Of a stretch of DNA of 64,000 nt, positions 1 to 64,000 are shown piece after piece. Source of the DNA: Streptomyces sp. SJL17-4 (GTDB taxonomy: Bacteria > Actinomycetota > Actinomycetes > Streptomycetales > Streptomycetaceae); NCBI RefSeq assembly GCF_036826855.1, contig NZ_CP104578.1, forward strand, positions 6,421,501-6,485,500, written 5' to 3'. The first letter of the stretch is position 1. Every line of letters begins with the position of its first letter. Below the pieces are notes generated by a model. It searched no databases. It worked only from the letters and a program-made list of their open reading frames with translations, and had not been told where the DNA came from. Position numbers and translations under genes: made by a program.

Positions 1-88
1 CGGCCGCCACCAGGAGCCGGGCCTCGGCGGCGCCCTGGCCGCGCGCCGCGCCCGTCACGATCACGGTCTTGCCGGAGAGGGCGCTCAC
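1..88 (-). CDS. SDR oxidoreductase, N-terminal fragment (runs off the window)
   Basis: Only the first 29 codons are present. The minus-strand frame opens with GTG at 88 and reads MSALSGKTVIVTGAARGQGA, the first Rossmann strand and the TGxxxGxG-type NAD(P)-binding loop of short-chain dehydrogenases. The start overlaps the stop of the LLM gene upstream (GTGA), so the two are translationally coupled and probably act in the same oxidative pathway. Substrate cannot be told from this fragment. Confidence 0.8.
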   Translation of the reverse strand, partial: MSALSGKTVIVTGAARGQGAAEARLLVAA

Positions 89-1212
89 GCGGCGGCGTCC
101 GGTGCGCGGAAGTGCGGGATGACCTTCGTGCCCCACTGGCGGATGGTCTCCAGGCAGACCTCCTGCGGCACGGTTCCCATCTGGATCAGGCACATCACCT
201 CGTCGACGCCGATCTCCCGGAGCCGTTCGACGTACGCGATCGCCGTGGCGGCGTCCCCGTACGCGTGGTCGGTGTTGTAGGTGCCGGTGTCCACCGGCCG
301 GGCGGGGACGTTCGCCTCGTGCAGCCGGGCGATCAGCTCGTCCCGTTCGCGGGCGAGGGCGCCGGCGTGGTCCTCGTCCTCCGCGTAGCCGGTCGGCGCG
401 GGCGCGCCCCCGTACCAGTGGGCGATCGACTCGGCGAAGAAGCGCTGGCCGCGGGTGCCGAGCCGGAGCGCGCGGTCGGCGTCGTCCAGGACGACGGTCG
501 GGCAGAGGGCGGAGAAGTGGTCGTTGACCTCGGTGGAGACGAACCGCGACCCGTCCCGCGTGGCGAGGGCCTCGTCGTACACCGTGCGCATCGCGCGGAC
601 GTCGTCGGCGCCCGCGAACCCCATCACCAGGGCGCCGATGCCGAGTTCGGCCGCCTGCCGGAGCGACGCGTGCTGCGAACAGGCCATGAAGAGCGGCGGG
701 TGCGGGTGCTGGACCGGGTGGGGCAGGACCGCTCCGGGCCCGATGTCGAGCGAGCCGTGCCACTCGAACTCCGGCTCGCGCCACGCGGCGGCGAAGATCC
801 GCAGGGCCTCCTCGGTCTGCGGCCGGGTGTCCTCGGGGCGCACCCCGAACATCCGCATCTCCTGGCGGGTGGCGCCCCGCCCGGCGCCGATGTCGACCCG
901 GCCTCCGGAGAGCACGTCGAGCATGGCGGCGCGTTCGGCGACCCGGACGGGGTGCTGGTAGCCGAAGGGCATGGTGACCACGCCGTGGCCGACGCGGATG
1001 GTGTGGGTGCGGGCGGCGACCCAGGCCAGGAAGATCTCTGACGCGCTCATGTGGGCGTACTGGGTGAGGGAATGGTGTTCGACCGCCCAGATCCGGTCGA
1101 AGCCCATCTCCTCGGCGAGGACGGCCTGTTCGACGCAGTCGTGGATGACGCGGTGCTCGCGTGCGGGGGTTGGGTCGACGAGCTGTGCTTCGAAGATCAT
1201 GGAGAACTTCAC
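85..1212 (-). CDS. LLM class flavin-dependent oxidoreductase
   Basis: A 375-residue bacterial-luciferase-like protein. It begins MKFSMIFEAQLVDPTP and carries the family's early WAVEHHSLTQY segment, with a later GGGR/RVDIGAGRG phosphate-loop region near residues 100-115. Such TIM-barrel enzymes use FMN or F420 to oxidise small organic or CoA-linked substrates. It is coupled to a downstream SDR (GTGA overlap) and divergent from a PadR regulator, which probably controls it. It lies about 12 kb (about 2.5 kb without the inserted element) from a steroid-ring catabolic cluster, so a role in steroid or related breakdown is possible but is inference. Confidence 0.85.
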   Translation of the reverse strand: MKFSMIFEAQLVDPTPAREHRVIHDCVEQAVLAEEMGFDRIWAVEHHSLTQYAHMSASEIFLAWVAARTHTIRVGHGVVTMPFGYQHPVRVAERAAMLDVLSGGRVDIGAGRGATRQEMRMFGVRPEDTRPQTEEALRIFAAAWREPEFEWHGSLDIGPGAVLPHPVQHPHPPLFMACSQHASLRQAAELGIGALVMGFAGADDVRAMRTVYDEALATRDGSRFVSTEVNDHFSALCPTVVLDDADRALRLGTRGQRFFAESIAHWYGGAPAPTGYAEDEDHAGALARERDELIARLHEANVPARPVDTGTYNTDHAYGDAATAIAYVERLREIGVDEVMCLIQMGTVPQEVCLETIRQWGTKVIPHFRAPDAAA

Positions 1213-1322
1213 GAGGGAGCTCCTCCCGTTGGCAGTTGTTCGTGACGGGGCATCAGGTATGCCTAATCGAAATACTTCTAGCAGGCACAGGTGGAGGAGG
1301 GAAGGGCCGTAGACTTCCCGCC
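1213..1322. promoter_or_regulatory. Divergent promoter region of the LLM and PadR genes
   Basis: This 110-base gap separates two genes that start away from each other. It contains an AT-rich stretch near 1256-1280 (TATGCCTAATCGAAATACTT), much lower in GC than its surroundings and a plausible place for a -10 element and PadR operator. No clean palindrome was seen. An AGGAGG-like sequence near 1292-1300 lies rather far from the chosen PadR start. Confidence 0.4.
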
Positions 1323-1919
1323 GTGGACGAGAAGACGGAGGGGGCTCCGGAGCTGCCCGGGCTTCCGGCGACCAGCTGGGCGGTGCTCGGACTGCTCTCC
1401 CACGAGCGGGAGTTGTCCGGCTACGACATCAAGAAGTGGTCCGACCGGTCGCTGGGGCTCTTCTACTGGAGCCCGTCGTTCAGCCAGATCTACAGCGAGC
1501 TCAAGCGTCTGGAGAAGGCCGGGTTCGCCGACTCGCGCCTGGTCGCCCCGGAGGCCGGCTCGCGCGACAAACGCGTCTACCTGATCACCGGCGAGGGCCT
1601 CGCCGCCGTACGGCTCTGGGCCCGCACCGCCCCGCTCGACCCGCCGGTCCTCAAGCACGGGCCGATGCTCCGGCTCTGGCTCGGCCACCTCCTCGAACCC
1701 GAGCGGATGCGGGAGATCCTGGCCGCGCACCGCGCGTACGCCGAGGGCATGCGGCGGCGCGCCGAGGCCGACGCGGCGGACGCGTCGGCGGACGAGGCAT
1801 GGACGTACCCCCGGCTCACCCTCAGATGGGCCGAGCGGTACTACACCGCCGAGCGCGACCTGGCCGACGCCATGCTCGCGGACATCGAAGAGCTGGAGGG
1901 GGAACACCCATGGCACTGA
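1323..1919 (+). CDS. PadR family transcriptional regulator
   Basis: From GTG at 1323 the product is 198 residues. The N-terminal winged helix is recognisable (SWAVLGLLSHERELSGYDIKK, then FSQIYSELKRLEKAGF and a wing with RDKRVYLIT). The C-terminal part is the helical dimerisation region of the Vir_act_alpha_C type (MLRLWLGHLLEPERMREIL). PadR proteins repress neighbouring genes and respond to small ligands; the natural target here is the divergent LLM/SDR operon. The open frame continues upstream to 1161 but overlaps the LLM gene there, so the GTG at 1323 is preferred. The 3' end overlaps the next gene by 10 bases. Confidence 0.85.
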   Translation: MDEKTEGAPELPGLPATSWAVLGLLSHERELSGYDIKKWSDRSLGLFYWSPSFSQIYSELKRLEKAGFADSRLVAPEAGSRDKRVYLITGEGLAAVRLWARTAPLDPPVLKHGPMLRLWLGHLLEPERMREILAAHRAYAEGMRRRAEADAADASADEAWTYPRLTLRWAERYYTAERDLADAMLADIEELEGEHPWH

Positions 1920-2629
1920 GCCTGCGGAAGGTCGAGGAGACCGCGCCCGCGCTGGTGAGTCTCTACAAGCAGGCGGGGGAGTCGCTGCGACGGCACGGGA
2001 TCGACGGGCAGCGCGTCGCCGTCTACCTCGTCGTCGACTACTCGGGGTCGATGAAGCCGTACTACGCCGGCGGCGCCGTCCAGGCCCTGGCCGACCGGGT
2101 GCTGGGGCTCTCCGCGCAGCTCGACGACGACGGGCGGGTGCCCGTCGTCTTCTTCTCCACCGACATCGACGCCGAGACCGAGATCCGGCTCGACGACCAC
2201 GCCGGCCGGATCGACCGGATCGTCGCCGGGCTCGGGCACATGGGAAAGACCAGCTACCACCTGGCCATGGACGCCGTCATCGACCACTACCTCGACAGCG
2301 GCTCCACCGCGCCCGCGCTCGTCGTGTTCCAGACCGACGGCGGGCCGATCAACAAGCTCGCGGCCGAGCGGTACGTGTGCAAGGCGGCCCGGCTGCCGAT
2401 CTTCTGGCAGTTCATCGGCTTCGGCGACCCCGGAAGCCGGCAGTTCGACTTCCTGCGCCGACTCGACGAGCTCGACGTGCCGACGAAGCGACCCGTCGAC
2501 AACTCCGGGTTCTTCCACGCGGGTCAGGACCCGAGCCGGATCGCGGACGCGGAGCTGTACGACAGGCTCGTCGCCGAGTTCCCGGTGTGGCTCGCGGCGG
2601 CGCGGCGGCAGGGAATCGTCCGCCCGTGA
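1910..2629 (+). CDS. VWA domain protein, TerF/TerY type
   Basis: A 239-residue protein made almost entirely of one von Willebrand A domain. The MIDAS motif DYSGSMKPYY (Asp43, Ser45, Ser47) follows a hydrophobic strand, as in the VWA_TerF-like proteins linked to tellurium-resistance/TerD gene sets. No other ter gene is in the window. The ATG at 1910 has a strong GGAGGGGGA ribosome site just upstream, inside the PadR gene, so the two are co-transcribed. Probable cytoplasmic metal-dependent binding protein; partner unknown. Confidence 0.8.
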   Translation: MALSLRKVEETAPALVSLYKQAGESLRRHGIDGQRVAVYLVVDYSGSMKPYYAGGAVQALADRVLGLSAQLDDDGRVPVVFFSTDIDAETEIRLDDHAGRIDRIVAGLGHMGKTSYHLAMDAVIDHYLDSGSTAPALVVFQTDGGPINKLAAERYVCKAARLPIFWQFIGFGDPGSRQFDFLRRLDELDVPTKRPVDNSGFFHAGQDPSRIADAELYDRLVAEFPVWLAAARRQGIVRP

Positions 2630-2700
2630 AGCCGGGTGCCGGGCCCGGTCCAGCCGCTCCTGCGGAAACCGTTGGCCCTCGCCCGTGCCGCCGGTGGAGC

Positions 2701-3057
2701 ATGACCGGCATGACCTCTCTCGTACGACACGTCACCATCGACTGCACCGACGCCTACGCCCTCGCCACCTTCTGGGCGCAGGCCCTGGACTCCAAGGTCT
2801 CCCCCGACGACGCGCCGGGAGACGAGGAGGCGCTGGTCGAGACGCCCGGGGCCGCCCTCCTCTTCATCCAGGTCCCCGAGGCGAAGGCGGTCAAGAACCG
2901 CGTCCACCTCGACCTCCAGCCGCAGGACCGCACCCGTGACGAGGAGGTCGAGCGGCTGCTCGGCCTCGGCGCGACCCTCCTCGACGACCGTCGGAACCCG
3001 GACGGCACCGGCTGGGCGACCCTGGGCGACCCCAACACCTCTGACTACCAGTTCTGA
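2701..3057 (+). pseudogene. VOC (glyoxalase/bleomycin-resistance) gene, 5' part, cut by the integrated element
   Basis: Codons 1-109 are host sequence (MTGMTSLVRHVTIDCTDAY... ending GWATLG). At 3028 the reading frame crosses into the element and continues with only nine foreign residues (DPNTSDYQF) before a stop at 3055-3057. The missing C-terminus is found intact at 12571-12672, where it reads DPEGNEFCVERS. The Glu of the GNEFC strand is usually the last metal ligand of this fold and is lost from the 118-residue truncated product. The uninterrupted protein would be 142 residues. Start may be ATG 2701 or ATG 2710. Confidence 0.85.
3003..3054. other. attL of the serine-integrase element
   Basis: Left junction. 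The attB half (GACCCTGGGC) lies left and the attP half (CCCCAACACC...CAGTTCT) right of the GA dinucleotide at 3028-3029. The pentamer GACCC is shared with attR at 12571-12575. The right arm, read on the opposite strand, matches the outer arm at attR in about 18 of 25 positions, which is the inverted symmetry expected of an attP cut in two. Confidence 0.8.
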
Positions 3058-3088
3058 GCTTACGCGCACGTCAGAGAACACAGAAGCC

Positions 3089-3122
3089 CCGCACGGCAGT
3101 TGAGCCGCACGGGGCGTTTTGC
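3089..3122. terminator. Hairpin terminator near the left end of the element
   Basis: GCCCCG...CGGGGC arms with an inner CGG/CCG stem around a CAGTTGA loop, followed on the plus strand by GTTTT. It lies between the truncated VOC gene and the minus-strand gene ending at 3136, and could stop transcription from either side. Confidence 0.6.
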
Positions 3123-3135
3123 TGTCTGCGAGGGG

Positions 3136-3342
3136 CTACGCGCGCCGCTGACCCTCTCCGGGCATCGGACCGGGGATCATGGCCACGGCGTGGCTCGGGC
3201 AACCCCAGAGGACCACTCCGGGGCCACTCTGACGCTCGACGTAGCCGACTTCCACGGGCGCCCATGTCCATTGCTTGCAGCGGGAGCATCGCGCACCGGA
3301 CTTACCCGGCGTGGACTCGGCGGTGAGGGCTTCGCGGGTCAT
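3136..3342 (-). CDS. Small Cys-containing protein of the element, unknown function
   Basis: 68 residues. One CxxC pair (CSRCKQW, residues 19-22) and a later WGCPSH could form a small zinc knuckle. The central VERQSGPGVVLWGC segment is closely echoed by VERQSGPPAVVYRHSKC in the 66-residue protein at 5935-6135, so the two look like paralogues. Its ATG overlaps the stop of the upstream gene (ATGA), so it is translationally coupled to the membrane protein at 3339-3725. I do not recognise the family. Confidence 0.65.
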   Translation of the reverse strand: MTREALTAESTPGKSGARCSRCKQWTWAPVEVGYVERQSGPGVVLWGCPSHAVAMIPGPMPGEGQRRA

Positions 3343-3725
3343 GCGGTCACCGCCACGGCGAGCGCGGCGAGGGTTTCGAAGTGGTCCCCCTCGTAGCCGT
3401 AGGGGTAGTCCACGCCGAGCGTGGCGAGGACGGCTGCCGTCCGCCGTTCGCTAATCACTCCGAGCCGCATGGTGTCGTCGGCGAGGACGTAGGGGCGGAT
3501 AAGGGTGGTGTCCTCGCCCCGGAGCGGGGTGTGTCGAGCCCGGACGTGTGCGGGGGTCGGGGTGGGCCACGGCTTCATGTGGGGGCCGGTCAGGGTGGCC
3601 AGGGTCTCGGGGGTGCGGTACGCGGCGGAGTGGCGTCCGGGGCGTCGCGGGGTGAGTCCGAGGGCGCACCACAGGATGAGCAGCAGCCCCATTCCGATGG
3701 CTGCGAGGGCGATAAACTCGCGCAT
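3339..3725 (-). CDS. Small single-pass membrane protein of the element
   Basis: 128 residues. The first 24 residues are a membrane segment (EFIALAAIGMGLLLILWCAL) with few charges before it, followed by a basic stretch (TPRRPGRH) that predicts a cytoplasmic tail. The rest is soluble and has no motif I recognise. The ATG at 3725 has a GGGAG ribosome site nine bases upstream. It is the first gene of a two-gene unit with 3136-3342 and diverges from the GntR gene, which is its likely regulator. Confidence 0.7.
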   Translation of the reverse strand: MREFIALAAIGMGLLLILWCALGLTPRRPGRHSAAYRTPETLATLTGPHMKPWPTPTPAHVRARHTPLRGEDTTLIRPYVLADDTMRLGVISERRTAAVLATLGVDYPYGYEGDHFETLAALAVAVTA

Positions 3726-3815
3726 GTCTTTCAGCTCCCAAAAGCTGATTGGCGGAGCCCCGGCAGACCGGTCCTAAGCGGTCTGCCGGGGCGATTCAGT
3801 TCCGAGAGTAGGCCC

Positions 3816-3853
3816 TTACGTCAAGGCACGTAAAGTCTTGTAAAGGCACGTCA
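3816..3853. promoter_or_regulatory. Repeat-rich operator/promoter region between the GntR gene and the leftward operon
   Basis: AAGGCACGT occurs at 3823-3831 and again at 3843-3851, 20 bases (two helical turns) apart. The first copy also lies in an inverted repeat, TTACGT-CAAGGC-ACGTAA (3816-3833). On the minus strand the same DNA offers TTGACG as a possible -35 for the operon starting at 3725. This is the expected layout for autoregulation by the adjacent GntR protein. Confidence 0.5.
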
Positions 3854-3905
3854 ATGGACATGGCCTGATGTGCTCTGTTGAGTGAGCCCCGCTACCGTTC
3901 ATGGC

Positions 3906-4196
3906 ATGGATTACGGCCCAGATGACGAGATCGAGCGGGACGCACCCGAGCCCCCGTTTCACCAGCTAGCGGGCATCCTGCGTGCGCGTATTGCTCGGGG
4001 TGACTGGAAGCCGCGCCGCCCCATCCCGTCAGAGACCCGTCTGTGTGAGGAGTACGAGCTGTCCCGTCCAACGGTTCGGCGGGCGATTGCCGCCTTGGTG
4101 AACGATGGACTCGTGTTCGTTGTGCCGCAGCGAGGGACGTACGTTGCTGAGCCCGCCGGCTCGGGCAGCGGGACCGACGACCAGGCCGACGCGTAG
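3906..4196 (+). CDS. GntR family transcriptional regulator
   Basis: About 96 residues, essentially only the winged-helix DNA-binding domain: PPFHQLAGILRARIARGDW, then LCEEYELSRPTVRRAIAAL and the wing VVPQRGTYVAEP. No ligand-binding domain follows, as in small KorSA/KorA-like regulators of actinobacterial mobile elements. The ATG at 3906 is assumed; an in-frame GTG at 3882 would add eight residues, and neither has a good ribosome site, so the mRNA may be leaderless. It probably represses itself and the leftward operon at the repeats just upstream. Confidence 0.8.
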   Translation: MDYGPDDEIERDAPEPPFHQLAGILRARIARGDWKPRRPIPSETRLCEEYELSRPTVRRAIAALVNDGLVFVVPQRGTYVAEPAGSGSGTDDQADA

Positions 4197-4211
4197 TCGA
4201 GGGGCAGGGAA

Positions 4212-4252
4212 GCCCCGCCCATGCGCCTCGGGGGATGACGCACAAGCGGGGC
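4212..4252. terminator. Bidirectional hairpin terminator
   Basis: GCCCCGC ... GCGGGGC arms with an inner TGCG/CGCA pairing. It lies between the convergent GntR gene (ends 4196) and methyltransferase gene (ends 4273). Confidence 0.6.
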
Positions 4253-4272
4253 AGTCTTGCGGTTCAGTCCCG

Positions 4273-5445
4273 TCAGAGGACGTGCTGATCGGGACTGTCC
4301 AGCCATGCGGACTCGCCCGTTGCGGTCACTGTCAGTCCGAACCGCACCGGGCCGGGGCGGTCGTGCCGCAGCCACCAGGCGTGCGCGGCTTCAACTTCGT
4401 TCCACAGTTTGCGCGGGCCGTACTGCCACACGGTGAACCGGTCGTCTGACTTCCCGTCCCAGTCCACGGCTGCCCACGACGTGGCGTCGGTAGTGGCGAC
4501 CCACAGTCGGGACGCCACCCCTTCCACGTCGGGATTGTCGTGCCACGTCCACCACACGTCACGGAGCTGTAGCCCCATGGCGAACTGCGCATCGAGATCG
4601 TCGCCAGCCACCCGCCACGGTGGAAGGGTGGTAGTCGACTCGTCGGGCTGGTGGTCGTCACGCACCACGTCACGGAAGATCCGCAGGTCTGTGCGCTGGC
4701 CCCTCATGAGCATGAACGCGGAGTGCGGCGAGAACGGGCCCGACGCGCTTCCGCTGTCGTCCACGGTCATGCGGAGCAGCCCGTAGCAGACCCACGGACT
4801 TTCCCACGGGGTGAGGATGACGCCCCCGGGCTTCACCTGGTCGACCCACGGACGCGGGACAGACCGCACGGAGCACGTCGCCACGAGTCGGTCATACGGC
4901 GCGTTGTCCGTGTACCCCTCGGCCCCGTCCCTGGTCACCACAGCAGCGGTGACGCCCTCTTTTCGTAGACGTTCCCCGGCTTCCCTCGCCAACGCGGGGT
5001 CGACTTCCACGGTCGTCACGTTCCCCGGGCCGGCGACATGGGCCAGAAGACCCGCGTGCCACCCTGTTCCGGTGCCGATCTCCAGGACCCTGTGTCCCTC
5101 GTGCACGTCGAGCATGTGCAGCATCCGGAACACGATGCTCGGGGCGCTCGCGGACGAAGACGCCCACCGCTCGCCGTCGTCGGGGTCCTGGCCGTCGTTG
5201 ATTTGCGTCACGACGGAATCATTGGCGTAGACCGCGCGGAGCCACGTTTCGGGGGCGTCCGCCCGGTTACACGGCTCCAGTGCATCACCCAGAAAGATGC
5301 GCTCGGGAACGAACGCGGACCGGGGAACATTCCATGCGGCACGCTCCCACTCGGGCGTCACCGGCGCGCCCATGTCGTCGTTCACCGCGCCGAGCAGATC
5401 GCGCAGGGCGATTCGCTCGGACGCGACGAGTTTCGGTGTCGTCAC
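4273..5445 (-). CDS. SAM-dependent methyltransferase, protein-isoaspartate-methyltransferase-like
   Basis: 390 residues from a GTG start. A PIMT-like N-terminal part carries the SAM-binding motif VLEIGTGTGWHAGLLA followed by VTTVEVDPALA. A long C-terminal domain continues to about residue 390, well beyond a housekeeping PIMT of roughly 200-220 residues. This two-part architecture recalls the TgmC-type methyltransferases that accompany ATP-grasp-made peptides in actinomycetes. No ATP-grasp gene is in the element. The start lies five bases after the stop of the 44-residue peptide gene, so the two are tightly coupled and the peptide is a possible substrate. Function is inferred. Confidence 0.75.
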   Translation of the reverse strand: MTTPKLVASERIALRDLLGAVNDDMGAPVTPEWERAAWNVPRSAFVPERIFLGDALEPCNRADAPETWLRAVYANDSVVTQINDGQDPDDGERWASSSASAPSIVFRMLHMLDVHEGHRVLEIGTGTGWHAGLLAHVAGPGNVTTVEVDPALAREAGERLRKEGVTAAVVTRDGAEGYTDNAPYDRLVATCSVRSVPRPWVDQVKPGGVILTPWESPWVCYGLLRMTVDDSGSASGPFSPHSAFMLMRGQRTDLRIFRDVVRDDHQPDESTTTLPPWRVAGDDLDAQFAMGLQLRDVWWTWHDNPDVEGVASRLWVATTDATSWAAVDWDGKSDDRFTVWQYGPRKLWNEVEAAHAWWLRHDRPGPVRFGLTVTATGESAWLDSPDQHVL

Positions 5446-5450
5446 CTGCG

Positions 5451-5585
5451 TCAGTCTTCCTTCTTGTGCTTCGGCGGGTCCTTCGGCTTGGCGGTGTCGG
5501 ACGACGGCTTGGACGTACCCGGGTCCTTCCCCCCGGAGTGCTGCCCGTTGCCTCCGCTGCCGCCCTTACCCGTTCCCCATCCCAT
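5451..5585 (-). CDS. 44-residue Gly/Lys-rich peptide, possible substrate of the coupled methyltransferase
   Basis: ATG at 5585 with a GAGAGGGA ribosome site. The product starts MGWGTGKGGSGGNGQHSGG and ends with a Pro/Lys-rich tail, KPKDPPKHKKED. It has no cysteine, no membrane segment and no hydrophobic core, so it should be unstructured. It contains Asp-Pro and Ser/Asp-rich spots (GGKDPG, SSDTAKPKDPP) of the sort a PIMT-like enzyme could act on. It ends five bases before the methyltransferase start. It could be a modified-peptide precursor or a small accessory protein. I do not recognise a named family. Confidence 0.6.
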   Translation of the reverse strand: MGWGTGKGGSGGNGQHSGGKDPGTSKPSSDTAKPKDPPKHKKED

Positions 5586-5728
5586 GGCGTTCCCTCTCTT
5601 GGTTACGTACGAATCTTGGGAACCCGCCCGGTGGTCTCACGTCCCCACATGGGCCCCACCGGACGGGTGTGGTGCACCCGAGCGCACCGGTCTGCATCGC
5701 GCGAAGTGTGCTCGGGAAGTCTTCGGGG

Positions 5729-5935
5729 CTATTCGGCCCCGACGGAAAATCTCGGCGGCGTGGTGCCTGGCGGGAAGTACACGACTCCGGATCGGGGATC
5801 TTGAGCCCCGCCGTACGCCGTCCACCAGCCCTCGGGAGAGCCCCTGTACGGGCTGTCAGGAGAGTCGAGCAGGCTCACCAGTTCCGGGGCGGGGGGTGGC
5901 CTCGCAGGACGCCTCTGGAGCCGCGCAGGGGCCAT
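5729..5935 (-). CDS. Hypothetical 67-residue protein of the element
   Basis: ATG at 5935 overlaps the stop of the gene upstream (ATGA), the best evidence that it is translated. The chain is Pro/Arg-rich at the N-terminus and then reads ELVSLLDSPDSPYRGSPEGW followed by an aromatic/Gly segment (GVVYFPPG). No motif is recognised. The 143 bases between it and the 44-residue peptide gene hold no convincing gene and may contain that gene's promoter (AT-rich GATTCGTACGTAACC near 5604-5618). Confidence 0.55.
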   Translation of the reverse strand: MAPARLQRRPARPPPAPELVSLLDSPDSPYRGSPEGWWTAYGGAQDPRSGVVYFPPGTTPPRFSVGAE

Positions 5936-6135
5936 CAGGCGCGCCGGTACTGCTTGGCGCACTTGCTGTGCCGGTAGACCACGGCGGGAGGTCCCGACTG
6001 TCGTTCCACCGATCCCCGGCGGCAGGGCTCAAGAACCCCGATCGGCTCGCTGCACTCGGGGCAGGTCACCCCCTCGGGCGCGTACGTCGCGTACTCGTCC
6101 CTGCGGGCGTCCGTGTCTCTGGTCGTACTCGCCAT
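5935..6135 (-). CDS. Small zinc-knuckle-like protein of the element
   Basis: 66 residues from ATG 6135, with a GAGGGGA ribosome site eight bases upstream. A CPECSEP pair and a distal HSKC suggest a C2HC zinc knuckle; an extra Cys lies between (LEPCRRG). The VERQSGPPAVVYRHSKC segment matches the 68-residue protein at 3136-3342. It is coupled to the 67-residue protein downstream. Probably nucleic-acid binding or structural, but unproven. Confidence 0.65.
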   Translation of the reverse strand: MASTTRDTDARRDEYATYAPEGVTCPECSEPIGVLEPCRRGSVERQSGPPAVVYRHSKCAKQYRRA

Positions 6136-6225
6136 CGCTGGTGTCCCCTCACGTGGTCCGACGACGACCACGCTAGGGAGAGAGAAACCCCAACTCCCAT
6201 GTGATTGCACGAGGTTGCACGCGAG

Positions 6226-7074
6226 TTATCCGAGAGCGTCCAGCGCCGATGTGATCAGCGCACGAGCGGCGGCCCCGTAGACAGCCAGCGCCGCCAGTTC
6301 CGCGAACGTCTCGGCATACATGGCCACCTCGCTGGGCTGCGTGATCGTGAGGTAGCCGGAGATCAATTCGACGTTGACTTGGGCCGTGTCGTAGATCCAG
6401 AACCCCTCAGCCGGCCAGCGCTCCCGATCGGGCCGCATGGGCACAACTCCCAAGCTGACATTGGGAAGTGAGGCAATCGAGATCAGGTGACCAAGCTGCC
6501 CGGACATGACCTCAGCGCCGCCGATTCCGGCCCGCAACACGGACTCTTCAACGAGGAACGCAAACCGCCGGTCACCTTCGTACAGCACCCGCTGACGTTC
6601 CATGCGAGCGGCTACGGCGTCGGCCACATCGTCCACCAGGCCGCGCCGCCGCTGAATCGCGTGGAGCGCTGCCGTGGTGTACGGCTGCGTCTGAATCATG
6701 CCGGGTACGAGCCACGACGAGTAGGACCGGAAACGGCGGGTCCGCTGATAGAGCGGCAAGCGCGCTTCCTGCGCCTGCTTGAGCCCGGCCCTCTCCATAC
6801 GGCGCCAGTTGACCCACATGCCCTCTGCGTTCCGCAGCGAGGCAATCAGGTCCTCGGTCTGGTCCTCGGCACCGCACGCCTGACACCAGGCCCGAATGTC
6901 GTCAGCGGACGGGGGCGTCTTGGCGTTCATGATCCGGGACGACTTGGACCGGCTCCACCCGCAGCGCTCAGCCAGGTCAAGACCGGTCAGCCCAGCATCC
7001 CGGCAGAGATCCGCGAGACGTTTCGCAAGAGCCTGCCGGGCCTGCTGGGCGCTGGAAGATGCAGAGACAGCCAT
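6226..7074 (-). CDS. XRE/HTH regulator with C-terminal DUF5753 domain
   Basis: 282 residues. The N-terminal HTH reads LAKRLADLCRDAGLTGLDLA followed by RCGWSRSKSSRIMN. The rest is the long DUF5753 sensor-like domain common in Streptomyces (FRSYSSWLVPGMIQTQPYTT, later GEVVPMRPDR-type and YLTITQPSEV segments). Such proteins are usually paired with small DUF397 or, as here, DUF6879 genes. The ATG at 7074 is eleven bases after the DUF6879 stop; no good ribosome site is seen, so expression may depend on coupling. Its operator may be the inverted repeat at 7901-7919. Confidence 0.85.
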   Translation of the reverse strand: MAVSASSSAQQARQALAKRLADLCRDAGLTGLDLAERCGWSRSKSSRIMNAKTPPSADDIRAWCQACGAEDQTEDLIASLRNAEGMWVNWRRMERAGLKQAQEARLPLYQRTRRFRSYSSWLVPGMIQTQPYTTAALHAIQRRRGLVDDVADAVAARMERQRVLYEGDRRFAFLVEESVLRAGIGGAEVMSGQLGHLISIASLPNVSLGVVPMRPDRERWPAEGFWIYDTAQVNVELISGYLTITQPSEVAMYAETFAELAALAVYGAAARALITSALDALG

Positions 7075-7084
7075 GGGTGCGTGA

Positions 7085-7615
7085 TCAGGCGGGCCGGTAC
7101 TCCGCGTGAGGAATCGCACGCTCCCACGCTGCCTCATACGCGCTGACGTACTGCGCCGCCAACGCCCGATCGTGCACGACTTCCATGCGTGGACCGGTCC
7201 ACTGACCCTCGCCGCTGAAGTGGTGGAGAATCACGGTTTCCTCATCCATGACCCACCCGTCCAGCGCGGGGAGCAGCAGATCACGCGCCCGCGAGCGAGG
7301 CAGCCAACGGACTTCCTCGCCGGCTGCAACGTTCGTAAAGGTGCCGTCGTACTCGTACCGGACGTAGTCGCTCAGCGGCTCCGATACCACCCGCAGACGG
7401 CGCATGACGACACCACGCCCGGTCGTCTCGGCCACCACGTCCAGCCACGACCGCCACCACGACTCACGGTCGGCTGGGTCGTACCGGTGCCCTTCCTGCC
7501 AACGGATGAACTCCGGGTCGTCCCGCATGTAACTGTCCCGCATCTCAAGATGCATCGCCGAGCGCTGCGCCTTGGCGAGACATTCACGTACCGCTGTTGC
7601 CACCGTTGTCCTCAC
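7085..7615 (-). CDS. DUF6879 family protein
   Basis: 176 residues. It contains the family's typical core: RDSYMRDDPEFIRWQEG, an RESWWRSWLDVV helix, SEPLSDYVRYEYDGT, EEVRWLPRSRA and a C-terminal ERAIPHAEY. The family is nearly always beside DUF5753 XRE regulators in actinomycetes; its biochemical role is unknown. The GTG start at 7615 overlaps the upstream gene by 32 bases; a GTG at 7603 is an alternative. With its neighbours it forms a three-gene cassette, 7850 to 6226. Confidence 0.8.
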   Translation of the reverse strand: MRTTVATAVRECLAKAQRSAMHLEMRDSYMRDDPEFIRWQEGHRYDPADRESWWRSWLDVVAETTGRGVVMRRLRVVSEPLSDYVRYEYDGTFTNVAAGEEVRWLPRSRARDLLLPALDGWVMDEETVILHHFSGEGQWTGPRMEVVHDRALAAQYVSAYEAAWERAIPHAEYRPA

Positions 7616-7850
7616 TGTCCGGACGGGGAATGAACTGGAGCATGTTCGCAGGGAGCCGGATCACGGTCTCGTGCTCCGGAACGTCCGTCGAGTGACCCGG
7701 CACCGAGCCGACTTCCTGCGCCTGCCGGATCGTCTCCTCGTCAGCCTTCCATGACTGAATGATGAGGTCACCGGTCGTGTCGTCCAGCCAGATCGTGGGC
7801 GAGCCGTCATCGGGGGTGTTGGGCCAAATCCCCAGGAACTTTAGGGCCAT
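7584..7850 (-). CDS. Small conserved protein of the XRE/DUF6879 cassette
   Basis: 88 residues from ATG 7850, which has an AGGAGAG ribosome site seven bases upstream. The start MALKFLGIWPNTPDDGSPTI followed by WLDDTTGDLIIQSWKADEET is a pattern I recall from small Streptomyces proteins encoded just ahead of DUF397/DUF6879 and XRE genes. The C-terminal tail (SEDNGGNSGT) overlaps the DUF6879 start. First gene of the cassette. Function unknown; an antitoxin- or anti-repressor-like role is possible. Confidence 0.75.
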   Translation of the reverse strand: MALKFLGIWPNTPDDGSPTIWLDDTTGDLIIQSWKADEETIRQAQEVGSVPGHSTDVPEHETVIRLPANMLQFIPRPDSEDNGGNSGT

Positions 7851-7900
7851 TGGGCACTCTCCTAGCGAGTCGGTTGCACAGACGTGCACGAGCCTCACCC

Positions 7901-7919
7901 TGACGCGTGATCAGCGTCA
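7901..7919. promoter_or_regulatory. Inverted repeat upstream of the XRE cassette
   Basis: TGACGC-GTGATCA-GCGTCA forms six-base arms around a seven-base spacer, and its minus-strand reading starts with TTGACG (7920-7915), a possible -35. A second small repeat TGCAC-AGAC-GTGCA lies at about 7876-7889, nearer the gene start. Both suit control of the 7850-6226 cassette by its own XRE protein. Confidence 0.45.
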
Positions 7920-7982
7920 AGGGCGCGTCGAGACAAGTACGGGCGCGGAGTTCAGGACGCAGCCCAGGGCCCTGAACGCACG

Positions 7983-8034
7983 AAGGCCCCGCACCCGCCA
8001 CCTGGTATGTGTGGCGAGCGAGGGGCTCTTCTGG
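7983..8034 (-). terminator. Imperfect hairpin terminator after the terminase small subunit gene
   Basis: A GCCCCGC...CCGCCAC arm pairs with GTGTGGCG...GAGGGGC. It lies just after the minus-strand terminase gene stop (8045) and before the XRE cassette promoter. Confidence 0.5.
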
Positions 8035-8044
8035 CACGTCGGGG

Positions 8045-8542
8045 TCAGTCCCAGACGTCCGAGTCGTCATGGTCGGGCTCGGGGACTGTGATGGCGGTGC
8101 GGGCGCTCGGCGAAAGGCCCAACTCCCGCACGTACCGTGCGAGTTGGGCCCGGTACTGGCCTGCGATGGTGGTAGCGCCGTTCTTCTGCCATCCTCGCTC
8201 GCCCCGAACGAGCAAGCCGTTTTCGGATAGCTCCCGCTCGCATTGGTCGATCCGCGCAGCAGAAATGCAGTAGTCCATAAGGACAGTGGTGTCTACCTCG
8301 CCGAGTCCAACCGCGAGTTTCAGCACAGGAACGACGCGTCGCCATTCGCGCGAGGCGACTGCACGGCAGCGGGAGTTCACCGATTCCTGTTTCGGATCGC
8401 TCACGCTGCGGAAGGTCTCGCGCCAATCGGGCTCGGTCAGTTCCGAGGGCGGTACGGCTGCGCTTTGCGGCACGGGGCGCTTTCCGGGGTTGCCTTCCCT
8501 GATCACTTGCAGCGCGGGTTTCTTGCGCCGTGGGTCGGCCAA
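8045..8542 (-). CDS. Phage terminase small subunit, P27 family
   Basis: 165 residues from TTG 8542, chosen because AAAGGAAG lies five bases upstream and the family starts MADPRRKK-like; in-frame codons extend to 8587. Landmarks: REGNPGKRP near the N-terminus, the EWRRVVPVL helix, GLGEVDTTVLMDYCISAARI, a KNGATTIAGQYR segment and the closing ELGLSPSAR. Small terminases recognise phage DNA for packaging and hand it to a large terminase. No large subunit, portal or capsid gene follows; the downstream gene is an unrelated regulator cassette. In satellites a private TerS redirects helper packaging. Confidence 0.85.
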   Translation of the reverse strand: MADPRRKKPALQVIREGNPGKRPVPQSAAVPPSELTEPDWRETFRSVSDPKQESVNSRCRAVASREWRRVVPVLKLAVGLGEVDTTVLMDYCISAARIDQCERELSENGLLVRGERGWQKNGATTIAGQYRAQLARYVRELGLSPSARTAITVPEPDHDDSDVWD

Positions 8543-8662
8543 GGTCACTTCCTTTCGATATGCGGGCAGCGTTACGAGCCCGCGCAAATGGCTCTAGTTG
8601 CGGCGCGAGTTTCCGCGCTCCCTGCCGATCTTTTGGCGGGAGGGAGGGGAGTACCCCCCTGG

Positions 8663-9058
8663 TCAGAACGGCGGATACTCGGTCGCCTCGCGGTGAGACC
8701 TGCGCTCCGCAGCGAATCCGCCGGGCTGGTGCTTCGCGGTCTCGCGGTTGTGGCACGTCGAGCACAGCGGACGCATACGAGAGAACGCGTCCGGATCGGC
8801 GACACCCCGAGCGACTAGGGAACGGCGTGACTCGGGGAAGTGGTCCGCGACCGTGGCCGTAAGACCGCACAGCAGACACCACGGATGCCGGTACAGGAAC
8901 GCGCGTCGGGTGCGCTGCCACCGTGTGGTGTAGCCCCGCTCTGCGCTCGTACCGCGCTGCCGCTCGGCCTCGCGCTGGTGCTCGGTGCAGCGGCCACCAC
9001 GGGCGGTCAGCTCGGGGCACCCGGGTACCGAGCACGGGGGGCGTGGTCTACGGGGCAT
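8663..9058 (-). CDS. HNH endonuclease, phage packaging type
   Basis: 131 residues. Zinc-coordinating pairs CSVPGC (near the start), CLLCG and CSTCHN frame the HNH core, with ADHFPES as the first His strand and NRETAKH as the last. ATG at 9058 has a GAGGTGA ribosome site. In many cos-type phages an HNH protein of this size sits directly before terS and is needed for terminase cutting; the same order and strand are kept here (HNH then TerS, 120-base gap). Confidence 0.85.
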   Translation of the reverse strand: MPRRPRPPCSVPGCPELTARGGRCTEHQREAERQRGTSAERGYTTRWQRTRRAFLYRHPWCLLCGLTATVADHFPESRRSLVARGVADPDAFSRMRPLCSTCHNRETAKHQPGGFAAERRSHREATEYPPF

Positions 9059-9188
9059 GGGAAATCACCTCTCGCTCGGGGCGTAGGTAGCCCATTCGGG
9101 TGCCACTGCGATTACCCCACGGAGAACCGGGAACGGCTGCGGATAAGGAAAGCTGGTAGCCCTTATGTCCGGAGACAGGGAAGTGCTG

Positions 9189-9374
9189 ATGGATGAGGTA
9201 TTCCTGACCGTCACTGAAGCCGACGCCCGATTGAATGTCGGCCAAGACGAGATTCATAGGCTGGTACGTGACGGTGTCCTCAAGGCAATTCGGGTTGGCC
9301 GCAGCGTGCGGATCGCAGAGGACTCAGTCCTTGCCTACATTCAGGCAATCGAATCCGAAGGGGCAGACGGTTAA
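9189..9374 (+). CDS. Excisionase-like MerR/HTH_17 DNA-binding protein
   Basis: 61 residues from ATG 9189, which has AGGGAAG five bases upstream; ATG 9165 would add eight. The sequence LTVTEADARLNVGQDEIHRL followed by VRDGVLKAIRVGRSVRIAED is the helix-turn-helix plus wing of phage excisionase-type proteins. It is the only plus-strand gene besides GntR inside the element and diverges from the HNH/TerS unit. It may serve as the recombination directionality factor for the serine integrase or as a promoter switch; both are inference. Confidence 0.75.
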   Translation: MDEVFLTVTEADARLNVGQDEIHRLVRDGVLKAIRVGRSVRIAEDSVLAYIQAIESEGADG

Positions 9375-9553
9375 CGGGCGCTTCCGAACTCGGTACGGGT
9401 CTTGAGCGCATGGCAGCCGTGGCACAAGATCTGAACGTTGCCGTCCACGTCTTCACCACCGAGGGACAGGGGCCGCACGTGGTCCACGTCCACGTCCGCC
9501 GTGGGGAAGTCGGTCAGGCACCAGTCACACCAGGCCGAGCCCAGTTCCTGCAC
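9371..9553 (-). CDS. Small HNH endonuclease ORF, start uncertain
   Basis: From the only ordinary start (GTG 9553) the product is 60 residues: WCDWCL, VDVDHVRPLSLGG and ILCHGCHALKTR make a complete HNH core with its zinc CxxC pairs. The same frame stays open upstream to about 9700 and reads plausible basic family sequence (RRCGQRWATRRDTAARLRRR), but contains no ATG, GTG or TTG before an in-frame stop inside the next gene. So either the gene is 5'-truncated or it uses a rare start. Overlaps the end of the excisionase-like gene by four bases, convergently. Confidence 0.6.
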   Translation of the reverse strand: MQELGSAWCDWCLTDFPTADVDVDHVRPLSLGGEDVDGNVQILCHGCHALKTRTEFGSAR

Positions 9554-9641
9554 TCGCCGGCGGAGCCGTGCGGCAGTGTCCCGGCGGGTGGCCCATCGCT
9601 GACCACACCGCCGGGACCGGATAGCGGCGTGAGCGGACGCG

Positions 9642-10145
9642 CTAATCCGTCGCCGAAACGTAGCGCTCTCGCGCCGCGTCCAAATCTTCCGAGAACTGTG
9701 CGCCTATCTCCCCCGCCTGACTTTCTACCGCGCTTACGATCTCATCGAGGATCTGAGCGCCGTACCAGCGCTGTTCCGGCGCGGTGACGGCCTCGCCCAA
9801 CGCCCGCTGCGCGCGCTGCGCCTCGGTCAGTACATGCCCTCGCTTGTAGCGCGCGGCCCGGTATTCGACGTACGCGGCAAACCAGGGTTCAGCGGAAAGA
9901 GCCTCGAAGAACCGTTCCCGGGCCGCGTCACCGGAGTTCGCCGCGTCCTCGGCACGTGCCTGCCACGTCCCCGCGAATTCACGGTTGTACTCCTCCGCAC
10001 GATCAGCGCGGCGAGCGGCTTCGGCTTCCTCGGCTGCTCGCAACTGCACCTCGGCGTCCGCCAGCGGACCCGACACCTTCTCCGCCTGTGCCCGCAGCCT
10101 TGCGACCCTCTCGGCAGCCTTTTCGATCTCGGTGGTCATCTTCAC
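9642..10145 (-). CDS. Coiled-coil protein of the element, unknown function
   Basis: 167 residues. Residues 1-60 are a highly charged Ala/Glu/Arg helix with heptad character (EKAAERVARLRAQAEKVSG, then LRAAEEAEAARRADR). The second half has FFEALSAEPWFAAYVEYRA and further helices. GTG at 10145 overlaps the stop of the upstream gene (GTGA) and is better spaced from GAGGG than the ATG at 10139. No family recognised; size and position suit a phage early or structural accessory gene. Confidence 0.65.
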   Translation of the reverse strand: MKMTTEIEKAAERVARLRAQAEKVSGPLADAEVQLRAAEEAEAARRADRAEEYNREFAGTWQARAEDAANSGDAARERFFEALSAEPWFAAYVEYRAARYKRGHVLTEAQRAQRALGEAVTAPEQRWYGAQILDEIVSAVESQAGEIGAQFSEDLDAARERYVSATD

Positions 10146-10378
10146 TTACCGCCCTCGTTCACGTCGCGCCCATACTGTGCGGCAATCTGCTTGTCGTTCT
10201 CGTAGTAGCCCAGGCTCATGCGTGCAGTCGCCCCCAGGCGTTCGAACATCTCGGGATGCGAGTCCCGCAGCACCGCGAGCCGTTCCATGCGGTCATCGCG
10301 CTGCCAGACGTTGGCGCGCATCTTCCCCTTGTCTCGCTTCCCATCCATGAACACAGATCGGTTGAGGTTGTTATTCAT
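10142..10378 (-). CDS. Hypothetical 78-residue protein of the element
   Basis: Starts MNNNLNRSVFMDGKRDKGK; basic first half, then SLGYYENDKQIAAQYGRD. No known motif. It is the first gene of the leftward unit 10378-9371 and lies directly downstream of the two 20-base operator-like repeats at 10476 and 10520, so it should be the gene they control. Translationally coupled to the coiled-coil protein. Confidence 0.6.
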   Translation of the reverse strand: MNNNLNRSVFMDGKRDKGKMRANVWQRDDRMERLAVLRDSHPEMFERLGATARMSLGYYENDKQIAAQYGRDVNEGGK

Positions 10379-10475
10379 TCCTGATCACTCCAACTTTCGT
10401 TTCGGACATAACTGGCCGGTGCCGGCGGGGATGCGTCTGGCGCCCTCGGCAGCGTTGTGGTCTGTCTGTGCCCCG

Positions 10476-10495
10476 TGTAGGGACCGAGGGTGTCC
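10476..10495. promoter_or_regulatory. Operator-like 20-base repeat, copy 1
   Basis: TGTAGGGACCGAGGGTGTCC. Core GGAC-N7-GTCC is an inverted repeat. Two further copies lie at 10520 and 12480. All three have the same orientation and fall in the two promoter regions that flank the integrase gene. Confidence 0.65.
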
Positions 10496-10519
10496 TGCAT
10501 CCCGCCCCGGTTCCCCACT

Positions 10520-10539
10520 TGTAGGGACCAAGGGGGTCC
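10520..10539. promoter_or_regulatory. Operator-like 20-base repeat, copy 2
   Basis: TGTAGGGACCAAGGGGGTCC, 44 bases after copy 1, with a fuller palindrome (GGACC-N5-GGTCC). It lies in the gap upstream of the leftward gene at 10378. The rest of this 355-base gap (10379-10733) holds the two terminators listed separately and no gene. Confidence 0.65.
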
Positions 10540-10602
10540 ATCGGTGTCGTGGTGACGACGGAGACCCGGTTTCTCTTTTCTCTAGGTTTTTCTTGGTGTT
10601 CC

Positions 10603-10625
10603 AAAAAAGTGTCGAAAATCGACAC
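10603..10625 (-). terminator. Classical U-tract terminator downstream of the integrase gene
   Basis: On the minus strand, GTGTCGA-TTT-TCGACAC is followed by six Ts (10608-10603). A perfect stem with a T-run is rare in Streptomyces and the surrounding 10570-10635 is strikingly AT-rich, consistent with foreign origin. It insulates the leftward genes from integrase transcription. Confidence 0.75.
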
Positions 10626-10680
10626 TCTCAACACCTTTTCGCCTCGCTGTGGGCCCGAGGACCGTGTGCGGACAGCGGAG

Positions 10681-10712
10681 AGCCCCGGCAGCGTGTGGCG
10701 GCCACCGGGGCT
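10681..10712 (-). terminator. First hairpin downstream of the integrase gene
   Basis: AGCCCCGG ... CCGGGGCT with a 16-base loop, 22 bases past the integrase stop codon. With 10603-10625 it forms a double stop. Confidence 0.55.
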
Positions 10713-10733
10713 GTGCCGTGCCTTGCAGGGCCG

Positions 10734-12473
10734 CTAGGCGGCAGCCAGCTCACGGGCGGGCTCGGTCAGGCGCACCTGCGCCCCCTCAAGCGGGGAGTCC
10801 CCCCGCACCAGTGACTCCAGCGCCGACGCCTCACCCGCGAGGGCTTCCACGGCAGGGTCGAGCTCCCCGGACATGGTGAAGTCCACGCGCCGTGTGTCTA
10901 GCGTCCGCCACCCGCCACGGGTGCCACGCCGCACGTTCAACCGCACGCCCGCTTCAACGAGCATGGCTCGCCGTCCCGCCGTGTCCTTCTCGGCCCACTC
11001 GTCGGCGAACGTTCTTCCCGTGTTCGTGACGATGCGCTGCGGCTCGCGCTTCTCCCGGGACTCCAGCTCGGCTATCCGGTTGTCGAGCGCGTCCGCGCGC
11101 TTCTGCCACTCGGCGGCAGCGTGCCGGGACTTCTGGCGTCCCTTCTGTTCCTGGTGCTCCGAGAACTCCGCGATAGTGGCGCGCAGCTCGGGCCCGGGGT
11201 CGTACCCGGGGATCGTCACGACGTGTGTCGTCTCCACGGGCCCCATTAGCCGCAGGAACTCGGCGGTTACGTACTCGTCGGCCCAATCGCCCCTGATGTT
11301 GGCGGGCTTCTCGCACTTGAACCCGCGCGCGTAGGGGTTGCACTTGTATGTGGGGTGCTGGTTCTTCTTGGTGTCCTGCTTGTTCAGGTACATGCGTCCG
11401 CCGCACGAGTCGCAGTGAATGACCCGCAACAGCAGCGCGTCCGTGTCCTTCCGGTCCCCGATTTCAATGCTGCGCTCGTCCAGAACCGCGCCGATGCGGT
11501 CGAACTCCTCGCGGGTCATGAGCGGGGTTTCGGTCTGCATGATCGGGTTGCCCTCGGCGTCGCGCACTGGCTTGCCCTTGTGCATCTTCCAGCCGAGCAG
11601 CGTTTCATTCCGCAGCATTCGCGTAATGACCGCAGGACTCCAAAGGAACGCGTCCTTAACAAGCCCCTTGACACCGCCGGTCCGCCCGCCGGTCTCCCGT
11701 CCCTTCTTCACCGCCCAGTGATCACGCGGGCTCGGAATGCTGTCAGCATTGAGTCCCACGGCGATAGCCGAAACGGTCTTGCCCTCGAACAGTTCGCGGA
11801 CGATCCGTTCAATGATCACAACGGCGTCAGGGTCGGGAACGAGCGTCCATCCGATACCGCCGTGTTCCTTGGGCATGGGCGCGGGCATGTAGCCGTACGG
11901 CGGACGCGAACCACGCCACCGCAGCACCATGTTCCGGATGGCAGCCATAGCCCCGGTAACACGGTCGGAAATGGACTGCGCTTCCACCTGCGCGGCAAAG
12001 GCGAACATCGTCATTTGCAGTTCCGCCATGGGGTCCATGGGGTTGCGGAAGTCAAAGACAATGCGCCCACCCCCGCCGATGCCCTCGGCGAACACGAGAA
12101 CCTTCCGGTGCTCGCGGGCCCACTTGGCCAGCTCGTGCATGTCCGCCATGGACCGGATAGCACGGTCGAAGCGCCACCACACCAGGGCGTCAAACTCATC
12201 GGGTCGGGCGAGCCACGCGCCGAGGGCGGCACGGTCAAAGGGGCTGATCTTGGACGCCGACACGTCAAGGTCTACGGCCTCGCGGAGTTGGTCACCGTCG
12301 CCGAAGCTGATGTTGTGTGCGGCTGCCGCTATGTCGTCGGCCTCGCGCTGCCGGTCGGGGCTGGTGGTCTCGTCGGTGAGCACGGACAGACGGACACACC
12401 GCACGCCCCGAAGGGTCTCGGTGTAGACCGTGCCCGCGAGAGGGTTCCGGGGTTCACGGGTTGGGGTGTTCAT
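10734..12473 (-). CDS. Large serine integrase
   Basis: 579 residues from ATG 12473. The resolvase domain begins GVRCVRLSVLTDETTSPDRQ with the catalytic Ser30; DALVWWRFDRAIRSMADMHE and QVEAQSISDRV are further conserved blocks. A recombinase domain follows (RPPYGYMPAPMP, FLWSPAVITRML), then a zinc ribbon (CDSCGG ... YKCNPYARGFKCEKP) and a coiled coil (residues about 440-500) as in phiC31-type enzymes. The frame stays open to GTG 12533, but that extension runs through an operator-like repeat towards the att site, so the internal ATG is preferred. It catalyses integration at the VOC-gene attB. Confidence 0.9.
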   Translation of the reverse strand: MNTPTREPRNPLAGTVYTETLRGVRCVRLSVLTDETTSPDRQREADDIAAAAHNISFGDGDQLREAVDLDVSASKISPFDRAALGAWLARPDEFDALVWWRFDRAIRSMADMHELAKWAREHRKVLVFAEGIGGGGRIVFDFRNPMDPMAELQMTMFAFAAQVEAQSISDRVTGAMAAIRNMVLRWRGSRPPYGYMPAPMPKEHGGIGWTLVPDPDAVVIIERIVRELFEGKTVSAIAVGLNADSIPSPRDHWAVKKGRETGGRTGGVKGLVKDAFLWSPAVITRMLRNETLLGWKMHKGKPVRDAEGNPIMQTETPLMTREEFDRIGAVLDERSIEIGDRKDTDALLLRVIHCDSCGGRMYLNKQDTKKNQHPTYKCNPYARGFKCEKPANIRGDWADEYVTAEFLRLMGPVETTHVVTIPGYDPGPELRATIAEFSEHQEQKGRQKSRHAAAEWQKRADALDNRIAELESREKREPQRIVTNTGRTFADEWAEKDTAGRRAMLVEAGVRLNVRRGTRGGWRTLDTRRVDFTMSGELDPAVEALAGEASALESLVRGDSPLEGAQVRLTEPARELAAA

Positions 12474-12479
12474 CCCCCC

Positions 12480-12499
12480 TGTAGGGACCAAAGATGTCC
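12480..12499. promoter_or_regulatory. Operator-like 20-base repeat, copy 3, at the integrase start
   Basis: TGTAGGGACCAAAGATGTCC lies six bases upstream of the integrase ATG (12473), so a protein bound here would block integrase expression. Same orientation and consensus as copies 1 and 2. Confidence 0.65.
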
Positions 12500-12545
12500 C
12501 GGAACCACTCTTGACCAGCACCGACGTACCCACGGCAACACTCCA

Positions 12546-12598
12546 GAACTACTAGTTCCGTGTGTTGGGAGACCCGGAGGGCAACGAGTTCTGCGTCG
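12546..12598. other. attR of the serine-integrase element
   Basis: The attP half AGAACTACTAGTTCC...GTTGGGA ends at the GA dinucleotide (12571-12572); host sequence CCCGGAGGGCAAC follows and restores the VOC reading frame. GACCC (12571-12575) is the segment shared with attL. Confidence 0.8.
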
Positions 12599-12672
12599 AG
12601 CGCAGCGCGGCGGAGCGCCTCGCCACCACCGCCGCCGACGCCACCACCGACCCCGCCTCCGTCTCCTCCTGA
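12571..12672 (+). pseudogene. VOC gene, 3' part, separated by the element
   Basis: 33 codons, DPEGNEFCVERSAAERLATT and a Thr/Ala/Ser tail, in the frame that continues from codon 109 of the fragment at 2701-3027. It has no start or ribosome site of its own. Excision of the element would join GWATLG to DPEGNEFCV exactly. Confidence 0.85.
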
Positions 12673-12680
12673 CGGCATCC

Positions 12681-12700
12681 GGATCACTCCGGAGTGATCC
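12681..12700. promoter_or_regulatory. Perfect 20-base palindrome before the PPOX-like gene
   Basis: GGATCACTCCGGAGTGATCC is self-complementary. ATCCGG also recurs just before (12678), after (12698, 12707) and near the gene (12730). It may be a hairpin ending the VOC transcript or an operator for the gene at 12749; no T-run follows. Confidence 0.5.
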
Positions 12701-12748
12701 GGGGTAATCCGGACAGTAGGTGTCGGGTATCCGGTGTTTCCTGGACTC

Positions 12749-13264
12749 ATGGGAGACACCGGAACCGCAACCACCTGGTCGGCCTTCGAGGCCGCCGAAC
12801 CCGAATTCGCCCAGACCGTGCGCGAGCGCTTCGGGCGGTACACCCACCACGCCCTCGCCACCGTGCGCGAGGACGGCTCGCCCCGGCTCAGCGGCATCGA
12901 GGTGGGCTTCCGCCTCGGCGAGCTCTGGCTCGGCATGATGCCCGGCTCCCGCAAGGCGCGGGACCTGCGCCGCGACCCCCGGCTCACCCTCCTCGCCAAT
13001 CTGGGCGCGGGCACCGACATGGGCGGCGGGGACGTCCGTGTCTCCGGGCGGGCGGTCGAGATCACCGACCCGGAGACCGTCGCCCGCTACGTCGCCGACG
13101 CGAGCGAGCCGCAGCCGTTCCACCTCTTCCGGGTGGACCCGACCGAGGTCGTACGGACCTGGGTGGACGGCGACGAACTCGTCGTCCGCACCTGGTCCGC
13201 CGGCCGCCCGGCCCGCACCTTCCGCCGCGGCAACGACGACAGTCCGCCCCGCCGGGTGTCATGA
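12749..13264 (+). CDS. Pyridoxamine 5'-phosphate oxidase-like flavin/F420-binding protein
   Basis: 171 residues from ATG 12749. The split-barrel fold signature is clear: HHALATVREDGSPRLSGIEV, ELWLGMMPGSRKARDLRRDP, LTLLANLG and a VRVSGRAVEI strand. Family members bind FMN or F420 and reduce or bind small molecules, or degrade haem; the specific substrate is unknown. An in-frame GTG lies at 12734. No ribosome site is obvious; the palindrome region just upstream may regulate it. Confidence 0.8.
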   Translation: MGDTGTATTWSAFEAAEPEFAQTVRERFGRYTHHALATVREDGSPRLSGIEVGFRLGELWLGMMPGSRKARDLRRDPRLTLLANLGAGTDMGGGDVRVSGRAVEITDPETVARYVADASEPQPFHLFRVDPTEVVRTWVDGDELVVRTWSAGRPARTFRRGNDDSPPRRVS

Positions 13265-13288
13265 GCGACTCCGGGCCGGCGTCGGGCG

Positions 13289-14305
13289 TCATGACCCGGT
13301 TCGGGAGTACGCGCCGATGACCGTCGCCCGGCAGGTGGCCGGATCGCCCCAGGCGTTCCTCAGGGGGCGGGCCTTGCGGAGCCAGAGCGACAGGTCCAGC
13401 TCCTCCGTGTAGCCGACCGCGCCGTGGATCTGGAGCGCGGTCCGCGCTGCCGCGTACCCGGCCTCGCCCGTGGCCACCTTGGCCGCGGCCAGGTCCCCGG
13501 GCGTCATCGTCACCGCCGCCCCGAACAGCAGCGGCCGCGCGAACTCCAGGGCCAGCAGGGTGTCCGCCAGGCGGTGCTTGACCGCCTGGAACGCGCCGAT
13601 CGGGGTGCCGAACTGCGCGCGCTGCCGGGCGTACGCCACCGTCCGGTCCAGCAGCGCCAGGCCCACGCCCAGTGACTGCGCGGCCGTCGCCAGCATCGCC
13701 CAGCGCCGGGCCTGCCCCGCCGCGACGGTCACCGCGGGGCCCTCGGCGAGCAGTTCCCCGCCGGGCGCGGGGCGGGCGAGCCGCCGCGCGGGGTCGGCGG
13801 AGACCCGGACCGGGCCGTGGCCGGGCGCCCGCCACAGTTCCTCCCCGCGGACGACGAGCACCGTGTCCGCCCGGTCGGCGTCCAGGGCGTACGGGACGGT
13901 GTGCCGTACGGTCTCCACCCCGGCGATCGTCAGCGTCGCCGTCCGCTCGCCCGACGCCAGCCCCGGCAGGAGCCGCTTCGCAGGGCCCGGCTCGCCCAGC
14001 CGCGCCAGCTCCCCCAGGAGGACCGCCGTCGCGACCGTCTCCACCGCCGGGCCGGGCACCGCGTGACGGCCCAACTCCACGAAGGCGTGCGCGAGTTCGA
14101 CCGGCAACAGGCCCAGTCCCTCGTACTCCTCCGGGATGGCGAGCGCGCTCACCCCCGCCTCCGCCAGCCGTCCCCACAGCGCCCGCCCCGGGCCGGGGTC
14201 CCCGCCCGCCCAGGCCCGTACGGCTGCCGGGGTGTCCGCGGCGGTGAGCATCGCGTCCAGGGAACGGGCGAAGGCGCGCTGTTCGTCGGTCGGCAGGAAG
14301 GTCAT
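13289..14305 (-). CDS. Acyl-CoA dehydrogenase, FadE33/FadE32-like subunit
   Basis: 338 residues. The ACAD fold is visible as AIPEEYEGLGLLPVELAHAF, then GVGLALLDRTVAYARQRAQF, GAFQAVKHRLAD and QIHGAVGYTEELDLSLWLRK. The middle region is short and diverged, typical of one partner in the alpha2beta2 heteromeric dehydrogenases of steroid catabolism, where only one subunit type is fully catalytic. ATG 14305 overlaps the stop of the upstream FadE31-like gene (ATGA), so the two are made in equal amounts. Role: desaturation of an acyl-CoA from the steroid C/D rings (inference from cluster). Confidence 0.8.
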   Translation of the reverse strand: MTFLPTDEQRAFARSLDAMLTAADTPAAVRAWAGGDPGPGRALWGRLAEAGVSALAIPEEYEGLGLLPVELAHAFVELGRHAVPGPAVETVATAVLLGELARLGEPGPAKRLLPGLASGERTATLTIAGVETVRHTVPYALDADRADTVLVVRGEELWRAPGHGPVRVSADPARRLARPAPGGELLAEGPAVTVAAGQARRWAMLATAAQSLGVGLALLDRTVAYARQRAQFGTPIGAFQAVKHRLADTLLALEFARPLLFGAAVTMTPGDLAAAKVATGEAGYAAARTALQIHGAVGYTEELDLSLWLRKARPLRNAWGDPATCRATVIGAYSRTGS

Positions 14306-15438
14306 CAGCGGCGCCCCTTCGGGAGGCCGAGCAGTCGCTCGGCGATGATGTCGCGCTGGATCTCGTTGGTGCCCGCGTAGAGGGGGCCCGCGAGGGAGAA
14401 GACGTACCCCTCCGCCCACGCGCCGTCCGTCAGCTCGCCGTCCGCGCCCAGGAGGTCCAGCGCCGTCTCGTGCAGCGCCAGGTCGTACTCCGACCAGAAC
14501 ACCTTGTTGAGGCTGGACTCGGCGCCCGTCGGGAGCCGGGCCGCCGCGCCCGCCGTGAACAGCTGGTACGCCCGCGCCCCGATGACCGCGTCCGCCACCC
14601 GGTCCCGCAGCGCCGAGTCCGCCGGCTCGCCCTCCGTCTCCCAGAGCCGTACGAGCCGGTCGGCGGCGGCGAGGAAACGGCCGGGGGAGCGGAGCATCAG
14701 GCCGCGCTCGTTGCCCGTCGTGGACATCGCGATGCGCCAGCCCTGGCCCGGCTCCCCGATCACGTCCTCGTCCGGGACGAACACCCCGTCGAGGAACAGC
14801 TCGGCGAAGGCCGGCTTCCCGTCGAGCCGGCCGATGGGCCGGACGGTCACCCCCGGCGCCCGCAGGTCGAACATGAGGTAGGTGAGGCCCCGGTGGGGCC
14901 GGTCCGCGTCGGGATCGCTGCGGAAGATCCCGAAGGCCCGGTCGGCGAAGGCGGCCCGGGAGGACCAGGTCTTCTGCCCGGAGAGCAGCCAGCCGCCGTC
15001 CGTGCGGACCGCGCGGGAGGTGAGGGACGCCAGGTCGGAGCCGGCCTCGGGCTCGGACCAGGCCTGCGCCCAGATCGTCTCCCCGGTCGCCATCGACGGC
15101 AGGACCCGGGCCCGCTGCTCCGCCGTCCCGTGGTCGAAGAGGGTGGGCGCGAGGAGCTGGACGCCGTTCTGCGAGACCCGGCCGGGCGCCCCCGCCGCCC
15201 AGTACTCCTCCTCGAAGAGCAGCCACCGGGCGAGGCCGACGCCCCGGCCCCCGTACGCCTCCGGCCACGAGACCACCGACCAGCGGGCGGCGGCCAGTTC
15301 GGCCTCCCAGGCACGGTGGGCGGCGAAGCCCTCGGCCGTCTCCAGGGAAGGCAGCGGCTCGGCGGGGACGTGCTCCCGCAGCCACTCCCGGGCCTCCGCC
15401 CGGAAGGCCTCCTCGGTCCGCGTGTACGAGAGATCCAT
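14305..15438 (-). CDS. Acyl-CoA dehydrogenase, FadE31-like
   Basis: 377 residues, the usual length of FadE31. Blocks: WPEAYGGRGVGLARWLLFEE, WAQAWSEPEAGSDLASLTSR, GWLLSGQKTWSSRAAFADRA (flavin-binding beta domain) and the C-terminal LYAGTNEIQRDIIAERLLGL. The Gly/Ala-rich ASEPEAGSDL loop contacts FAD. First gene of a two-gene minus-strand unit, divergent from the FadE30-like gene across a KstR2-type operator. In mycobacteria FadE31/32/33 act late in degradation of methylhexahydroindanedione propionate (HIP). Confidence 0.85.
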   Translation of the reverse strand: MDLSYTRTEEAFRAEAREWLREHVPAEPLPSLETAEGFAAHRAWEAELAAARWSVVSWPEAYGGRGVGLARWLLFEEEYWAAGAPGRVSQNGVQLLAPTLFDHGTAEQRARVLPSMATGETIWAQAWSEPEAGSDLASLTSRAVRTDGGWLLSGQKTWSSRAAFADRAFGIFRSDPDADRPHRGLTYLMFDLRAPGVTVRPIGRLDGKPAFAELFLDGVFVPDEDVIGEPGQGWRIAMSTTGNERGLMLRSPGRFLAAADRLVRLWETEGEPADSALRDRVADAVIGARAYQLFTAGAAARLPTGAESSLNKVFWSEYDLALHETALDLLGADGELTDGAWAEGYVFSLAGPLYAGTNEIQRDIIAERLLGLPKGRR

Positions 15439-15462
15439 CGGTCACCCCGCCCTCACCCGTTC

Positions 15463-15480
15463 CCTAACAAGTGTTTGGTA
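15463..15480. promoter_or_regulatory. KstR2-type operator, copy 1
   Basis: Core AACAAGTGTTTGGT (15466-15479) in the divergent FadE31/FadE30 promoter. Its complement, ACCAAACACTTGTT, differs at only two positions from the site at 25692-25705. Both fit the published mycobacterial KstR2 pattern AnCAAGnnCTTGnT with minor change. Confidence 0.65.
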
Positions 15481-15495
15481 GGTTAACGTACGGCC

Positions 15496-16632
15496 ATGAG
15501 CAGCGTCGAGGAGTTCCGGGCGGAGATACGGGGCTGGCTGAAGACCCACCTCAGCGGATCCTTCGCCGCCCTCAAGGGGCGCGGCGGACCCGGCCGCGAG
15601 CACGAGGCCTTCACCGAACGCCTCGCCTGGGAGCGGCACCTGGCCGCCCACGGCTGGACCTGCGTCGGCTGGCCGAAGGAGCACGGCGGGCGCGGCGCGA
15701 GCGTCGAGGAGCAGATCGCCTTCCACGAGGAGTACGCCCTCGCCGACGCCCCCGCCCGCGTCAACCACATCGGCGAACAGCTCCTCGGCCCCACTCTCAT
15801 CGACCATGGCACCGAGGAGCAGAAGGCCCGCTTCCTGCCCCCGATCCGCGCCGCCCGGGAACTCTGGTGCCAGGGCTACAGCGAACCCGGCGCCGGCTCC
15901 GACCTCGCCGCCGTCCGCACCCGCGCCGCCCTGGAGGACGGCCGGTGGGTGGTGAACGGGCAGAAGATCTGGACCTCCCTCGCCCACGAGTCCCAGTGGT
16001 GCTTCGTCCTGGCCAGGACGGAGCCGGGATCCCGCCGCCACGCCGGGCTCTCGTACCTGCTGGTGCCGTTGGACCAGCCGGGAGTGGACATCCGGCCCAT
16101 CGTCCAGCTCACCGGCACCAGCGAGTTCAACGAGGTCTTCTTCGACGGGGCCGTCACCGACGCCGCGCACGTCGTCGGCGCACCCGGCGACGGCTGGCGG
16201 ATCGCCATGGCCACCCTCGGCTACGAACGCGGCGTGTCCACCCTCGGCCAGCAGGTCGGCTTCCGCCGTGAACTCGACGCCCTCGTCGCCCTCGCCCGCC
16301 GCAACGGCGCCGCCGCCGACCCCGACATCCGCGACCGCCTCACCCGCGCCTGGACCGGCCTCGAAGCCATGCGCGCCGGCGCGTTGCGCGGCACCGACCC
16401 CTCCGCCGCCAAGCTGTACTGGTCCCACTGGCACCGCGACCTCGGCGAACTCGCCCTGGAGGTGCGCGGCCCCGCCGCCACGCTGGCCGCCGGAGCCCCG
16501 TACGAACTCGACGACTGGCAGCGGCTGTTCCTCTTCTCCCGCGCCGACACCGTCTACGCCGGGTCCAGCGAGATCCAGCGGAACATCATCGCCGAGCGGG
16601 TGCTCGGCCTCCCGAAGGAGCCGCGCCCATGA
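15496..16632 (+). CDS. fadE30: Acyl-CoA dehydrogenase, FadE30-like
   Basis: 378 residues. Landmarks: GWPKEHGGRGASVEEQIAFH, WCQGYSEPGAGSDLAAVRTR, WVVNGQKIWTSLAHESQW, and the C-terminal VYAGSSEIQRNIIAERVLGL. It heads an operon (FadE30, IpdF, KstR2, FadA6) whose order matches Rv3560c-Rv3559c-Rv3557c-Rv3556c of Mycobacterium tuberculosis. FadE30 there introduces the double bond into the HIP-CoA propionate side chain. No ribosome site precedes ATG 15496, and the operator lies 17 bases upstream, so the message may be leaderless. Symbol given by synteny. Confidence 0.82.
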   Translation: MSSVEEFRAEIRGWLKTHLSGSFAALKGRGGPGREHEAFTERLAWERHLAAHGWTCVGWPKEHGGRGASVEEQIAFHEEYALADAPARVNHIGEQLLGPTLIDHGTEEQKARFLPPIRAARELWCQGYSEPGAGSDLAAVRTRAALEDGRWVVNGQKIWTSLAHESQWCFVLARTEPGSRRHAGLSYLLVPLDQPGVDIRPIVQLTGTSEFNEVFFDGAVTDAAHVVGAPGDGWRIAMATLGYERGVSTLGQQVGFRRELDALVALARRNGAAADPDIRDRLTRAWTGLEAMRAGALRGTDPSAAKLYWSHWHRDLGELALEVRGPAATLAAGAPYELDDWQRLFLFSRADTVYAGSSEIQRNIIAERVLGLPKEPRP

Positions 16633-17444
16633 CCCGTACCCCTCCGCCCCCCTACGTGCGGGGCCACGGGCTCCTCGCCGGCCGGACCGCGGTGATCACC
16701 GCCGCCGCCGGAGCCGGCATCGGCGGCGCCACCGCCCGCCGCTTCCTGGAGGAGGGCGCCCGCGTCCTCGTCAGCGACGCCCACACCCGGCGCCTCAAGG
16801 AGACCGAGACCGCGCTCGCCGCCGAGTTCGGCGCGGACGCGGTCGCCTCCCAGCCCTGCGACGTCACCGACGAGGCCCAGGTCCAGGCCCTCTACGACAC
16901 GGCCGTACGGCTCCACGGACGCCTGGACATCACCGTCAACAACGCCGGCCTAGGCGGCACCGCGGAGCTCGCCGACATGACCGACGAGCAGTGGAACCGG
17001 GTCCTCGACGTCACCCTCGGCGGCACCTTCCGCTGCACCCGCGCCGCCCTCCGCCACTTCCGCGACGCGGCCACCGGCGACGTCACCGGCACCGGCACCG
17101 GGGGCGTCGTCGTCAACAACGCCTCCGTCGTCGGCTGGCGCGCCCAGGCCGGCCAGGCCCACTACGCCGCCGCCAAGGCCGGCGTCATGGCCCTCACCCG
17201 CTGCGCGGCCGTGGAGGCCGCCGCGTACGGCGTCCGCGTCAACGCCGTCTCGCCGTCCCTCGCCATGCACCCCCACCTGGCCAAGGTCACCACCACCGAA
17301 CTCCTCGACGAGCTGACCGCGCGCGAGGCCTTCGGCCGGTACGCCGAGCCCTGGGAGATCGCCAACGTCATCGTGTTCCTCGCCGGGGACTACTCCTCCT
17401 ACATGACCGGCGAGACGGTCTCCGTCAGCAGCCAGCATCCGTAG
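16629..17444 (+). CDS. ipdF: SDR dehydrogenase, IpdF-like
   Basis: 271 residues. NAD(P)-binding loop TAAAGAGIGGATARRF, NNAGLGG strand, and a catalytic Tyr-Lys pair in GQAHYAAAKAGVMAL. ATG overlaps the FadE30 stop (ATGA). In mycobacteria IpdF oxidises the 5'-hydroxy-HIP-CoA formed after hydration of the FadE30 product. The position between FadE30 and KstR2 supports the same role here. The C-terminus (GETVSVSSQHP) is short, as usual for the family. Confidence 0.82.
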   Translation: MTRTPPPPYVRGHGLLAGRTAVITAAAGAGIGGATARRFLEEGARVLVSDAHTRRLKETETALAAEFGADAVASQPCDVTDEAQVQALYDTAVRLHGRLDITVNNAGLGGTAELADMTDEQWNRVLDVTLGGTFRCTRAALRHFRDAATGDVTGTGTGGVVVNNASVVGWRAQAGQAHYAAAKAGVMALTRCAAVEAAAYGVRVNAVSPSLAMHPHLAKVTTTELLDELTAREAFGRYAEPWEIANVIVFLAGDYSSYMTGETVSVSSQHP

Positions 17445-17459
17445 GACCAGAATGGACGT

Positions 17460-18113
17460 GTGCCGAACACTCCCCAGAGCTCGAGCAAGAGCTCGAGCAA
17501 GAGCTCGAGCAAGAAGAAGACCCCGGTGAGCGGCGGGCCCGAGCGGCGCCGTGAACTCCTCGACACGGCGGCCGAGGTGTTCGCCGCCCAGGGGTACAAC
17601 GCCACCACCGTCCGCAAGATCGCGGACGCCGCCGGCATGCTCGCCGGCAGCCTGTACTACCACTTCGACTCCAAGGAGTCGATGCTCGACGAGATCCTCT
17701 CCACCTTCCTCAACGAGCTGTGGGAGGGGTACGACGCCGTCCTCGACGCCGGACTCGGGCCCCGCGAGACCATCGAGGCCCTCGTCACCGAGTCCTTCCG
17801 CGAGATCGACCGGCACCGCGCCGCCGTCGCCATCTACCAGAAGGAGTCCCGGCACCTCACCGACCAGCCCCGCTTCCACTACCTCACCGACTCGCAGCGC
17901 AGGTTCGAGAAGGCCTGGCTCGGCACCCTGGAGCGCGGGGTCGCCGCCGGGGCCTTCCGCGCCGACCTGGACGTCCGCCTGACCTACCGGTTCGTCCGCG
18001 ACACCGTCTGGGTCGCCGCGTCCTGGTACCGGCCGGGCGGCCTGCACAGCCCCGAGGAGATCGCCCGCCAGTACCTGTCCATGGTCCTGGACGGAATCGC
18101 CGTACGCACGTAG
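17460..18113 (+). CDS. kstR2: TetR family regulator, KstR2-like
   Basis: 217 residues if started at GTG 17460; an in-frame GTG at 17527 (VSGGPERRREL) would give about 195, nearer the 200 of mycobacterial KstR2. The HTH reads LLDTAAEVFAAQGYNATTVR followed by KIADAAGMLAGSLYYHFDSK; the C-terminal half is the helical ligand domain. KstR2 represses the HIP operon and is released by HIP-CoA. Between the two possible starts lies a run of three 12-base repeats (AGCTCGAGCAAG, 17478-17513) coding SSSK units, which may be a recent expansion. Its targets are the two operator-like repeats at 15463 and 25692. Confidence 0.85.
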   Translation: MPNTPQSSSKSSSKSSSKKKTPVSGGPERRRELLDTAAEVFAAQGYNATTVRKIADAAGMLAGSLYYHFDSKESMLDEILSTFLNELWEGYDAVLDAGLGPRETIEALVTESFREIDRHRAAVAIYQKESRHLTDQPRFHYLTDSQRRFEKAWLGTLERGVAAGAFRADLDVRLTYRFVRDTVWVAASWYRPGGLHSPEEIARQYLSMVLDGIAVRT

Positions 18114-18142
18114 ACGCCAGGAACACACCCCGAGGAGTCGCC

Positions 18143-19300
18143 ATGCCCGAGGCCTACATCGTCGAAGCGGTCCGCACGCCCGTGGGGCGCCGAGGGGGCG
18201 GACTCTCGCCCGTCCACCCGGCCGACCTCGGCGCCCACGCCCTGAAGGCCCTCGTCATCCGGGCGGGGATCGACCCGGCCGCCGTCGACGACGTCGTCCT
18301 CGGCTGCCTCGACACCGTCGGGCCGCAGGCCGGCGACATCGCCCGCACGGCATGGCTCGCCGCGGGCCTCCCCGAGGAGGTCCCCGGGGTGACCGTCGAC
18401 CGCCAGTGCGGCTCGTCCCAGCAGGCCGTGCACTTCGCCGCCCAGGCCGTGATGTCCGGCACCCAGGACCTCGTCGTCGCCGGCGGCGTGCAGAACATGT
18501 CGATGATCCCCATCGCCTTCGCCTCCCGGCAGGCCGCCGAACCCCTCGGCCTCACCGGCGGCCCCTTCCACGGCAGCGAGGGCTGGCGCGCCCGGTACGG
18601 CGACGCGCCCGTCAACCAGTTCCACGGCGCCGAGCTGATCGCCGAGAAGTGGCGGATCACCCGCCGCGACCAGGAGGAGTTCGCCCTCCGCTCGCACCAG
18701 CGGGCGCTCCGCGCGATCGACGCGGGCCGCTTCGCACGGGAGACCGTGGCGTACGGCGACGTCACCGTCGACGAGGGGCCGCGCCGCGACACCAGCGCGG
18801 AGAAGATGGCCGGGCTCCGGCCGGTCGTCGAGGGCGGCACCATCACCGCCGCCTGCTCCTCCCAGGTCTCCGACGGGGCGGCGGCGCTGCTCCTGGCGAG
18901 CGAGCGGGCCGTACGGGAGCACGGGCTCACCCCCCGGGCCCGGATCCACCACCTCTCGGCGCGCGGCGAGGACCCCATCCGGATGCTGTCCGCGCCGATA
19001 CCGGCGACCGCCCACGCGCTCAAGAAGACCGGTCTGACCATCGACGACATCGACCTCGTCGAGATCAACGAGGCCTTCGCGCCGGTCGTCCTCGCCTGGC
19101 TCAAGGAGACCGGCGCCGACCCGGCCCGGGTCAACGTCAACGGCGGCGCGATCGCCCTGGGCCACCCGCTCGGCGCGACCGGCGCGAAACTGATGACGAC
19201 ACTCCTCCACGAACTGGAACGCACCGGAGGCCGCTACGGCCTCCAGACCATGTGCGAGGGCGGCGGCCAGGCGAACGTGACGATCATCGAAAGGCTCTGA
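18143..19300 (+). CDS. fadA6: Acetyl-CoA acyltransferase (thiolase), FadA6-like
   Basis: 385 residues, standard thiolase length. The nucleophilic Cys lies in VDRQCGSSQQAVHFA; the catalytic His in GGAIALGHPLGATGAKL; the second Cys in MCEGGGQANVTI. A GAGGAG ribosome site precedes ATG 18143. Last gene of the FadE30-IpdF-KstR2 operon. FadA6 performs a thiolytic step on beta-ketoacyl-CoA after ring opening in HIP breakdown. The last 35 bases of the gene are repeated directly after the stop codon. Confidence 0.88.
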   Translation: MPEAYIVEAVRTPVGRRGGGLSPVHPADLGAHALKALVIRAGIDPAAVDDVVLGCLDTVGPQAGDIARTAWLAAGLPEEVPGVTVDRQCGSSQQAVHFAAQAVMSGTQDLVVAGGVQNMSMIPIAFASRQAAEPLGLTGGPFHGSEGWRARYGDAPVNQFHGAELIAEKWRITRRDQEEFALRSHQRALRAIDAGRFARETVAYGDVTVDEGPRRDTSAEKMAGLRPVVEGGTITAACSSQVSDGAAALLLASERAVREHGLTPRARIHHLSARGEDPIRMLSAPIPATAHALKKTGLTIDDIDLVEINEAFAPVVLAWLKETGADPARVNVNGGAIALGHPLGATGAKLMTTLLHELERTGGRYGLQTMCEGGGQANVTIIERL

Positions 19301-19335
19301 GCCAGGCGAACGTCACGAGCGTCGAAAGGCTGTGA
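19266..19335 (+). repeat. 35-base tandem duplication of the thiolase 3' end
   Basis: 19266-19300 (gene end, TGA included) and 19301-19335 agree at 31 of 35 positions. The second copy reads QANVTSVERL and its own TGA, but in another frame and with no start, so it is a relic of slippage or gene-end duplication. Confidence 0.85.
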
Positions 19336-19438
19336 CCGGCTCGGTGATCAGTGCCGTTCCACTGTGAGGTCGCCCACGTCACACCCCGCTGGGCAGGTCT
19401 GATCCGTCCGGGCATCGGTCGGGAGGGGCGGGAAGGTT

Positions 19439-19550
19439 CCGGGGCGCACTATTGTTCCGGTAGAGACATCCGGGGCTCGTACCGCGCGTTCCGGGAAAAC
19501 AGCCGGGGCCCGTATCGCGTGTTCCGGGTAGAGCAGCCGGGGCCCGCACC
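19439..19550. repeat. Imperfect 31-34 base tandem repeats upstream of the helicase gene
   Basis: Units beginning CCGGGGC start at 19439, 19470, 19503 and 19537. Units 2 and 3 are the most alike (CCGGGGCTCGTACCGCGCGT versus CCGGGGCCCGTATCGCGTGT). Each holds a GTTCCGG element 14-18 bases in. The last unit is the left arm of the hairpin at 19535-19571. Short frames cross the repeats on both strands but look non-coding. The gap 19336-19601 holds no other feature. Confidence 0.7.
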
Positions 19551-19571
19551 GTGCAGGTGCGGGCCCCGGCT
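19535..19571. promoter_or_regulatory. Strong hairpin in the helicase leader
   Basis: AGCCGGGGCCCGCACC and its exact complement flank a five-base loop GTGCA (16-base stem). It ends 30 bases before the helicase ATG, with GAAAGG between. It has no T-run. It could be a terminator for the fadA6 operon or a cold/structure-sensed leader controlling the RNA helicase, which would be a natural self-regulatory target. Confidence 0.55.
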
Positions 19572-19601
19572 GCGCCGCGAGCACCGGCCAGAAAGGCACG
19601 C

Positions 19602-21338
19602 ATGACCCGCTCCGAACGCCCTCACAAGCGCAGCCCCCGCACCGCCCAGGCGAAGTCCACGTCACAGCCGAAGGCCTCCCGCGGAGGGCGCCGTCCCACC
19701 GCGCCCCCGCCGCCGAGCGAGTTCACGCCGCCGGAGACGGTGACGCCCGCCCTGCCCGCGGTGGCCGCCTTCGCCGACCTCGACATGCCCGAGGGCCTGC
19801 TGCGGACCCTGGGCGAGCAGGGCGTCACGGAGCCGTTCCCGATCCAGGCCGCGACCCTCCCGAACTCGCTGGCCGGCCGTGACGTGCTCGGCCGCGGGCG
19901 GACCGGCTCCGGCAAGACCCTCGCGTTCGGACTCGCGATCCTGGCCCGTTCGGCCGGCCGCCGCGCCGAGCCCGGCGCGCCGCTCGCGCTCGTCCTGGTG
20001 CCCACCCGCGAGCTCGCGCAGCAGGTGACCGACGCGCTCACCCCGTACGCCTCCGCGCTGCGGCTCCGCATCACCACCGTCGTCGGCGGCATGTCGATCA
20101 GCCGGCAGTCGTCCGCGCTGCGGCGCGGCGCCGAGATCCTCATCGCCACGCCCGGCCGGCTCCACGACCTCATCGACCGCGGCGACTGCCGCCTCGACCA
20201 GGTCGCCGTGACCGTCCTCGACGAGGCCGACCAGATGGCCGACATGGGCTTCCTGCCCCAGGTCACGAAGCTGCTGAAGCAGGTCGAGCCGGACGGGCAG
20301 CGCCTGCTGTTCTCGGCCACCCTCGACCGGAACATCGACCGTCTGGTCAAGATGTTCCTCGACGACCCGGTCGTGCACTCGGTCGACCCGTCGGCCGGCG
20401 CGGTCACCACCATGGAGCACCATGTCCTGTACGTGATGGACGAGACCGACAAGAAGGCCGTCACGCTGAAGATCGCGGCCCGCGACGGCCGGACGATCCT
20501 TTTCCTGGACACCAAGCGGTCCGTGGACCGGCTGGTCAAGCGGCTCCTCGCCAACGGCGTACGGGCCTCCGGCCTGCACGGCGGCCGCTCGCAGCCGCAG
20601 CGGAACCGGACCCTGGACCAGTTCAAGAGCGGTCAGGTCACCACGCTCGTCGCCACGAACGTGGCCGCGCGCGGCATCCACGTCGACGACCTCGACATGG
20701 TCGTCAACGTCGACCCGCCGATGGACCACAAGGACTACCTGCACCGCGGCGGCCGCACCGCCCGCGCCGGTGAGTCCGGCAGCGTGTTCACCCTGGTCCT
20801 CCCCGAGCAGAAGCGCGACATGGGCCGTCTGATGTCGAACGCGGGCATCAGCCCCCGCACGGCGCAGATCAAGTCCAGCGACGAGCAGCTCGCCGAGCTG
20901 ACCGGCGCGCGGGAGCCCTCGGGCGTCCCGGTCGTCGTCGAGACCCCGCAGCCGACCCAGCCGCGCAAGCCGGCCGGCTCCGGCTCCGGTGCCGGCGGTG
21001 GCCGTTCCGCGGGCCGGCGCCGCCGTCCCGCCCCGGCCGGAGGCACGGCCGGTACGGGCACGGGCTCGGGCCGCTCCGGAGCCACCGGCACGGCCTCGGG
21101 CCGCGCCGCGGGCTCCTCGGGCCGTACGTCGGGCTCCGCGGGCCGCACCGCCGGTTCCGCCGGTGGCTCGGGCCGCACGTCCGGCGGTGGCCGGGGCGCC
21201 GGCTCCGGCACGGGCGGCGGACGCGCTGCCGCCGCGGGCGCCGGTGCCGGTCGCGCCGGTCGTCAGGCCGCGGGCACCAGCCGTTCGCGCAGCGCCAGCA
21301 GCTCGCGGAACTCCAGGCCGAGGCCGTCCGACACGTAA
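19602..21338 (+). CDS. DEAD-box ATP-dependent RNA helicase
   Basis: 578 residues from ATG 19602. Motif I GRTGSGKT, Ia PTRELAQQV, Ib TPGRL, II VLDEADQM, III SATL, then the second RecA domain with HGGRSQPQRNR and VAARGIHVDDL and the closing HRGGRTARAG. About residues 455-578 form a Gly/Ser/Arg-rich low-complexity tail (GSGRSG, GRTSGS units), expected to bind RNA non-specifically. Related proteins act in ribosome assembly or mRNA turnover, often cold-induced. Its 3' end overlaps the opposite-strand phosphatase gene by 76 bases, so the extreme tail is encoded against that gene. Confidence 0.9.
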   Translation: MTRSERPHKRSPRTAQAKSTSQPKASRGGRRPTAPPPPSEFTPPETVTPALPAVAAFADLDMPEGLLRTLGEQGVTEPFPIQAATLPNSLAGRDVLGRGRTGSGKTLAFGLAILARSAGRRAEPGAPLALVLVPTRELAQQVTDALTPYASALRLRITTVVGGMSISRQSSALRRGAEILIATPGRLHDLIDRGDCRLDQVAVTVLDEADQMADMGFLPQVTKLLKQVEPDGQRLLFSATLDRNIDRLVKMFLDDPVVHSVDPSAGAVTTMEHHVLYVMDETDKKAVTLKIAARDGRTILFLDTKRSVDRLVKRLLANGVRASGLHGGRSQPQRNRTLDQFKSGQVTTLVATNVAARGIHVDDLDMVVNVDPPMDHKDYLHRGGRTARAGESGSVFTLVLPEQKRDMGRLMSNAGISPRTAQIKSSDEQLAELTGAREPSGVPVVVETPQPTQPRKPAGSGSGAGGGRSAGRRRRPAPAGGTAGTGTGSGRSGATGTASGRAAGSSGRTSGSAGRTAGSAGGSGRTSGGGRGAGSGTGGGRAAAAGAGAGRAGRQAAGTSRSRSASSSRNSRPRPSDT

Positions 21339-22165
21339 CGGAACACGCTCCCGTACGAGGAGCGCAGCTGCTCCAGGGCGGTGTCGAGGTACTCCGCCCG
21401 CACCTCCTGGAGCGGAATGATCAGGGCCGGGTTCTGCATGAGCCCGGCCTGTTTCAATCCCTCCCGCAGCCGCGCGTCGTACGTGGCGCGGAAGGTGTTG
21501 GAGGCCAGGTAGTCCGCGCGGGCGAGGGTGTCGGGCACGCCGAGGAGGGTGAGCAGGAGCCATCCGGTCCAGCCGGTGCGGTCCTTGCCCGACGTGCAGT
21601 GCAGGAGCAGCGGCCCCCGGCGGGGGTCGGCCAGGTCCCGCAGGGTCGCCGCGAAGGCGGCCCGGTTCGCGGGGTCGGTGACGAACGTGCGGTACACCTC
21701 GCGCATGAACGCGGCGGCCCGTCCGCCGCCCAGCATCTCCTCCTGCCGCACCGGGTCGCGCGAGCCGATCGCGGTGAGCAGCTGCCCGAACAGGCCGTTG
21801 TCGGTGACGGGCCGGGGGACCGGGACGGCACCGGCCGGGAGCCGGTCGGCGCCGTCGTACCCGACCTCCAGGGGGATCCGCAGGTCGACGACGGTGCCGA
21901 GGCCGAGCCCGGCGAGCGTGGCCACGTCGGCGTCGGTCAGCTTGGCGAGGTGGTCGCCCCGGTAGGCGAGGCCGTACCGGACCCGGCTCCCGTCGTACGT
22001 GGGGTAGCCGCCGAGGTCACGGACGTTGACGGCGCCCTGGAGGGGGACCTGCCGGATCGGGGGCGGCTGGGGGAACCGGGGGAGGGCGAGCGCCTCCGTG
22101 GGCAGGGCGCCGAGCAGGGCGGTGGCGCCGGTGGCGGTGAGCAGCGCGCGTCGAGACAGGTGCAC
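21263..22165 (-). CDS. Secreted tyrosine-protein phosphatase (DSP/PtpB type)
   Basis: 300 residues. The N-terminus (MHLSRRALLTATGATALLGA, cleavage near TEALA) is a twin-arginine-type signal, so the enzyme is exported. The catalytic P-loop HCTSGKDRTG gives nucleophile Cys190 and Arg196; VNVRDLGGYPT is the usual upstream family block. Acts on phosphotyrosine/serine or phospholipid substrates outside the cytoplasm. It overlaps the helicase gene tail convergently, and separates FadA6 from the IpdC end of the steroid cluster without an evident functional link. Confidence 0.85.
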   Translation of the reverse strand: MHLSRRALLTATGATALLGALPTEALALPRFPQPPPIRQVPLQGAVNVRDLGGYPTYDGSRVRYGLAYRGDHLAKLTDADVATLAGLGLGTVVDLRIPLEVGYDGADRLPAGAVPVPRPVTDNGLFGQLLTAIGSRDPVRQEEMLGGGRAAAFMREVYRTFVTDPANRAAFAATLRDLADPRRGPLLLHCTSGKDRTGWTGWLLLTLLGVPDTLARADYLASNTFRATYDARLREGLKQAGLMQNPALIIPLQEVRAEYLDTALEQLRSSYGSVFRYVSDGLGLEFRELLALRERLVPAA

Positions 22166-22205
22166 GGCCGGACTCCTTTGCGGCTCAAGGGGGTTGAGGG
22201 TGGGT

Positions 22206-22251
22206 GTGCGGCATGGGGTGCGGAGTGGGGTGCGGCATGGGGTGCGGAGTG
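22206..22251. repeat. 24-base direct repeat pair
   Basis: GTGCGGCATGGGGTGCGGAG occurs at 22206 and again at 22230, in the gap between the phosphatase start and the IpdC stop. Within each copy GGGTGCGG is itself repeated. No gene function is suggested. Confidence 0.75.
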
Positions 22252-22268
22252 TGGGTCTCTTCTCCGGA

Positions 22269-23321
22269 TCACTCCTCGGGACGCGGAAGCGCCCGCAGGA
22301 CCTCCGCGGCCTCCGTCATGATCCGGGTGACCAGTTCCTCGCAGCTGGGCAGGTCGTCGATGACTCCCGCGACCTGACCGGCGGCCATGATGCCGAGGTC
22401 GGTGCGGCCCTCGACCATGGACGCCCGCAGCAGCATCGGGGTGTTCGCGGCGAGCAGGACCTGGCTCCAGGAGAGGTCCTTGCCGTGGCGCATGGCCAGG
22501 CCGTCGCGGATCATCGCGGGCCAGGAGAGCCCGGAGATCCGGCGGAAGCCGGCCGCCCGGCGCAGCGCCCGGGCCAGGGACCGTACCCGCCCCGCGTGCT
22601 CCAGGGAGGCGACGAGGTCCGTACGGAGCATCCGGTGCGGCAGCCCGTCGACCGCCGTCGTCACGGTGACGTCCTTGACCGTGGCCGCCAGATAGCGGGC
22701 CTTCACCGCCTCCGGCACGGTCGAGTCGGAGGTCAGCAGGAAACGGGTGCCCATGGCGATGCCCGCCGCCCCGTGGGCGAGGGCGGCGACCAGGCCCCGC
22801 CCGTCGCGGAAGCCGCCCGCGGCGATCACCGGGATGTCGACGGCGTCCACCACCTGCGGCAGCAGGACGGTCGTCGCGACCTCGCCGGTGTGACCGCCGC
22901 CCTCGCCGCCCTGGACGAGCACCGCGTCCGCGCCCCAGCCCGCGACCTTCTCGGCGTGCCGCCGGGCGCCGACGGACGGGATCACCACGACCCCCGCGTC
23001 CTTGAGCTCGGCGATCAGGTCCCGGGACGGCGCGAGCGCGAAGGAGGCGACCCGTACGCCCTCGTCGACGATGATCCGGACCCGTTCGCGGGCGTCCCCG
23101 GCGTCGGCCCGCAGGTTCACCCCGAAGGGACGGTCGGTGCGGGACTTCACCTCGCGGACGGCGGCGCGCAGCTCCGCCACGGTCATCGTGGCGGAGGCGA
23201 GGACACCGAGCGCGCCCGCGTTCGCGGTGGCGGAGACCAGCCGGGGCCCGGCGACCCAGCCCATGCCGGTCTGCACGAGGGGGTGGCGGACGCCGACCAG
23301 CTCGGTCAGAGCGGTCTCCAT
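22269..23321 (-). CDS. ipdC: Nitronate-monooxygenase-like flavin oxidoreductase, IpdC-like
   Basis: 350 residues. NMO/2-nitropropane-dioxygenase fold: HPLVQTGMGWVAGPRLVSAT at the start, VLVQGGEGGGHTGE (FMN phosphate site) and VIAAGGFRDGRGLVAALAHG followed by GIAMGTRFLLT. IpdC of the KstR2 regulon is an NAD(P)H-dependent flavin reductase acting on a HIP-CoA intermediate. ATG overlaps the IpdB stop (ATGA); order EchA20-IpdA-IpdB-IpdC matches Rv3550-Rv3553. Confidence 0.85.
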   Translation of the reverse strand: METALTELVGVRHPLVQTGMGWVAGPRLVSATANAGALGVLASATMTVAELRAAVREVKSRTDRPFGVNLRADAGDARERVRIIVDEGVRVASFALAPSRDLIAELKDAGVVVIPSVGARRHAEKVAGWGADAVLVQGGEGGGHTGEVATTVLLPQVVDAVDIPVIAAGGFRDGRGLVAALAHGAAGIAMGTRFLLTSDSTVPEAVKARYLAATVKDVTVTTAVDGLPHRMLRTDLVASLEHAGRVRSLARALRRAAGFRRISGLSWPAMIRDGLAMRHGKDLSWSQVLLAANTPMLLRASMVEGRTDLGIMAAGQVAGVIDDLPSCEELVTRIMTEAAEVLRALPRPEE

Positions 23322-24079
23322 CAGGCCCTGACCTCGCGGTTCCGCAGCCCGTGCGGGTCGATGACCTCGCGGATCAGCCGGAGCTCCTCGGCGCTCGGCT
23401 CGCGGGTGTACGGCACGTCCTCGCCGGTCACCAGCTCGAAGCCGGTGGCCGCCCGGACCTCGTCGACGGTGACGCCCGGGTGCACGGACACGAGCCGCAT
23501 CGCGTGGTCGGGCGTCTCGAAGTCGAGGACGGCGAGGTCCGTCACCACCCGGGGGAGGCGGTGGTACGGCCCGACGGCGTGGTCGTGACCGACGCCGCTG
23601 ATCATGTCGACACGCTCGACGAAGACCCGGGGCGAGTGCTTGGGGATCCAGTAACTCACCGGGTTGTTGAGGGTGTTGACGGGCGCGCCGCGGACGCCGA
23701 GGAGCTGCCGGGTGGGCCGCTCCCAGTCGCCGATGCAGGAGATGTTCTGGTTGCCGTACCGGTCGATCTGGCTTGCGCCCATCATCACGTGCCGCTTGCC
23801 GCCGGTGACCATGGTGAGGTGCCTGCGGTAGGGCAGCCAGCCCTCGGGCGCCCCGTCGAGTCCGACGAGCAGGGCCTCGCCGTCGGTGAGGAGGAGGTCG
23901 GGGGAGAAGGTGCGTTTGGCGAGTCGGGCGCCGAAGGAGGGGATCAGACCCATCGGGCTGGCGAGCACCTCGCCGTTGTCGCGCCAGGCCTCGGCGCAGG
24001 CGATCACGCAGTACTCGGCCCGGCTGGTCGCTTCCGTCGCCGCGTCCGTCGCCGCGTCCGTCGTCGCTTCCGTCGTCAC
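23321..24079 (-). CDS. ipdB: CoA-transferase-family ring hydrolase, beta subunit (IpdB)
   Basis: 252 residues from GTG 24079 (GTGA overlap with IpdA). Family blocks: ASPMGLIPSFGARLAKRTFS, PDLLLTDGEALLVG, MGASQIDRYGNQNIS and a C-terminal VHPGVTVDEVRAATGF. IpdAB is a hydrolase, not a transferase, opening the last steroid ring of COCHEA-CoA. The first 17 residues (EATTDAATDAATEAT) are encoded by a small GTCGCCGCGTCC-type repeat and are not part of the fold; no other start is available before the conserved region. Confidence 0.87.
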   Translation of the reverse strand: MTTEATTDAATDAATEATSRAEYCVIACAEAWRDNGEVLASPMGLIPSFGARLAKRTFSPDLLLTDGEALLVGLDGAPEGWLPYRRHLTMVTGGKRHVMMGASQIDRYGNQNISCIGDWERPTRQLLGVRGAPVNTLNNPVSYWIPKHSPRVFVERVDMISGVGHDHAVGPYHRLPRVVTDLAVLDFETPDHAMRLVSVHPGVTVDEVRAATGFELVTGEDVPYTREPSAEELRLIREVIDPHGLRNREVRA

Positions 24080-24924
24080 TTCGGCTGCTCCTTGTGCCAG
24101 GCCTGGACGGCCGCCTGGTAGTCGTCCTCGCCCTTGCCCGAGAGGAAGCGCTCGGCGAACTCGGGCCAGGGGGTGGTCGCGTAGAGCTTCTGGAACGGCT
24201 CGTCGCGGTCGTGGTCGGGGACGCAGGAGGTGAAGTGGGCCCCGTTCGGGGTCTCGACGACGCCGGTGACGCTGTGGCGGCTGACGAGGAGGGTCTGGGG
24301 CACGGTGTCCGGCCCGAAGGACTCCACCACCCGCTCGCAGGAGAGGTACGCCGTGTCGGCGGCCTCGCAGAACAGGTCGTCGAAGTAGGGGTCGGGCCCG
24401 AGGTACTGGGCGTTGCCGAGCCGGTCGGCGCGGTTGAGGTGGACCAGGGCGGCGTCCATGCGCAGCGCGGGCACGGCGACGAACTCCTCGCCGTCCTCGT
24501 AGGGGGAGGTGACGGTCCGCAGGCCCGGGTTGACCCGCATCACGTCGGAGCCGAGGCCGGCCCGCACCGGCAGGAAGGGCAGCCGGTTGGCGGCGGCGTG
24601 CAGCCCCCACATGAACATCGCCTCGTCGAGCTCGGTGAGCTCGAAGGCGCCGCGCTCGCGGGCGGCCCTGAAGTGCGGTTCGAGGGGGATGGAGTCCAGG
24701 GTCACGAACGGTGCGACGAGCCGCCGGATCCGGCCGGCGGCCGCGAGCAGGCCGATGTCCGGGCCCCCGTACGAGATCACCGTGAGATCGCTGATCTCGG
24801 ACCGGAGCAGCGCTCTGATCAGGGCCATCGGCTTGCGCCGCGAGCCCCAGCCACCGATCCCGATCGTCATGCCGGAGCGGAGCCGGCCCACGACGTCCTC
24901 GCAGGTCATCGTCTTGTCGGTCAC
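24076..24924 (-). CDS. ipdA: CoA-transferase-family ring hydrolase, alpha subunit (IpdA)
   Basis: 282 residues from GTG 24924, overlapping the EchA20 stop (GTGA). Starts with RLRSGMTIGIGGWGSRRKPM, the glycine loop of class I CoA transferases, and continues with SYGGPDIGLLAAAGRIRRLV, LPFLPVRAGLGSDVM and VAVPALRMDAALVHLNRADR. Pairs with IpdB to form the heteromeric hydrolase that cleaves the C ring remnant of HIP-derived COCHEA-CoA. Confidence 0.88.
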   Translation of the reverse strand: MTDKTMTCEDVVGRLRSGMTIGIGGWGSRRKPMALIRALLRSEISDLTVISYGGPDIGLLAAAGRIRRLVAPFVTLDSIPLEPHFRAARERGAFELTELDEAMFMWGLHAAANRLPFLPVRAGLGSDVMRVNPGLRTVTSPYEDGEEFVAVPALRMDAALVHLNRADRLGNAQYLGPDPYFDDLFCEAADTAYLSCERVVESFGPDTVPQTLLVSRHSVTGVVETPNGAHFTSCVPDHDRDEPFQKLYATTPWPEFAERFLSGKGEDDYQAAVQAWHKEQPK

Positions 24925-25670
24925 CGGGAGCCCTCCTTCCCGAAGCTGTCGCGGACCCGGTCGGCGACCCCGCTGAGATTGGCCTCGAAGGTGAAGCCCT
25001 GCTCGAAGCGGTAGCTGCGCCGGACGTCCACGGGGTCGATGCCGTTGAGTGCGGCCTTGGCGAGCCGCAGGAGACTGCCGTCCTTCGCGGCGATCTCCCC
25101 GGCCAGACCGAGGGCCGCGGCGAGCAGTCCGGCGCGCGGGACCACCTGCCACACCGAGCCGTGGGCGTGCAGTTCGGCGGCGGTCGCGGTCCGCGAGGTG
25201 TAGTAGAGCGCCCGCATCAGATGCTGGGGCACGAGCCGCGCCAGATGGGTGGCGGCGCCGAGCGCGCCCCGGTCCAGCTCGGGCAGTCCGAAGACGGCGT
25301 CCTCGGCGGCGACGATCGCGTCGGCGTTGCCGACGAGCCCGATGCCACCGCCGAGACAGTGCCCGGCGACCGCTGCGACGACCGGCACCTCGCACTCGTA
25401 CACGGCGGCGAAGGCCTCGGCGCAGCCGCTGTTGGCGCCGATCAGGGAGGTGTGCCCGGGGTCGCGCTGCAACTCCTTGATGTCGACGCCCGCGTTGAAA
25501 CCGCGGCCCTCGGCGGTGAGCACGACGCAGCGGACCTCGGGGTCGCGGCCCGCCGTGCGGACGGCGTCGGCGAGCGCGTACCAGCCCTTGACGGGCAGGG
25601 CGTTGACGGGCGGGAAGTCGACGGTGACCAGGGCCACGCCCGGAGCGGGGCGCGAGGTGCAGACACCCAT
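24921..25670 (-). CDS. echA20: Enoyl-CoA hydratase/isomerase family, EchA20-like
   Basis: 249 residues of crotonase fold: the oxyanion-hole segments GRGFNAGVDIKELQRDP and AVAGHCLGGGIGLVGNADAI, then AVFGLPELDRGALGAATHLA. In the KstR2 regulon EchA20 hydrolyses the D ring of a bicyclic HIP-CoA intermediate rather than hydrating an enoyl-CoA. First gene of the minus-strand unit EchA20-IpdA-IpdB-IpdC; all junctions are four-base or similar overlaps, so the four are a single translational chain under the operator at 25692. Confidence 0.85.
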   Translation of the reverse strand: MGVCTSRPAPGVALVTVDFPPVNALPVKGWYALADAVRTAGRDPEVRCVVLTAEGRGFNAGVDIKELQRDPGHTSLIGANSGCAEAFAAVYECEVPVVAAVAGHCLGGGIGLVGNADAIVAAEDAVFGLPELDRGALGAATHLARLVPQHLMRALYYTSRTATAAELHAHGSVWQVVPRAGLLAAALGLAGEIAAKDGSLLRLAKAALNGIDPVDVRRSYRFEQGFTFEANLSGVADRVRDSFGKEGSR

Positions 25671-25691
25671 GAGTGGATCAGCTACCTTTCC

Positions 25692-25705
25692 ACCAAACGT
25701 TTGTT
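25692..25705. promoter_or_regulatory. KstR2-type operator, copy 2
   Basis: ACCAAACGTTTGTT in the divergent EchA20/SDR promoter, followed by AGGTA. Compare the reverse reading of the 15466-15479 site, ACCAAACACTTGTT followed by AGG. Pattern ACCAAAC(A/G)(C/T)TTGTTAGG is shared by the two, more than chance allows in such GC-rich DNA. Confidence 0.7.
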
Positions 25706-25736
25706 AGGTACCCTCTCGGGAGGAAGGTAGCAGCCG

Positions 25737-26591
25737 ATGGAGCTGGACGGGAGGGTCGTGCTCGTCACCGGCGGAACCCGCGGTGTCGGCGCGGGCATCG
25801 CACGCGCCTTTCTGCGGGCCGGCGCCCGGGTCGCCGTCTGCGCCCGCAGACCCCCGGAGGCACCGGTCGAGGCGGCGGGTCGAGCTGCCGAGTTCCACCC
25901 CGTCGACCTGCGGGAACCCGCCGCCATACGGGAGTTCCTCACCGGGTTCGCCGAGCGGTACGGACGGCTCGACGCCCTCGTCAACAACGCGGGCGGCACG
26001 CCGTACCGCCTCCTGGGGGAGGGCGCCGCCGAACGTCACGCGCGCGTGGTCGAGCTGAACCTCACCGCCCCGCTCACCGTCAGCCTCGCCGCCCATCCGC
26101 TCCTCCGGGCCTCACGCGGCGCCGTCGTCATGATCGGCAGCGTCAGTGGCACCCGGCCCTCCCCAGGCACGGCCGCCTACGGCGCGGCCAAGGCGGGCCT
26201 GGAGAACCTCGCCCGCTCGATGGCCGTCGAATGGGCCCCCGAGGTGCGGGTCAACACCCTGGTCCTCGGCATGGTGGAGACCGAACTGTCCCACCTCCAC
26301 TACGGCGACGAGGTCGGGATCGCCGCCGTCGGCCGGACCGTACCCCTGGGCCGGCTCGCCGCGCCGGACGAGATCGGGGAGGCCGCCGTCTTCCTCGCCT
26401 CCGACCGGGCGGCCTACGTGTCGGGGGCCTCGCTGCTCGTGCACGGCGGCGGGGAGCGCCCCGCTTTCCTGGACGCCGCGACGGTCAACGCCGCGACGGT
26501 CAACGCCACGACGGTCAACGCCGCGACCGCCGGCGTCGCAACCGCCGACGCCACAACCGCCAACAAGGAGAGTCGAGATGGGTCTGTGTGA
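25737..26591 (+). CDS. SDR dehydrogenase of the HIP cluster (Rv3549c-like)
   Basis: 284 residues; GGGAGGAAGG precedes ATG 25737. VTGGTRGVGAGIARAF is the cofactor loop, NNAGGTPY the next strand, and GTAAYGAAKAGLENLARS holds the catalytic Tyr/Lys. Residues past about 245 are unusual: three 15-base repeats (GCGACGGTCAACGCC-like, from 26477) encode ATVNA units, followed by more Ala/Thr residues up to the stop. A normal SDR would end at about residue 250 (VHGGGERPAFLD). It overlaps the next SDR gene by 14 bases. Confidence 0.82.
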   Translation: MELDGRVVLVTGGTRGVGAGIARAFLRAGARVAVCARRPPEAPVEAAGRAAEFHPVDLREPAAIREFLTGFAERYGRLDALVNNAGGTPYRLLGEGAAERHARVVELNLTAPLTVSLAAHPLLRASRGAVVMIGSVSGTRPSPGTAAYGAAKAGLENLARSMAVEWAPEVRVNTLVLGMVETELSHLHYGDEVGIAAVGRTVPLGRLAAPDEIGEAAVFLASDRAAYVSGASLLVHGGGERPAFLDAATVNAATVNATTVNAATAGVATADATTANKESRDGSV

Positions 26592-27453
26592 CGAGCGAGT
26601 GGTGATCGTGACCGGAGCGGGCCGCGGACTCGGCCGGGCGCACGCGCTCGCCTTCGCCGCCGAGGGCGCCCGGGTCGTCGTCAACGACCTCGGGGTCGGC
26701 CTGGACGGCCGCCCCGGGCCGGACAGCCCGGCGGCCGCGGTCGTCGAGGAGATCCGCGCGGCCGGCGGCGAGGCCGTCGCCCACGGCGGCGACATCGCGA
26801 CCACCGAGGGCGCCGCCTCGCTGATCGCGACCGCCCTCGACGCGTACGGCCGGCTCGACACCCTCGTCAGCAACGCGGGCTTCCTGCGCGACCGGATGCT
26901 CGTGAACCTCGACGAGGAGGACTGGGACGCGGTCATGCGGGTCCACGGCAAGGGCCACTTCCTGCCGCTGCGGCACGCGGGCGCGTACTGGCGGGCCGAG
27001 GCGAAGGCCGGGCGCACTCCGGTGGCCCGGGTCGTCCACACCACCTCGGGCGCCGGGCTCCTCGGCAGCGTCGGGCAGGGCAACTACGCGGCGGCCAAGG
27101 CCGCGATCGTCGGCCTCACCCTCGTCGCGGCGGAGGAGCTCGCCCGGTACGGGGTCCAGGTCAACGCGATCGCCCCGGCGGCCAGGACCCGGATGACCGA
27201 GCAGGTCTTCGACGGCCTCGACGCGCTGCCCGAGGACGTCTCGCCGCTCGTGGTGTGGCTGGGCTCGGCCGCGTCGGACGGCGTGACCGGCAGGGTCTTC
27301 GAGGCCGAGGGCGGCCGCCTCACCGTCATGGAGGGCTGGCGGCCGGGCCCGACGGCCGACAAGGGCACCCGCCGGACCCCCGCGGAGGCGGGGGAGACGG
27401 CCCGGCGCCTCCTGGCGGACGCGGAGCCGCCGCACCCGGTGTACGGGGCCTGA
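26578..27453 (+). CDS. SDR dehydrogenase of the HIP cluster (Rv3548c-like)
   Basis: 291 residues from ATG 26578, with AAGGAGAGTCGAG as ribosome site inside the previous gene. Cofactor loop VTGAGRGLGRAHALAFAAEG, then VVVNDLGVGLDG, SNAGFLRDRMLVNLDEEDWD, and catalytic GQGNYAAAKAAIVGL. The sequence style (long N-terminal NDLGVGLDG segment) is that of the hydroxyacyl-CoA-dehydrogenase-type SDRs in steroid and multifunctional MFE-2 proteins. Its exact step in HIP breakdown is not fixed by sequence. Confidence 0.85.
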   Translation: MGLCDERVVIVTGAGRGLGRAHALAFAAEGARVVVNDLGVGLDGRPGPDSPAAAVVEEIRAAGGEAVAHGGDIATTEGAASLIATALDAYGRLDTLVSNAGFLRDRMLVNLDEEDWDAVMRVHGKGHFLPLRHAGAYWRAEAKAGRTPVARVVHTTSGAGLLGSVGQGNYAAAKAAIVGLTLVAAEELARYGVQVNAIAPAARTRMTEQVFDGLDALPEDVSPLVVWLGSAASDGVTGRVFEAEGGRLTVMEGWRPGPTADKGTRRTPAEAGETARRLLADAEPPHPVYGA

Positions 27454-27607
27454 ACCAGAGTCTTGCTCGGACCCCGCGTTCCCCATGACCCGCCGGGTCA
27501 CTCCCGCGTACACGGGATCCGCACGTTCGCGGGCAAGGAGTTAACGTCCGGCGAATTGAAGGGAGTTGGACTTCCCGACCAGATCTACGCGCGTCAAAAT
27601 CTCAGCC

Positions 27608-28036
27608 ATGCGAATCCCCCCTCGATTCACCCTCGCCGGCGGTGTGACCGCCGCCCTCGTCACCTCCCTCCTCCTCGGCGCCCCCGCCACCGCCGCCTCC
27701 CCGGCCCCCGCGCCCGCCACCGTCGTGACCTCGGTCGCGGCCACCGCGGCCGTCGGGGACATCTGCTACTCCGACCTCCCCGACCAGGCGTACACGACCC
27801 TGCGGCTGATCGACGCGGGCGGCCCCTTCCCGTACCGCCAGGACGGCTCCGTCTTCCAGAACCGGGAGGGGATCCTGCCGTCCCACTCGCTGGGCTACTA
27901 CCACGAGTACACGGTCAAGACCCCGGGGTCCTCCACCCGCGGCGCCCGCCGGATCGTGACCGGCGACTCGGCGCAGGAGGACTACTACACCGCCGACCAC
28001 TACGCGTCCTTCGACCTGATCGACTACGGCTGCTGA
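27608..28036 (+). CDS. Secreted guanyl-specific ribonuclease (N1/T1/Sa family)
   Basis: 142 residues. Signal peptide through about residue 30 (GGVTAALVTSLLLGAPATAA), then the mature RNase: DICYSDLPDQAYTTLRLID, catalytic Glu100 in GYYHEYTVKTPG, Arg in RGARRIVTG and His131 in YYTADHYASFDLIDYGC. Two Cys (DICY and terminal GC) form the conserved disulphide. Cleaves RNA after G outside the cell. No ribosome site is seen before ATG 27608. Confidence 0.9.
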   Translation: MRIPPRFTLAGGVTAALVTSLLLGAPATAASPAPAPATVVTSVAATAAVGDICYSDLPDQAYTTLRLIDAGGPFPYRQDGSVFQNREGILPSHSLGYYHEYTVKTPGSSTRGARRIVTGDSAQEDYYTADHYASFDLIDYGC

Positions 28037-28051
28037 GCCCGACCGCACAGG

Positions 28052-29722
28052 TCAGGCGCGGCGCGGGGACGTCCACTCCAGGCGGGTCCTGACCCGGGGA
28101 TCGTGGACGTACTCCAGGGCGGCGAGCGCCGTCTCCCGCGCCGCGCCCTCCGGATCGCCGTCCGCCAGGGCCGAGGCCAGCGCGTCGACGGCGCGCGGGT
28201 CCTGACGGATCGCCAGCCCGCGCGCGGCCTCCGCCGCCGTCTCCGGATCGGTGTCGCCGAGCCGCTCGGCGAGCCCCTCCCGTACGAGGGGGGTGTCGTC
28301 GGGCAGCTCGGCGAGCGCGAGCGTCGCCCAGTCCCGTACCCGCGCGTCCCCGTCCCGGCTCAGCGCGAGCAGCACCCCGAGCGCCTCCACATGCCCGGCG
28401 GGCACGATCCCGGCCAGGGCTCCCGCGACCGCCCGCCGGACGGCCGGGTCGGGATGCCCGGCCGCCGCCAGGAGTTCGGGTACGGCGGCCTGGTCGGCGC
28501 ACTCCCCGAGCGCCGACACCACCGACAGGACCGGCTCCCGAGCCGACACCGCCGAAAGCACCGGCTCCCGAGCCGGCACTGTCGAGAAACCCGGCTCCCG
28601 AGCCGACACCACCGAGAAACCCGGCTCCCGCGCCGACACCGCCGAAAGCCCCGGCTCCCGCGCCGACACCGTCGAGGAACCCGGCTCCCGCGCGGACGGG
28701 ACCTGCCGGCGCGCGGAACGCGCCGGTGAGAGCGGATCCCACTCCGGAACCGTCACCTCCGCCGCGAGCCGGCGCAGCACCGGGACCGCGCTCGGCGCGA
28801 AGCCCGGCAGCGCGCCGAGCACCCGCGCGCCGAGCGCCCGGCGCAGCGGGTCGCGGTACGCGCACCACGCGGCCGCCGCCACGAACGTCTCCTCGTCGGC
28901 CCGGCCGGCGAGTTCGGCCACCGCCGTCGTCCAGTCGTCGAGCTCCGGATCTCCGCAGCGCAGCGCCCGCGCCGCCAGCTCCTCGTGCGGGGTGTGCAGC
29001 CCGATCGCCGCCTCGATGAGGGTGGAGATCGCCGCGTGCCCGGTCTGGCGGTCGTCGCCGCGGCCGGGCGCGCCGTCCTCCCGCAGCAGCTCGACGACCA
29101 CCGTCACCCCGCCGTCCTCGCGGACCCGGCGGACCACCGCCTCGAACGTCTGGCCGCCCTCGTTCCCCGCGACGAGTCCGCGCCGCAGCTCGGCCGCCAT
29201 GTCGACCCCGATCCAGCGCCGGGCCTCCCGCAGCGCGGCCTCCCGGGAGTTCGCCCCGTGGTCGAGGAGCGCCCGTACGCAGCCGGTGGAGCCGCGCCGG
29301 GCGGCGGCCACCAGCGGCAGGACCCCGTCGGGTCCGCGCCGGTCGGGGTCGGCCCCGTGCTCAAGGAGCAGCCGGGCCGTGTCGGCGTGCCCGAGCCGCA
29401 GGGCCCAGGCGAGGGCCGTGAAGCCGTACGCCTCCTCCTGATCGGGCGCGGCGCCCGCCGCGAGCAGGGCGCGTACCACCTCGGTGTGCCCGCCGACGGC
29501 CGCCCCGCACAGCGGCAGATCGTCGCCCTCCTCACCGCTGCCGCGGCCGGGATCCGCCCCGGCGGCCAGCAACACCCGTACGATTCCGGCCTCGTTGCCG
29601 ACGGCCGCCCGGTACAGCGCGGTCTCCCCGTCCTCCCGGCCCTCGGGGTCGGCCCCGTCCCGCAGGGCCTGTACGGCCCCGTCCTCGTCCCCGTCACGGA
29701 TGGCGTCGAACAGCGTGCTCAT
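28052..29722 (-). CDS. Ankyrin-repeat and HEAT-repeat protein with an internal minisatellite
   Basis: 556 residues from ATG 29722. Residues about 10-170 are five ankyrin repeats (GETALYRAAVGNEAGIVRVL, LPLCGAAVGGHTEVVRALLA, and so on). Residues about 395-550 are HEAT/PBS-lyase-like repeats (AAGHPDPAVRRAVAGALAG, DARVRDWATLALAEL). Between them is a run of ten-residue units (SAREPG-x4) coded by the 30-base tandem repeats at 28501-28695. A cytoplasmic protein-binding scaffold; partner unknown. It is convergent with the RNase gene. Confidence 0.85.
   Translation of the reverse strand: MSTLFDAIRDGDEDGAVQALRDGADPEGREDGETALYRAAVGNEAGIVRVLLAAGADPGRGSGEEGDDLPLCGAAVGGHTEVVRALLAAGAAPDQEEAYGFTALAWALRLGHADTARLLLEHGADPDRRGPDGVLPLVAAARRGSTGCVRALLDHGANSREAALREARRWIGVDMAAELRRGLVAGNEGGQTFEAVVRRVREDGGVTVVVELLREDGAPGRGDDRQTGHAAISTLIEAAIGLHTPHEELAARALRCGDPELDDWTTAVAELAGRADEETFVAAAAWCAYRDPLRRALGARVLGALPGFAPSAVPVLRRLAAEVTVPEWDPLSPARSARRQVPSAREPGSSTVSAREPGLSAVSAREPGFSVVSAREPGFSTVPAREPVLSAVSAREPVLSVVSALGECADQAAVPELLAAAGHPDPAVRRAVAGALAGIVPAGHVEALGVLLALSRDGDARVRDWATLALAELPDDTPLVREGLAERLGDTDPETAAEAARGLAIRQDPRAVDALASALADGDPEGAARETALAALEYVHDPRVRTRLEWTSPRRA
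28501..28695. repeat. 30-base minisatellite inside the ankyrin/HEAT gene
   Basis: Units start at 28531, 28561, 28591, 28621 and 28651, each opening CCGGCTCCCG, with a degenerate unit at 28501 and a partial one at 28681. Because 30 is a multiple of three, copy-number change keeps the frame. Confidence 0.9.
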
Positions 29723-29823
29723 GCACCGACCCTGACCCGCCGTCCGGCCCTGGCGCAAATCGATTCCCACCCCCGCCGCCCGGGTCGTGGCCCGTTCGTA
29801 CGCCCGTGCCAGAATCGGGCCGC

Positions 29824-30285
29824 ATGACGCACGATCACGACCATGCGACGCTCCATGTCGGCGAAGGTGACGCCGCCCTCGCGAAGCTCCTGGACCAGGG
29901 GCTCGACGCCTTCAACTTCGCGGCCACGAACACCACCCCCGAGGACCAGGGCGAGCTGTCCGTGAAGGCCGTCGACGAGAACGGCGAGCTCATCGGCGGT
30001 CTCACCGGCTGGACCTGGAGCGGCCTCTTCGGCATCGACATGCTGTGGGTCCGCGAGGACAGCCGCAAGGACGGCTGGGGGAGCAGGCTCCTGCGCGCCG
30101 CCGAGGACGAGGCGCGGCGGCGCGGCTGCGACCGCGCCAACGTCTCGTCGTTCACCTTCCAGGCCCCGGACTTCTACCGGCGGCACGGCTACGTCGAGAC
30201 CGGACGGGTGCTCGGCATCCCCGGCGGCGCCGAGGACGTCCACTTCCACAAGAGTCTGGCGGTCCAAGCCCCTTCTGGAGACTAG
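29824..30285 (+). CDS. GNAT family N-acetyltransferase
   Basis: 153 residues. The acetyl-CoA pyrophosphate loop reads VREDSRKDGWGSRLLRAAED (R/Q-x-x-G-x-G/A variant), preceded by the strand FGIDMLWV and followed by CDRANVSSFTFQAPDFYRRH. A His-rich start (MTHDHDHATLH) may be a metal-binding extra. Substrate unknown. The stop overlaps the convergent metalloprotein gene by four bases. Confidence 0.85.
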   Translation: MTHDHDHATLHVGEGDAALAKLLDQGLDAFNFAATNTTPEDQGELSVKAVDENGELIGGLTGWTWSGLFGIDMLWVREDSRKDGWGSRLLRAAEDEARRRGCDRANVSSFTFQAPDFYRRHGYVETGRVLGIPGGAEDVHFHKSLAVQAPSGD

Positions 30286-31166
30286 CCCGCGCACTCCAGC
30301 ACCGTCCGGCACACCCCGCACCGGGCCTTCAGCGCCCGGCCCGCCGGGATCCGCAGGCGCTGCCGGCAGACCGGGCAGAGGAACGAGACGCCGGTCGCGG
30401 GCGCGCCGCCCTGGAAGGCGTACGGAGCGCCCTCGCCGGCCCGGCCCCGGCGTCGCTCCCAGCCGTACCGGCGCCGCTCGGCCCAGCCCGCCCCGGCGAG
30501 CGGTGGCGTGATCCGCTCCCGGTCGGCCTCGGCCCGGCCGCGTACCCAGGCCTCGTACGCCACCGCGCTGGTGAACCACGGTGACGGGTCCTCGCCGAAC
30601 ACCTCGGCCCGCTTGGCGAGGACGTAGCCGAACTCCTCCGGGGTCAGATAGCCGAGCTTCTGGCTCTCCACGCCGTCCCGGCGGTACGCGTCGAGCAGCA
30701 GCCAGCCCGCACCCAGGTACGTGGTGACGACATCGGTGAGGATCTCGTTCTCGGCGGTGCCGGGGAAGCCGAGGCCGAGCCGGTGCAGCAGGACATGGGT
30801 GGTCTCGTGGGCGAGGGCCGCGCCGATGTCCCGGCGACGGGTCCGGAAGCGGTCGTTGAGCTCCACGAAGTACTCGGGTCCCGCGGCGAGTTCGACGGCC
30901 GCCGCGTGCTCCATCGGACGGAAGCTCACCACCATCCGCGCCTCGGGCAGCCGCAGGTGCCGGACCAGGGCGTGGGCCACCCGCTGGGTGCCGAGATGCA
31001 GGTCCTCGTCGTCGCCGAGGGCCACGTCGGAGGCCGGCACGCTCGCCGGGTAGCGGTGCACGCCGTCGGGGGAGAGGCGCCGGTAGAGCGCGGTGAGCGA
31101 GGCCGCGACGCCGGCGCGGTGCGGAAATCCGTGGGCGACGCGGTCGCCCTCCTGACGGTTCGGCAT
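30282..31166 (-). CDS. HETTH metalloprotein with C-terminal zinc ribbon
   Basis: 294 residues from ATG 31166, with a strong GGAGGGGG ribosome site. The helix GAALAHETTHVLLHRLGLGF carries HExxH (His120-His124), followed by ENEILTDVVTTYLGAGWLLL, which could give the third ligand; the first part (DVALGDDEDLHLGTQRVAHA) is poorly conserved. The C-terminus (CPVCRQRLRIPAG and CGVCRTVLEC) is a rubredoxin-like zinc knuckle. Probably a cytoplasmic minimal zinc peptidase; no signal peptide. Specific family not recognised. Confidence 0.75.
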   Translation of the reverse strand: MPNRQEGDRVAHGFPHRAGVAASLTALYRRLSPDGVHRYPASVPASDVALGDDEDLHLGTQRVAHALVRHLRLPEARMVVSFRPMEHAAAVELAAGPEYFVELNDRFRTRRRDIGAALAHETTHVLLHRLGLGFPGTAENEILTDVVTTYLGAGWLLLDAYRRDGVESQKLGYLTPEEFGYVLAKRAEVFGEDPSPWFTSAVAYEAWVRGRAEADRERITPPLAGAGWAERRRYGWERRRGRAGEGAPYAFQGGAPATGVSFLCPVCRQRLRIPAGRALKARCGVCRTVLECAG

Positions 31167-31253
31167 ACGGGACCCCCTCCGGTCCATTTTACGGTTCCGG
31201 TGCCGCGTGGCCGAAAAGGCTTCCTTGTGGGGGCAGTTGGGAGTTGCCCATAA

Positions 31254-32105
<852 letters not shown>

Positions 32106-32120
32106 CCGACCGCACGAACA

Positions 32121-32153
32121 GGTGCCCCGGAGCGGCCTCGGCTCCGGGGCACC
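32121..32153. terminator. Terminator after the trypsin gene
   Basis: GGTGCCCCGGAGC-GGCCTCG-GCTCCGGGGCACC, a perfect 13-base stem between the convergent trypsin and beta-galactosidase genes. Confidence 0.8.
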
Positions 32154-32188
32154 GTCGCGCACTCGACGCCCTTGCCGGTCGTGAAGGC

Positions 32189-33949
32189 TCAGAGCGGATC
32201 CAGCGCCGGCCCCGCCCCCGCGTCCCCCTCCAGCTCAAGCACCCACACCTCGTTCGCGCCCTCCCGCAGCACCGGGCCCGGCACGAACAGCACGTCCTGC
32301 GGTCCGGCCGACCAGTACCGGCCCAGGCAGAAACCGTTCACCCACACAAACCCCCGCGTCGCGCCCGGCAGCCGCAGCACCGCGTCTCCGGCGCCGACGA
32401 CCTCCAGCGTCCCCCGGTAGAGACCCGGCCCGCTCCGGCCCGCCGCCGGCTCGAACCGCACCTTGTCCACGGCCGCCGCCTCGAAGGCGTCGAGGCGCAG
32501 CCCCCGCGACCGGAACCCGTGCAGATACTGCCGCTCGTGCCGTACGCCCCCGGTGATCCCCTTCGGCTCCGCGAGCCGCGGCCCGTAGTTGACCCGCCCG
32601 AGCGACTCCACCCACAGGTCCACCAGCGCGGGACCCGCCACCGGTTCGGCCAGTGCCACGTCCTCACCGTCCGTCGTGTCCAGGACCCCCGCCAGGACCC
32701 CGTCGACGTACACCACCGCCCGGTCCCGCAACCCCGTCACCCCCAGCGGATACGGCTGCCGGGGACCCGGCACGGTCACCCGGTGGCGGACCAGGCCCCG
32801 GTCCACCCCCAGCTCCTCGAAGGTCGGCGGCACCGGTGTCACCCGTTCCTCCCCACCGAGCACCTCCAGCACCCCGCCCAGCGGAGCCCAGCCGTCGAAA
32901 CCGCCCCGCACCGGGCCCGCGAGCCGGACCGGCGGCTCCGGAACCTCCGGCAGCGGCCCCTCCGCGTACCCCGCGAGCACCTCGCGGAAGCGCCAGAACT
33001 TCTCCGTCGGACGCCCCGCCTCGTCCACCGGCGCGTCGTAGTCGTACGAGGTCACCGTCGCCCGCAGCGGCCCGTCATGCAGATCACCGGCCCGGTTCGC
33101 CCCGGCCCAGCCCCCGAAGTTCGTGCCCCCGTGCGCCATGTAGACGTTGACCGAGGCCCCGCACTCCAGGATCTCCCGCAGCGCCTCCGCCGCCTCCCCC
33201 GCCTCCCGCACCGCGTGCTCCGTGCCCCAGTGGTCGAACCAGCCGCACCAGAACTCCATGCACATCAGCGGCCCCGTCGGCCGATGACGCCGCAGCGTCG
33301 CGAAACCCTCCCGCGCGCCCGAGCCGAAGTTCGCCGTCGCGAGCACCCCCGGCACCGAACCACCCGTCAGCATGTGGTCCTCCGGACCGTCCGAGGTGAA
33401 CAGCGGAACACCCACCCCGCAGCCGCGCAACAACTCCGCCACCCATTCCAGATAGCCCCGGTCGCTGCCGTAACTGCCGTACTCGTTCTCCACCTGCACC
33501 AGCACCACCGGGCCGCCCCGGTCGACCTGCCGCTCCACCACCTGCGGAAGCAGCCGCCGGAACCACTCCTCCACCGGCGCCAGGAACCCCGGGTCCAGGG
33601 TCCGCACCCGCCGCCCCAGCGGGCCCGTCAGCCAGTGCGGCAGACCACCGTTCTCCCACTCGGCGCAGATGTACGGCCCCGGGCGCACGATCGCCCACAT
33701 GCCGGCCCGCTCCACCGCGTCCAGGAACCGGCCGAGGGCGTCCGCGTCCACGTACCGCCCCGGCTCCGGCTCGTGCAGATTCCACGGAACGTACGTCTCG
33801 ACGCAGTTGAGGCCCATCGCCCGCAGCATCCCGAGCCGGTGCTCCCACTGCTCCTCGTGCACCCGGAAGTAGTGCAGAGCCCCCGACAGCAGCCGCACCG
33901 GCCGACCGTCGAGCAGAAAGTCCTCGTCACCCACAGCGAACGTGCTCAT
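32189..33949 (-). CDS. Beta-galactosidase, glycoside hydrolase family 35
   Basis: 586 residues. TIM-barrel landmarks: GALHYFRVHEEQWEHRLGML, NCVETYVPWNLHEPEPGRY, GPYICAEWENGGLPHWL. The GH35 signature GGPVVLVQVENEYGSYGSD contains the acid/base Glu156; the nucleophile is Glu232 in CMEFWCGWFDHWG. The C-terminal part is beta-sandwich (jelly-roll) domains. No signal peptide is seen, so it acts on imported galactosides. Divergent from an AraC-type regulator that probably controls it. Confidence 0.93.
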   Translation of the reverse strand: MSTFAVGDEDFLLDGRPVRLLSGALHYFRVHEEQWEHRLGMLRAMGLNCVETYVPWNLHEPEPGRYVDADALGRFLDAVERAGMWAIVRPGPYICAEWENGGLPHWLTGPLGRRVRTLDPGFLAPVEEWFRRLLPQVVERQVDRGGPVVLVQVENEYGSYGSDRGYLEWVAELLRGCGVGVPLFTSDGPEDHMLTGGSVPGVLATANFGSGAREGFATLRRHRPTGPLMCMEFWCGWFDHWGTEHAVREAGEAAEALREILECGASVNVYMAHGGTNFGGWAGANRAGDLHDGPLRATVTSYDYDAPVDEAGRPTEKFWRFREVLAGYAEGPLPEVPEPPVRLAGPVRGGFDGWAPLGGVLEVLGGEERVTPVPPTFEELGVDRGLVRHRVTVPGPRQPYPLGVTGLRDRAVVYVDGVLAGVLDTTDGEDVALAEPVAGPALVDLWVESLGRVNYGPRLAEPKGITGGVRHERQYLHGFRSRGLRLDAFEAAAVDKVRFEPAAGRSGPGLYRGTLEVVGAGDAVLRLPGATRGFVWVNGFCLGRYWSAGPQDVLFVPGPVLREGANEVWVLELEGDAGAGPALDPL

Positions 33950-34065
33950 GGCCTCACCCTCGCCCTCTGGCGGCGAACCGGTCCATGGACAAAGATCGTC
34001 GCAGTTTGGACGTTAGAGCCCGCCCGGCCCCCCTCCGCCGGACGGCTGGGGAGGGGCACCACCGC

Positions 34066-34953
34066 ATGTACCACACCTGGATGCGCTACTTCACACCCAG
34101 CCCCGTCCACCACCGCCTCGGCCTCGTCTGCCTCGGCGTCGGACTCCAGCACGGCACCCTGCCCACCGTCGGACCCCGCACCCTCGACCACCACGTGGCC
34201 GTCGTCGTCTCCGCCGGCAGCGGCTGGTACCGCGGCCCCGACGGACGCCGCACCACCGTCACCGCGCCCGCCCTCCTCTGGCTGACCCCGGGCACCCCCC
34301 ACCACTACGGCGCCGACCCCGGCACCGGCTGGGACGAGGCCTTCGTCGACTTCACCGGACCCGCCACCACCACCTACACCGAACTCGGCTACATCGAACC
34401 CGACCGGCCCGTCGTCCCCCTCTCCGACGCCGCGCCCGCCCGCGCCGCCATCGGCCGGATCGCCCGCGCCGCCCGCCCCGGCAACCCCCTCCTGGAGGTC
34501 GAGACCGGCGCCGCCGTCCACGAACTGCTCGTCGCGCTCCGCCGGGCCCGCGCCGACACCAACGCCGACGGCGACCCCGTCCTCGCCGCCCTCGCCCGCG
34601 ACGCCTTCCAGCCGCTCTCCGTCGCCGAACACGCCGCCCGGCACGGCATGACCGCCGCCGAACTCCGCACGACCGTCCGCCGGGCCGCCGGATGCAGCCC
34701 CAAGGACTACCTGCTCACCGTGCGCCTCGGCCGCGCCAAGGAACTCCTCGCCGCCACCGAACTGCCCGTCGCCGCCGTCGCCCGCCGCGTCGGCTACGAC
34801 GACCCGGCCTACTTCTCCCGGCTCTTCACCCGCCGGGTCGGCACCGCCCCCATCCGCTTCCGCGACCAGCAGGGACGGTCCGTGCACGGCGGCTGGAGCA
34901 ACACCGTTCCGGATCCCGAACACCCGCCCACGATCCTCCCGAGATCCGTCTAA
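34066..34953 (+). CDS. AraC family transcriptional regulator
   Basis: 295 residues from ATG 34066 (GGGGAGGGG upstream). The N-terminal cupin-like sensor has HHVAVVVSAGSGWYRGPDGR and LLWLTPGTPHHYG. Two HTHs follow: LSVAEHAARHGMTAAELRTT and LPVAAVARRVGYDDPAYFSR with RLFTRRVGTAPIRFR, the AraC signature. Divergent from the GH35 gene, hence the likely galactoside-responsive activator. The frame extends upstream to 33985 but the ribosome site supports 34066. Confidence 0.87.
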   Translation: MYHTWMRYFTPSPVHHRLGLVCLGVGLQHGTLPTVGPRTLDHHVAVVVSAGSGWYRGPDGRRTTVTAPALLWLTPGTPHHYGADPGTGWDEAFVDFTGPATTTYTELGYIEPDRPVVPLSDAAPARAAIGRIARAARPGNPLLEVETGAAVHELLVALRRARADTNADGDPVLAALARDAFQPLSVAEHAARHGMTAAELRTTVRRAAGCSPKDYLLTVRLGRAKELLAATELPVAAVARRVGYDDPAYFSRLFTRRVGTAPIRFRDQQGRSVHGGWSNTVPDPEHPPTILPRSV

Positions 34954-34964
34954 GCTCGCAGATC

Positions 34965-35315
34965 ATGAGCGAGTCCCCCCGACCCCACCAGCCCACCCCG
35001 CCCCCGGCCCCCTCCCAGCCCGACGAGTCCGTACGGGCCGAGCTGACCCGGCTGCGCGAAAGCATCGACAACATCGACGCGGCGGTCGTCCACATGCTCG
35101 CCGAGCGCTTCAAGTGCACCCAGCAGGTCGGCGTCCTCAAGGCCGAGCACCGGCTGCCGCCCGCCGACCCCGCCCGCGAGGCCCGGCAGATCGCCCGGCT
35201 GCGGGAACTCGCCGGCAGCGCGAAACTGGACCCGGCCTTCGCGGAGAAACTCCTGAACTTCATCATCGCGGAGGTCATCCGCCACCACGAGACGATTGCG
35301 GACGGAGCACGCTGA
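34965..35315 (+). CDS. Chorismate mutase, AroQ type
   Basis: 116 residues: a Pro-rich N-terminal 22, then the three-helix AroQ fold, LTRLRESIDNIDAAVVHMLA, ERFKCTQQVGVLKAEHRLPP with DPAREARQIARLRELA, and a C-terminal helix FAEKLLNFIIAEVIRHH. Arg and Lys residues of the active site (ERFKCTQQVGVLK) are present. Converts chorismate to prephenate for Phe/Tyr synthesis. Its stop overlaps the asparaginase start by one base (TGATG), so the two are coupled, which is an unusual pairing. Confidence 0.88.
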   Translation: MSESPRPHQPTPPPAPSQPDESVRAELTRLRESIDNIDAAVVHMLAERFKCTQQVGVLKAEHRLPPADPAREARQIARLRELAGSAKLDPAFAEKLLNFIIAEVIRHHETIADGAR

Positions 35316-36301
35316 TGGCCCGCGTCACGGTCTTCACCCTCGGAGGGACCATCTCCGCACGAGGCGGTGACGCGGCCCGGATGAGCGGCCGGGAAGTCCT
35401 CGCCGAACTCGGCGGCGACCACGACATCGTCCTGAACGACTTCCGCCGCGTCCCCAGCTCCACCCTCACCCACGCCGACCTCGCCGACCTCGCCACCGAG
35501 GTCCGCGCCACCGTCGCCGCGGGCTCCGGCGTGGTCGTCGTCCAGGGCACCGACACCCTGGAGGAGACCGCCTTCCTCCTCGACCTGCTCTGCACCACCG
35601 AGCAGCCCGTCGTCGTCACCGGCGCCATGCGCCGCCCCGACCTGCCCGGCGCCGACGGCCCCGCCAACCTGGCCGCCGCGCTCGCCGTCGCCGCCCACCC
35701 GGCCTGCCGGAACCTCGGCGTCCTCGTCGTCCTCGCCGACGAGATCCACGCCGCCCGCCTCGCCCGCAAGACCCACACCACCTCCGTCGCCACCTTCACC
35801 TCGGCCGGCGCCGGGCCCCTCGGCACCGTCGTCGAGGGCGAGCCCCGCATCCTGCTCCGCCCCGCCGTACAGGCCGCGTTCTGCCCGCTGGAGCTCGACC
35901 CCGAGGTACGGGTCGCCCTGGTGACCCTCTCCCTCGGCGACCGCGGCGAACTCCTCGACGCCGTCGACGACCGCTTCCAGGGCCTCGTCGTCGCCGCCTT
36001 CGGCGCCGGCCACGCCCCCGCCTGGCTCGTCGAGCCGCTCGCCGAGCTCGCCCGCCGCATCCCCGTCGTCCTCGCCTCCCGCACAGGAAGCGGCGCGACC
36101 CTCTCGGACACCTACCGCAGCCCCGGATCCGAATACGACCTGCTGCACCACGGACTGATCCCGGCCGGCCCCCTCGACCCCGCCAAGGCCCGGATCCTGC
36201 TCCACACCCTGCTGTCCAGCGGAGCGGCCGGCCCGGCCGGATACGACCGGCCCCGGATCACCGCCGCCTTCGCCCACCTGAACGGCTCAGGACTCGCCTG
36301 A
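35315..36301 (+). CDS. L-asparaginase
   Basis: 328 residues. First active-site Thr in VFTLGGTISARGG; second in VVVVQGTDTLEETAFLLD (family TDT motif), with conserved ADGPANLAAALAVA. No signal peptide, so it is a cytoplasmic type I-like enzyme giving aspartate and ammonia. Start ATG 35315 lies on the chorismate mutase stop. The C-terminal third is the regulatory-like small domain. Confidence 0.88.
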   Translation: MARVTVFTLGGTISARGGDAARMSGREVLAELGGDHDIVLNDFRRVPSSTLTHADLADLATEVRATVAAGSGVVVVQGTDTLEETAFLLDLLCTTEQPVVVTGAMRRPDLPGADGPANLAAALAVAAHPACRNLGVLVVLADEIHAARLARKTHTTSVATFTSAGAGPLGTVVEGEPRILLRPAVQAAFCPLELDPEVRVALVTLSLGDRGELLDAVDDRFQGLVVAAFGAGHAPAWLVEPLAELARRIPVVLASRTGSGATLSDTYRSPGSEYDLLHHGLIPAGPLDPAKARILLHTLLSSGAAGPAGYDRPRITAAFAHLNGSGLA

Positions 36302-36394
36302 GAACACCGGGAAACGCCCCGGAGGACCTGCCCGGAGAAGGCCCGCACCCCACCACCCCTGCCCCACGCCGAAGGCATCGGGCAGCATAGGGCC

Positions 36395-38881
36395 ATGTCC
36401 GTACTGACGCGCGACGAAGCGCAGACCCGTGCCCAGCTCCTCGACGTCCAGCACTACAGCGTGGACCTCGACCTCACCACCGGCGACGAGACCTTCGAGT
36501 CCACCAGCCTCGTCCGGTTCACCGCCCGTACCGCCGGGGACACCTTCGTCGAGCTGAAGCCCGAAACCCTGCACTCCGCCCTCCTCGACGACGAGCCCCT
36601 CGACGTCACCACCCTGGACGGCAACCGCCTCCCGCTGCACCTGAGCGAGGGCGAGCACACCCTGCGGATCAGTACGACCATGCGGTACTCCCGCACCGGC
36701 GAGGGCATGCACCGCTTCGCCGACCCCAGCGACGGCGAAGCGTACGTCTACACCCAGCTCTTCATGGAAGACGTCCAGCGCGTCTTCGCCGCCTTCGACC
36801 AGCCCGACCTGAAGGCCGTCTTCGAACTGACCGTCACCGCCCCCGACGGCTGGACCGTCCTCGCCAACGGCATCACCGAGCAGCGACCCGACGGACGCTG
36901 GCACTCCGCCGCCACCCCGCCGCTCTCCACCTACTTCGTGTGCGTCGCGGCGGGCCCCTGGCACTCGGTCCGCACCGAGCACGCCGGACTCCCCTTCGGC
37001 ATCCACTGCCGCCGCTCCCTCGCCGCCCACCTCGACGCCGACGCCGACGAGATCCTCGCCGTCACCAAGGCCTGCTACGACCGCTTCCACGAGAAGTTCG
37101 ACGAGCCGTACCCCTTCGACTCGTACGACCAGGCCTTCGTCCCCGAGTTCAACGCCGGCGCCATGGAGAACCCCGGCCTCGTCACCTTCCGCGACGAATT
37201 CGTCTTCCGCTCCGCCGTCACCGTCACCGAGCGGCAGACCCGCGCCATGGTCATCGCCCACGAGATGGCCCACATGTGGTTCGGCGACCTCGTCACCCTG
37301 CGCTGGTGGGACGACATCTGGCTGAACGAGTCCTTCGCCGAGTACATGGGCTACCAGACCGTCAACGAAGCCTGCTCCGACCTCTTCCCCGACACCTGGG
37401 TCGACTTCGGCGTCACCCGCAAGGCCTGGGGCTACGAGGCCGACCAGCGGCCCTCCACCCACCCCGTCGCCCCCGACCCCGAGGCCGTCCCCGACACCGC
37501 CTCCGCCCTCCTCAACTTCGACGGCATCTCCTACGCCAAGGGCGCCTCCGCCCTCCGCCAGCTCGTCGCCTGGCTCGGCGAGAAGGACTTCCTCGCCGGC
37601 ATCAACATCCACTTCAAGCGCCACAAGTTCGGCAACGCCACCCTCGCCGACTTCATCGACAACCTCGCCGCCGCCACCGACCGCGACGTCCACGCCTGGG
37701 CCGACCAATGGCTCCGCACCACCGGCGTCGACACCCTCACCCCGGCCCTCACCGGCGAAGGCCTCCGCTGGCAGCTCGCCGTCGACCGCGCCGGCAGCCG
37801 CCCCCACCGCATCGCCGTCGGCCTCTACGACCGCGACCCCTCCGGCGAGCTCGTCCTCCGCGAGCGCCGCGAACTCGACGTACCCCAGACCGAGCCCGCC
37901 GAGCTCACCGGCCCGCGCCCCGCCCTCGTCGTCCTCAACGACCAGGACCTCACCTACGCCAAACTCCGCTTCGACGAGGTCTCCGAGCAGTCCGCCCTGA
38001 GCGGCATCTCACGCATCCCCGACGCACTGACCCGCGCCGTGATCTGGAACGCGATGCGCGACATGGTCCGCGACGGCGACCTCCTCCCCGCCGACTACCT
38101 GGAATTCGCCCTGGCCCACCTCACCGAGGAGACCGAACTCGCCCTCGTGCAAGGCGTCCTCGGCTTCGCCCGCACCCAGATCGCCGACCGGTACCTCACC
38201 GAGGAAGCGCGCCCCGCAGCCCTCTCCACCATCCGGCAGATCGCCCGCGCCCTGCTGCGCCGCACCGAGGACGGCGAAGCCCCCGGCCTGCGCCTCACCG
38301 CCGTCCGCGCCCTCATCGACAGCGCCACCACCCCCGACCAGATCACCTCCTGGCTCGACGAAGGCACCGTCCACGGCGGCCCCGAGCTCGACCCCGAGCT
38401 GCGCTGGCGCATCCTGGCCCGACTCGCCGTCCTCGGCGCCACCGACGAGCCCACCATCGCCGCCGAACTGGAGCGGGACCCCAGCGCCACCGGCCAGGAA
38501 GGCGCGGCCCGCTGCCGGGCCTCCCTCCCGACCCCGGAGGCGAAGGAGGCGGCCTGGTCGGCGCTCTTCGACACCGACGACCTCTCCAACTACCTGTTCA
38601 CCGCCACGGCCCAGGGCTTCTGGCAGCCGGAGCAGGCGGAACTCCTCCGCGCGTACGTCCCCCGCTTCTACCCGGCGGCCATCGCCATGGGCGCCCGCCG
38701 GGGCGCCGCGATGGCCGAGGCGGCGGGCCGGTACGCCTTCCCGTCGTACGCGATCGACCAGGAATCTCTGACCCTGGGCGACCACCACCTCACGACGGAC
38801 GACATGATCCCGGCCCTCCGCCGCAAACTGGTCGACCAGCTCGACGACCTCCGCCGAGCCCTGAAGACCCGCGAAGCCTGA
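36395..38881 (+). CDS. pepN: Aminopeptidase N (M1 metallopeptidase)
   Basis: 828 residues, normal for actinobacterial PepN. GAMEN exopeptidase motif in EFNAGAMENPGLVTF; zinc site HEMAHMWFGDL (His289, His293) with Glu312 in LNESFAEY. The C-terminal ERAP1-like helical domain runs from about residue 520. Releases N-terminal residues from cytosolic peptides. The gene stands alone and ends in a perfect terminator. Confidence 0.93.
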   Translation: MSVLTRDEAQTRAQLLDVQHYSVDLDLTTGDETFESTSLVRFTARTAGDTFVELKPETLHSALLDDEPLDVTTLDGNRLPLHLSEGEHTLRISTTMRYSRTGEGMHRFADPSDGEAYVYTQLFMEDVQRVFAAFDQPDLKAVFELTVTAPDGWTVLANGITEQRPDGRWHSAATPPLSTYFVCVAAGPWHSVRTEHAGLPFGIHCRRSLAAHLDADADEILAVTKACYDRFHEKFDEPYPFDSYDQAFVPEFNAGAMENPGLVTFRDEFVFRSAVTVTERQTRAMVIAHEMAHMWFGDLVTLRWWDDIWLNESFAEYMGYQTVNEACSDLFPDTWVDFGVTRKAWGYEADQRPSTHPVAPDPEAVPDTASALLNFDGISYAKGASALRQLVAWLGEKDFLAGINIHFKRHKFGNATLADFIDNLAAATDRDVHAWADQWLRTTGVDTLTPALTGEGLRWQLAVDRAGSRPHRIAVGLYDRDPSGELVLRERRELDVPQTEPAELTGPRPALVVLNDQDLTYAKLRFDEVSEQSALSGISRIPDALTRAVIWNAMRDMVRDGDLLPADYLEFALAHLTEETELALVQGVLGFARTQIADRYLTEEARPAALSTIRQIARALLRRTEDGEAPGLRLTAVRALIDSATTPDQITSWLDEGTVHGGPELDPELRWRILARLAVLGATDEPTIAAELERDPSATGQEGAARCRASLPTPEAKEAAWSALFDTDDLSNYLFTATAQGFWQPEQAELLRAYVPRFYPAAIAMGARRGAAMAEAAGRYAFPSYAIDQESLTLGDHHLTTDDMIPALRRKLVDQLDDLRRALKTREA

Positions 38882-38905
38882 CACCCCCGCCCCCCCCGCC
38901 CCACC

Positions 38906-38935
38906 GGACGGCGCCCTGAACCCAGGGCGCCGTCC
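38906..38935. terminator. Terminator after pepN
   Basis: GGACGGCGCCCT-GAACCC-AGGGCGCCGTCC, a perfect 12-base stem followed by CTCGTT. Confidence 0.8.
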
Positions 38936-39000
38936 CTCGTTCGGGTCACAAGCACCGACTCCCCGGACATACCCCGACAACCCCCGGCACTCTGTCGTCC

Positions 39001-40380
39001 ATGTGTGCCCCGCCCCCACCCCTGGCCGCCGATCCCACCACCCTGAGCCGCCTCCTCGGCACCACCCTCGACGCCCTGCGCGAAGGCGCGGAGATCCGAG
39101 GCGGCCCCCTCCCCGCCGGCGGCCCGGACACCGTGGCGCACCGGGTACGCGAAGCCCTCGGCGACCCGCTCCCCGAAACCGGCCACGGCCCCCACGAGGC
39201 ACTCCGCACCCTCGTCCGCGTCCTCGCGGAAGGCGCGGCCGACCCCGCCCACCCCCTCTGCGCCGCCCACCTCCACACCCCACCCCTCGCCCTCGCCGCC
39301 GCCGCCGACCTCGCGGCCTCCGCGCTCAACCCCTCCATGGACTCCTGGGACCAGGCCCCCGCCGCCTCCACGATCGAGGCCCTCGTCACGGCCGCCCTCG
39401 CCGCCGAGGTCTACCCGGACGCCACCCACCCCGACGCGCTGGTCACGACCGGCGGCACCGAGTCCAACCAGCTCGCCCTGCTGCTCGCGAGGGAACGCCA
39501 CGGACCGGCGGTCCGCACCGTCGTCGGCGCCAACGCCCACCACTCCTTCCACCGAGCCGCCTGGCTCCTCGGCCTCCCGGAGCCGGTCGTGGTGCCCACA
39601 CCCCGAGGGACCATCGACCCGGCCGCCCTGCACGAGGCACTGACCTCCCTCACCGGACCGATCCTCGTCGCGGCCACCGCAGGAACCACCGACGAAGGCC
39701 TCATCGACCCGCTCCCGGCCCTGGCAGACCTCTGCGAGGAACGACACGCCGAACTCCACGTCGACGCCGCCTACGGAGGCCCGCTCCTCCTCAGCCGCAC
39801 CCACCGCCCCCTCCTCGACGGCCTCACCCGCGCCCGTACCGTCACCATCGACCTGCACAAACTGGGCTGGCAGCCGGCCGCCGCCGGACTCCTCGCCGTA
39901 CACGACGCGGCCGACCTCGCCGCCCTCGGGCACACCGCCGCCTACCTCAACGCCGACGACGACACCGAAGCCGGCCTCCCCGACCTCCTCGGCCGCTCCC
40001 TGCGCACCACCCGCCGCCCCGACGTCCTCAAGACCGCCGTCACCCTCCGCGCCCTCGGCCGCACCGGTCTCGGCGAACTCGTCGACACCTGCATGGACCT
40101 GGCGCAGCAGCTGGCCGACCTCGTGGAGAAGACACCGGGACTCGACCTGCGAGCCCGCCCCACCCTCACCACCGTCCTCTTCCGCCCCAACGACCCCGGC
40201 GTCACCGACGAGACCGTCGCCGCAATCCGCCGCACCCTCCTCGCCGAGGGCCGCGCCGTCCTCGGCCGCGCCGAGGCCGACGGCCGCCTCTGGCTCAAGG
40301 CCACCCTGCTCAACCCCCACGCCACCCCCGGCGACCTGGCTCAGCTCATCACCCTCGTGGAAGGCAGCACGCAGCGATGA
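39001..40380 (+). CDS. PLP-dependent amino acid decarboxylase, DesA/group II type
   Basis: 459 residues. PLP landmarks: TTGGTESNQLALLLARERHG, HHSFHRAAWLLG, AATAGTTDEGLIDPL, VDAAYGGPLLL, and the Schiff-base Lys287 in TIDLHKLGWQP. Group II decarboxylases of this length turn lysine, ornithine or diaminobutyrate into the diamine for hydroxamate siderophores. It is coupled to an N-hydroxylase by an ATGA overlap, the same order as desA-desB of desferrioxamine synthesis, but no desC or desD homologue follows. No iron box was seen upstream. Confidence 0.82.
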   Translation: MCAPPPPLAADPTTLSRLLGTTLDALREGAEIRGGPLPAGGPDTVAHRVREALGDPLPETGHGPHEALRTLVRVLAEGAADPAHPLCAAHLHTPPLALAAAADLAASALNPSMDSWDQAPAASTIEALVTAALAAEVYPDATHPDALVTTGGTESNQLALLLARERHGPAVRTVVGANAHHSFHRAAWLLGLPEPVVVPTPRGTIDPAALHEALTSLTGPILVAATAGTTDEGLIDPLPALADLCEERHAELHVDAAYGGPLLLSRTHRPLLDGLTRARTVTIDLHKLGWQPAAAGLLAVHDAADLAALGHTAAYLNADDDTEAGLPDLLGRSLRTTRRPDVLKTAVTLRALGRTGLGELVDTCMDLAQQLADLVEKTPGLDLRARPTLTTVLFRPNDPGVTDETVAAIRRTLLAEGRAVLGRAEADGRLWLKATLLNPHATPGDLAQLITLVEGSTQR

Positions 40381-41789
40381 CCGGCAGCACCCCCAAGGAC
40401 GACCTCGACCGCCCCCACGATCTCGTGGGCGTCGGCATCGGCCCCTTCAACCTCTCGCTCGCCGCCCTCGCGCACGGTGTCCCCGGCGGCCTCGCCACCG
40501 CCTTCTTCGAACAGAAGCCGGCCTTCCACTGGCACCCCGGCCTCCTCATCGAGGGCGCCACCCTCCAGGTCCCCTTCCTCGCCGACCTGGTGACCCTCGC
40601 CGACCCCGCCAGCCCCTGGACCTTCCTCAACTACCTGAAGACCCGCGAACGCCTCTTCCCCTTCTACTTCGCCGAGAAGTTCCACATCCAGCGCGCCGAA
40701 TACGACGCCTACTGCCGCTGGGTCAGCGAGCGACTCCCCGGACTGCACTTCGGCCACCAGGTCGACTCGGTCCGCTGGAACCCCGAACGACGCCTGTTCG
40801 AAGTCGACTTCACCCAGATCGACCCGGACGGCGAAGCCGAGGCCCTCGGCCGCGCCTACACCCGGAACGTCGTCCTCGGCGTCGGCACCGAACCGTACGT
40901 CCCCGAGCCGCTCAAGCCGCTCGCCGACGCCCCCGGAGTCCCCGTCCTCCACGCCGCCGACTACCTCGCACACCGCGAGACGCTCCTCGCCGCCGGGCAC
41001 GTCACCGTCATCGGCTCCGGCCAGTCCGGCGCCGAGGTCTTCCTCGACCTGCTCCGCGCCCGCCCCACCGGCGCCGAGAAGATCCACTGGCTGGCCCGCA
41101 CCGAGGCCTTCGCCCCCATGGAGTACTCCAAGCTCGGGCTCGAACACTTCACCCCGGACTACACCCGCTACTTCCACTCCCTGCCCGAACCCGTACGCGG
41201 CGACCTCGTGCCCCGGCAATGGCAACTGCACAAGGGCATCGACACCGACACCATCACCGCCATCCACGACGAGCTCTACCGCCGCACCCTGCACGGCGGC
41301 TGGCCCGACGCCGTCCTCACCCCCGGCGTCCGCGTCCGCACCGCCGGCCGGGTCGCCACCACCCAGGTCGAACTGCACCTGGAACACCTCCAGCAAGGCA
41401 CCCGCTCCCGGCTCACCACCGACGCCGTCGTCCTCGCGACCGGCTACCGGGAACGCCCGGTGGACCGGATGCTCGCCGGCCTCGACCCCTACCTCCGCCA
41501 CGACTCCGCCGGCCGCGCCCGCGTCGACGAGCGGTACCGACTGGTCCTCGACCCCTCGGTGACCGGCGCCGTCCACGTACAGAACGCCGAGAAACACACC
41601 CACGGCGTCGGCGCCCCCGACCTCGGCCTGGCGGCCTGGCGGAGCGCGACCATCCTCAACTCGATCACCGGCAAGGAGCCGTACCCGCTGCCCCGCCGCA
41701 CCGCCTTCACCAGCTTCGGCCTGGAACCACGAGAGGCGCCGAGCATCCCGGCCCAGGGCCAGAAGCTGACGCCTCTCGTGGAGAGCTGA
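40377..41789 (+). CDS. Lysine/diamine N-monooxygenase, DesB/IucD type
   Basis: 470 residues. FAD loop VGVGIGPFNLSLAALAHG; family block FHWHPGLLIEGATLQVPFLA; NADPH loop VTVIGSGQSGAEVFLDLL; C-terminal ATGYRERPVDRML. Such flavoenzymes hydroxylate the side-chain amine of lysine, ornithine or cadaverine to make hydroxamate precursors. Coupled to the decarboxylase, which implies the diamine as substrate. The ligase that would assemble the siderophore is not in the window. Convergent with the 5'-nucleotidase gene, four bases apart. Confidence 0.87.
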   Translation: MTGSTPKDDLDRPHDLVGVGIGPFNLSLAALAHGVPGGLATAFFEQKPAFHWHPGLLIEGATLQVPFLADLVTLADPASPWTFLNYLKTRERLFPFYFAEKFHIQRAEYDAYCRWVSERLPGLHFGHQVDSVRWNPERRLFEVDFTQIDPDGEAEALGRAYTRNVVLGVGTEPYVPEPLKPLADAPGVPVLHAADYLAHRETLLAAGHVTVIGSGQSGAEVFLDLLRARPTGAEKIHWLARTEAFAPMEYSKLGLEHFTPDYTRYFHSLPEPVRGDLVPRQWQLHKGIDTDTITAIHDELYRRTLHGGWPDAVLTPGVRVRTAGRVATTQVELHLEHLQQGTRSRLTTDAVVLATGYRERPVDRMLAGLDPYLRHDSAGRARVDERYRLVLDPSVTGAVHVQNAEKHTHGVGAPDLGLAAWRSATILNSITGKEPYPLPRRTAFTSFGLEPREAPSIPAQGQKLTPLVES

Positions 41790-41792
41790 CTC

Positions 41793-43595
41793 CTAGAACA
41801 CCGGCACGCCGTCCCGCGTCAGCTTCCAGCCCACCGAGGCGAACAGGGACGGGTCGACCGTCCCCTTCGCCTTCACCCACTGGATGATGGTGTTACGGAT
41901 CTCGTCCGAGTTGGCCCACAGCTGCTGGGCGCCCGCGACGTGCGGGAACGCGCCGCCACCACTCGCCCGGTAGTTGTTCACCGCGAGGACGAACTTCGCC
42001 GCCGGGTCGAGGGGCCTGCCCTCGAAGGACAGGTTCACGATCCGCGAACCGGCCGGCCTGGCGACGTCGATGTCGTACGTGAGCCCGGAGACGGCGTCGT
42101 AGTTGTAGTCCGGGATGCCGTCGGCGTTCGTCAGCTTCGCGGTGTCCACCGGAGCACCCGCCGGGGTCTGGACGTAGTACCGCGCCGAGAACTCCAGATA
42201 GTCCTTCAGCTGGGCGCCCGTCATCAGACGGGCCTCCAGGGTGTTCTCGAAGGGATACAGACCGGCCGCGTCCTTGATGGACACCTGCCCGGCCGGAATC
42301 CGGGCCGTACGGGAGAAACAGGAGGCCTGCGAGAGCACCGGCAGGGCCCCGTGAGCGCCACCCGCCAGCGCCGCCTTCACGGTCTCGGCCTGGACCACGT
42401 TGATCAGGTCGATGATCGGCTCGTCCTTCCACGGCGCGTCGGCCGTGGTCATGGCCGCCGTGGACGTGCCGATGATCTGGTTGACGTACGCGACGACCTT
42501 CTCGTGCTCGTCCCCCAGCAGCCCGGTGATCTCCGGGTCCTCCGCCACCGTGTTGGAGTTGAGGACCTGCGCGGCCACCTTCTCCACGGTCCAGCAGCCC
42601 TTCTCCCACACCAGGTCGAAGTCGAAGAGGGTCAGGCGCTGGCCCCACTTCAAGGGCTCGGACAGGACGACGTCCTTGCCGGTCTCCTTGTTCTTCACCC
42701 GGTACTCCGGAATCTCGGTGTGCGCGTGACCCACGAGGATCGCGTCGATGCCCGGCACCTGCTCGGCGACGAGCCCGGCCGCGTTCTCGATGTGGGGAAG
42801 CTGGTCACCGTACGAGGAGGTACCGCTGGAGCCGGAGTGCGCCGAGACGACCACCACGTCCGCACCCATCGAACGCAGCTTCGGCACCCACTTCGCCGCC
42901 TGCTCCTCAAGCCCCGGGAACACCATCCTGCCGCTGACGTTCGCCTTGTCCCAGATGGCGATACCCGGGTTGGTCAGGCCGAGTATCGCGACCTTGACGT
43001 CCTTGCCGTGCGGGGTACGCAGGCGGTGCATGCTGTACGGGGCGAAGGCCGGCCGCAGCGTCTTCGCGTCCAGCGCATTGGCGCCGAGCAGCGGGAAGTC
43101 GCACTGCTCCTCGAACTTGCGGAGCACCGGGATGCCGTAGTTGAACTCGTGGTTGCCGAGCGCGGCGGCGTCGTAGCCGATGGCGTTCATGGCCTGGGCC
43201 ATCGGGTGGACCGGGCCGCTGCGGGCGGTGATCGGGTCGACCTTGGCGTAGTAGTACGACAGCTGGGTGCCCTGAATGGTGTCGCCCGCGTCGATGAGAA
43301 GGGTGTTGCGGCGGCCCTTCTCCTTCCGGACCTGGTCCACCAGGGTGGAGATCTTTGCGAGGCCGACGTCGTTGTGCGCCTTGTCGTCGAACTCCTTGTC
43401 CGTGAAGTAGTCCCAGTTGAAGACGTTGCCGTGCAGGTCGGTGGTGCCCATCACCGTGAACGAGTACCGCTTCCGCGGACGCGGACGGCCGGGGCCGCCG
43501 TGGGCCTCGGCGGGAACGGCGACGGCTCCGGCGACGGCCACCCCGGCCCCGGCGGCGGCCGAGCGCTCCAGGAACGTCCTGCGGTTCAGCGGCAT
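41793..43595 (-). CDS. Exported 5'-nucleotidase / 2',3'-cyclic phosphodiesterase
   Basis: 600 residues. Tat signal MPLNRRTFLERSAAAGAGVA. The metallophosphatase domain has TTDLHGNVFNWDYF, LLIDAGDTIQGTQLS and LGNHEFNYGIPVLRKF plus the later VGHAHTEIPEY. The C-terminal 5'-nucleotidase domain has ENTLEARLMTGAQLKDYLEF and the substrate-binding NNYRASGGGAFPH. Salvages phosphate and nucleosides outside the membrane. Good candidate for phosphate control, but no PHO box was identified. Confidence 0.9.
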   Translation of the reverse strand: MPLNRRTFLERSAAAGAGVAVAGAVAVPAEAHGGPGRPRPRKRYSFTVMGTTDLHGNVFNWDYFTDKEFDDKAHNDVGLAKISTLVDQVRKEKGRRNTLLIDAGDTIQGTQLSYYYAKVDPITARSGPVHPMAQAMNAIGYDAAALGNHEFNYGIPVLRKFEEQCDFPLLGANALDAKTLRPAFAPYSMHRLRTPHGKDVKVAILGLTNPGIAIWDKANVSGRMVFPGLEEQAAKWVPKLRSMGADVVVVSAHSGSSGTSSYGDQLPHIENAAGLVAEQVPGIDAILVGHAHTEIPEYRVKNKETGKDVVLSEPLKWGQRLTLFDFDLVWEKGCWTVEKVAAQVLNSNTVAEDPEITGLLGDEHEKVVAYVNQIIGTSTAAMTTADAPWKDEPIIDLINVVQAETVKAALAGGAHGALPVLSQASCFSRTARIPAGQVSIKDAAGLYPFENTLEARLMTGAQLKDYLEFSARYYVQTPAGAPVDTAKLTNADGIPDYNYDAVSGLTYDIDVARPAGSRIVNLSFEGRPLDPAAKFVLAVNNYRASGGGAFPHVAGAQQLWANSDEIRNTIIQWVKAKGTVDPSLFASVGWKLTRDGVPVF

Positions 43596-43765
43596 GTGAT
43601 CTCTCCCCTAGTGGTTCCGTGCCGTCGGCGCCGACCATGGCGCACAACGCGCGTAGATTCTCGCCCGGACAGTCACGTCGGCAACAGAGCTTTCGGGTTA
43701 CGGAGTGGGAAAGTGTTCGGAGAACGATCGCCGTCGATCGCCGTCGAACACGGAGGAGTCAGGAC

Positions 43766-44449
43766 GTGACGCAGGAACACGCGACCCCGGACACGCCCCA
43801 GGTGACGGTCCGTGGGGAGGGACGGCTGGAGGTCGACCCGGAACTCGCCCGGATCTGGGTGGCCGTCTCCGCCCGAGGCCCCGACCGGTCGACCACCCTC
43901 GCGGACCTCACCCGACGCAACACCCTGGTACTCGACCTGGTCAAGGCACAGGGCTCCGCCGTGGAGAAACTGGAGACGGGCAGCTTCTCCATCTCCCCCG
44001 AGCTCACCCGCAAAGGCCGGGGAGAACGGGTGCACGCCTTCCACGGAAGGGTACGGGTCACGGCCGAACTGACCGACTTCACCGTCCTCGGAGAGCTGGT
44101 GACCCGACTCGCCGACCTGGAACTGACCAGCGTCGACGGCCCCTGGTGGTTCCTGCGCCCGGCCTCCCCGGCGTACGCGGAGGCCCGCAGGCTCGCGGTG
44201 ACCGAGGCGGTGCAGCGGGCACGGGCCTACGCGGAGGCACTCGGCACCACGCTCTCCTCACTCCTCGAACTGTCGGACGCGGGGGTCGCGGAGCCCCTGA
44301 TGCCGAGGCGCGCGGCCTTCGGCGCGGCGCAGGTGGCGTACTCGGCGGAGAGCGCCGGGGAGGCCCCGCCGCTCGACCTCGAACCCCAGCGCCAGACGGT
44401 GACCGCCGAGGTCGTGGCGCGCTTCACGATGCGACCGCCCGCACTCTGA
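43766..44449 (+). CDS. SIMPL domain protein
   Basis: 227 residues from GTG 43766 (GGAGGAG upstream). Begins VTVRGEGRLEVDPELARIWV and has TGSFSISPELTRKGRGERVH and the central HAFHGRVRVTAELTDF strand, then an AVQRARAYAEALGTTLSSLL helix, all typical of SIMPL/DUF541 proteins. There is no signal peptide, unlike many family members. Function of the family is poorly known (stress-linked in proteobacteria). Confidence 0.85.
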   Translation: MTQEHATPDTPQVTVRGEGRLEVDPELARIWVAVSARGPDRSTTLADLTRRNTLVLDLVKAQGSAVEKLETGSFSISPELTRKGRGERVHAFHGRVRVTAELTDFTVLGELVTRLADLELTSVDGPWWFLRPASPAYAEARRLAVTEAVQRARAYAEALGTTLSSLLELSDAGVAEPLMPRRAAFGAAQVAYSAESAGEAPPLDLEPQRQTVTAEVVARFTMRPPAL

Positions 44450-44457
44450 GACACGGG

Positions 44458-44498
44458 GCGCCGGGGCGCGAAAATCGCTCATCGGAGCACCCCGGCGC
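44458..44498. terminator. Stem-loop after the SIMPL gene
   Basis: GCGCCGGGG ... CCCCGGCGC, nine-base perfect arms with a 23-base loop, directly after the stop codon. Confidence 0.55.
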
Positions 44499-44515
44499 AC
44501 AGATTCAAGACTTGT

Positions 44516-44543
44516 CAACAGCCTTTCACGGAAAGGTTGTTGA
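44516..44543. promoter_or_regulatory. Inverted repeat in the pyruvate kinase promoter region
   Basis: CAACAGCCTTT-CACGG-AAAGGTTGTTG, 10 of 11 positions paired, about 55-80 bases before the pyruvate kinase ATG. TAGTCT at 44584 is a possible -10 close to the start. It may be an operator or a short leader hairpin. Confidence 0.45.
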
Positions 44544-44595
44544 GTAGTCATGTCTCGCCAACTCGCTACTGGTGGGTAAGGCCTAGTCTCGAACC

Positions 44596-46023
44596 ATGCG
44601 CCGAGCGAAAATCGTTTGTACCCTTGGGCCCGCCACCGAAACATACGACCAGATCAAGGCGTTGATCGAGGCCGGAATGGACGTGGCCCGCTTCAACCTC
44701 AGCCACGGCTCGTACGCCGAACACGAGGAGCGCTACCAACGCGTCCGCAAAGCCTCCGACGAGACCGGCCGCAGCATCGGAGTCCTCGCCGACCTTCAAG
44801 GCCCGAAGATTCGCCTCGGCCGCTTCCGCGAAGGCCCCGTACTCCTTGAACGCGGCGACGAGTTCACCATCACCGTCGAACCGATGGAAGGCGACCGCCA
44901 CTGCTGCGGAACGACCTACTCCGGCCTCGCCGCCGACGTCACCACCGGTGAACGCATCCTCGTCGACGACGGCCGCGTCACCCTGGAGGTCACCTCCGTC
45001 GACGGACCCCGCGTGAACACCCTCGTCATCGAGGGCGGCATGGTCTCCGACAACAAGGGCCTCAACCTCCCCGGCGTCGCCGTCTCCGTCCCCGCCCTCT
45101 CCGAGAAGGACATCGAAGACCTCCGCTGGGCCCTCCGCATCGGCGCCGACGTCATCGCCCTCTCCTTCGTCCGCAGCGCCCGCGACATCGACGACGTCCA
45201 CCGCATCATGGACGAGGAGGGACGCCGGCTCCCCGTCATCGCCAAGATCGAGAAGCCGCAGGCCGTCGAGAACATCGAGGAGATCGTCGCCGCCTTCGAC
45301 GGCATCATGGTCGCCCGCGGCGACCTGGGCGTCGAGATGCCCCTGGAGCAGGTGCCGATCGTCCAGAAGCGCGCCGTCAAACTCGCCAAACGGAACGCCA
45401 AGCCGGTCATCGTCGCCACCCAGATGCTCGACTCGATGATCGACAACTCCCGCCCCACGCGCGCCGAGGCCAGCGACGTGGCGAACGCCGTCATCGACGG
45501 CACCGACGCCGTGATGCTCTCCGGCGAGACCAGCGTCGGCCGCTACCCGATCGAGACCGTCCGCACCATGAGCCGCATCGTCGAGGCCGCGGAGGAAGAC
45601 GTCCTCGCCAAGGGCCTCCCGCCCCTCACCGAACGCAACAAGCCCCGCACCCAGGGCGGCGCCGTGGCCCGCGCGGCCGCCGAGATGGGCGACTTCCTCG
45701 GCGCGAAGTTCCTCGTGGCCTTCACACAGTCGGGCGACACGGTCAAGCGCCTCTCCCGCTACCGCTCCCCGATCCCCCTCCTCGCCTTCACCCCGGACCC
45801 GGCGACCCGCTCCCAGCTCAACCTGACGTGGGGCGTGGAAACCTTCCTGGGCCCGCACGTGGACTCGACGGACGCGATGGTGGCGCAGGTGGACGAGGAA
45901 CTGCTGCGGATCGGCCGCTGCCGGCCGGGCGACGTCGTGGTGATCACGGCGGGCTCCCCGCCGGGAGTCACGGGCTCGACCAACATGGTCCGGGTCCACC
46001 ACATCGGTGAGGCGCTGACGTAG
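44596..46023 (+). CDS. pyk: Pyruvate kinase
   Basis: 475 residues. MRRAKIVCTLGPATETYDQI at the start; FNLSHGSYAEHEE; the active-site signature VIAKIEKPQAVENIEEIVAA; MVARGDLGVEMPLEQVPIVQ; ATQMLDSMIDNSRPTRAEAS DVANAVIDG. The C-terminal allosteric domain is complete (VVITAGSPPGVTGSTN). Converts phosphoenolpyruvate and ADP to pyruvate and ATP. Intact: no inserted intein or gap although a homing-endonuclease-like gene follows. Confidence 0.95.
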   Translation: MRRAKIVCTLGPATETYDQIKALIEAGMDVARFNLSHGSYAEHEERYQRVRKASDETGRSIGVLADLQGPKIRLGRFREGPVLLERGDEFTITVEPMEGDRHCCGTTYSGLAADVTTGERILVDDGRVTLEVTSVDGPRVNTLVIEGGMVSDNKGLNLPGVAVSVPALSEKDIEDLRWALRIGADVIALSFVRSARDIDDVHRIMDEEGRRLPVIAKIEKPQAVENIEEIVAAFDGIMVARGDLGVEMPLEQVPIVQKRAVKLAKRNAKPVIVATQMLDSMIDNSRPTRAEASDVANAVIDGTDAVMLSGETSVGRYPIETVRTMSRIVEAAEEDVLAKGLPPLTERNKPRTQGGAVARAAAEMGDFLGAKFLVAFTQSGDTVKRLSRYRSPIPLLAFTPDPATRSQLNLTWGVETFLGPHVDSTDAMVAQVDEELLRIGRCRPGDVVVITAGSPPGVTGSTNMVRVHHIGEALT

Positions 46024-46024
46024 T

Positions 46025-46813
46025 TCAGTGCTTGGGCCCCACGTGAAGGTCCATGAGCGCGACGGATGCTTTACGGGCGACGGAGATGTTGTACGGGTCG
46101 GTGCCCCGGGCGGTAGTCGTCCACTCGACACCGACCCCGCTGAGGGCGTCACCGAACAGCTTCCGGATGTCGTCCGACTTGTTGGTGAAGAAGTACCGCG
46201 GGTACTCGTACCGCTTGCGCTCGCCCCCGACTAGGCGTGTGGTCCAGTTGGTGATCCGACACCCGTCGGAGTGGATGAGGCCGCGGATGAACTCCCAGGG
46301 ATTCGCATCGACGATCACTTGCTGCCACGGTTCAAGGGCGATGCGTCGCTCGTGCTTCTTTCCCGGCCCGTGCTGGGGGAAGAGGCAGGCAAGGTGCAGC
46401 GAGTACACCTTGACGTTGTGGCAGCCCTTCCTGCGCACGCGGCATGTGGCGTTGTCTGGGAACACCCGGCGCATGGCGACCTCGGCTTCGTCCTGCACGC
46501 CGGGCCAGGCGTCGTCGAGGCTGATCATCAGGCTCGGTACCCGGTGAGACGAGTACTGGCTGATGTGTCCGTCGCCGAGATAGAGCCCGAGCAGGTACGC
46601 GTATGCCGCCCCGTCCAGCTCCCGTCCGTCGCAGCGGGGGCATTTCGGGTCGGGCCGCCCGGGGCACTCGCCGCGCTTCGCGCGGTCCTCGTGCTTCCAG
46701 TAGCTGATCGTGCCCTGCGGGACGTTGAGCTTGCGTGCCACGTCCGCGTTCTTGGCGCCGTCGCGCAGCAGTGTGAGTGCCCGCTGTCGCACTTCTGTGC
46801 CGTGAAAGTTCAT
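46025..46813 (-). CDS. LAGLIDADG homing-endonuclease-like protein with N-terminal HTH
   Basis: 262 residues from ATG 46813. Residues 6-40 are a homeodomain-like HTH (QRALTLLRDGAKNADVARKL then NVPQGTISYWK). A CPRC pair follows. The two catalytic helices are LLGLYLGDGHIS (74-85) and FIRGLIHSDGCRI (175-187), each ending in the acidic Asp expected of LAGLIDADG enzymes. It is free-standing, between pyk (convergent, one base apart) and tRNA-Leu. Its DNA is less GC-rich than its neighbours and has mixed codon choice, so recent transfer is likely. Confidence 0.85.
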   Translation of the reverse strand: MNFHGTEVRQRALTLLRDGAKNADVARKLNVPQGTISYWKHEDRAKRGECPGRPDPKCPRCDGRELDGAAYAYLLGLYLGDGHISQYSSHRVPSLMISLDDAWPGVQDEAEVAMRRVFPDNATCRVRRKGCHNVKVYSLHLACLFPQHGPGKKHERRIALEPWQQVIVDANPWEFIRGLIHSDGCRITNWTTRLVGGERKRYEYPRYFFTNKSDDIRKLFGDALSGVGVEWTTTARGTDPYNISVARKASVALMDLHVGPKH

Positions 46814-46855
46814 GCGATTACTCTGCGCAATGGTCCGTCGCCATGTGCAGCAGAA

Positions 46856-46887
46856 AGCGGACATTCACGCGAAGGTGAACGTCCGCT
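46856..46887. terminator. Terminator after the tRNA-Leu gene
   Basis: AGCGGACATTCAC-GCGAAG-GTGAACGTCCGCT; 12 of 13 stem positions pair (one G-T in RNA). It lies 11 bases past the tRNA 3' end and before the homing-endonuclease-like gene on the same strand. Confidence 0.75.
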
Positions 46888-46897
46888 TCAGAAGCTG

Positions 46898-46980
46898 TGC
46901 CGGGTGCGGGACTCGAACCCGCAAGCCCTCACGGGCAGATGTGTTTGAGACATCCGTGTATGCCATTCCACCAACCCGGC
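46898..46980 (-). tRNA. tRNA-Leu (anticodon CAA)
   Basis: Read on the minus strand: acceptor GCCGGGT/ACCCGGC with discriminator A; anticodon arm GATGT-CTCAAAC-ACATC, giving CAA for UUG codons; a long variable arm (TGCCCGTGAGGGC); T arm GCGGG-TTCGAGT-CCCGC. The 3' CCA is not encoded. Length 83 bases, class II as expected for Leu. It is not the bldA tRNA, whose anticodon is UAA. Confidence 0.93.
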
Positions 46981-47073
46981 AGATCGCCAATCGGAGTGTA
47001 CCCGGTCACTGGCCCGGCCAGCAGCTAGGTAGGCTTCCTAGTGCAGCGCACTGCCCCGCAACGAGGAGCCCCC

Positions 47074-47727
47074 GTGACCGCCCCCGAGTCGCCCCAGCCC
47101 GCCGACGACGCCGACGCGTCGCACGTCCCGCCGCTGACGACCCGTGTCGTCATCGCCGAGGACGAGGCCCTCATCCGCCTCGATCTCAAAGAGATGCTGG
47201 AGGAAGAGGGCTACACGGTCGTCGGCGAGGCCGGAGACGGTCAGACCGCCGTCGAGCTCGCCCGTGAGCACCGGCCCGACCTCGTCATCCTCGATGTGAA
47301 GATGCCCATCCTGGACGGCATCTCGGCGGCCGAGAAGATCGCCGGCGAGTCCATCGCCCCGGTCCTCATGCTCACCGCCTTCTCGCAGCGCGAGCTCGTG
47401 GAGCGGGCCCGGGACGCCGGGGCCATGGCGTACCTCGTGAAGCCGTTCAGCAAGAGCGACGTGGTGCCGGCGATCGAGATGGCCGTCTCCCGTTTCTCCG
47501 AGCTCCGAGCCCTGGAGCAGGAGGTCGCCGACCTCTCCCAGCGTCTGGAGACCCGCAAGCTGGTCGACCGGGCCAAGTCCATCCTGCAGACCCAGTACGG
47601 CCTGACGGAGCCTGCTGCGTTCCGCTGGATCCAGAAGACGTCGATGGACCGGCGCATGTCGATGCAGCAGGTCGCGGAGGCCGTGATCGAGGACGCCGAG
47701 GAGAAGAAGGCGGCCAAGGGGCAGTAG
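47074..47727 (+). CDS. pdtaR: ANTAR-domain response regulator PdtaR
   Basis: 217 residues from GTG 47074 (GAGGAG upstream; another GTG at 47041 is in frame but lacks a site). Receiver domain with acidic EDE (residues 29-31), phospho-acceptor Asp74 (LVILDVKMP), Thr in MLTAFSQ and Lys in YLVKPFSKSD. The C-terminal ANTAR domain (VDRAKSILQTQYGLTEPAAF RWIQ, then MDRRMSMQQVAEAV) binds paired RNA hairpins to prevent termination. Partner kinase PdtaS is not in the window. Ends in a shared terminator. Confidence 0.92.
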   Translation: MTAPESPQPADDADASHVPPLTTRVVIAEDEALIRLDLKEMLEEEGYTVVGEAGDGQTAVELAREHRPDLVILDVKMPILDGISAAEKIAGESIAPVLMLTAFSQRELVERARDAGAMAYLVKPFSKSDVVPAIEMAVSRFSELRALEQEVADLSQRLETRKLVDRAKSILQTQYGLTEPAAFRWIQKTSMDRRMSMQQVAEAVIEDAEEKKAAKGQ

Positions 47728-47750
47728 CCCGGCCCGCCCCCGTACATGAG

Positions 47751-47784
47751 AAGGCCCGCCCCACGTCGCTGTGGGGCGGGCCTT
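47751..47784. terminator. Bidirectional terminator between pdtaR and livF
   Basis: AAGGCCCGCCCCAC-GTCGCT-GTGGGGCGGGCCTT, a perfect 14-base stem with TTCTGT beyond; the minus strand has its own T-containing flank (TTCTCATG). Confidence 0.85.
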
Positions 47785-47798
47785 CTGTCTGGGGTGGC

Positions 47799-48511
47799 TC
47801 AGTCCTCGCCGAGGTACGCCTTGCGGACGGACTCGTCGTGGAGCAGGTTCTGGCCGGTGCCCGAGAGCACGACCTTGCCGATCTCCATGACGTGGCCGTG
47901 GTCCGCGAGGGCGAGCGCGGCCTGGGCGTTCTGCTCGACGAGCAGGATGGTGGTGCCCTGGGCCTTCAGCTCGGCGATGGTCGCCATGATCTTCTGCATC
48001 ATGATCGGGGAGAGGCCCATGGAGGGCTCGTCGAGCATGAGCAGCTTGGGCTGGGACATCAGGGCCCGGCCCATGGCGAGCATCTGCTGCTCGCCGCCGG
48101 AGAGCGTGCCGGCGGCCTGCTTGCGACGCTCGCCCAGGATGGGGAAGAGGTCGTAGGCGCGCTGGACGTCCTTGGCGATGCCGGCGGTGTCCTTGCGGAG
48201 GAAGGCGCCGAGGAGGAGGTTCTCCTCGATGGTCATCCGGGGGAAGATGTGCCGGCCCTCGGGGGAGTGGGCCAGGCCCAGCGAGACGATCTTGTGTGCG
48301 GGGATCTTGCGGAGGGACTTGCCCTCGAACTTGATCTGGCCGCCGACCGGCTTGAGGAGCCCGGAGAGGGTCCGGAGGGTGGTGGTCTTTCCGGCGCCGT
48401 TGGTGCCGATGAGGGTGACGACCTCACCGGCGTCGACGGAGAAGGAGATGCCCTTGACGGCCTCGATCTTTCCGTAGGCGACGCGCAGGTCCTCGACTTC
48501 GAGCAGTGCGG

Positions 48512-48515
<4 letters not shown>
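47799..48515 (-). CDS. livF: Branched-chain amino acid ABC transporter ATPase LivF
   Basis: 238 residues. Walker A GTNGAGKTTTLR; signature LSGGEQQMLAMGRAL; Walker B LLMLDEPSMGLSP; switch His in LLVEQNAQAALALADHGHVM. The short form ending AYLGED is the LivF pattern. Overlaps the LivG stop by four bases. Works with LivG as the ATPase pair on LivHM for import of Leu, Ile, Val. Confidence 0.92.
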
Positions 48516-49600
<1,085 letters not shown>

Positions 49601-49603
49601 GGT

Positions 49604-51445
49604 TCAGGCACCTGCCTTGGCGAGCGTGGCGGGCGTCTCGTCGTTCTCGTGGAACTCCAGCTGGTTGCGCCGGTTGGCGATCATGCCTTCCGGGCGGAAG
49701 CGCATGAGCAGGATCAGCGCGACGCCGAAGGCGAAGAGCTGGTACTCGCCCATGAACTGGAGCTTGTTCGGGATGAGGAAGAGCAGCGAGGCACCGACCA
49801 GCGGGCCGCTCATCGTGCCCATGCCGCCGAGGACGACGGCCGCGAGCAGGAAGGCGGAGTTGGGCGGGATGGGACCGGCGAAGAGGTACTGCTCGGGGGT
49901 CACCGTGTAGGTGACGTGGGCCTGCACGGTGCCGGCGAGGCCGGCGAGCGAGGCGCCGAGTGCGAAGGCGATGAGCTTGACCCGGAAGCCGTTGATGCCC
50001 ATGGCGAGTGCGGCGGTCTCGTCCTCGCGGATGGCGACCCAGGCGCGGCCGATGCGGGAGTCGCCGCTGCGCCGGAAGACCAGCACGACGACTGCCATGA
50101 TCAGCAGCATCAGGAAGAAGTAGTTGGCGAAGCGGCCGATGGTGAAGCCGGCGATGACGTGTTCGGCGCCGAAGTCGAATCCGAAGATGTTCAGGTTCGG
50201 GATGGACGCGATGCCGTTGGAGCCGTTGGTGATGTCCGGGCCGGAGGTGCCGTCGGTGTTCATGACGGCGATACGGAAGATCTCACCGAATCCGAGCGTC
50301 ACGATGGCGAGGTAGTCGCCGCGCAGTCGCAGGGTGGGGGCGCCGATGAGGACGCCGAAGACCAGGGAGGCTCCGGCGCCGACCAGGATGGCGGCCCAGA
50401 AGGGGAGTTGCACGCCGAAGGGGGAGGTCGGGGCGCCCGAGACGAGGGCGGCCGCGTAGGCGCCGACGCCGAGGAAGGCGACGTATCCGAGGTCGAGGAG
50501 ACCGGCGAGGCCGACGACGATGTTCAGGCCCAGGGCGACGGTGGCGAAGATCAGGATGTAGACGCCGAGGGTCGCGTACTGGTCGTCGGTCTGGGTGAAG
50601 GGGAAGAGTGCCGCCGCGGTGAACGCGCCCGCGATGGTGAGGTTCTGGTGCTTCTTGGTGAGCTGGGTGGCCTGCTGCATGAGGCCCGACTTGTTGACCG
50701 CGGCGAAGCCGAGGCCGGCCGTGATCAGGAAGCCGAGGAACAGTTCGTCGTACTCGGTGCCGACGCCGTAGGTGAAGACGCCGAGTGCCACGGCGAGGAT
50801 GCCCGTGATGATCAGGATCTCGACGGAGGAGTGCATCGGGGGCAGCTTGCGGGCGGTGCCGGTGGCGGCGAAGGCGCCCTTGAAGGCCGTCCAGCCGTTG
50901 CCGGCGCGGTGCTTGAACTGGTCCCAGCCGGTGTCCTCGGGGTCCACGGGGTGCACCTTGGGCCGCTCGAAGGGGAGGGCGAGGGCGCCGAGGAGGGTGA
51001 TGAGGGTGGCGAAGGCGACGATTGCGCCGCCCGGTTCCAGGTTGACCGGTCCGCCGAGGGAGATGCTGATGGCGGCGACGGTGTACCAGGTGGTGCCGAA
51101 GGTGGCGAGTGCGGCGAACTTGAGGGCCGCGTCGGCGCCGGCGGGGGTGAGCCAGCGGGTGCCCTTGACGCCGTAGGAGGAGAGGGCGAAGAGGGTGGTG
51201 AGCAGACCCAGGACGAGGACCTGGAGCTGGAGGCCGGCCGGGGAGCCGTAGTACGTGAGGTCGCCGGGGAACGTGTCCGTCCAGGTCCAGGAGAGGAAGC
51301 AGCTGGCGACGGTGAGGACGGCGCCGCCCAGGACGAGGGCGCGGGCGGCCTTGGCCGGCACGAAGCCGATGAGACCGGTGGCCTCGTCCTGCTTGGTGAC
51401 CGGGGCTGCCTGGGGGTTCTCGGAGATGGTGGTCATGGTGCTCAC
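49604..51445 (-). CDS. livM: Branched-chain amino acid ABC permease LivM
   Basis: 613 residues from GTG 51445 (GTGA overlap with LivH; ATG 51436 is alternative). Two parts: an N-terminal region with four or more membrane helices (LVLGGAVLTVASCFLSWTWT, LVLGLLTTLFALSSYG) special to actinobacteria, and the LivM core from about residue 320 (ILIFATVALGLNIVVGLAGL, LDLGYVAFLGVGAYAAAL, YLAIVTLGFGEIFRIAVMN). The C-terminal RNQLEFHENDETPATLAKAG is cytoplasmic. Forms the channel with LivH. Confidence 0.9.
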   Translation of the reverse strand: MSTMTTISENPQAAPVTKQDEATGLIGFVPAKAARALVLGGAVLTVASCFLSWTWTDTFPGDLTYYGSPAGLQLQVLVLGLLTTLFALSSYGVKGTRWLTPAGADAALKFAALATFGTTWYTVAAISISLGGPVNLEPGGAIVAFATLITLLGALALPFERPKVHPVDPEDTGWDQFKHRAGNGWTAFKGAFAATGTARKLPPMHSSVEILIITGILAVALGVFTYGVGTEYDELFLGFLITAGLGFAAVNKSGLMQQATQLTKKHQNLTIAGAFTAAALFPFTQTDDQYATLGVYILIFATVALGLNIVVGLAGLLDLGYVAFLGVGAYAAALVSGAPTSPFGVQLPFWAAILVGAGASLVFGVLIGAPTLRLRGDYLAIVTLGFGEIFRIAVMNTDGTSGPDITNGSNGIASIPNLNIFGFDFGAEHVIAGFTIGRFANYFFLMLLIMAVVVLVFRRSGDSRIGRAWVAIREDETAALAMGINGFRVKLIAFALGASLAGLAGTVQAHVTYTVTPEQYLFAGPIPPNSAFLLAAVVLGGMGTMSGPLVGASLLFLIPNKLQFMGEYQLFAFGVALILLMRFRPEGMIANRRNQLEFHENDETPATLAKAGA

Positions 51446-52371
51446 GCCCTGTCCGCGACGCGCTCGCCCAGGAGGCCTTGTGGCCGGGCGAGGAGTACGA
51501 CGATGAGGAGTACGAAGGCCCAGACGTCGGCCCAGGACTGGCCGCCGAGCTGCTCCATACCGGGGATGTGGCTGATGTACGCCGTCGCCATGGTCTCGGC
51601 GATACCGAGGACGACTCCGCCGATCATGGCTCCGTAGATGTTGCCGATGCCTCCGAGGACGGCGGCGGTGAAGGCCTTGAGGCCGAGGAGGAAGCCCATC
51701 TTGTAGTCGACGACGCCGTACTTGAGGCCGTAGGCGACGGCGCCGACGGCGGCCATGGCGGCGCCGAGGGCGAACGCGATCACGATGATGCGGTCGGTGT
51801 TGACGCCCATGAGCTTCGCGGTGTCCGGGTCCTGCGCGGTGGCCTGCATGCCGCGGCCGACGCGGGTGCGCATGACGAAGAAGGCGAGGACGGCCATGCA
51901 GATCGGGGCGGCGATCAGGAGGAAGACGTCGCCGGTCTGGATGGTGACCGGGCCGAGTTCGATCGGACCGCCGGGGATCTGCGGGAAGGTCCGGGCGGAC
52001 TTCGCCTCGGGGTACCAGACCCACACCGCGTACTGCAGGGCGAGCGAGAGACCGATGGCGGTGATGAGGGGGGCGAGGCGGGGGCCGCCGCGTAGCGGAC
52101 GGTAGGCGAATCGTTCCGCTCCGACGGCTATGGTGGTGGCGACGATCACGGCACCGATGATCATGATGGGCAGCGCGACCCACATGCTGGTGCCGCCGGG
52201 CAGGATGAGCCAGACCGTGAGGGCCCCGAAGCCGCCGGTCATGAAGATCTCGCCATGGGCGAAGTTGATGAGCTGGACGATGCCGTAGACCATCGTGTAG
52301 CCGACGGCGACGAGCCCGTACATGGATCCCAGTAGCAGGCCGTTGACCAGCTGCTGCGGCAGTTCGTTCAC
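51442..52371 (-). CDS. livH: Branched-chain amino acid ABC permease LivH
   Basis: 309 residues from GTG 52371, chosen because GGAGG lies eight bases upstream; the open frame extends to 52407. Typical start NELPQQLVNGLLLGSMYGLV followed by AVGYTMVYGIVQLINFAHGE. Later GLKAFTAAVLGGIGNIYGAM is the family coupling loop and LARPQGLLGERV ends the protein. Eight or so membrane segments. Second gene of the livKHMGF unit. Confidence 0.92.
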   Translation of the reverse strand: MNELPQQLVNGLLLGSMYGLVAVGYTMVYGIVQLINFAHGEIFMTGGFGALTVWLILPGGTSMWVALPIMIIGAVIVATTIAVGAERFAYRPLRGGPRLAPLITAIGLSLALQYAVWVWYPEAKSARTFPQIPGGPIELGPVTIQTGDVFLLIAAPICMAVLAFFVMRTRVGRGMQATAQDPDTAKLMGVNTDRIIVIAFALGAAMAAVGAVAYGLKYGVVDYKMGFLLGLKAFTAAVLGGIGNIYGAMIGGVVLGIAETMATAYISHIPGMEQLGGQSWADVWAFVLLIVVLLARPQGLLGERVADRA

Positions 52372-52404
52372 CGCATTGTCCTCCGAGACTTTCGACGGAT
52401 GTGA

Positions 52405-52442
52405 CACCGCGCGGGGAGCCTGGTGCGGCCCCCCGCGCGGTG
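52405..52442 (-). terminator. Hairpin between livK and livH
   Basis: CACCGCGCGGGG / CCCCGCGCGGTG, a perfect 12-base stem around a 14-base loop, with no T-run. Lying between the binding-protein gene and the permease genes, it likely acts as a partial terminator or mRNA 3' protector so that LivK is made in excess. Confidence 0.65.
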
Positions 52443-52488
52443 AAAGTGGTGCTGAGTGGTGCTGGTGGTGCTGGGGTGGGGGCTGGGA

Positions 52489-53721
52489 TCAGCCGCCGAA
52501 GGTGTCGGACTTGACGGGCTTGAACGCGCCGCCCTCGACCTTGTAGACCGTCAGCTGCTTGTTGGTGGTGTCACCGAACTCGTCGAAGGAGACCTTGCCG
52601 GTCACGCCCTCGAAGGAGACACCCTGCATGGCCTCGACGACCTTGGCGCGCTCGGGGGCCTTGCCGCCGTTGCCCTCGGTGGCCTTCTTGACGGCCTCGA
52701 TGATCGCCCAGGTGGAGTCGTAGGCGTAGCCGCCGTAGGCCTCGTAGGCCTCCTTGTAGCCCTTGGCCTTGTAGTTGGCCAGGAACTCCTTGGCGGAGGC
52801 GAGGGACTCGATCGGCGCGCCGACGGAGGTGGCGATGTCGCCGTTGGTGGCGGCCGCGCCGCCGAGCTTCACGTACTCGGGGCTGTAGATCGCGTCGCCG
52901 CCGACGACGACGACCTTCGCGCCGGCTTCCTTGATCTGCTTGGCCAGCGGGCCGGCGGCCGGGTACTCGCCACCGTAGTAGACGACGTCGGCGCCGGAGC
53001 TCTTCACCTTGGTCGCGACCGCGGAGAAGTCCTTGGTGTCGGGGTTGATGTGCTCGGTGCCGAGGACCTTGCCGCCGAGCTTCTCGAACTCGCCCTTGAA
53101 GGTGCCCGCGAGGCCGGCGCCGTAGGTCTTCTTGTCGTCGATGATGAAGGCCTTGGTCTTCTTGGCCTCGTTGAAGACGTACTGCGCGGCGAACGGGCCC
53201 TGGATGGCGTCCGTGGTCGCGGTGCGGAAGTACGACGTGTAGGTGCGCTTCTTCTCGCCCTTGCTCCAGTTGATGCCCTGGCTCAGCGCCGGGTTGGTGT
53301 TGGCCGGGGAGACCTGGACCAGCTTGGCGTCGTCGAAGACCTTCTGCATCGACTCGGCGACGGAGGAGTTCAGCGGGCCGACGACGCCGAGGACGCTCTT
53401 GTCGGCGACGAACTTGGTCGCGTTCTGCTGGCCGGCGGAGGGCTGCGCCTGGTCGTCCAGGGACTCCAGCTTGAAGGTCACGCCCTTGACGTAGGCCTTC
53501 TCGTTGGCCGTCTTGACCGCGAGGTCGGCGGAGTTCTTGATGCCGAGGCCGAGGGCGGACAGCTCGCCGGTGAGGGGTGCGTCGAGACCGATGGTCACGG
53601 TGACGTTGCCGCCGTCGCCGCCCTTTTCGGCGCCCTTGTCGTCGCGCGAACCACAGGCGGTGAGGGTGAGTGCTCCCGCGGTGACCGCGGTGGTGAGTAT
53701 GAGCATCGAACGGTTTCGCAC
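52489..53721 (-). CDS. livK: Branched-chain amino acid-binding lipoprotein LivK/LivJ type
   Basis: 410 residues from GTG 53721 (AAAGGA upstream). Signal peptide with lipobox LTAC ending at residue 23, so the mature protein is lipid-anchored at Cys23. Type I periplasmic-binding fold: VTIGLDAPLTGELSALGLGI, LGVVGPLNSSVAESMQKVFD, VYYGGEYPAAGPLAKQIKEA. Delivers Leu/Ile/Val to LivHM. First gene of the operon. Confidence 0.92.
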   Translation of the reverse strand: MRNRSMLILTTAVTAGALTLTACGSRDDKGAEKGGDGGNVTVTIGLDAPLTGELSALGLGIKNSADLAVKTANEKAYVKGVTFKLESLDDQAQPSAGQQNATKFVADKSVLGVVGPLNSSVAESMQKVFDDAKLVQVSPANTNPALSQGINWSKGEKKRTYTSYFRTATTDAIQGPFAAQYVFNEAKKTKAFIIDDKKTYGAGLAGTFKGEFEKLGGKVLGTEHINPDTKDFSAVATKVKSSGADVVYYGGEYPAAGPLAKQIKEAGAKVVVVGGDAIYSPEYVKLGGAAATNGDIATSVGAPIESLASAKEFLANYKAKGYKEAYEAYGGYAYDSTWAIIEAVKKATEGNGGKAPERAKVVEAMQGVSFEGVTGKVSFDEFGDTTNKQLTVYKVEGGAFKPVKSDTFGG

Positions 53722-54200
53722 GAAGGGTCCTTTCCCTGGCGCGGCCCCCTCGGATGAGGCGGTGCCGTGAAGCTGCGGAGCGAGGGGTGCCGTTTTGGAA
53801 CGCCGGGCCGTACTGGAGTTGGTACAGGGCCGTGCAGTAGAACGCGCCCGGCGGCGCGGTGACTGGCGGTGACTCTAAGCGCAGGTGGGGAGGGTCGGGG
53901 AGCGCCGAGGACAGGATGTGACTGTCTTGTTATGCCGAGGGGGGAAGAGTGTGCGCGTCGGGTGGATAAACCGGGACGTAAGGGTCTGTAATGCGGTGTT
54001 CACATACTGAGAACGCGCAGTTCCGCTAAGGGGCTTGAGCGATTCTTGGTACTGACGGTCCGCTCAGCGGACTCTCCGGATATCGGACAACGGCAGAAAC
54101 CTGAGCGGACGAACCGGCCCCTCCGCTTCGGTCGGCGACACCCCTTGTGCATGTGACACAGCGTGACGAAATCGAGGGTGGGGCCGGGGTGGGAATGCCG
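53722..54200. promoter_or_regulatory. Long upstream region of livK, no gene seen
   Basis: 479 bases without a credible gene. It contains a palindrome GTCCGCT-C-AGCGGAC (54058-54072) with another AGCGGAC at about 54104, and an unusually AT-rich stretch around 53925-54055 (TGTCTTGTTATGCC, GTTCACATACTGAGAACG). These may hold the livK promoter and a regulator site; which protein binds is unknown. Confidence 0.4.
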
Positions 54201-54230
54201 AAGGGGCGGCACCCGCGGGTGCCGCCCCTT
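54201..54230. terminator. Terminator after the thioesterase gene
   Basis: AAGGGGCGGCACCC-GC-GGGTGCCGCCCCTT, a perfect 14-base stem followed by T's on the plus strand and by T's on the minus strand (CCTTC). Confidence 0.8.
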
Positions 54231-54267
54231 GGTCGTTCATGGCTGGTCAGGCCTTGTGTGTCACCGC

Positions 54268-54762
54268 TCAGGCGTTCGACGTGTCCGGAATGGTGGACGC
54301 GTCCTTCGTGGTGACCTCACGCAGCAGACACGTCAGCCGCGCCGTGCAGACCCGCTTGTCCTGCTCGTCGGTGATCACGATCTCGTACGTGGCCGTCGAC
54401 CGCCCACGGTGCACCGGCGTCGCCACGCCGGTCACCAGACCGCTGCGCACCCCCCGGTGATGGGTGCAGTTCAGATCGACGCCCACGGCGATCTTCGACA
54501 CCCCGCCGTGGAGCATCGAGCCGATGGAGCCCAGCGTCTCCGCGAGCACCGCCGAGGCGCCGCCGTGCAGCAGACCGTACGGCTGGGTGTTGCCCTCCAC
54601 CGGCATGCTGCCGACGACCCGCTCGGCGGAGGCCTCCAGGATCTGGACACCCATCCGGTTCCCGAGGTGTCCGGCCGAGAAGAGCGCGGGGAGGTCGACG
54701 CCCAGCGCCGCGTACTCGTCGAGGACTTCCTGCGGGAACTTCACGTGCTGCTGCTCACCCAT
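54268..54762 (-). CDS. PaaI-type hotdog-fold thioesterase
   Basis: 164 residues from ATG 54762. Core LHGGASAVLAETLGSIGSML holds the HGG motif and the catalytic Glu/Asp helix; VGVDLNCTHHRGVRSGLVTG and GRSTATYEIVITDEQDKRVC are later strands. Hydrolyses aryl- or acyl-CoA. The frame extends upstream to 54834 but conserved sequence starts at MGEQQHVKF. Follows the FdhF-like gene on the same strand, 76 bases apart. Confidence 0.88.
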   Translation of the reverse strand: MGEQQHVKFPQEVLDEYAALGVDLPALFSAGHLGNRMGVQILEASAERVVGSMPVEGNTQPYGLLHGGASAVLAETLGSIGSMLHGGVSKIAVGVDLNCTHHRGVRSGLVTGVATPVHRGRSTATYEIVITDEQDKRVCTARLTCLLREVTTKDASTIPDTSNA

Positions 54763-54838
54763 GCCCGGCTCCGTTCGTCTTCGTACGGCTTCGTATGGCT
54801 TCGTACGGCTGGTCTTCCTGAGCTGCCTGAGCAAACGC

Positions 54839-57121
54839 TTAGGCGGAGGGTGATTGTTCCAGACGGACGATCACGGACTTGCTCGCGGGGGTGTTGCTGA
54901 CGTCCGCCGTCGACTCCAGCGGCACCAGCACATTCGTCTCCGGGTAGTAGGCCGCCGCGCACCCACGGGACGTCGGGTAGTGCACCACCCGGAAGCCGGG
55001 CGCCCGCCGCTCGCTGCCGTCCGTCCACTCGCTCACCAGATCCGCGTACGTCCCGTCGGCGAAGCCCAGCGCCGCCGCGTCCTCGGGATGGACCAGGACG
55101 ACCCGGCGGCCCCCCTTGATGCCCCGGTAGCGGTCGTCGAGACCGTAGATCGTGGTGTTGTACTGATCGTGCGAGCGCAGCGTCTGAAGGAGCAGCCGCC
55201 CCTCCGGCACCCTCGGGTACTCCACGGGCGCCGCCGTGAAATTGGCCTTGCCGGTCTTCGTCGGGAAGCGGCGCTCGTCGCGCGGTCCGTGCGGCAGCCG
55301 GAAGCCGCCGGGGTTCGCCGCCAGACGGGCGTTGAAGTTCTCGAAACCGGGCACCACGCGCGCGATGCGGTCCCGGATCGTGGCGTAGTCGGCCTCGAAC
55401 TCCTCCCAGGGCGTGGCCGATCCGTCACCGAGGACGGCGCGGGCCATCCGCGCCACGATCGCCGGCTCGGACAGCAGGTGCGGGCTCGCGGGCGGCAGAT
55501 TGCCCCGCGAGGCGTGCACCAGACTCATCGAGTCCTCGACCGTCACGAACTGCTTGCCGCCCGCCTGCACGTCCTTGTCGGTACGGCCCAGCGTGGGCAG
55601 GATCAGCGCGCGCGTGCCCGTCACCGCGTGCGAGCGGTTCAGCTTCGTCGAGACGTGGACGGTCAGCCGGGCCCGGCGCATCGCCGCCTCCGTCACCTCC
55701 GTGTCGGGTGTCGCCCCCACGAAGTTGCCGCCCATCGCGAAGAACACCTTCGCCTCGCCGTCGCGCAGCGCCTGGATCGACCGGACCACGTCGAAGCCGT
55801 GGTGGCGCGGCGAGACGATCCCGAACTCCTTGTCCAGGGCGTCGAGGAAGGCGGGCGCGGGCCGCTCGAAGATCCCCATCGTGCGGTCGCCCTGCACGTT
55901 CGAATGGCCGCGCACCGGGCACACCCCGGCGCCCGGCCGGCCGATGTTGCCGCGCAGGAGAAGGAAGTTGACCACCTCGCGGATGGTCGGCACCGAGTGC
56001 TTGTGCTGGGTGAGACCCATCGCCCAGCACACGACGGTCCGCTCCGAGGCGAGCACCATCTCCAGGGCCCGCTCGATCTCGGAACGGTCCAGACCGGTCG
56101 CGGCGAGGGTCTCGTCCCAGTCGGCCTCCCCGGCCGCCGCCACGAACTCCTCGTACCCATGGGTGTGTTCGCGAACGAACTCCTCGTCGACCGCCCCGGC
56201 CGTCTCCAGGACCAGCTTGTTCAGGAGCCGGAAGAGGGCCTGGTCGCCGCCGATCCGGATCTGGAGGAAGAGATCGTTGAGCGCGGCGCCCTTGAGCATG
56301 CCCTGCGGGGTCTGCGGGTTCTTGAACCGCTCCAGGCCCGCCTCGGGCAGCGGATTGACCGAGATGATCTTCGCGCCGCCCGCCTTGGCCTTCTCCAGGG
56401 CCGAGAGCATCCGCGGATGGTTCGTGCCGGGGTTCTGCCCGGCGACGATGATCAGGTCCGCCCGGTGCAGGTCCTCCAGGGAGACGCTGCCCTTGCCGAT
56501 GCCGATGGTCTCCGTCAGCGCCGAGCCCGAGGACTCGTGGCACATGTTGGAACAGTCCGGCAGGTTGTTCGTACCGAACTCGCGGGCGAAGAGCTGGAGC
56601 AGGAACGCAGCCTCGTTGCTCGTCCGCCCCGAGGTGTAGAAGAGCGCCTCGTCGGGGGAGGCGAGCGCCCGGAGCTCCTCCGCCACGATCGCGAAGGCAC
56701 GCTCCCAGGTCACCGGCTCGTACCGGTCGCCGCCCTCCGGCAGCAGCATCGGCTGGGTGATCCGGCCCTGCTGGCCCAGCCAGTACCCGCTGCGGGTCGC
56801 CAGGTCCGCCAGCGGGTGCGCGGCGAAGAACTCCGGGGTCACCCGGCGCAGCGTCGCCTCCTCGGCGACCGCCTTCGCGCCGTTCTCGCAGAACTCCGCC
56901 ACATGCCGCTTGTCCTCTTCGGGCCAGGCGCAGCCGGGACAGTCGAAGCCGTCCTTCTGGTTGACCTTGAGCAGGGTCCGCGCGGTGCGGCGCAGCCCCA
57001 TCTGCTCCTGGGCGATCCTCAGGGTGTGCCCGATGGCGGGCAGCCCGGCGGCGGCGTGCTGCGGCGGCGTGACCTGCGGTGCGTCCTGGACCGGGTCGCC
57101 GACCGGCGGCTTGCTGACCAT
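54839..57121 (-). CDS. FdhF/YdeP family molybdopterin oxidoreductase
   Basis: 760 residues from ATG 57121 (GGGAG six bases upstream). Fe-S ligand region DGFDCPGCAWPEEDKRHVAE; molybdopterin-binding blocks NLPDCSNMCHESSGSALTET, IIVAGQNPGTNHPRM, WAMGLTQHKHSVPTIREV, FFAMGGNFVGATPDTEV and NRSHAVTGTRALILPTLGR. The C-terminal domain has VLVHPEDAAALGFADGTYAD. Resembles TIGR01701-type formate-dehydrogenase-like enzymes that lack the Se-Cys; the true substrate is unknown. No FdhD or partner subunit is in the window. Confidence 0.9.
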   Translation of the reverse strand: MVSKPPVGDPVQDAPQVTPPQHAAAGLPAIGHTLRIAQEQMGLRRTARTLLKVNQKDGFDCPGCAWPEEDKRHVAEFCENGAKAVAEEATLRRVTPEFFAAHPLADLATRSGYWLGQQGRITQPMLLPEGGDRYEPVTWERAFAIVAEELRALASPDEALFYTSGRTSNEAAFLLQLFAREFGTNNLPDCSNMCHESSGSALTETIGIGKGSVSLEDLHRADLIIVAGQNPGTNHPRMLSALEKAKAGGAKIISVNPLPEAGLERFKNPQTPQGMLKGAALNDLFLQIRIGGDQALFRLLNKLVLETAGAVDEEFVREHTHGYEEFVAAAGEADWDETLAATGLDRSEIERALEMVLASERTVVCWAMGLTQHKHSVPTIREVVNFLLLRGNIGRPGAGVCPVRGHSNVQGDRTMGIFERPAPAFLDALDKEFGIVSPRHHGFDVVRSIQALRDGEAKVFFAMGGNFVGATPDTEVTEAAMRRARLTVHVSTKLNRSHAVTGTRALILPTLGRTDKDVQAGGKQFVTVEDSMSLVHASRGNLPPASPHLLSEPAIVARMARAVLGDGSATPWEEFEADYATIRDRIARVVPGFENFNARLAANPGGFRLPHGPRDERRFPTKTGKANFTAAPVEYPRVPEGRLLLQTLRSHDQYNTTIYGLDDRYRGIKGGRRVVLVHPEDAAALGFADGTYADLVSEWTDGSERRAPGFRVVHYPTSRGCAAAYYPETNVLVPLESTADVSNTPASKSVIVRLEQSPSA

Positions 57122-57255
57122 CACGCTCTCCCTTGAGCGGTAATCCTGCGGCGTACGTCTCCGATCCTGTCACGCGGCGGTGACAGCCCGGCACCCCGCC
57201 GGTGCGGGCGGGGACGGTGGGCGGGATTGTCAGTCGTCCGTGGCAGGATCGTCAT

Positions 57256-59967
57256 GTGGCCGAGACAGCATCGAAGAACCCCGCAGACACCCGCCCCCGC
57301 CTGCTCCTCATGGACGGGCACTCGCTCGCGTACCGGGCGTTCTTCGCGCTGCCCGCGGAGAACTTCACCACCGCGACCGGGCAGCCGACGAACGCGATCT
57401 ACGGGTTCGCCTCGATGCTGGCGAACACGCTGCGCGACGAGGCGCCCACGCACTTCGCGGTCGCCTTCGACGTGTCCCGCAAGACCTGGCGGTCCGAGGA
57501 GTTCCCGGAGTACAAGGCGAACCGCTCCAAGACCCCCGACGAGTTCAAGGGGCAGGTCGAGCTGATCGGCGAGCTCCTCGACGCGATGAACGTGCCGCGG
57601 TTCGCCGTCGACGGCTTCGAGGCGGACGACGTCATCGCGACCCTCACCACCCAGGCCGAGGCCGAGGGCTTCGACGTCCGGATCTTCACCGGCGACCGGG
57701 ACTCCTTCCAGCTGGTCTCCGAGCGCACCACCGTGATCTACCCCACCAAGGGCGTCTCCGAGGTCACCCACTTCACCCCGGAGAAGGTCCAGGAGAAGTA
57801 CGGCCTCACGCCCTCGCAGTACCCCGACTTCGCGGCCCTGCGCGGCGACCCGTCGGACAACCTGCCCGGCATCCCCGGCGTCGGCGAGAAGACCGCCGCC
57901 AAGTGGATCAACCAGTTCGGCTCCTTCGACGAGCTCGTCGAGCGCGCCGAGGAGGTCAAGGGCAAGGCCGGCCAGAACTTCCGCGACCACCTGGAGTCGG
58001 TCAAGCTCAACCGCCGGCTGACCGCGATGGTCACGGACGTCGAGCTGCCGAAGGGCGTCTCGGACCTCGCCCGCGAGCCGTACGACCGCGGGGCCGTCGC
58101 CCTCGTCCTCGACACCCTGGAGATCCGCAACCCCTCGCTGCGCGAGCGGCTCCTCGCCGTCGACCCGGGCGCCGCCGAGGACACCGCCCCGGCCCCGGAG
58201 GCGGGCGTCGAGATCGACGGCACCGTCCTCGGCGCCGGCGAGCTCGCCCCCTGGCTCGCCGAGCACGGCACCGAGCCCCTCGGCATCGCCACCGTCGACA
58301 CCTGGGCCCTCGGCACGGGGAACGTCGGCGAGATCGCCCTCGCCGCCGCCGGAGGCGCCGCCGCCTGGTTCGAGCCGAGCGCGCTCGACGAGGCCGACGA
58401 GCAGGCCTGGGCCGCGTGGATCGCCGACCCCGACCGGCCGAAGGTCATGCACAACGCCAAGGGCGCCATGCGGGTCTTCCCCGAGCACGGCTGGAGCATC
58501 GCGGGCGTCACCATGGACACCGCCCTCGCCGCCTACCTCGTGAAGCCCGGCCGGCGCTCCTTCGCGCTCGACGCGCTCTCCGTCGAGTACCTCCACCGCG
58601 AGCTCGCCCCCGCGGCCGCCGCCGACGGACAGCTCGCCTTCGGCGCCGACGACACCGCCGAGGCCGATGCCCTCATGACCCAGGCGCGGGCCGTCCTCGA
58701 CCTCGCCGCCGCCTTCGACGAGAAGCTCGGCGAGGTCGGCGCCCGCGAGCTCCTCCACGACGTCGAGCTGCCCACCTCCGCCCTCCTCGCCCGCCTGGAG
58801 CGGCACGGCATCGCCGCCGACCGCGACCATCTGGAGGCCATGGAGCAGCAGTTCGCCGGCGCCGTGCAGCAGGCCGTGAAGGAGGCGCACGCCTCCGTCG
58901 GCCACGAGTTCAACCTCGGCTCGCCCAAGCAGCTCCAGGAGGTCTTCTTCGGCGAGCTGAACCTGCCGAAGACCAAGAAGACCAAGACCGGATACACGAC
59001 GGACGCGGACGCCCTCGCCTGGCTGGCCGGCCAGACCGAGCACGACCTGCCCGTGATCATGCTCCGCCACCGCGAGCAGGCCCGGCTGCGCTCCACCGTC
59101 GAGGGCCTGATCAAGACGATCGCGGCCGACGGGCGCATCCACACCACCTTCAGCCAGACCGTCGCCGCCACCGGGCGCCTCTCCTCCACCGACCCCAACC
59201 TGCAGAACGTGCCGGTACGGACGGACGAGGGCCGCGCCATCCGGCACGGCTTCGTCGTCGGCGAGGGCTTCGAGGCCCTCATGACCGCCGACTACAGCCA
59301 GATCGAGCTGCGCGTCATGGCCCACCTCTCCGAGGACGAGGGCCTCATCGAGGCCTTCACCTCCGGCGAGGACCTCCACACCACCGTCGCCTCCCAGGTC
59401 TTCTCCGTCGAGCGGTCCGCCGTCGACGCCGAGATGCGCCGCAAGATCAAGGCCATGTCGTACGGCCTGGCCTACGGCCTCTCCGCCTTCGGCCTCTCGC
59501 AGCAGCTGAACATCGACCCGGGCGAGGCCCGCGGCCTGATGGACACCTACTTCGAGCGCTTCGGCGGGGTACGGGACTACCTGCACCGAGTCGTCGACGA
59601 GGCCCGCGCCACCGGCTACACCGAGACCATGCTCGGCCGCCGGCGCTACCTGCCCGACCTCAACAGCGACAACCGCCAGCGCCGCGAGGCCGCCGAGCGG
59701 ATGGCGCTCAACGCCCCGATCCAGGGCACGGCCGCCGACATCGTGAAGGTCGCGATGCTGGGCGTCGACCGGGCGCTGACCGAGGCGGGCCTCGCCTCCC
59801 GGATGCTCCTCCAGGTCCACGACGAAATCGTGCTCGAACTCGCCCCCGGCGAGCGAGAGCAGGTCGAAGCCCTGGTCCGCGAGCAGATGTCGGCCGCGGC
59901 CGACCTCCGCGCCCCCCTGGACGTCTCGGTAGGCGTGGGCCACGACTGGGACTCAGCAGCCCACTGA
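57256..59967 (+). CDS. polA: DNA polymerase I
   Basis: 903 residues from GTG 57256 (GGCAGGA upstream; the conserved LLLMDGHSLAYRAFFALPAE starts at residue 17). 5' nuclease domain residues 15-300 (VAFDVSRKTWRSEEFPEYKA, FTGDRDSFQLV, GDPSDNLPGIPGVGEKTAAK). The 3'-5' exonuclease-like domain (310-500) lacks clear exonuclease acid motifs, as is common in actinobacteria. Polymerase domain: SSTDPNLQNVPVRT, motif A DYSQIELRVMA, O helix RRKIKAMSYGLAYGLSAFGL, motif C QVHDEIVLEL. Confidence 0.95.
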   Translation: MAETASKNPADTRPRLLLMDGHSLAYRAFFALPAENFTTATGQPTNAIYGFASMLANTLRDEAPTHFAVAFDVSRKTWRSEEFPEYKANRSKTPDEFKGQVELIGELLDAMNVPRFAVDGFEADDVIATLTTQAEAEGFDVRIFTGDRDSFQLVSERTTVIYPTKGVSEVTHFTPEKVQEKYGLTPSQYPDFAALRGDPSDNLPGIPGVGEKTAAKWINQFGSFDELVERAEEVKGKAGQNFRDHLESVKLNRRLTAMVTDVELPKGVSDLAREPYDRGAVALVLDTLEIRNPSLRERLLAVDPGAAEDTAPAPEAGVEIDGTVLGAGELAPWLAEHGTEPLGIATVDTWALGTGNVGEIALAAAGGAAAWFEPSALDEADEQAWAAWIADPDRPKVMHNAKGAMRVFPEHGWSIAGVTMDTALAAYLVKPGRRSFALDALSVEYLHRELAPAAAADGQLAFGADDTAEADALMTQARAVLDLAAAFDEKLGEVGARELLHDVELPTSALLARLERHGIAADRDHLEAMEQQFAGAVQQAVKEAHASVGHEFNLGSPKQLQEVFFGELNLPKTKKTKTGYTTDADALAWLAGQTEHDLPVIMLRHREQARLRSTVEGLIKTIAADGRIHTTFSQTVAATGRLSSTDPNLQNVPVRTDEGRAIRHGFVVGEGFEALMTADYSQIELRVMAHLSEDEGLIEAFTSGEDLHTTVASQVFSVERSAVDAEMRRKIKAMSYGLAYGLSAFGLSQQLNIDPGEARGLMDTYFERFGGVRDYLHRVVDEARATGYTETMLGRRRYLPDLNSDNRQRREAAERMALNAPIQGTAADIVKVAMLGVDRALTEAGLASRMLLQVHDEIVLELAPGEREQVEALVREQMSAAADLRAPLDVSVGVGHDWDSAAH

Positions 59968-60179
59968 CGCCGAACGCCGCCCCCGTTGTGGGCATTCGTT
60001 CCGCTGGGGCGGAACGGGTGGGCACAACGGACGGCGCGCATTGCTGCGCCTAGGCTCCCGCGCCTGGACCCGCACCACGTGCACGCCGTGCGGGTGGTGC
60101 GGGACCGGTACCGGCAGGTGTGCGCCAGGTGGACCAGTAAGGGGGGCGGGCCCGCGCCCCCGCTCCCGAGACTGGGGGC

Positions 60180-61235
60180 ATGATCACGAGCCGCCTCCGG
60201 GCCCTCGCCCTCCTCGCCGCCCTCCTCGGGGCGGCAGGAACCACCTGGCCGGCCGAGGCGCACCGCGCCCCCGCCCTCTGCACCTCCACCCGTGAACCCA
60301 CCCTCGCCGCCCGCCTGTCCCAGGACATCACGGCCGCGCTCAAGGGCCGCGACGGCCGGGTCTCCGTCGCCGTCCACGACCCCCAGCGCGGACTGGACTG
60401 CCGGCTCGGCGACACCCTGGCGTACGACTCCGCCAGCATCGCCAAGGTCCTCATCCTCCAGGCCGTCCTCGGCCGCGCCGAGGAGCTCGGCCGGGAGCCC
60501 ACCGCGCTGGAGTCGCGGCGGATGAAGGCGATGATCACCCGCTCCGACAACACCGCCGCCGGCGAGCTGTGGGCGGGCCTCTCCCGCGCCCGGCTGAACA
60601 GGGTGCTGCGCGAGGCCGGCGCCCAGGACACCGTCCTCGGCCACGACCGCTACTGGGGCCTCACCCGCACCACCGCCCGGGACCAACTTGCCCTGCTCGC
60701 CGCCGTCTCCCGTCGCACCATCGCGATGGACCTGATGGGGCAGATCGTCCGCGACCAGGCCTGGGGCGTCACGGCGGGCGCCCCCAGTACGGTCAAGGTT
60801 CATCTCAAGAACGGCTGGCTGCCCCGCGCGACCCATGCCTGGCGCGTCCACAGCATCGGCGTCGCACGACCGGCGGCCGCCACCACCACGGGCGGCGGCA
60901 CGGTCGACTACCGCATCGCCCTGCTCAGCCACGACAACCCCACCATGAAGTACGGCGTCCGCACCCTGGAGGGCGTCTCCCTCGCCGTGCACCGCAGACT
61001 CTCCGGCGGCGCCGCGGCCCGCGGCTTCACCCCGCCGGACAGGATCAGCGAGATCCCTGACGGGAGCGCTCCGGCCGAGGTGCCGGGCGGTCCCCTCCTT
61101 CCGGCGCCGGGGGAGTCGTGGCCGGAGCCTCCGGCTTCGGCGTGGGCGACGATCCCCGGAGCCGTACCCCCGCCCCGTACAGCACGAGCCCGACGGCGAG
61201 CCCCGCACCGGCCCCGAAGCAGGCCGTCGGAATGA
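60180..61235 (+). CDS. Secreted serine hydrolase of the class A beta-lactamase fold
   Basis: 351 residues. Signal peptide MITSRLRALALLAALLGAAG ending near AEA. Active-site motifs in order: Ser86-x-x-Lys89 (SIAK), Ser122-Asp-Asn (SDN) and Lys210-Asn-Gly (KNG in place of KTG). No Glu166-loop was recognised with certainty, so activity may be on peptidoglycan rather than on beta-lactams. The last about 65 residues overlap the DUF4184 gene on the other strand, and are Pro/Arg-rich, so the true gene end may lie within an overlap region. Confidence 0.78.
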   Translation: MITSRLRALALLAALLGAAGTTWPAEAHRAPALCTSTREPTLAARLSQDITAALKGRDGRVSVAVHDPQRGLDCRLGDTLAYDSASIAKVLILQAVLGRAEELGREPTALESRRMKAMITRSDNTAAGELWAGLSRARLNRVLREAGAQDTVLGHDRYWGLTRTTARDQLALLAAVSRRTIAMDLMGQIVRDQAWGVTAGAPSTVKVHLKNGWLPRATHAWRVHSIGVARPAAATTTGGGTVDYRIALLSHDNPTMKYGVRTLEGVSLAVHRRLSGGAAARGFTPPDRISEIPDGSAPAEVPGGPLLPAPGESWPEPPASAWATIPGAVPPPRTARARRRAPHRPRSRPSE

Positions 61236-61953
61236 CGTCCAGGGGCGTCTCGATCCGGTCCCAGCCCCAGTACGAGGCCCAGCGCAGCACCCGGTGGGCC
61301 ATTCCGGCGAGGACGCAGCCGCCGATGAGTCCGGCCGCGAGCAGCCGCCCGCGCCGGCCCGGGACCCGTACCCCGGCCGGCAGCTCCACGCCCGGGGCGG
61401 CGGAGCGGAGGGCCCGCGCGGTGAACCAGATCAGCAGTCCGAGGGCCAGCGCCGAACCCCCGTACTGCGCATAGAGATAGACGGGGAACCCGGCCACGAC
61501 GTCTCCGAGGAACGGGATCGCCCGGGTGCCCCAGCGGTCGATGTGGGTGAAGGAGTCCCACACCACATGGGTCGTCGCGCCGATGATCGCGGAGAGGGCG
61601 AACCACCCGGCGAGCGCGGCCGGATGCCGGTCGCGCCAGACACCTCCCCGGACGAACGCGTAGACCCGCCCGCGCCACCGGGCGGGCAGCAGCACCACGA
61701 GCGGCTCACGGACCGTCAGCCACAGGGCCACCAGCAGCGCGGTGATCAGCACATCGGCCGTGACGATCCCGACGGCGGAGTGGGTGACGTCCCCGAAGAC
61801 CATCGCCCCGGGGAACGCCGTCGCCGCGAAATAGGTCATGTCGGGCGCGAAGGAGCCCGCGACGAGAGCGGACGCGACCAGCGGTCCGCGTGCGGTCCCG
61901 TTCCTGCGCAGTCCGGGCAGCACGGCAGCGGCATGGCTCAGCGTGAACGGCAA
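61045..61953 (-). CDS. DUF4184 family membrane protein
   Basis: 302 residues from TTG 61953, chosen because GGGGGAA lies six bases upstream and the family starts MPFTLSHAAAVLP. SFAPDMTYF, ATTHVVWDSFTHIDRWG and HRVLRWASYWGWD are typical; five or more hydrophobic segments follow. Its C-terminus (Pro/Ala/Glu-rich, from about residue 265) lies opposite the beta-lactamase-like gene: the two overlap by 191 bases. Function unknown. Confidence 0.83.
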   Translation of the reverse strand: MPFTLSHAAAVLPGLRRNGTARGPLVASALVAGSFAPDMTYFAATAFPGAMVFGDVTHSAVGIVTADVLITALLVALWLTVREPLVVLLPARWRGRVYAFVRGGVWRDRHPAALAGWFALSAIIGATTHVVWDSFTHIDRWGTRAIPFLGDVVAGFPVYLYAQYGGSALALGLLIWFTARALRSAAPGVELPAGVRVPGRRGRLLAAGLIGGCVLAGMAHRVLRWASYWGWDRIETPLDVIPTACFGAGAGLAVGLVLYGAGVRLRGSSPTPKPEAPATTPPAPEGGDRPAPRPERSRQGSR

Positions 61954-62211
61954 CGGGTGTTCCCCCAGGTTCCGGTGGCGACGGCCGGAGTGCATCATCG
62001 GCCGCAGTGCAAGAGGTGCCCGACCCTCCGCCCGGTTCCCGCTCCGGTCGCTCTCCGTGCCCGGCGGGGGCAGTCGTCAGGCAGCCGAGAGGTGACGAAA
62101 GCGTGAAACACGGTCAGGCGCCGGTGTCCGGTGGACCGGAGTTGGCATAGGGTCGCCAGAGTCTCGCGCGGGGAGCGCGGGACCCCAGTCGAGGGGGAAG
62201 GGACCACGGAC

Positions 62212-64000
62212 ATGTCAGCGCACTTGGGTCGCAGGCTGCGCAAGGGGGCCACCAGCGGTGCGGTGGTGGCCGCGGCGGTCGCCGCGCTCGCCGCCTCACA
62301 GGCGCCGGAGATGACCCCGCCGCCCACCGACAACGCCGGCGGAGACCGGGCCGTCGGCGCCGGGGACTCCGCCACGCCGCCCTCCGGCGACGGCTCCGCC
62401 ACCGGCAACTCGCCGTACTACACGGAGCTGCCGCCGCTGAACACGCCGAACAAGCCCGGACTGCCGCCCGTCCAGCTGCCGGTGATAACCGGGCCCGCCC
62501 AGGCCGGCATACCCGCGTCCGTGCTCGCCGCCTACCAGCGCGCCGAGCAGTCGATCCGTTCGACCACCCCCGGCTGCAACCTGCCCTGGCAGCTGCTCGC
62601 CGGCATCGGAAAGGTCGAGTCCGGACAGGCGAGCGGCGGCCGGGTCGACGCCAACGGAACGACGCTCAAGCGGATCGTCGGCCCTGCCCTCAACGGCAAC
62701 GGATTCGCCAACATCACCGACACCGACGACGGCCTCTACGACGGTGACCCCACCCACGACCGCGCCGTCGGCCCGATGCAGTTCATCCCGTCCACCTGGG
62801 CCACCTGGGGGCAGGACGCGAACAGCGACGGGAAGAAGGACCCGAACAACATCTACGACGCCGCGCAGGCAGCCGGTCTCTACCTCTGCGCCAACGACCG
62901 CAACCTCGCGCTCAAGGCCGACCTCGACCGCGCGATCCTCAGCTACAACCGCTCGACCGAGTACCTGAACACCGTCATGTCGTGGTTCGAGTACTACCGG
63001 CGCGGCACCCACCAGGTCCCGGACGGCACGGGAGTGCTGCCGGTCGACCGCAGCGACAACCGGGGCCAGGGCAACCGCCCCCTCCCCACATCGCCGCTCA
63101 CACCGTCCCCGACGACCCCCGCCACGAAGCCGCCCGGGACGGGCACGCCCAAGCCCGACCCGACGAAGCCGGGTGGGCCTTCGGAGGTCACCAAGCCGCC
63201 GACGAAGCCGACCCCGCCGGTGAAGCCCCCGGTCACGCCGCCGACGAAGCCGCCCGTTCCGCCGACCGTGCCGCCGGCCCTCAAGGTCGCGCGCCTCGCG
63301 GTCGTCTCCTCCGGCCCCCTCACCGCGACCACCGAGAGCGCCTTCACCAAGACCCCGACGGTCGCGGCGCTCGACGCCGCGGGCGCGCCGATCACCGGTG
63401 TGAGCATCCGCTTCGAGATCAGCGGCACCACCGACACCCGCTTCTCCGGCGGTGCGACGACCGCGACCGTCACCACGGGCTCGGCCGGCATCGCCGCCGC
63501 CCCCACCCTGCGGGCGGGCGAGAAGACCGGGTCGTTCACGGTCAAGGCCACCGTCGTGGGCCGCGGCATGGACGCGACCGCGTTCACCGCGACCGTCACC
63601 GAACGACAGGCGGACGCCCTCGCCCGGGTCGGCGGCGACCCGCTGTCGGCCACCACCGGCACCACGTTCGGCCAGTCCGTACAGGTGAAGGCCACCGCCA
63701 AGGGCGTGCTCGCTCCCGGTGTGCTCGTCACGGCCGTGATCGCCGACTCCGCGGGCACCCAGGAGAGCGCCGACGGCCCGACCTTCAAGGACGGCGGCGT
63801 CCGTACGCTCGTCCTGAAGACCGACGAGAACGGCCTGATCTCGCTGCCGGCCATTCTCGCGGGCGACAAGGCCGGCGAGTACGTGCTCCGCCTCACCGCT
63901 CCCGGCGGCGGCACCACGGAGATCAAGATGACGGTCACCGCGCCCACCGCGACCCCGAGCCCGAGCCCGAGCCCGGAGCCCACCTCCTCCGGCACCGGCT
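62212..64000 (+). CDS. Lytic transglycosylase with Pro-rich linker and Ig-like C-terminus (3' end beyond window)
   Basis: 596 codons seen, from ATG 62212 (GAGGGGGAAGGGA upstream); the frame is open to the last base. A signal/anchor segment (ATSGAVVAAAVAALAASQAP) is followed by a Pro/Gly-rich region, then the lysozyme-like domain: catalytic Glu136 in GIGKVESGQASGG, later DRAVGPMQFIPSTWATWGQD and AAGLYLCANDRNLA. After residue 270 comes a Pro/Thr/Lys linker (KPPTKPTPPVKPP), then beta-rich, invasin/Ig-like repeats (LKVARLAVVSSGPLTATTES, ARVGGDPLSATTGTTFGQSV). It cleaves peptidoglycan at the cell surface; the repeats may bind the wall. Confidence 0.85.
   Translation, partial: MSAHLGRRLRKGATSGAVVAAAVAALAASQAPEMTPPPTDNAGGDRAVGAGDSATPPSGDGSATGNSPYYTELPPLNTPNKPGLPPVQLPVITGPAQAGIPASVLAAYQRAEQSIRSTTPGCNLPWQLLAGIGKVESGQASGGRVDANGTTLKRIVGPALNGNGFANITDTDDGLYDGDPTHDRAVGPMQFIPSTWATWGQDANSDGKKDPNNIYDAAQAAGLYLCANDRNLALKADLDRAILSYNRSTEYLNTVMSWFEYYRRGTHQVPDGTGVLPVDRSDNRGQGNRPLPTSPLTPSPTTPATKPPGTGTPKPDPTKPGGPSEVTKPPTKPTPPVKPPVTPPTKPPVPPTVPPALKVARLAVVSSGPLTATTESAFTKTPTVAALDAAGAPITGVSIRFEISGTTDTRFSGGATTATVTTGSAGIAAAPTLRAGEKTGSFTVKATVVGRGMDATAFTATVTERQADALARVGGDPLSATTGTTFGQSVQVKATAKGVLAPGVLVTAVIADSAGTQESADGPTFKDGGVRTLVLKTDENGLISLPAILAGDKAGEYVLRLTAPGGGTTEIKMTVTAPTATPSPSPSPEPTSSGTG

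Follow-up and report, generated by a model that had tools for sequence, protein, structure and literature searches.

P4-like satellites are known by the genes for Sid, Psu, Delta, and the alpha primase, and the integrase of PICIs is of the tyrosine type. In the sections of PMC6092414 drawn on here, PICIs are described as lacking a full structural set and as being packaged by a helper. The portions of PMC10690885 that we cite describe cf-PICIs encoding TerL, portal, protease, and connectors, as well as MulchRoom and MiniFlayer, with TerS, TerL, portal, capsid, scaffold, and direct terminal repeats. Candidate PICIs of mycobacteria are defined, in the part of PMC10654092 cited, by an integrase and a capsid gene, and PICMI satellites, in that of PMC10803314, are without terS homologues and integrate beside fis. 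MulchRoom and MiniFlayer, which have a capsid and terminase set, were the only Streptomyces satellites found in the literature searched, and no description of the family reported here was found there.

The window analyzed here is a 64,000-nucleotide stretch of the chromosome of Streptomyces sp. SJL17-4. Within it, a VOC gene carries an integrated element of 9,543 bp (3028-12570). Judging from its sequence alone, we consider it highly probable that this element is a phage satellite that lives integrated and parasitizes cos-packaging Rowa-type Streptomyces siphoviruses. It belongs to a widespread, apparently undescribed family in which capsid genes are exchanged as modules.

Results

The two ends of the element share a 5-bp core, and a large serine integrase gene lies inside the attR end.

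3024..3039, unstranded: attL junction, core GACCC at 3028-3032, within the VOC gene
12567..12582, unstranded: attR junction, core GACCC at 12571-12575; element arm CTCCAGAAC...GTGTTGGGAGAC from 12541
10734..12470, minus strand: large serine integrase (PF07508, PF00239, PF13408; PHROG 95, 5.9e-82)

The integrase likely starts at the ATG at 12470, with the frame open to 12533. Joining the flanks restores the VOC C terminus in frame (...GWATLGDPEGNEFCVERS...), and joining the element ends gives an attP with the palindrome GTGTTGGGAGACCCCAACAC. The empty site was contiguous at all 19 relatives' loci fetched, and the same element arm and VOC motif recur in 15 rows, prophage L044 among them, which represent 12 distinct places once 3 duplicates are removed. 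By the GACCC cores, the rejoined VOC frame, and the empty sites, the borders proposed in the first-pass annotation were exact to the base. Profile scans (Pfam, PHROGs, and NCBIfam) also matched every gene it had named: integrase, HNH, P27-type TerS, excisionase-like gene, regulators, and methyltransferase. The absences it had listed were upheld as well, in that the element proteins, all but the 44-amino-acid ORF, gave no family match to large terminase, portal, capsid, tail, lysis, Rep, or Tra. No replication family (primase or Rep) was matched in Pfam, PHROGs, or NCBIfam; only the helix-turn-helix of the GntR protein overlaps with replication-initiator profiles.

The packaging block comprises three adjoining features, with the cos site between HNH and TerS.

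8663..9058, minus strand: packaging-type HNH endonuclease, 131 amino acids (PHROG 144, 5.9e-21)
8576..8627, minus strand: cos site, with cosN-like CGGCAGGGA (8619-8627) and cosB-like GCGCCGCAACT-N7-TTTGCGCGGGC
8045..8542, minus strand: TerS, P27/Terminase_4 family (PF05119, 3.1e-19; TIGR01558 above cut-off)

TerS would start at a TTG after AAGGAAG, a GTG at 8548 being possible too. The TerS of Streptomyces phage Rowa is 62% identical to that of the element, and the 131-amino-acid HNH, whose family alignment held 12 sequences, shows 59% identity with the HNH gene that Rowa carries close to its right genome end. Over the cos site, 42 of 52 bases are identical to the joined Rowa termini (maximum over 300 shuffles, 31). 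The order HNH-cos-TerS is that of circularized Rowa, save for a small gene, gp61, between the Rowa HNH and cos. Two regions had been proposed for a cos-like site; this one lies inside the first (8543-8662), and the second (10379-10602) carries repeated operator-like sites instead.

When 392 congeners were scanned with the two-block cos pattern, 9 sites were found (0 with a reversed control pattern), all in stretches in which no TerL was found (17 to 19 kb fetched; the window itself). The cosN 9-mer alone was rejected as evidence, since it occurs 2 times in the window against 1.70 expected, the level of chance; weight is given only to the match over 52 bases and to where it lies. The exact 9-mer is absent or altered in 10 of 28 TerL-less rows and is present in 10 of the 64 TerL-positive rows with enough upstream DNA, and it is thus not private to satellites. 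Some sister elements, one of them in this same genome, keep HNH-cos without a detectable TerS. Among viral contigs, the type A cos pattern was found in 2, and types B and C gave 0 exact matches. The type C cos agrees with AbbeyMikolon at 32 of 52 positions, which equals the shuffle maximum and makes this match a lead only. Phage SF1 has the same start as AbbeyMikolon, but its record does not end in CGGCAGGGA.

A search for TerL-less relatives, suggested by the first-pass annotation, yielded 28 rows that form one TerS clade (support, 100/99) in a tree with 74 TerL-positive rows. They stand for 26 distinct loci because L040 and L065 duplicate L023 and L024, and these 26 underlie the counts of gene clusters, gene positions, and module exclusivity. 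The tree had 103 rows; four TerL-less loci (L036, L037, L068, and L071) were omitted as short or below 40% identity, as were TerL-positive rows by the same rule. Median dN/dS for TerS was 0.12, indicating purifying selection (192 of 300 pairs usable, with 0.05<dS<1.5; L032, with a broken TerS, omitted), and 25 of 25 aligned stretches were without a stop. The single clade and the purifying selection together imply an old lineage rather than a fresh deletion.

These data bear on whether the element might be the remnant of a prophage, decayed or pruned down to its integrase and HNH-cos-TerS ends. Such decay does occur: L042 retains fragments of TerL and the integrase, and in L035 a TerS of the prophage type occurs with no TerL. 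Moreover, two prophages, L033 (integrase, 80%; HNH, 76%) and L044 (integrase, 79%), match the element in integrase type and in VOC site. Relatives with portal-capsid-tail modules between TerS and the regulators had been named beforehand as what could reveal the element to be a deletion, and such relatives were sought; the TerS proteins of L033 and L044 fall outside the satellite clade, which means that simple deletion from either prophage does not account for the element. The L033 TerS is about 40% identical, with no cosN 9-mer in the 400 bp before it. A pruned prophage is also at odds with the grouping of 28 TerL-less rows in a single TerS clade under purifying selection, with the recurrence of the nonstructural genes o78, o167, GntR, o128, and o68, and with the absence of o167 from phage records. 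We regard this explanation as very unlikely and already largely refuted. The first-pass annotation had left the choice between a satellite and a recently pruned prophage; the TerS clade, cos, purifying selection, conserved border, and shared cargo favor the former, and the latter is not supported for this copy. Counting against the satellite reading, damage or truncation is seen in some relatives (L022, L032, L038, L053, and L189 lack or break the integrase, HNH, or TerS), in some cases at contig ends.

Even less credible, in our estimate, is an integrative element that moves otherwise, for example by conjugative mobilization, and whose cos-TerS block would be a relic of capture. In its favor, islands with a serine integrase are frequent in Streptomyces, and Rowa TerL finds nothing in this genome; we had looked for a resident Rowa-type helper in this way, and the empty result alone shows nothing. 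That no helper was seen and no replication gene matched also counts against the satellite reading. Movement by other means fits poorly with the lack of any Tra, Rep, or relaxase family match, with a TerS under purifying selection adjoining a kept cos site, and with the capsid genes added in sister elements.

Between the packaging block and the integrase lies a pair of genes for helical proteins.

10142..10378, minus strand: o78, helical protein, 78 amino acids, module I; 11 homologue clusters, its own included
9642..10136, minus strand: o167, long helical protein, 164 amino acids, module I, family hallmark; 123 homologue clusters, its own included

Searches of 50,697 phage records and 72,556 plasmids and a scan of IMG/VR found no match to o167. 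AF2 models had a pLDDT of 90 for o167 and 80 for o78; a fold search with o167 gave zero matches in PDB and eight in BFVD, none significant (E, 3.7 to 9.9). Across the family there are three modules, namely, o78-o167, a Rowa-like capsid gene, and a scaffold with another capsid gene, and they co-occurred in 0 of 26 loci (Fisher P = 2e-4, related loci being counted as independent). In type III loci the scaffold-capsid pair sits at the same place, between the integrase and HNH. On the best TerS tree, the modules switch 8 times (25 of the 26 loci, L032 omitted for its broken TerS, plus 4 outgroup rows). The satellite capsid proteins form one clade separate from those of phages (support, 100/100).

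Most likely, then, o78-o167 replaces the capsid genes of sister elements and steers helper capsid assembly, for example, toward a small head; as o167 is without a structural match, it is module exclusion by itself that points to the capsid. Alternatively, the element may be a satellite in which o78-o167 serves helper interference or replication/recombination, with concatemers packed into full-size heads. The missing fold match for o167 would suit this, as would simple arithmetic (4 x 9.54 kb = 38 kb, which nearly fills a 42.9-kb head), and PICMI satellites package concatemers, according to the portion of PMC10803314 cited. Against it, none of the 26 loci combines o78-o167 with either capsid module, and the type III scaffold-capsid pair occupies the same place. 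We find this alternative plausible, though on balance doubtful.

Upstream of the integrase and of the o78 operon are repeated operator-like sites, and two small genes precede the packaging block.

12481..12499, plus strand: operator-like dyad GTAGGGACC(N)3G(N)2GTCC, directly upstream of the integrase gene
10477-10495, plus strand: further dyad copy, promoter region of the o78 operon
10521-10539, plus strand: further dyad copy, same promoter region
9371..9553, minus strand: small HNH protein, 60 amino acids (PF14279, 1.9e-9; PF01844, 3.1e-8)
9165..9374, plus strand: excise/HTH_17 protein (PF12728, 3.4e-11; TIGR01764, 1.3e-12)

The dyad has 3 sites in the window where 0.07 would be expected, the pattern having been derived from these very sites. 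Similar within-element pairs occur in 6 of 21 loci in which an integrase was called (0.17 expected), and it is this pairing within an element that recurs. As a family-wide operator, TGTAGGGACC was rejected; its loose form, sought in 31 loci, was found only in L027, L060, L062, and L063 besides the window. ORF o87 (10371-10634), from a reading of the sequence, is probably a promoter/terminator region rather than a gene. The excise-type gene had no match in any related TerL-less locus, leaving its role unsure.

The remaining genes are cargo and a recurrent right end.

7584..7850, minus strand: o104, small cargo protein, shared by several elements together with the genes for DUF6879 and HTH
7085..7615, minus strand: DUF6879 protein (PF21806, 5.8e-51)
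6226..7137, minus strand: HTH_31-DUF5753 regulator (PF19054, 2.5e-35; PF13560, 1e-14)
5935..6210, minus strand: o91, Cys-pair zinc-finger-like protein (Pfam match subthreshold only)
5451..5585, minus strand: 44-amino-acid Gly/Pro/Asp/Lys-rich peptide, putative type I pamtide precursor
4273..5445, minus strand: PIMT-like O-methyltransferase, PAMT (PF01135, 8.8e-27)
3882..4196, plus strand: short GntR-type regulator, divergent, right-end recurrent (PF00392, 1.9e-17; cluster in 13 of 26 loci)
3339..3725, minus strand: o128, small protein with hydrophobic N terminus, right-end recurrent (cluster in 13 of 26 loci)
3136..3342, minus strand: o68, Cys-rich small protein, right-end recurrent (cluster in 8 of 26 loci)

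Cargo is 87 to 100% identical between elements that differ in their other genes. In L057, L187, and L213, o91 is 87 to 91% and the 44-amino-acid peptide 98 to 100% identical; L057 has cargo 91 to 99% identical to that of the element, and its TerS only 57%. The peptide fits the description of type I pamtide precursors in the part of PMC10787088 cited, and the methyltransferase scored 302 bits against TIGR04188, under the cut-off of 380. From their sequences, the two resemble a RiPP pair of the type I pamtide kind. The earlier suggestion of cargo or control genes was right for the regulators and for the methyltransferase, the latter with its pamtide-like peptide. A defense system was considered for the cargo and rejected, PADLOC matches being partial or weak (mad2 over the methyltransferase core, 1.3e-15; others weaker).

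Discussion

The sequence shows that the serine integrase keeps the element in the VOC gene, and we imagine that growth of a helper phage may cause it to excise and be amplified. The element's own HNH and TerS could then act at its cos (8576-8627) and recruit the helper large terminase, so that unit genomes would be cut and packaged in particles of helper protein. The o78-o167 pair, given its mutual exclusion with capsid genes, would most likely steer helper capsid assembly, for instance, to a small head. A postulated regulator acting at the repeated operators could switch the integrase and packaging operon together, and the regulators and pamtide-like RiPP pair are swappable cargo.

One can envision further an old, previously undescribed satellite family, modular in build, in Streptomyces and Kitasatospora, with three interchangeable capsid-hijack cassettes at one slot and two packaging tactics, a proposal to which we give just under an even chance. 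The cassettes would be a lone variant major capsid, a scaffold with an HK97-type capsid, and the capsid-free o78-o167, which would resize the helper head. The tactics would be an own TerS with matching cosB or HNH-cos only with the helper TerS, in which case the cosB type would tell the helper phage genus, Rowa-like for type A and perhaps AbbeyMikolon-like for type C.

Streptomyces and Kitasatospora make many antibiotics, and this satellite lineage is large and has a recognizable packaging signal. Because that signal is matched to a cultured phage, Rowa, helper dependence is directly testable. The cos signature provides a simple search handle for further members, and a lineage that swaps three capsid solutions would serve as a natural experiment in parasite control of head size.

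As in satellites generally, att, integrase, and cos are present, and TerL, portal, and tail families are unmatched. The element resembles PICIs (SaPI and EcCI; cos-type SaPIbov5 and EcCICFT073) in being a chromosomal island with a specific att site, an integrase, and TerS/cos-based packaging with its own packaging gene; it differs in its serine integrase, its Rowa-type HNH-cos-TerS block, and the lack of a primase-Rep module match. It has a divergent GntR-type gene and repeated operators, with no match to AlpA or Stl. Some sister elements (types II and III) bring their own capsid protein, as cf-PICIs do, but the element is without the cf-PICI genes, and its relatives have at most capsid and scaffold, with no TerL or portal found. 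Sid, Psu, Delta, and alpha primase were unmatched in the element's profile scans. PICMI of Vibrionaceae, as far as PMC10803314 is cited here, is likewise a minimal satellite without structural genes, but the element has TerS and a VOC target. With mycobacterial candidate PICIs and phiRv1, it shares the character of an actinobacterial prophage-like island, some of them with serine integrases; in the descriptions cited, its HNH-cos-TerS and lack of a capsid gene set it apart. MulchRoom and MiniFlayer, in the descriptions cited, share its Streptomyces hosts, satellite life, and lack of primase, and the lysogeny module of MulchRoom includes a GntR-like helix-turn-helix (PMC10690885); by those same descriptions, this family is distinguished by having cos and by lacking TerL and portal. 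Intact prophages differ by the TerL, portal, capsid, tail, and lysis genes for which the element has no match. Rowa and prophages L043, L044, and L033 have the TerL, portal, capsid, and tail genes of phages, but they share TerS and HNH with the element, and in Rowa, L043, and L044 the cos is of the same kind.

Results

Profile scans of the element in the VOC gene agreed with the first-pass annotation on both what is present and what is not. They recovered a serine integrase (int), two HNH proteins, a P27-family small terminase (TerS), an excise-type HTH gene, DUF6879 and HTH_31-DUF5753 regulators, a PIMT-like methyltransferase and a GntR-type regulator; the scanned element proteins gave no match to large terminase (TerL), portal, capsid, tail or lysis families. 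The whole element had no near match among 50,697 phage records. On the minus strand at 10604-10632, a hairpin (GTGTCGATTTTCGACAC) followed by a T-run is a likely terminator after int.

That annotation had left two readings, a satellite or a recently pruned prophage. TerS relatives were gathered from 295 congeners, GTDB genomes (35 loci), IMG/VR (best 80 of 87 loci) and the cultured Streptomyces phage Rowa, with TerL sought using the proteins of Rowa, prophage L033 and locus L030. In the resulting 103-row tree, from which four TerL-less rows were left off as too short or too distant, 28 TerL-less rows (26 distinct loci) formed one clade (support 100/99), with Streptomyces (the genus of the window) and Kitasatospora as its only sources. 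TerL was present in all 80 IMG/VR loci examined (the best 80 of 87), and the TerL-bearing rows nearest the clade were Streptomyces prophages, Rowa and IMG/VR contigs. One exception, L035, is TerL-less yet grouped with prophage L033. Within the clade, leaving out the broken copy in L032, TerS was free of stops in 25/25 aligned stretches, with a median dN/dS of 0.12. These patterns indicate that a packaging gene lacking its large partner has long been under purifying selection, and they argue that the element is a member of a lineage and not a deletion. In L036 (G192:C24), a separate TerL-less locus, TerS is very distant (about 32%) and a satellite-clade capsid protein is encoded upstream of HNH; this locus may represent another lineage of satellites.

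Among phages, Rowa has the TerS closest to the element's (62%). The Rowa record ends in ...CGGCAGGGA and starts with GGCAAAAACCTAGCGCCGCAACT...TTTGCGCGGGCTC; TerS lies 66 bp from the start, and the HNH gene is near the other end, with one small gene between it and the terminus. The interval 8543-8662 had been singled out as a place to look for a cos-like site, and one was found there: the minus-strand bases 8627-8576, which lie between the HNH and TerS genes, agree with the joined Rowa termini at 42/52 positions, compared with a best of 31/52 in 300 dinucleotide shuffles of the element. The 9-mer CGGCAGGGA was exact in 18 of the 28 TerL-less rows, 75-86 bp ahead of where the aligned TerS begins, and altered by 1-3 mismatches at 72-85 bp in 7 of the remaining 10; it was absent at that place in L032, L053 and L057. 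It was also exact in 10/64 TerL-bearing rows with enough upstream DNA, consistent with expectation for a phage signal. A second phage genus, represented by AbbeyMikolon, has the same CGGCAGGGA end, in support of its being a physical terminus; the SF1 record begins exactly as AbbeyMikolon's does but ends differently. A two-block pattern for the window's cos type hit 9 sites (the window, L022, L023, L024, L192 and L217-L220) in 8/392 congeners, the reversed control pattern none, and no TerL was found around any of the nine.

Fourteen further loci (L186-L189, L192, L212-L220) retain cos, and all except L189 retain the HNH gene. No TerS was found in them by tblastn or as a TerS-like forward ORF after cos, although other TerS families are possible. 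In nine of the 14, cosB differs, being GTGGCTCATT/ATGGCTCATT (type C, of which L188 and L189 are near variants); the other five are type A. The type C pattern occurs at 7 sites in 6/392 congeners. One of these, L212, is a further TerL-less element of the window's own genome (G000:C1:6010000-6029000), with a type C cos at G000:C1:6,019,127, an HNH 86% identical, a shortened capsid gene, related regulator cargo and no TerS found. Since the match of type C cos to the AbbeyMikolon terminus (32/52) only equals the shuffle maximum, we regard this resemblance as a lead only. Among TerS-bearing elements, judged by eye, the window's subclade has a phage-like cosB, and the other subclade has mostly variants of GCCGGAGCTG...TTTTTGG, for which viral contigs held no exact match. 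The family may use two packaging tactics, its own TerS or HNH-cos without a detected TerS.

The insertion itself is clean and specific. The element is 9,543 bp long (window 3028-12570), and the att sites noted at both ends are there: the core GACCC stands at 3028-3032 and again at 12571-12575, joining the host flanks regains the VOC frame through GDPEGNEFC, and joining the element ends forms a palindromic attP. The left flank had some match in 59 of 61 related genomes; in 19/19 of the best 20 loci retrieved, other than the window's own, the right half lay at most about 25 bases from the left half; the two best also have the PNPOx gene next in line, at 93% and 90%. The attR arm CTCCAGAAC...GTGTTGGGAGAC with the VOC motif occurs in 15 rows (12 distinct places), prophage L044 among them, and a looser translated-motif search revealed junctions of this kind in L216 and prophage L033. 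Identity between the VOC genes hit there and the window's copy is only about 29-58%, so integrases of this type appear to recognise the DPEGNEFC codons that the VOC superfamily conserves, and hence to target many different VOC genes. Putative helpers and satellites have this site in common.

By gene calls, 26 loci show three layouts. Type I, the window's own and seen in 11 loci, has the order int, o78-o167, HNH, cos, TerS; type II (7 loci) has a Rowa-like major capsid gene directly after TerS; type III (4 loci) has a scaffold-like gene and an HK97-type capsid gene between int and HNH (in L047, capsid PF05065 at 3.2e-26 and scaffold PHROG 4708 at 1.2e-10). Four loci have no module: L024, and three that are either damaged or situated at a contig end (L022, L032 and L053). 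Modules co-occurred in 0/26 loci (Fisher 2e-4; 3.4e-5 on the 21 loci with int; related loci counted as independent in both). The best TerS tree requires 8 module changes and its starred branches at least 3 for each module type; one genome holds both L027 (type III) and L028 (type II). Type II capsid proteins, with that of L036, form one clade separate from phage capsid proteins (100/100). That the modules replace one another, each excluding the rest, suggests that o78-o167 may perform a capsid function even though neither protein is a capsid protein.

The o167 model has four helices, one of 67 residues (pLDDT 90), and no significant structural match was found. At E<=0.001 there were 123 homologue clusters, its own included; among the 120 clusters listed, those with names were annotated as hypothetical proteins, from Streptomyces, Kitasatospora and Embleya, apart from one 'chromosome segregation ATPase', and many were nameless. 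Phage and plasmid records gave no match, nor did a pattern-based scan of IMG/VR. The gene is carried by 13/392 congeners, which added nine new loci, none with a TerL found. L191 and L193 have weak matches, with a short GntR hit as the only other family trace; L190 has o167 and cargo, but int, HNH and a nearby cos are all absent.

The window holds three copies of a dyad, GTAGGGACC(N)3G(N)2GTCC, located at int and ahead of the o78 operon; the expected number is 0.07, for a pattern drawn from those very sites. In a pattern-free test, 6/21 loci (the window, L028, L048, L050, L060 and L063) shared a 20-mer with at least 17 matches between int-upstream and post-int DNA, the other 15 falling below that level; 0.17 loci were expected, with a maximum of 2 in any of 60 shuffle rounds. 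The shared sequence varies from element to element, as would fit a separate regulator in each.

The cargo block o104-DUF6879-HTH-o91-44aa-methyltransferase is 91-99% identical in the related element L057, compared with 57% for TerS; dS between the two is 0.17 for the DUF6879 gene, 0.17 for the HTH gene and 1.18 for TerS. The same block is in L187 and L213 (87-100%). Cargo this similar beside so diverged a TerS argues that the block moves between satellites. Two of its genes stand out:

5451-5585, minus strand: 44-aa peptide, Gly/Pro/Asp/Lys rich, directly before the methyltransferase
4273-5445, minus strand: PIMT-like methyltransferase, putative partner of the peptide

This pair, near-identical in L057, L187 and L213, fits the two-gene 'type I pamtide' arrangement reported in PMC10787088 and is probably a RiPP pair of that type, which the satellite carries as cargo. 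Other elements have regulators, a NUDIX protein, a TPR protein or an AdoHcyase-like protein at that place.

Discussion

The analysis establishes where the element integrates, which genes and cos site it has, that its lineage is conserved and that modules are exchanged. We infer that a helper would trigger excision, that helper or host replication would amplify the element (no replicase was seen in it), and that HNH and TerS would act with the helper's TerL to cleave at cos. Helper heads could then take its DNA, with either one unit length to a small head or some four copies (38 kb) together in a head of 42.9 kb. From int start to the last recurrent gene, 14 clade members measured 7.7-11.2 kb, and unit sizes are therefore alike. 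No Rowa-type helper was found in this genome, and several relatives of the element are damaged.

In the satellite literature within our coverage, which took in few subscription papers and preprints, we found no description of this family. PMC10023795 goes no further than suggesting that small prophage remnants in actinobacteria may be PICIs.
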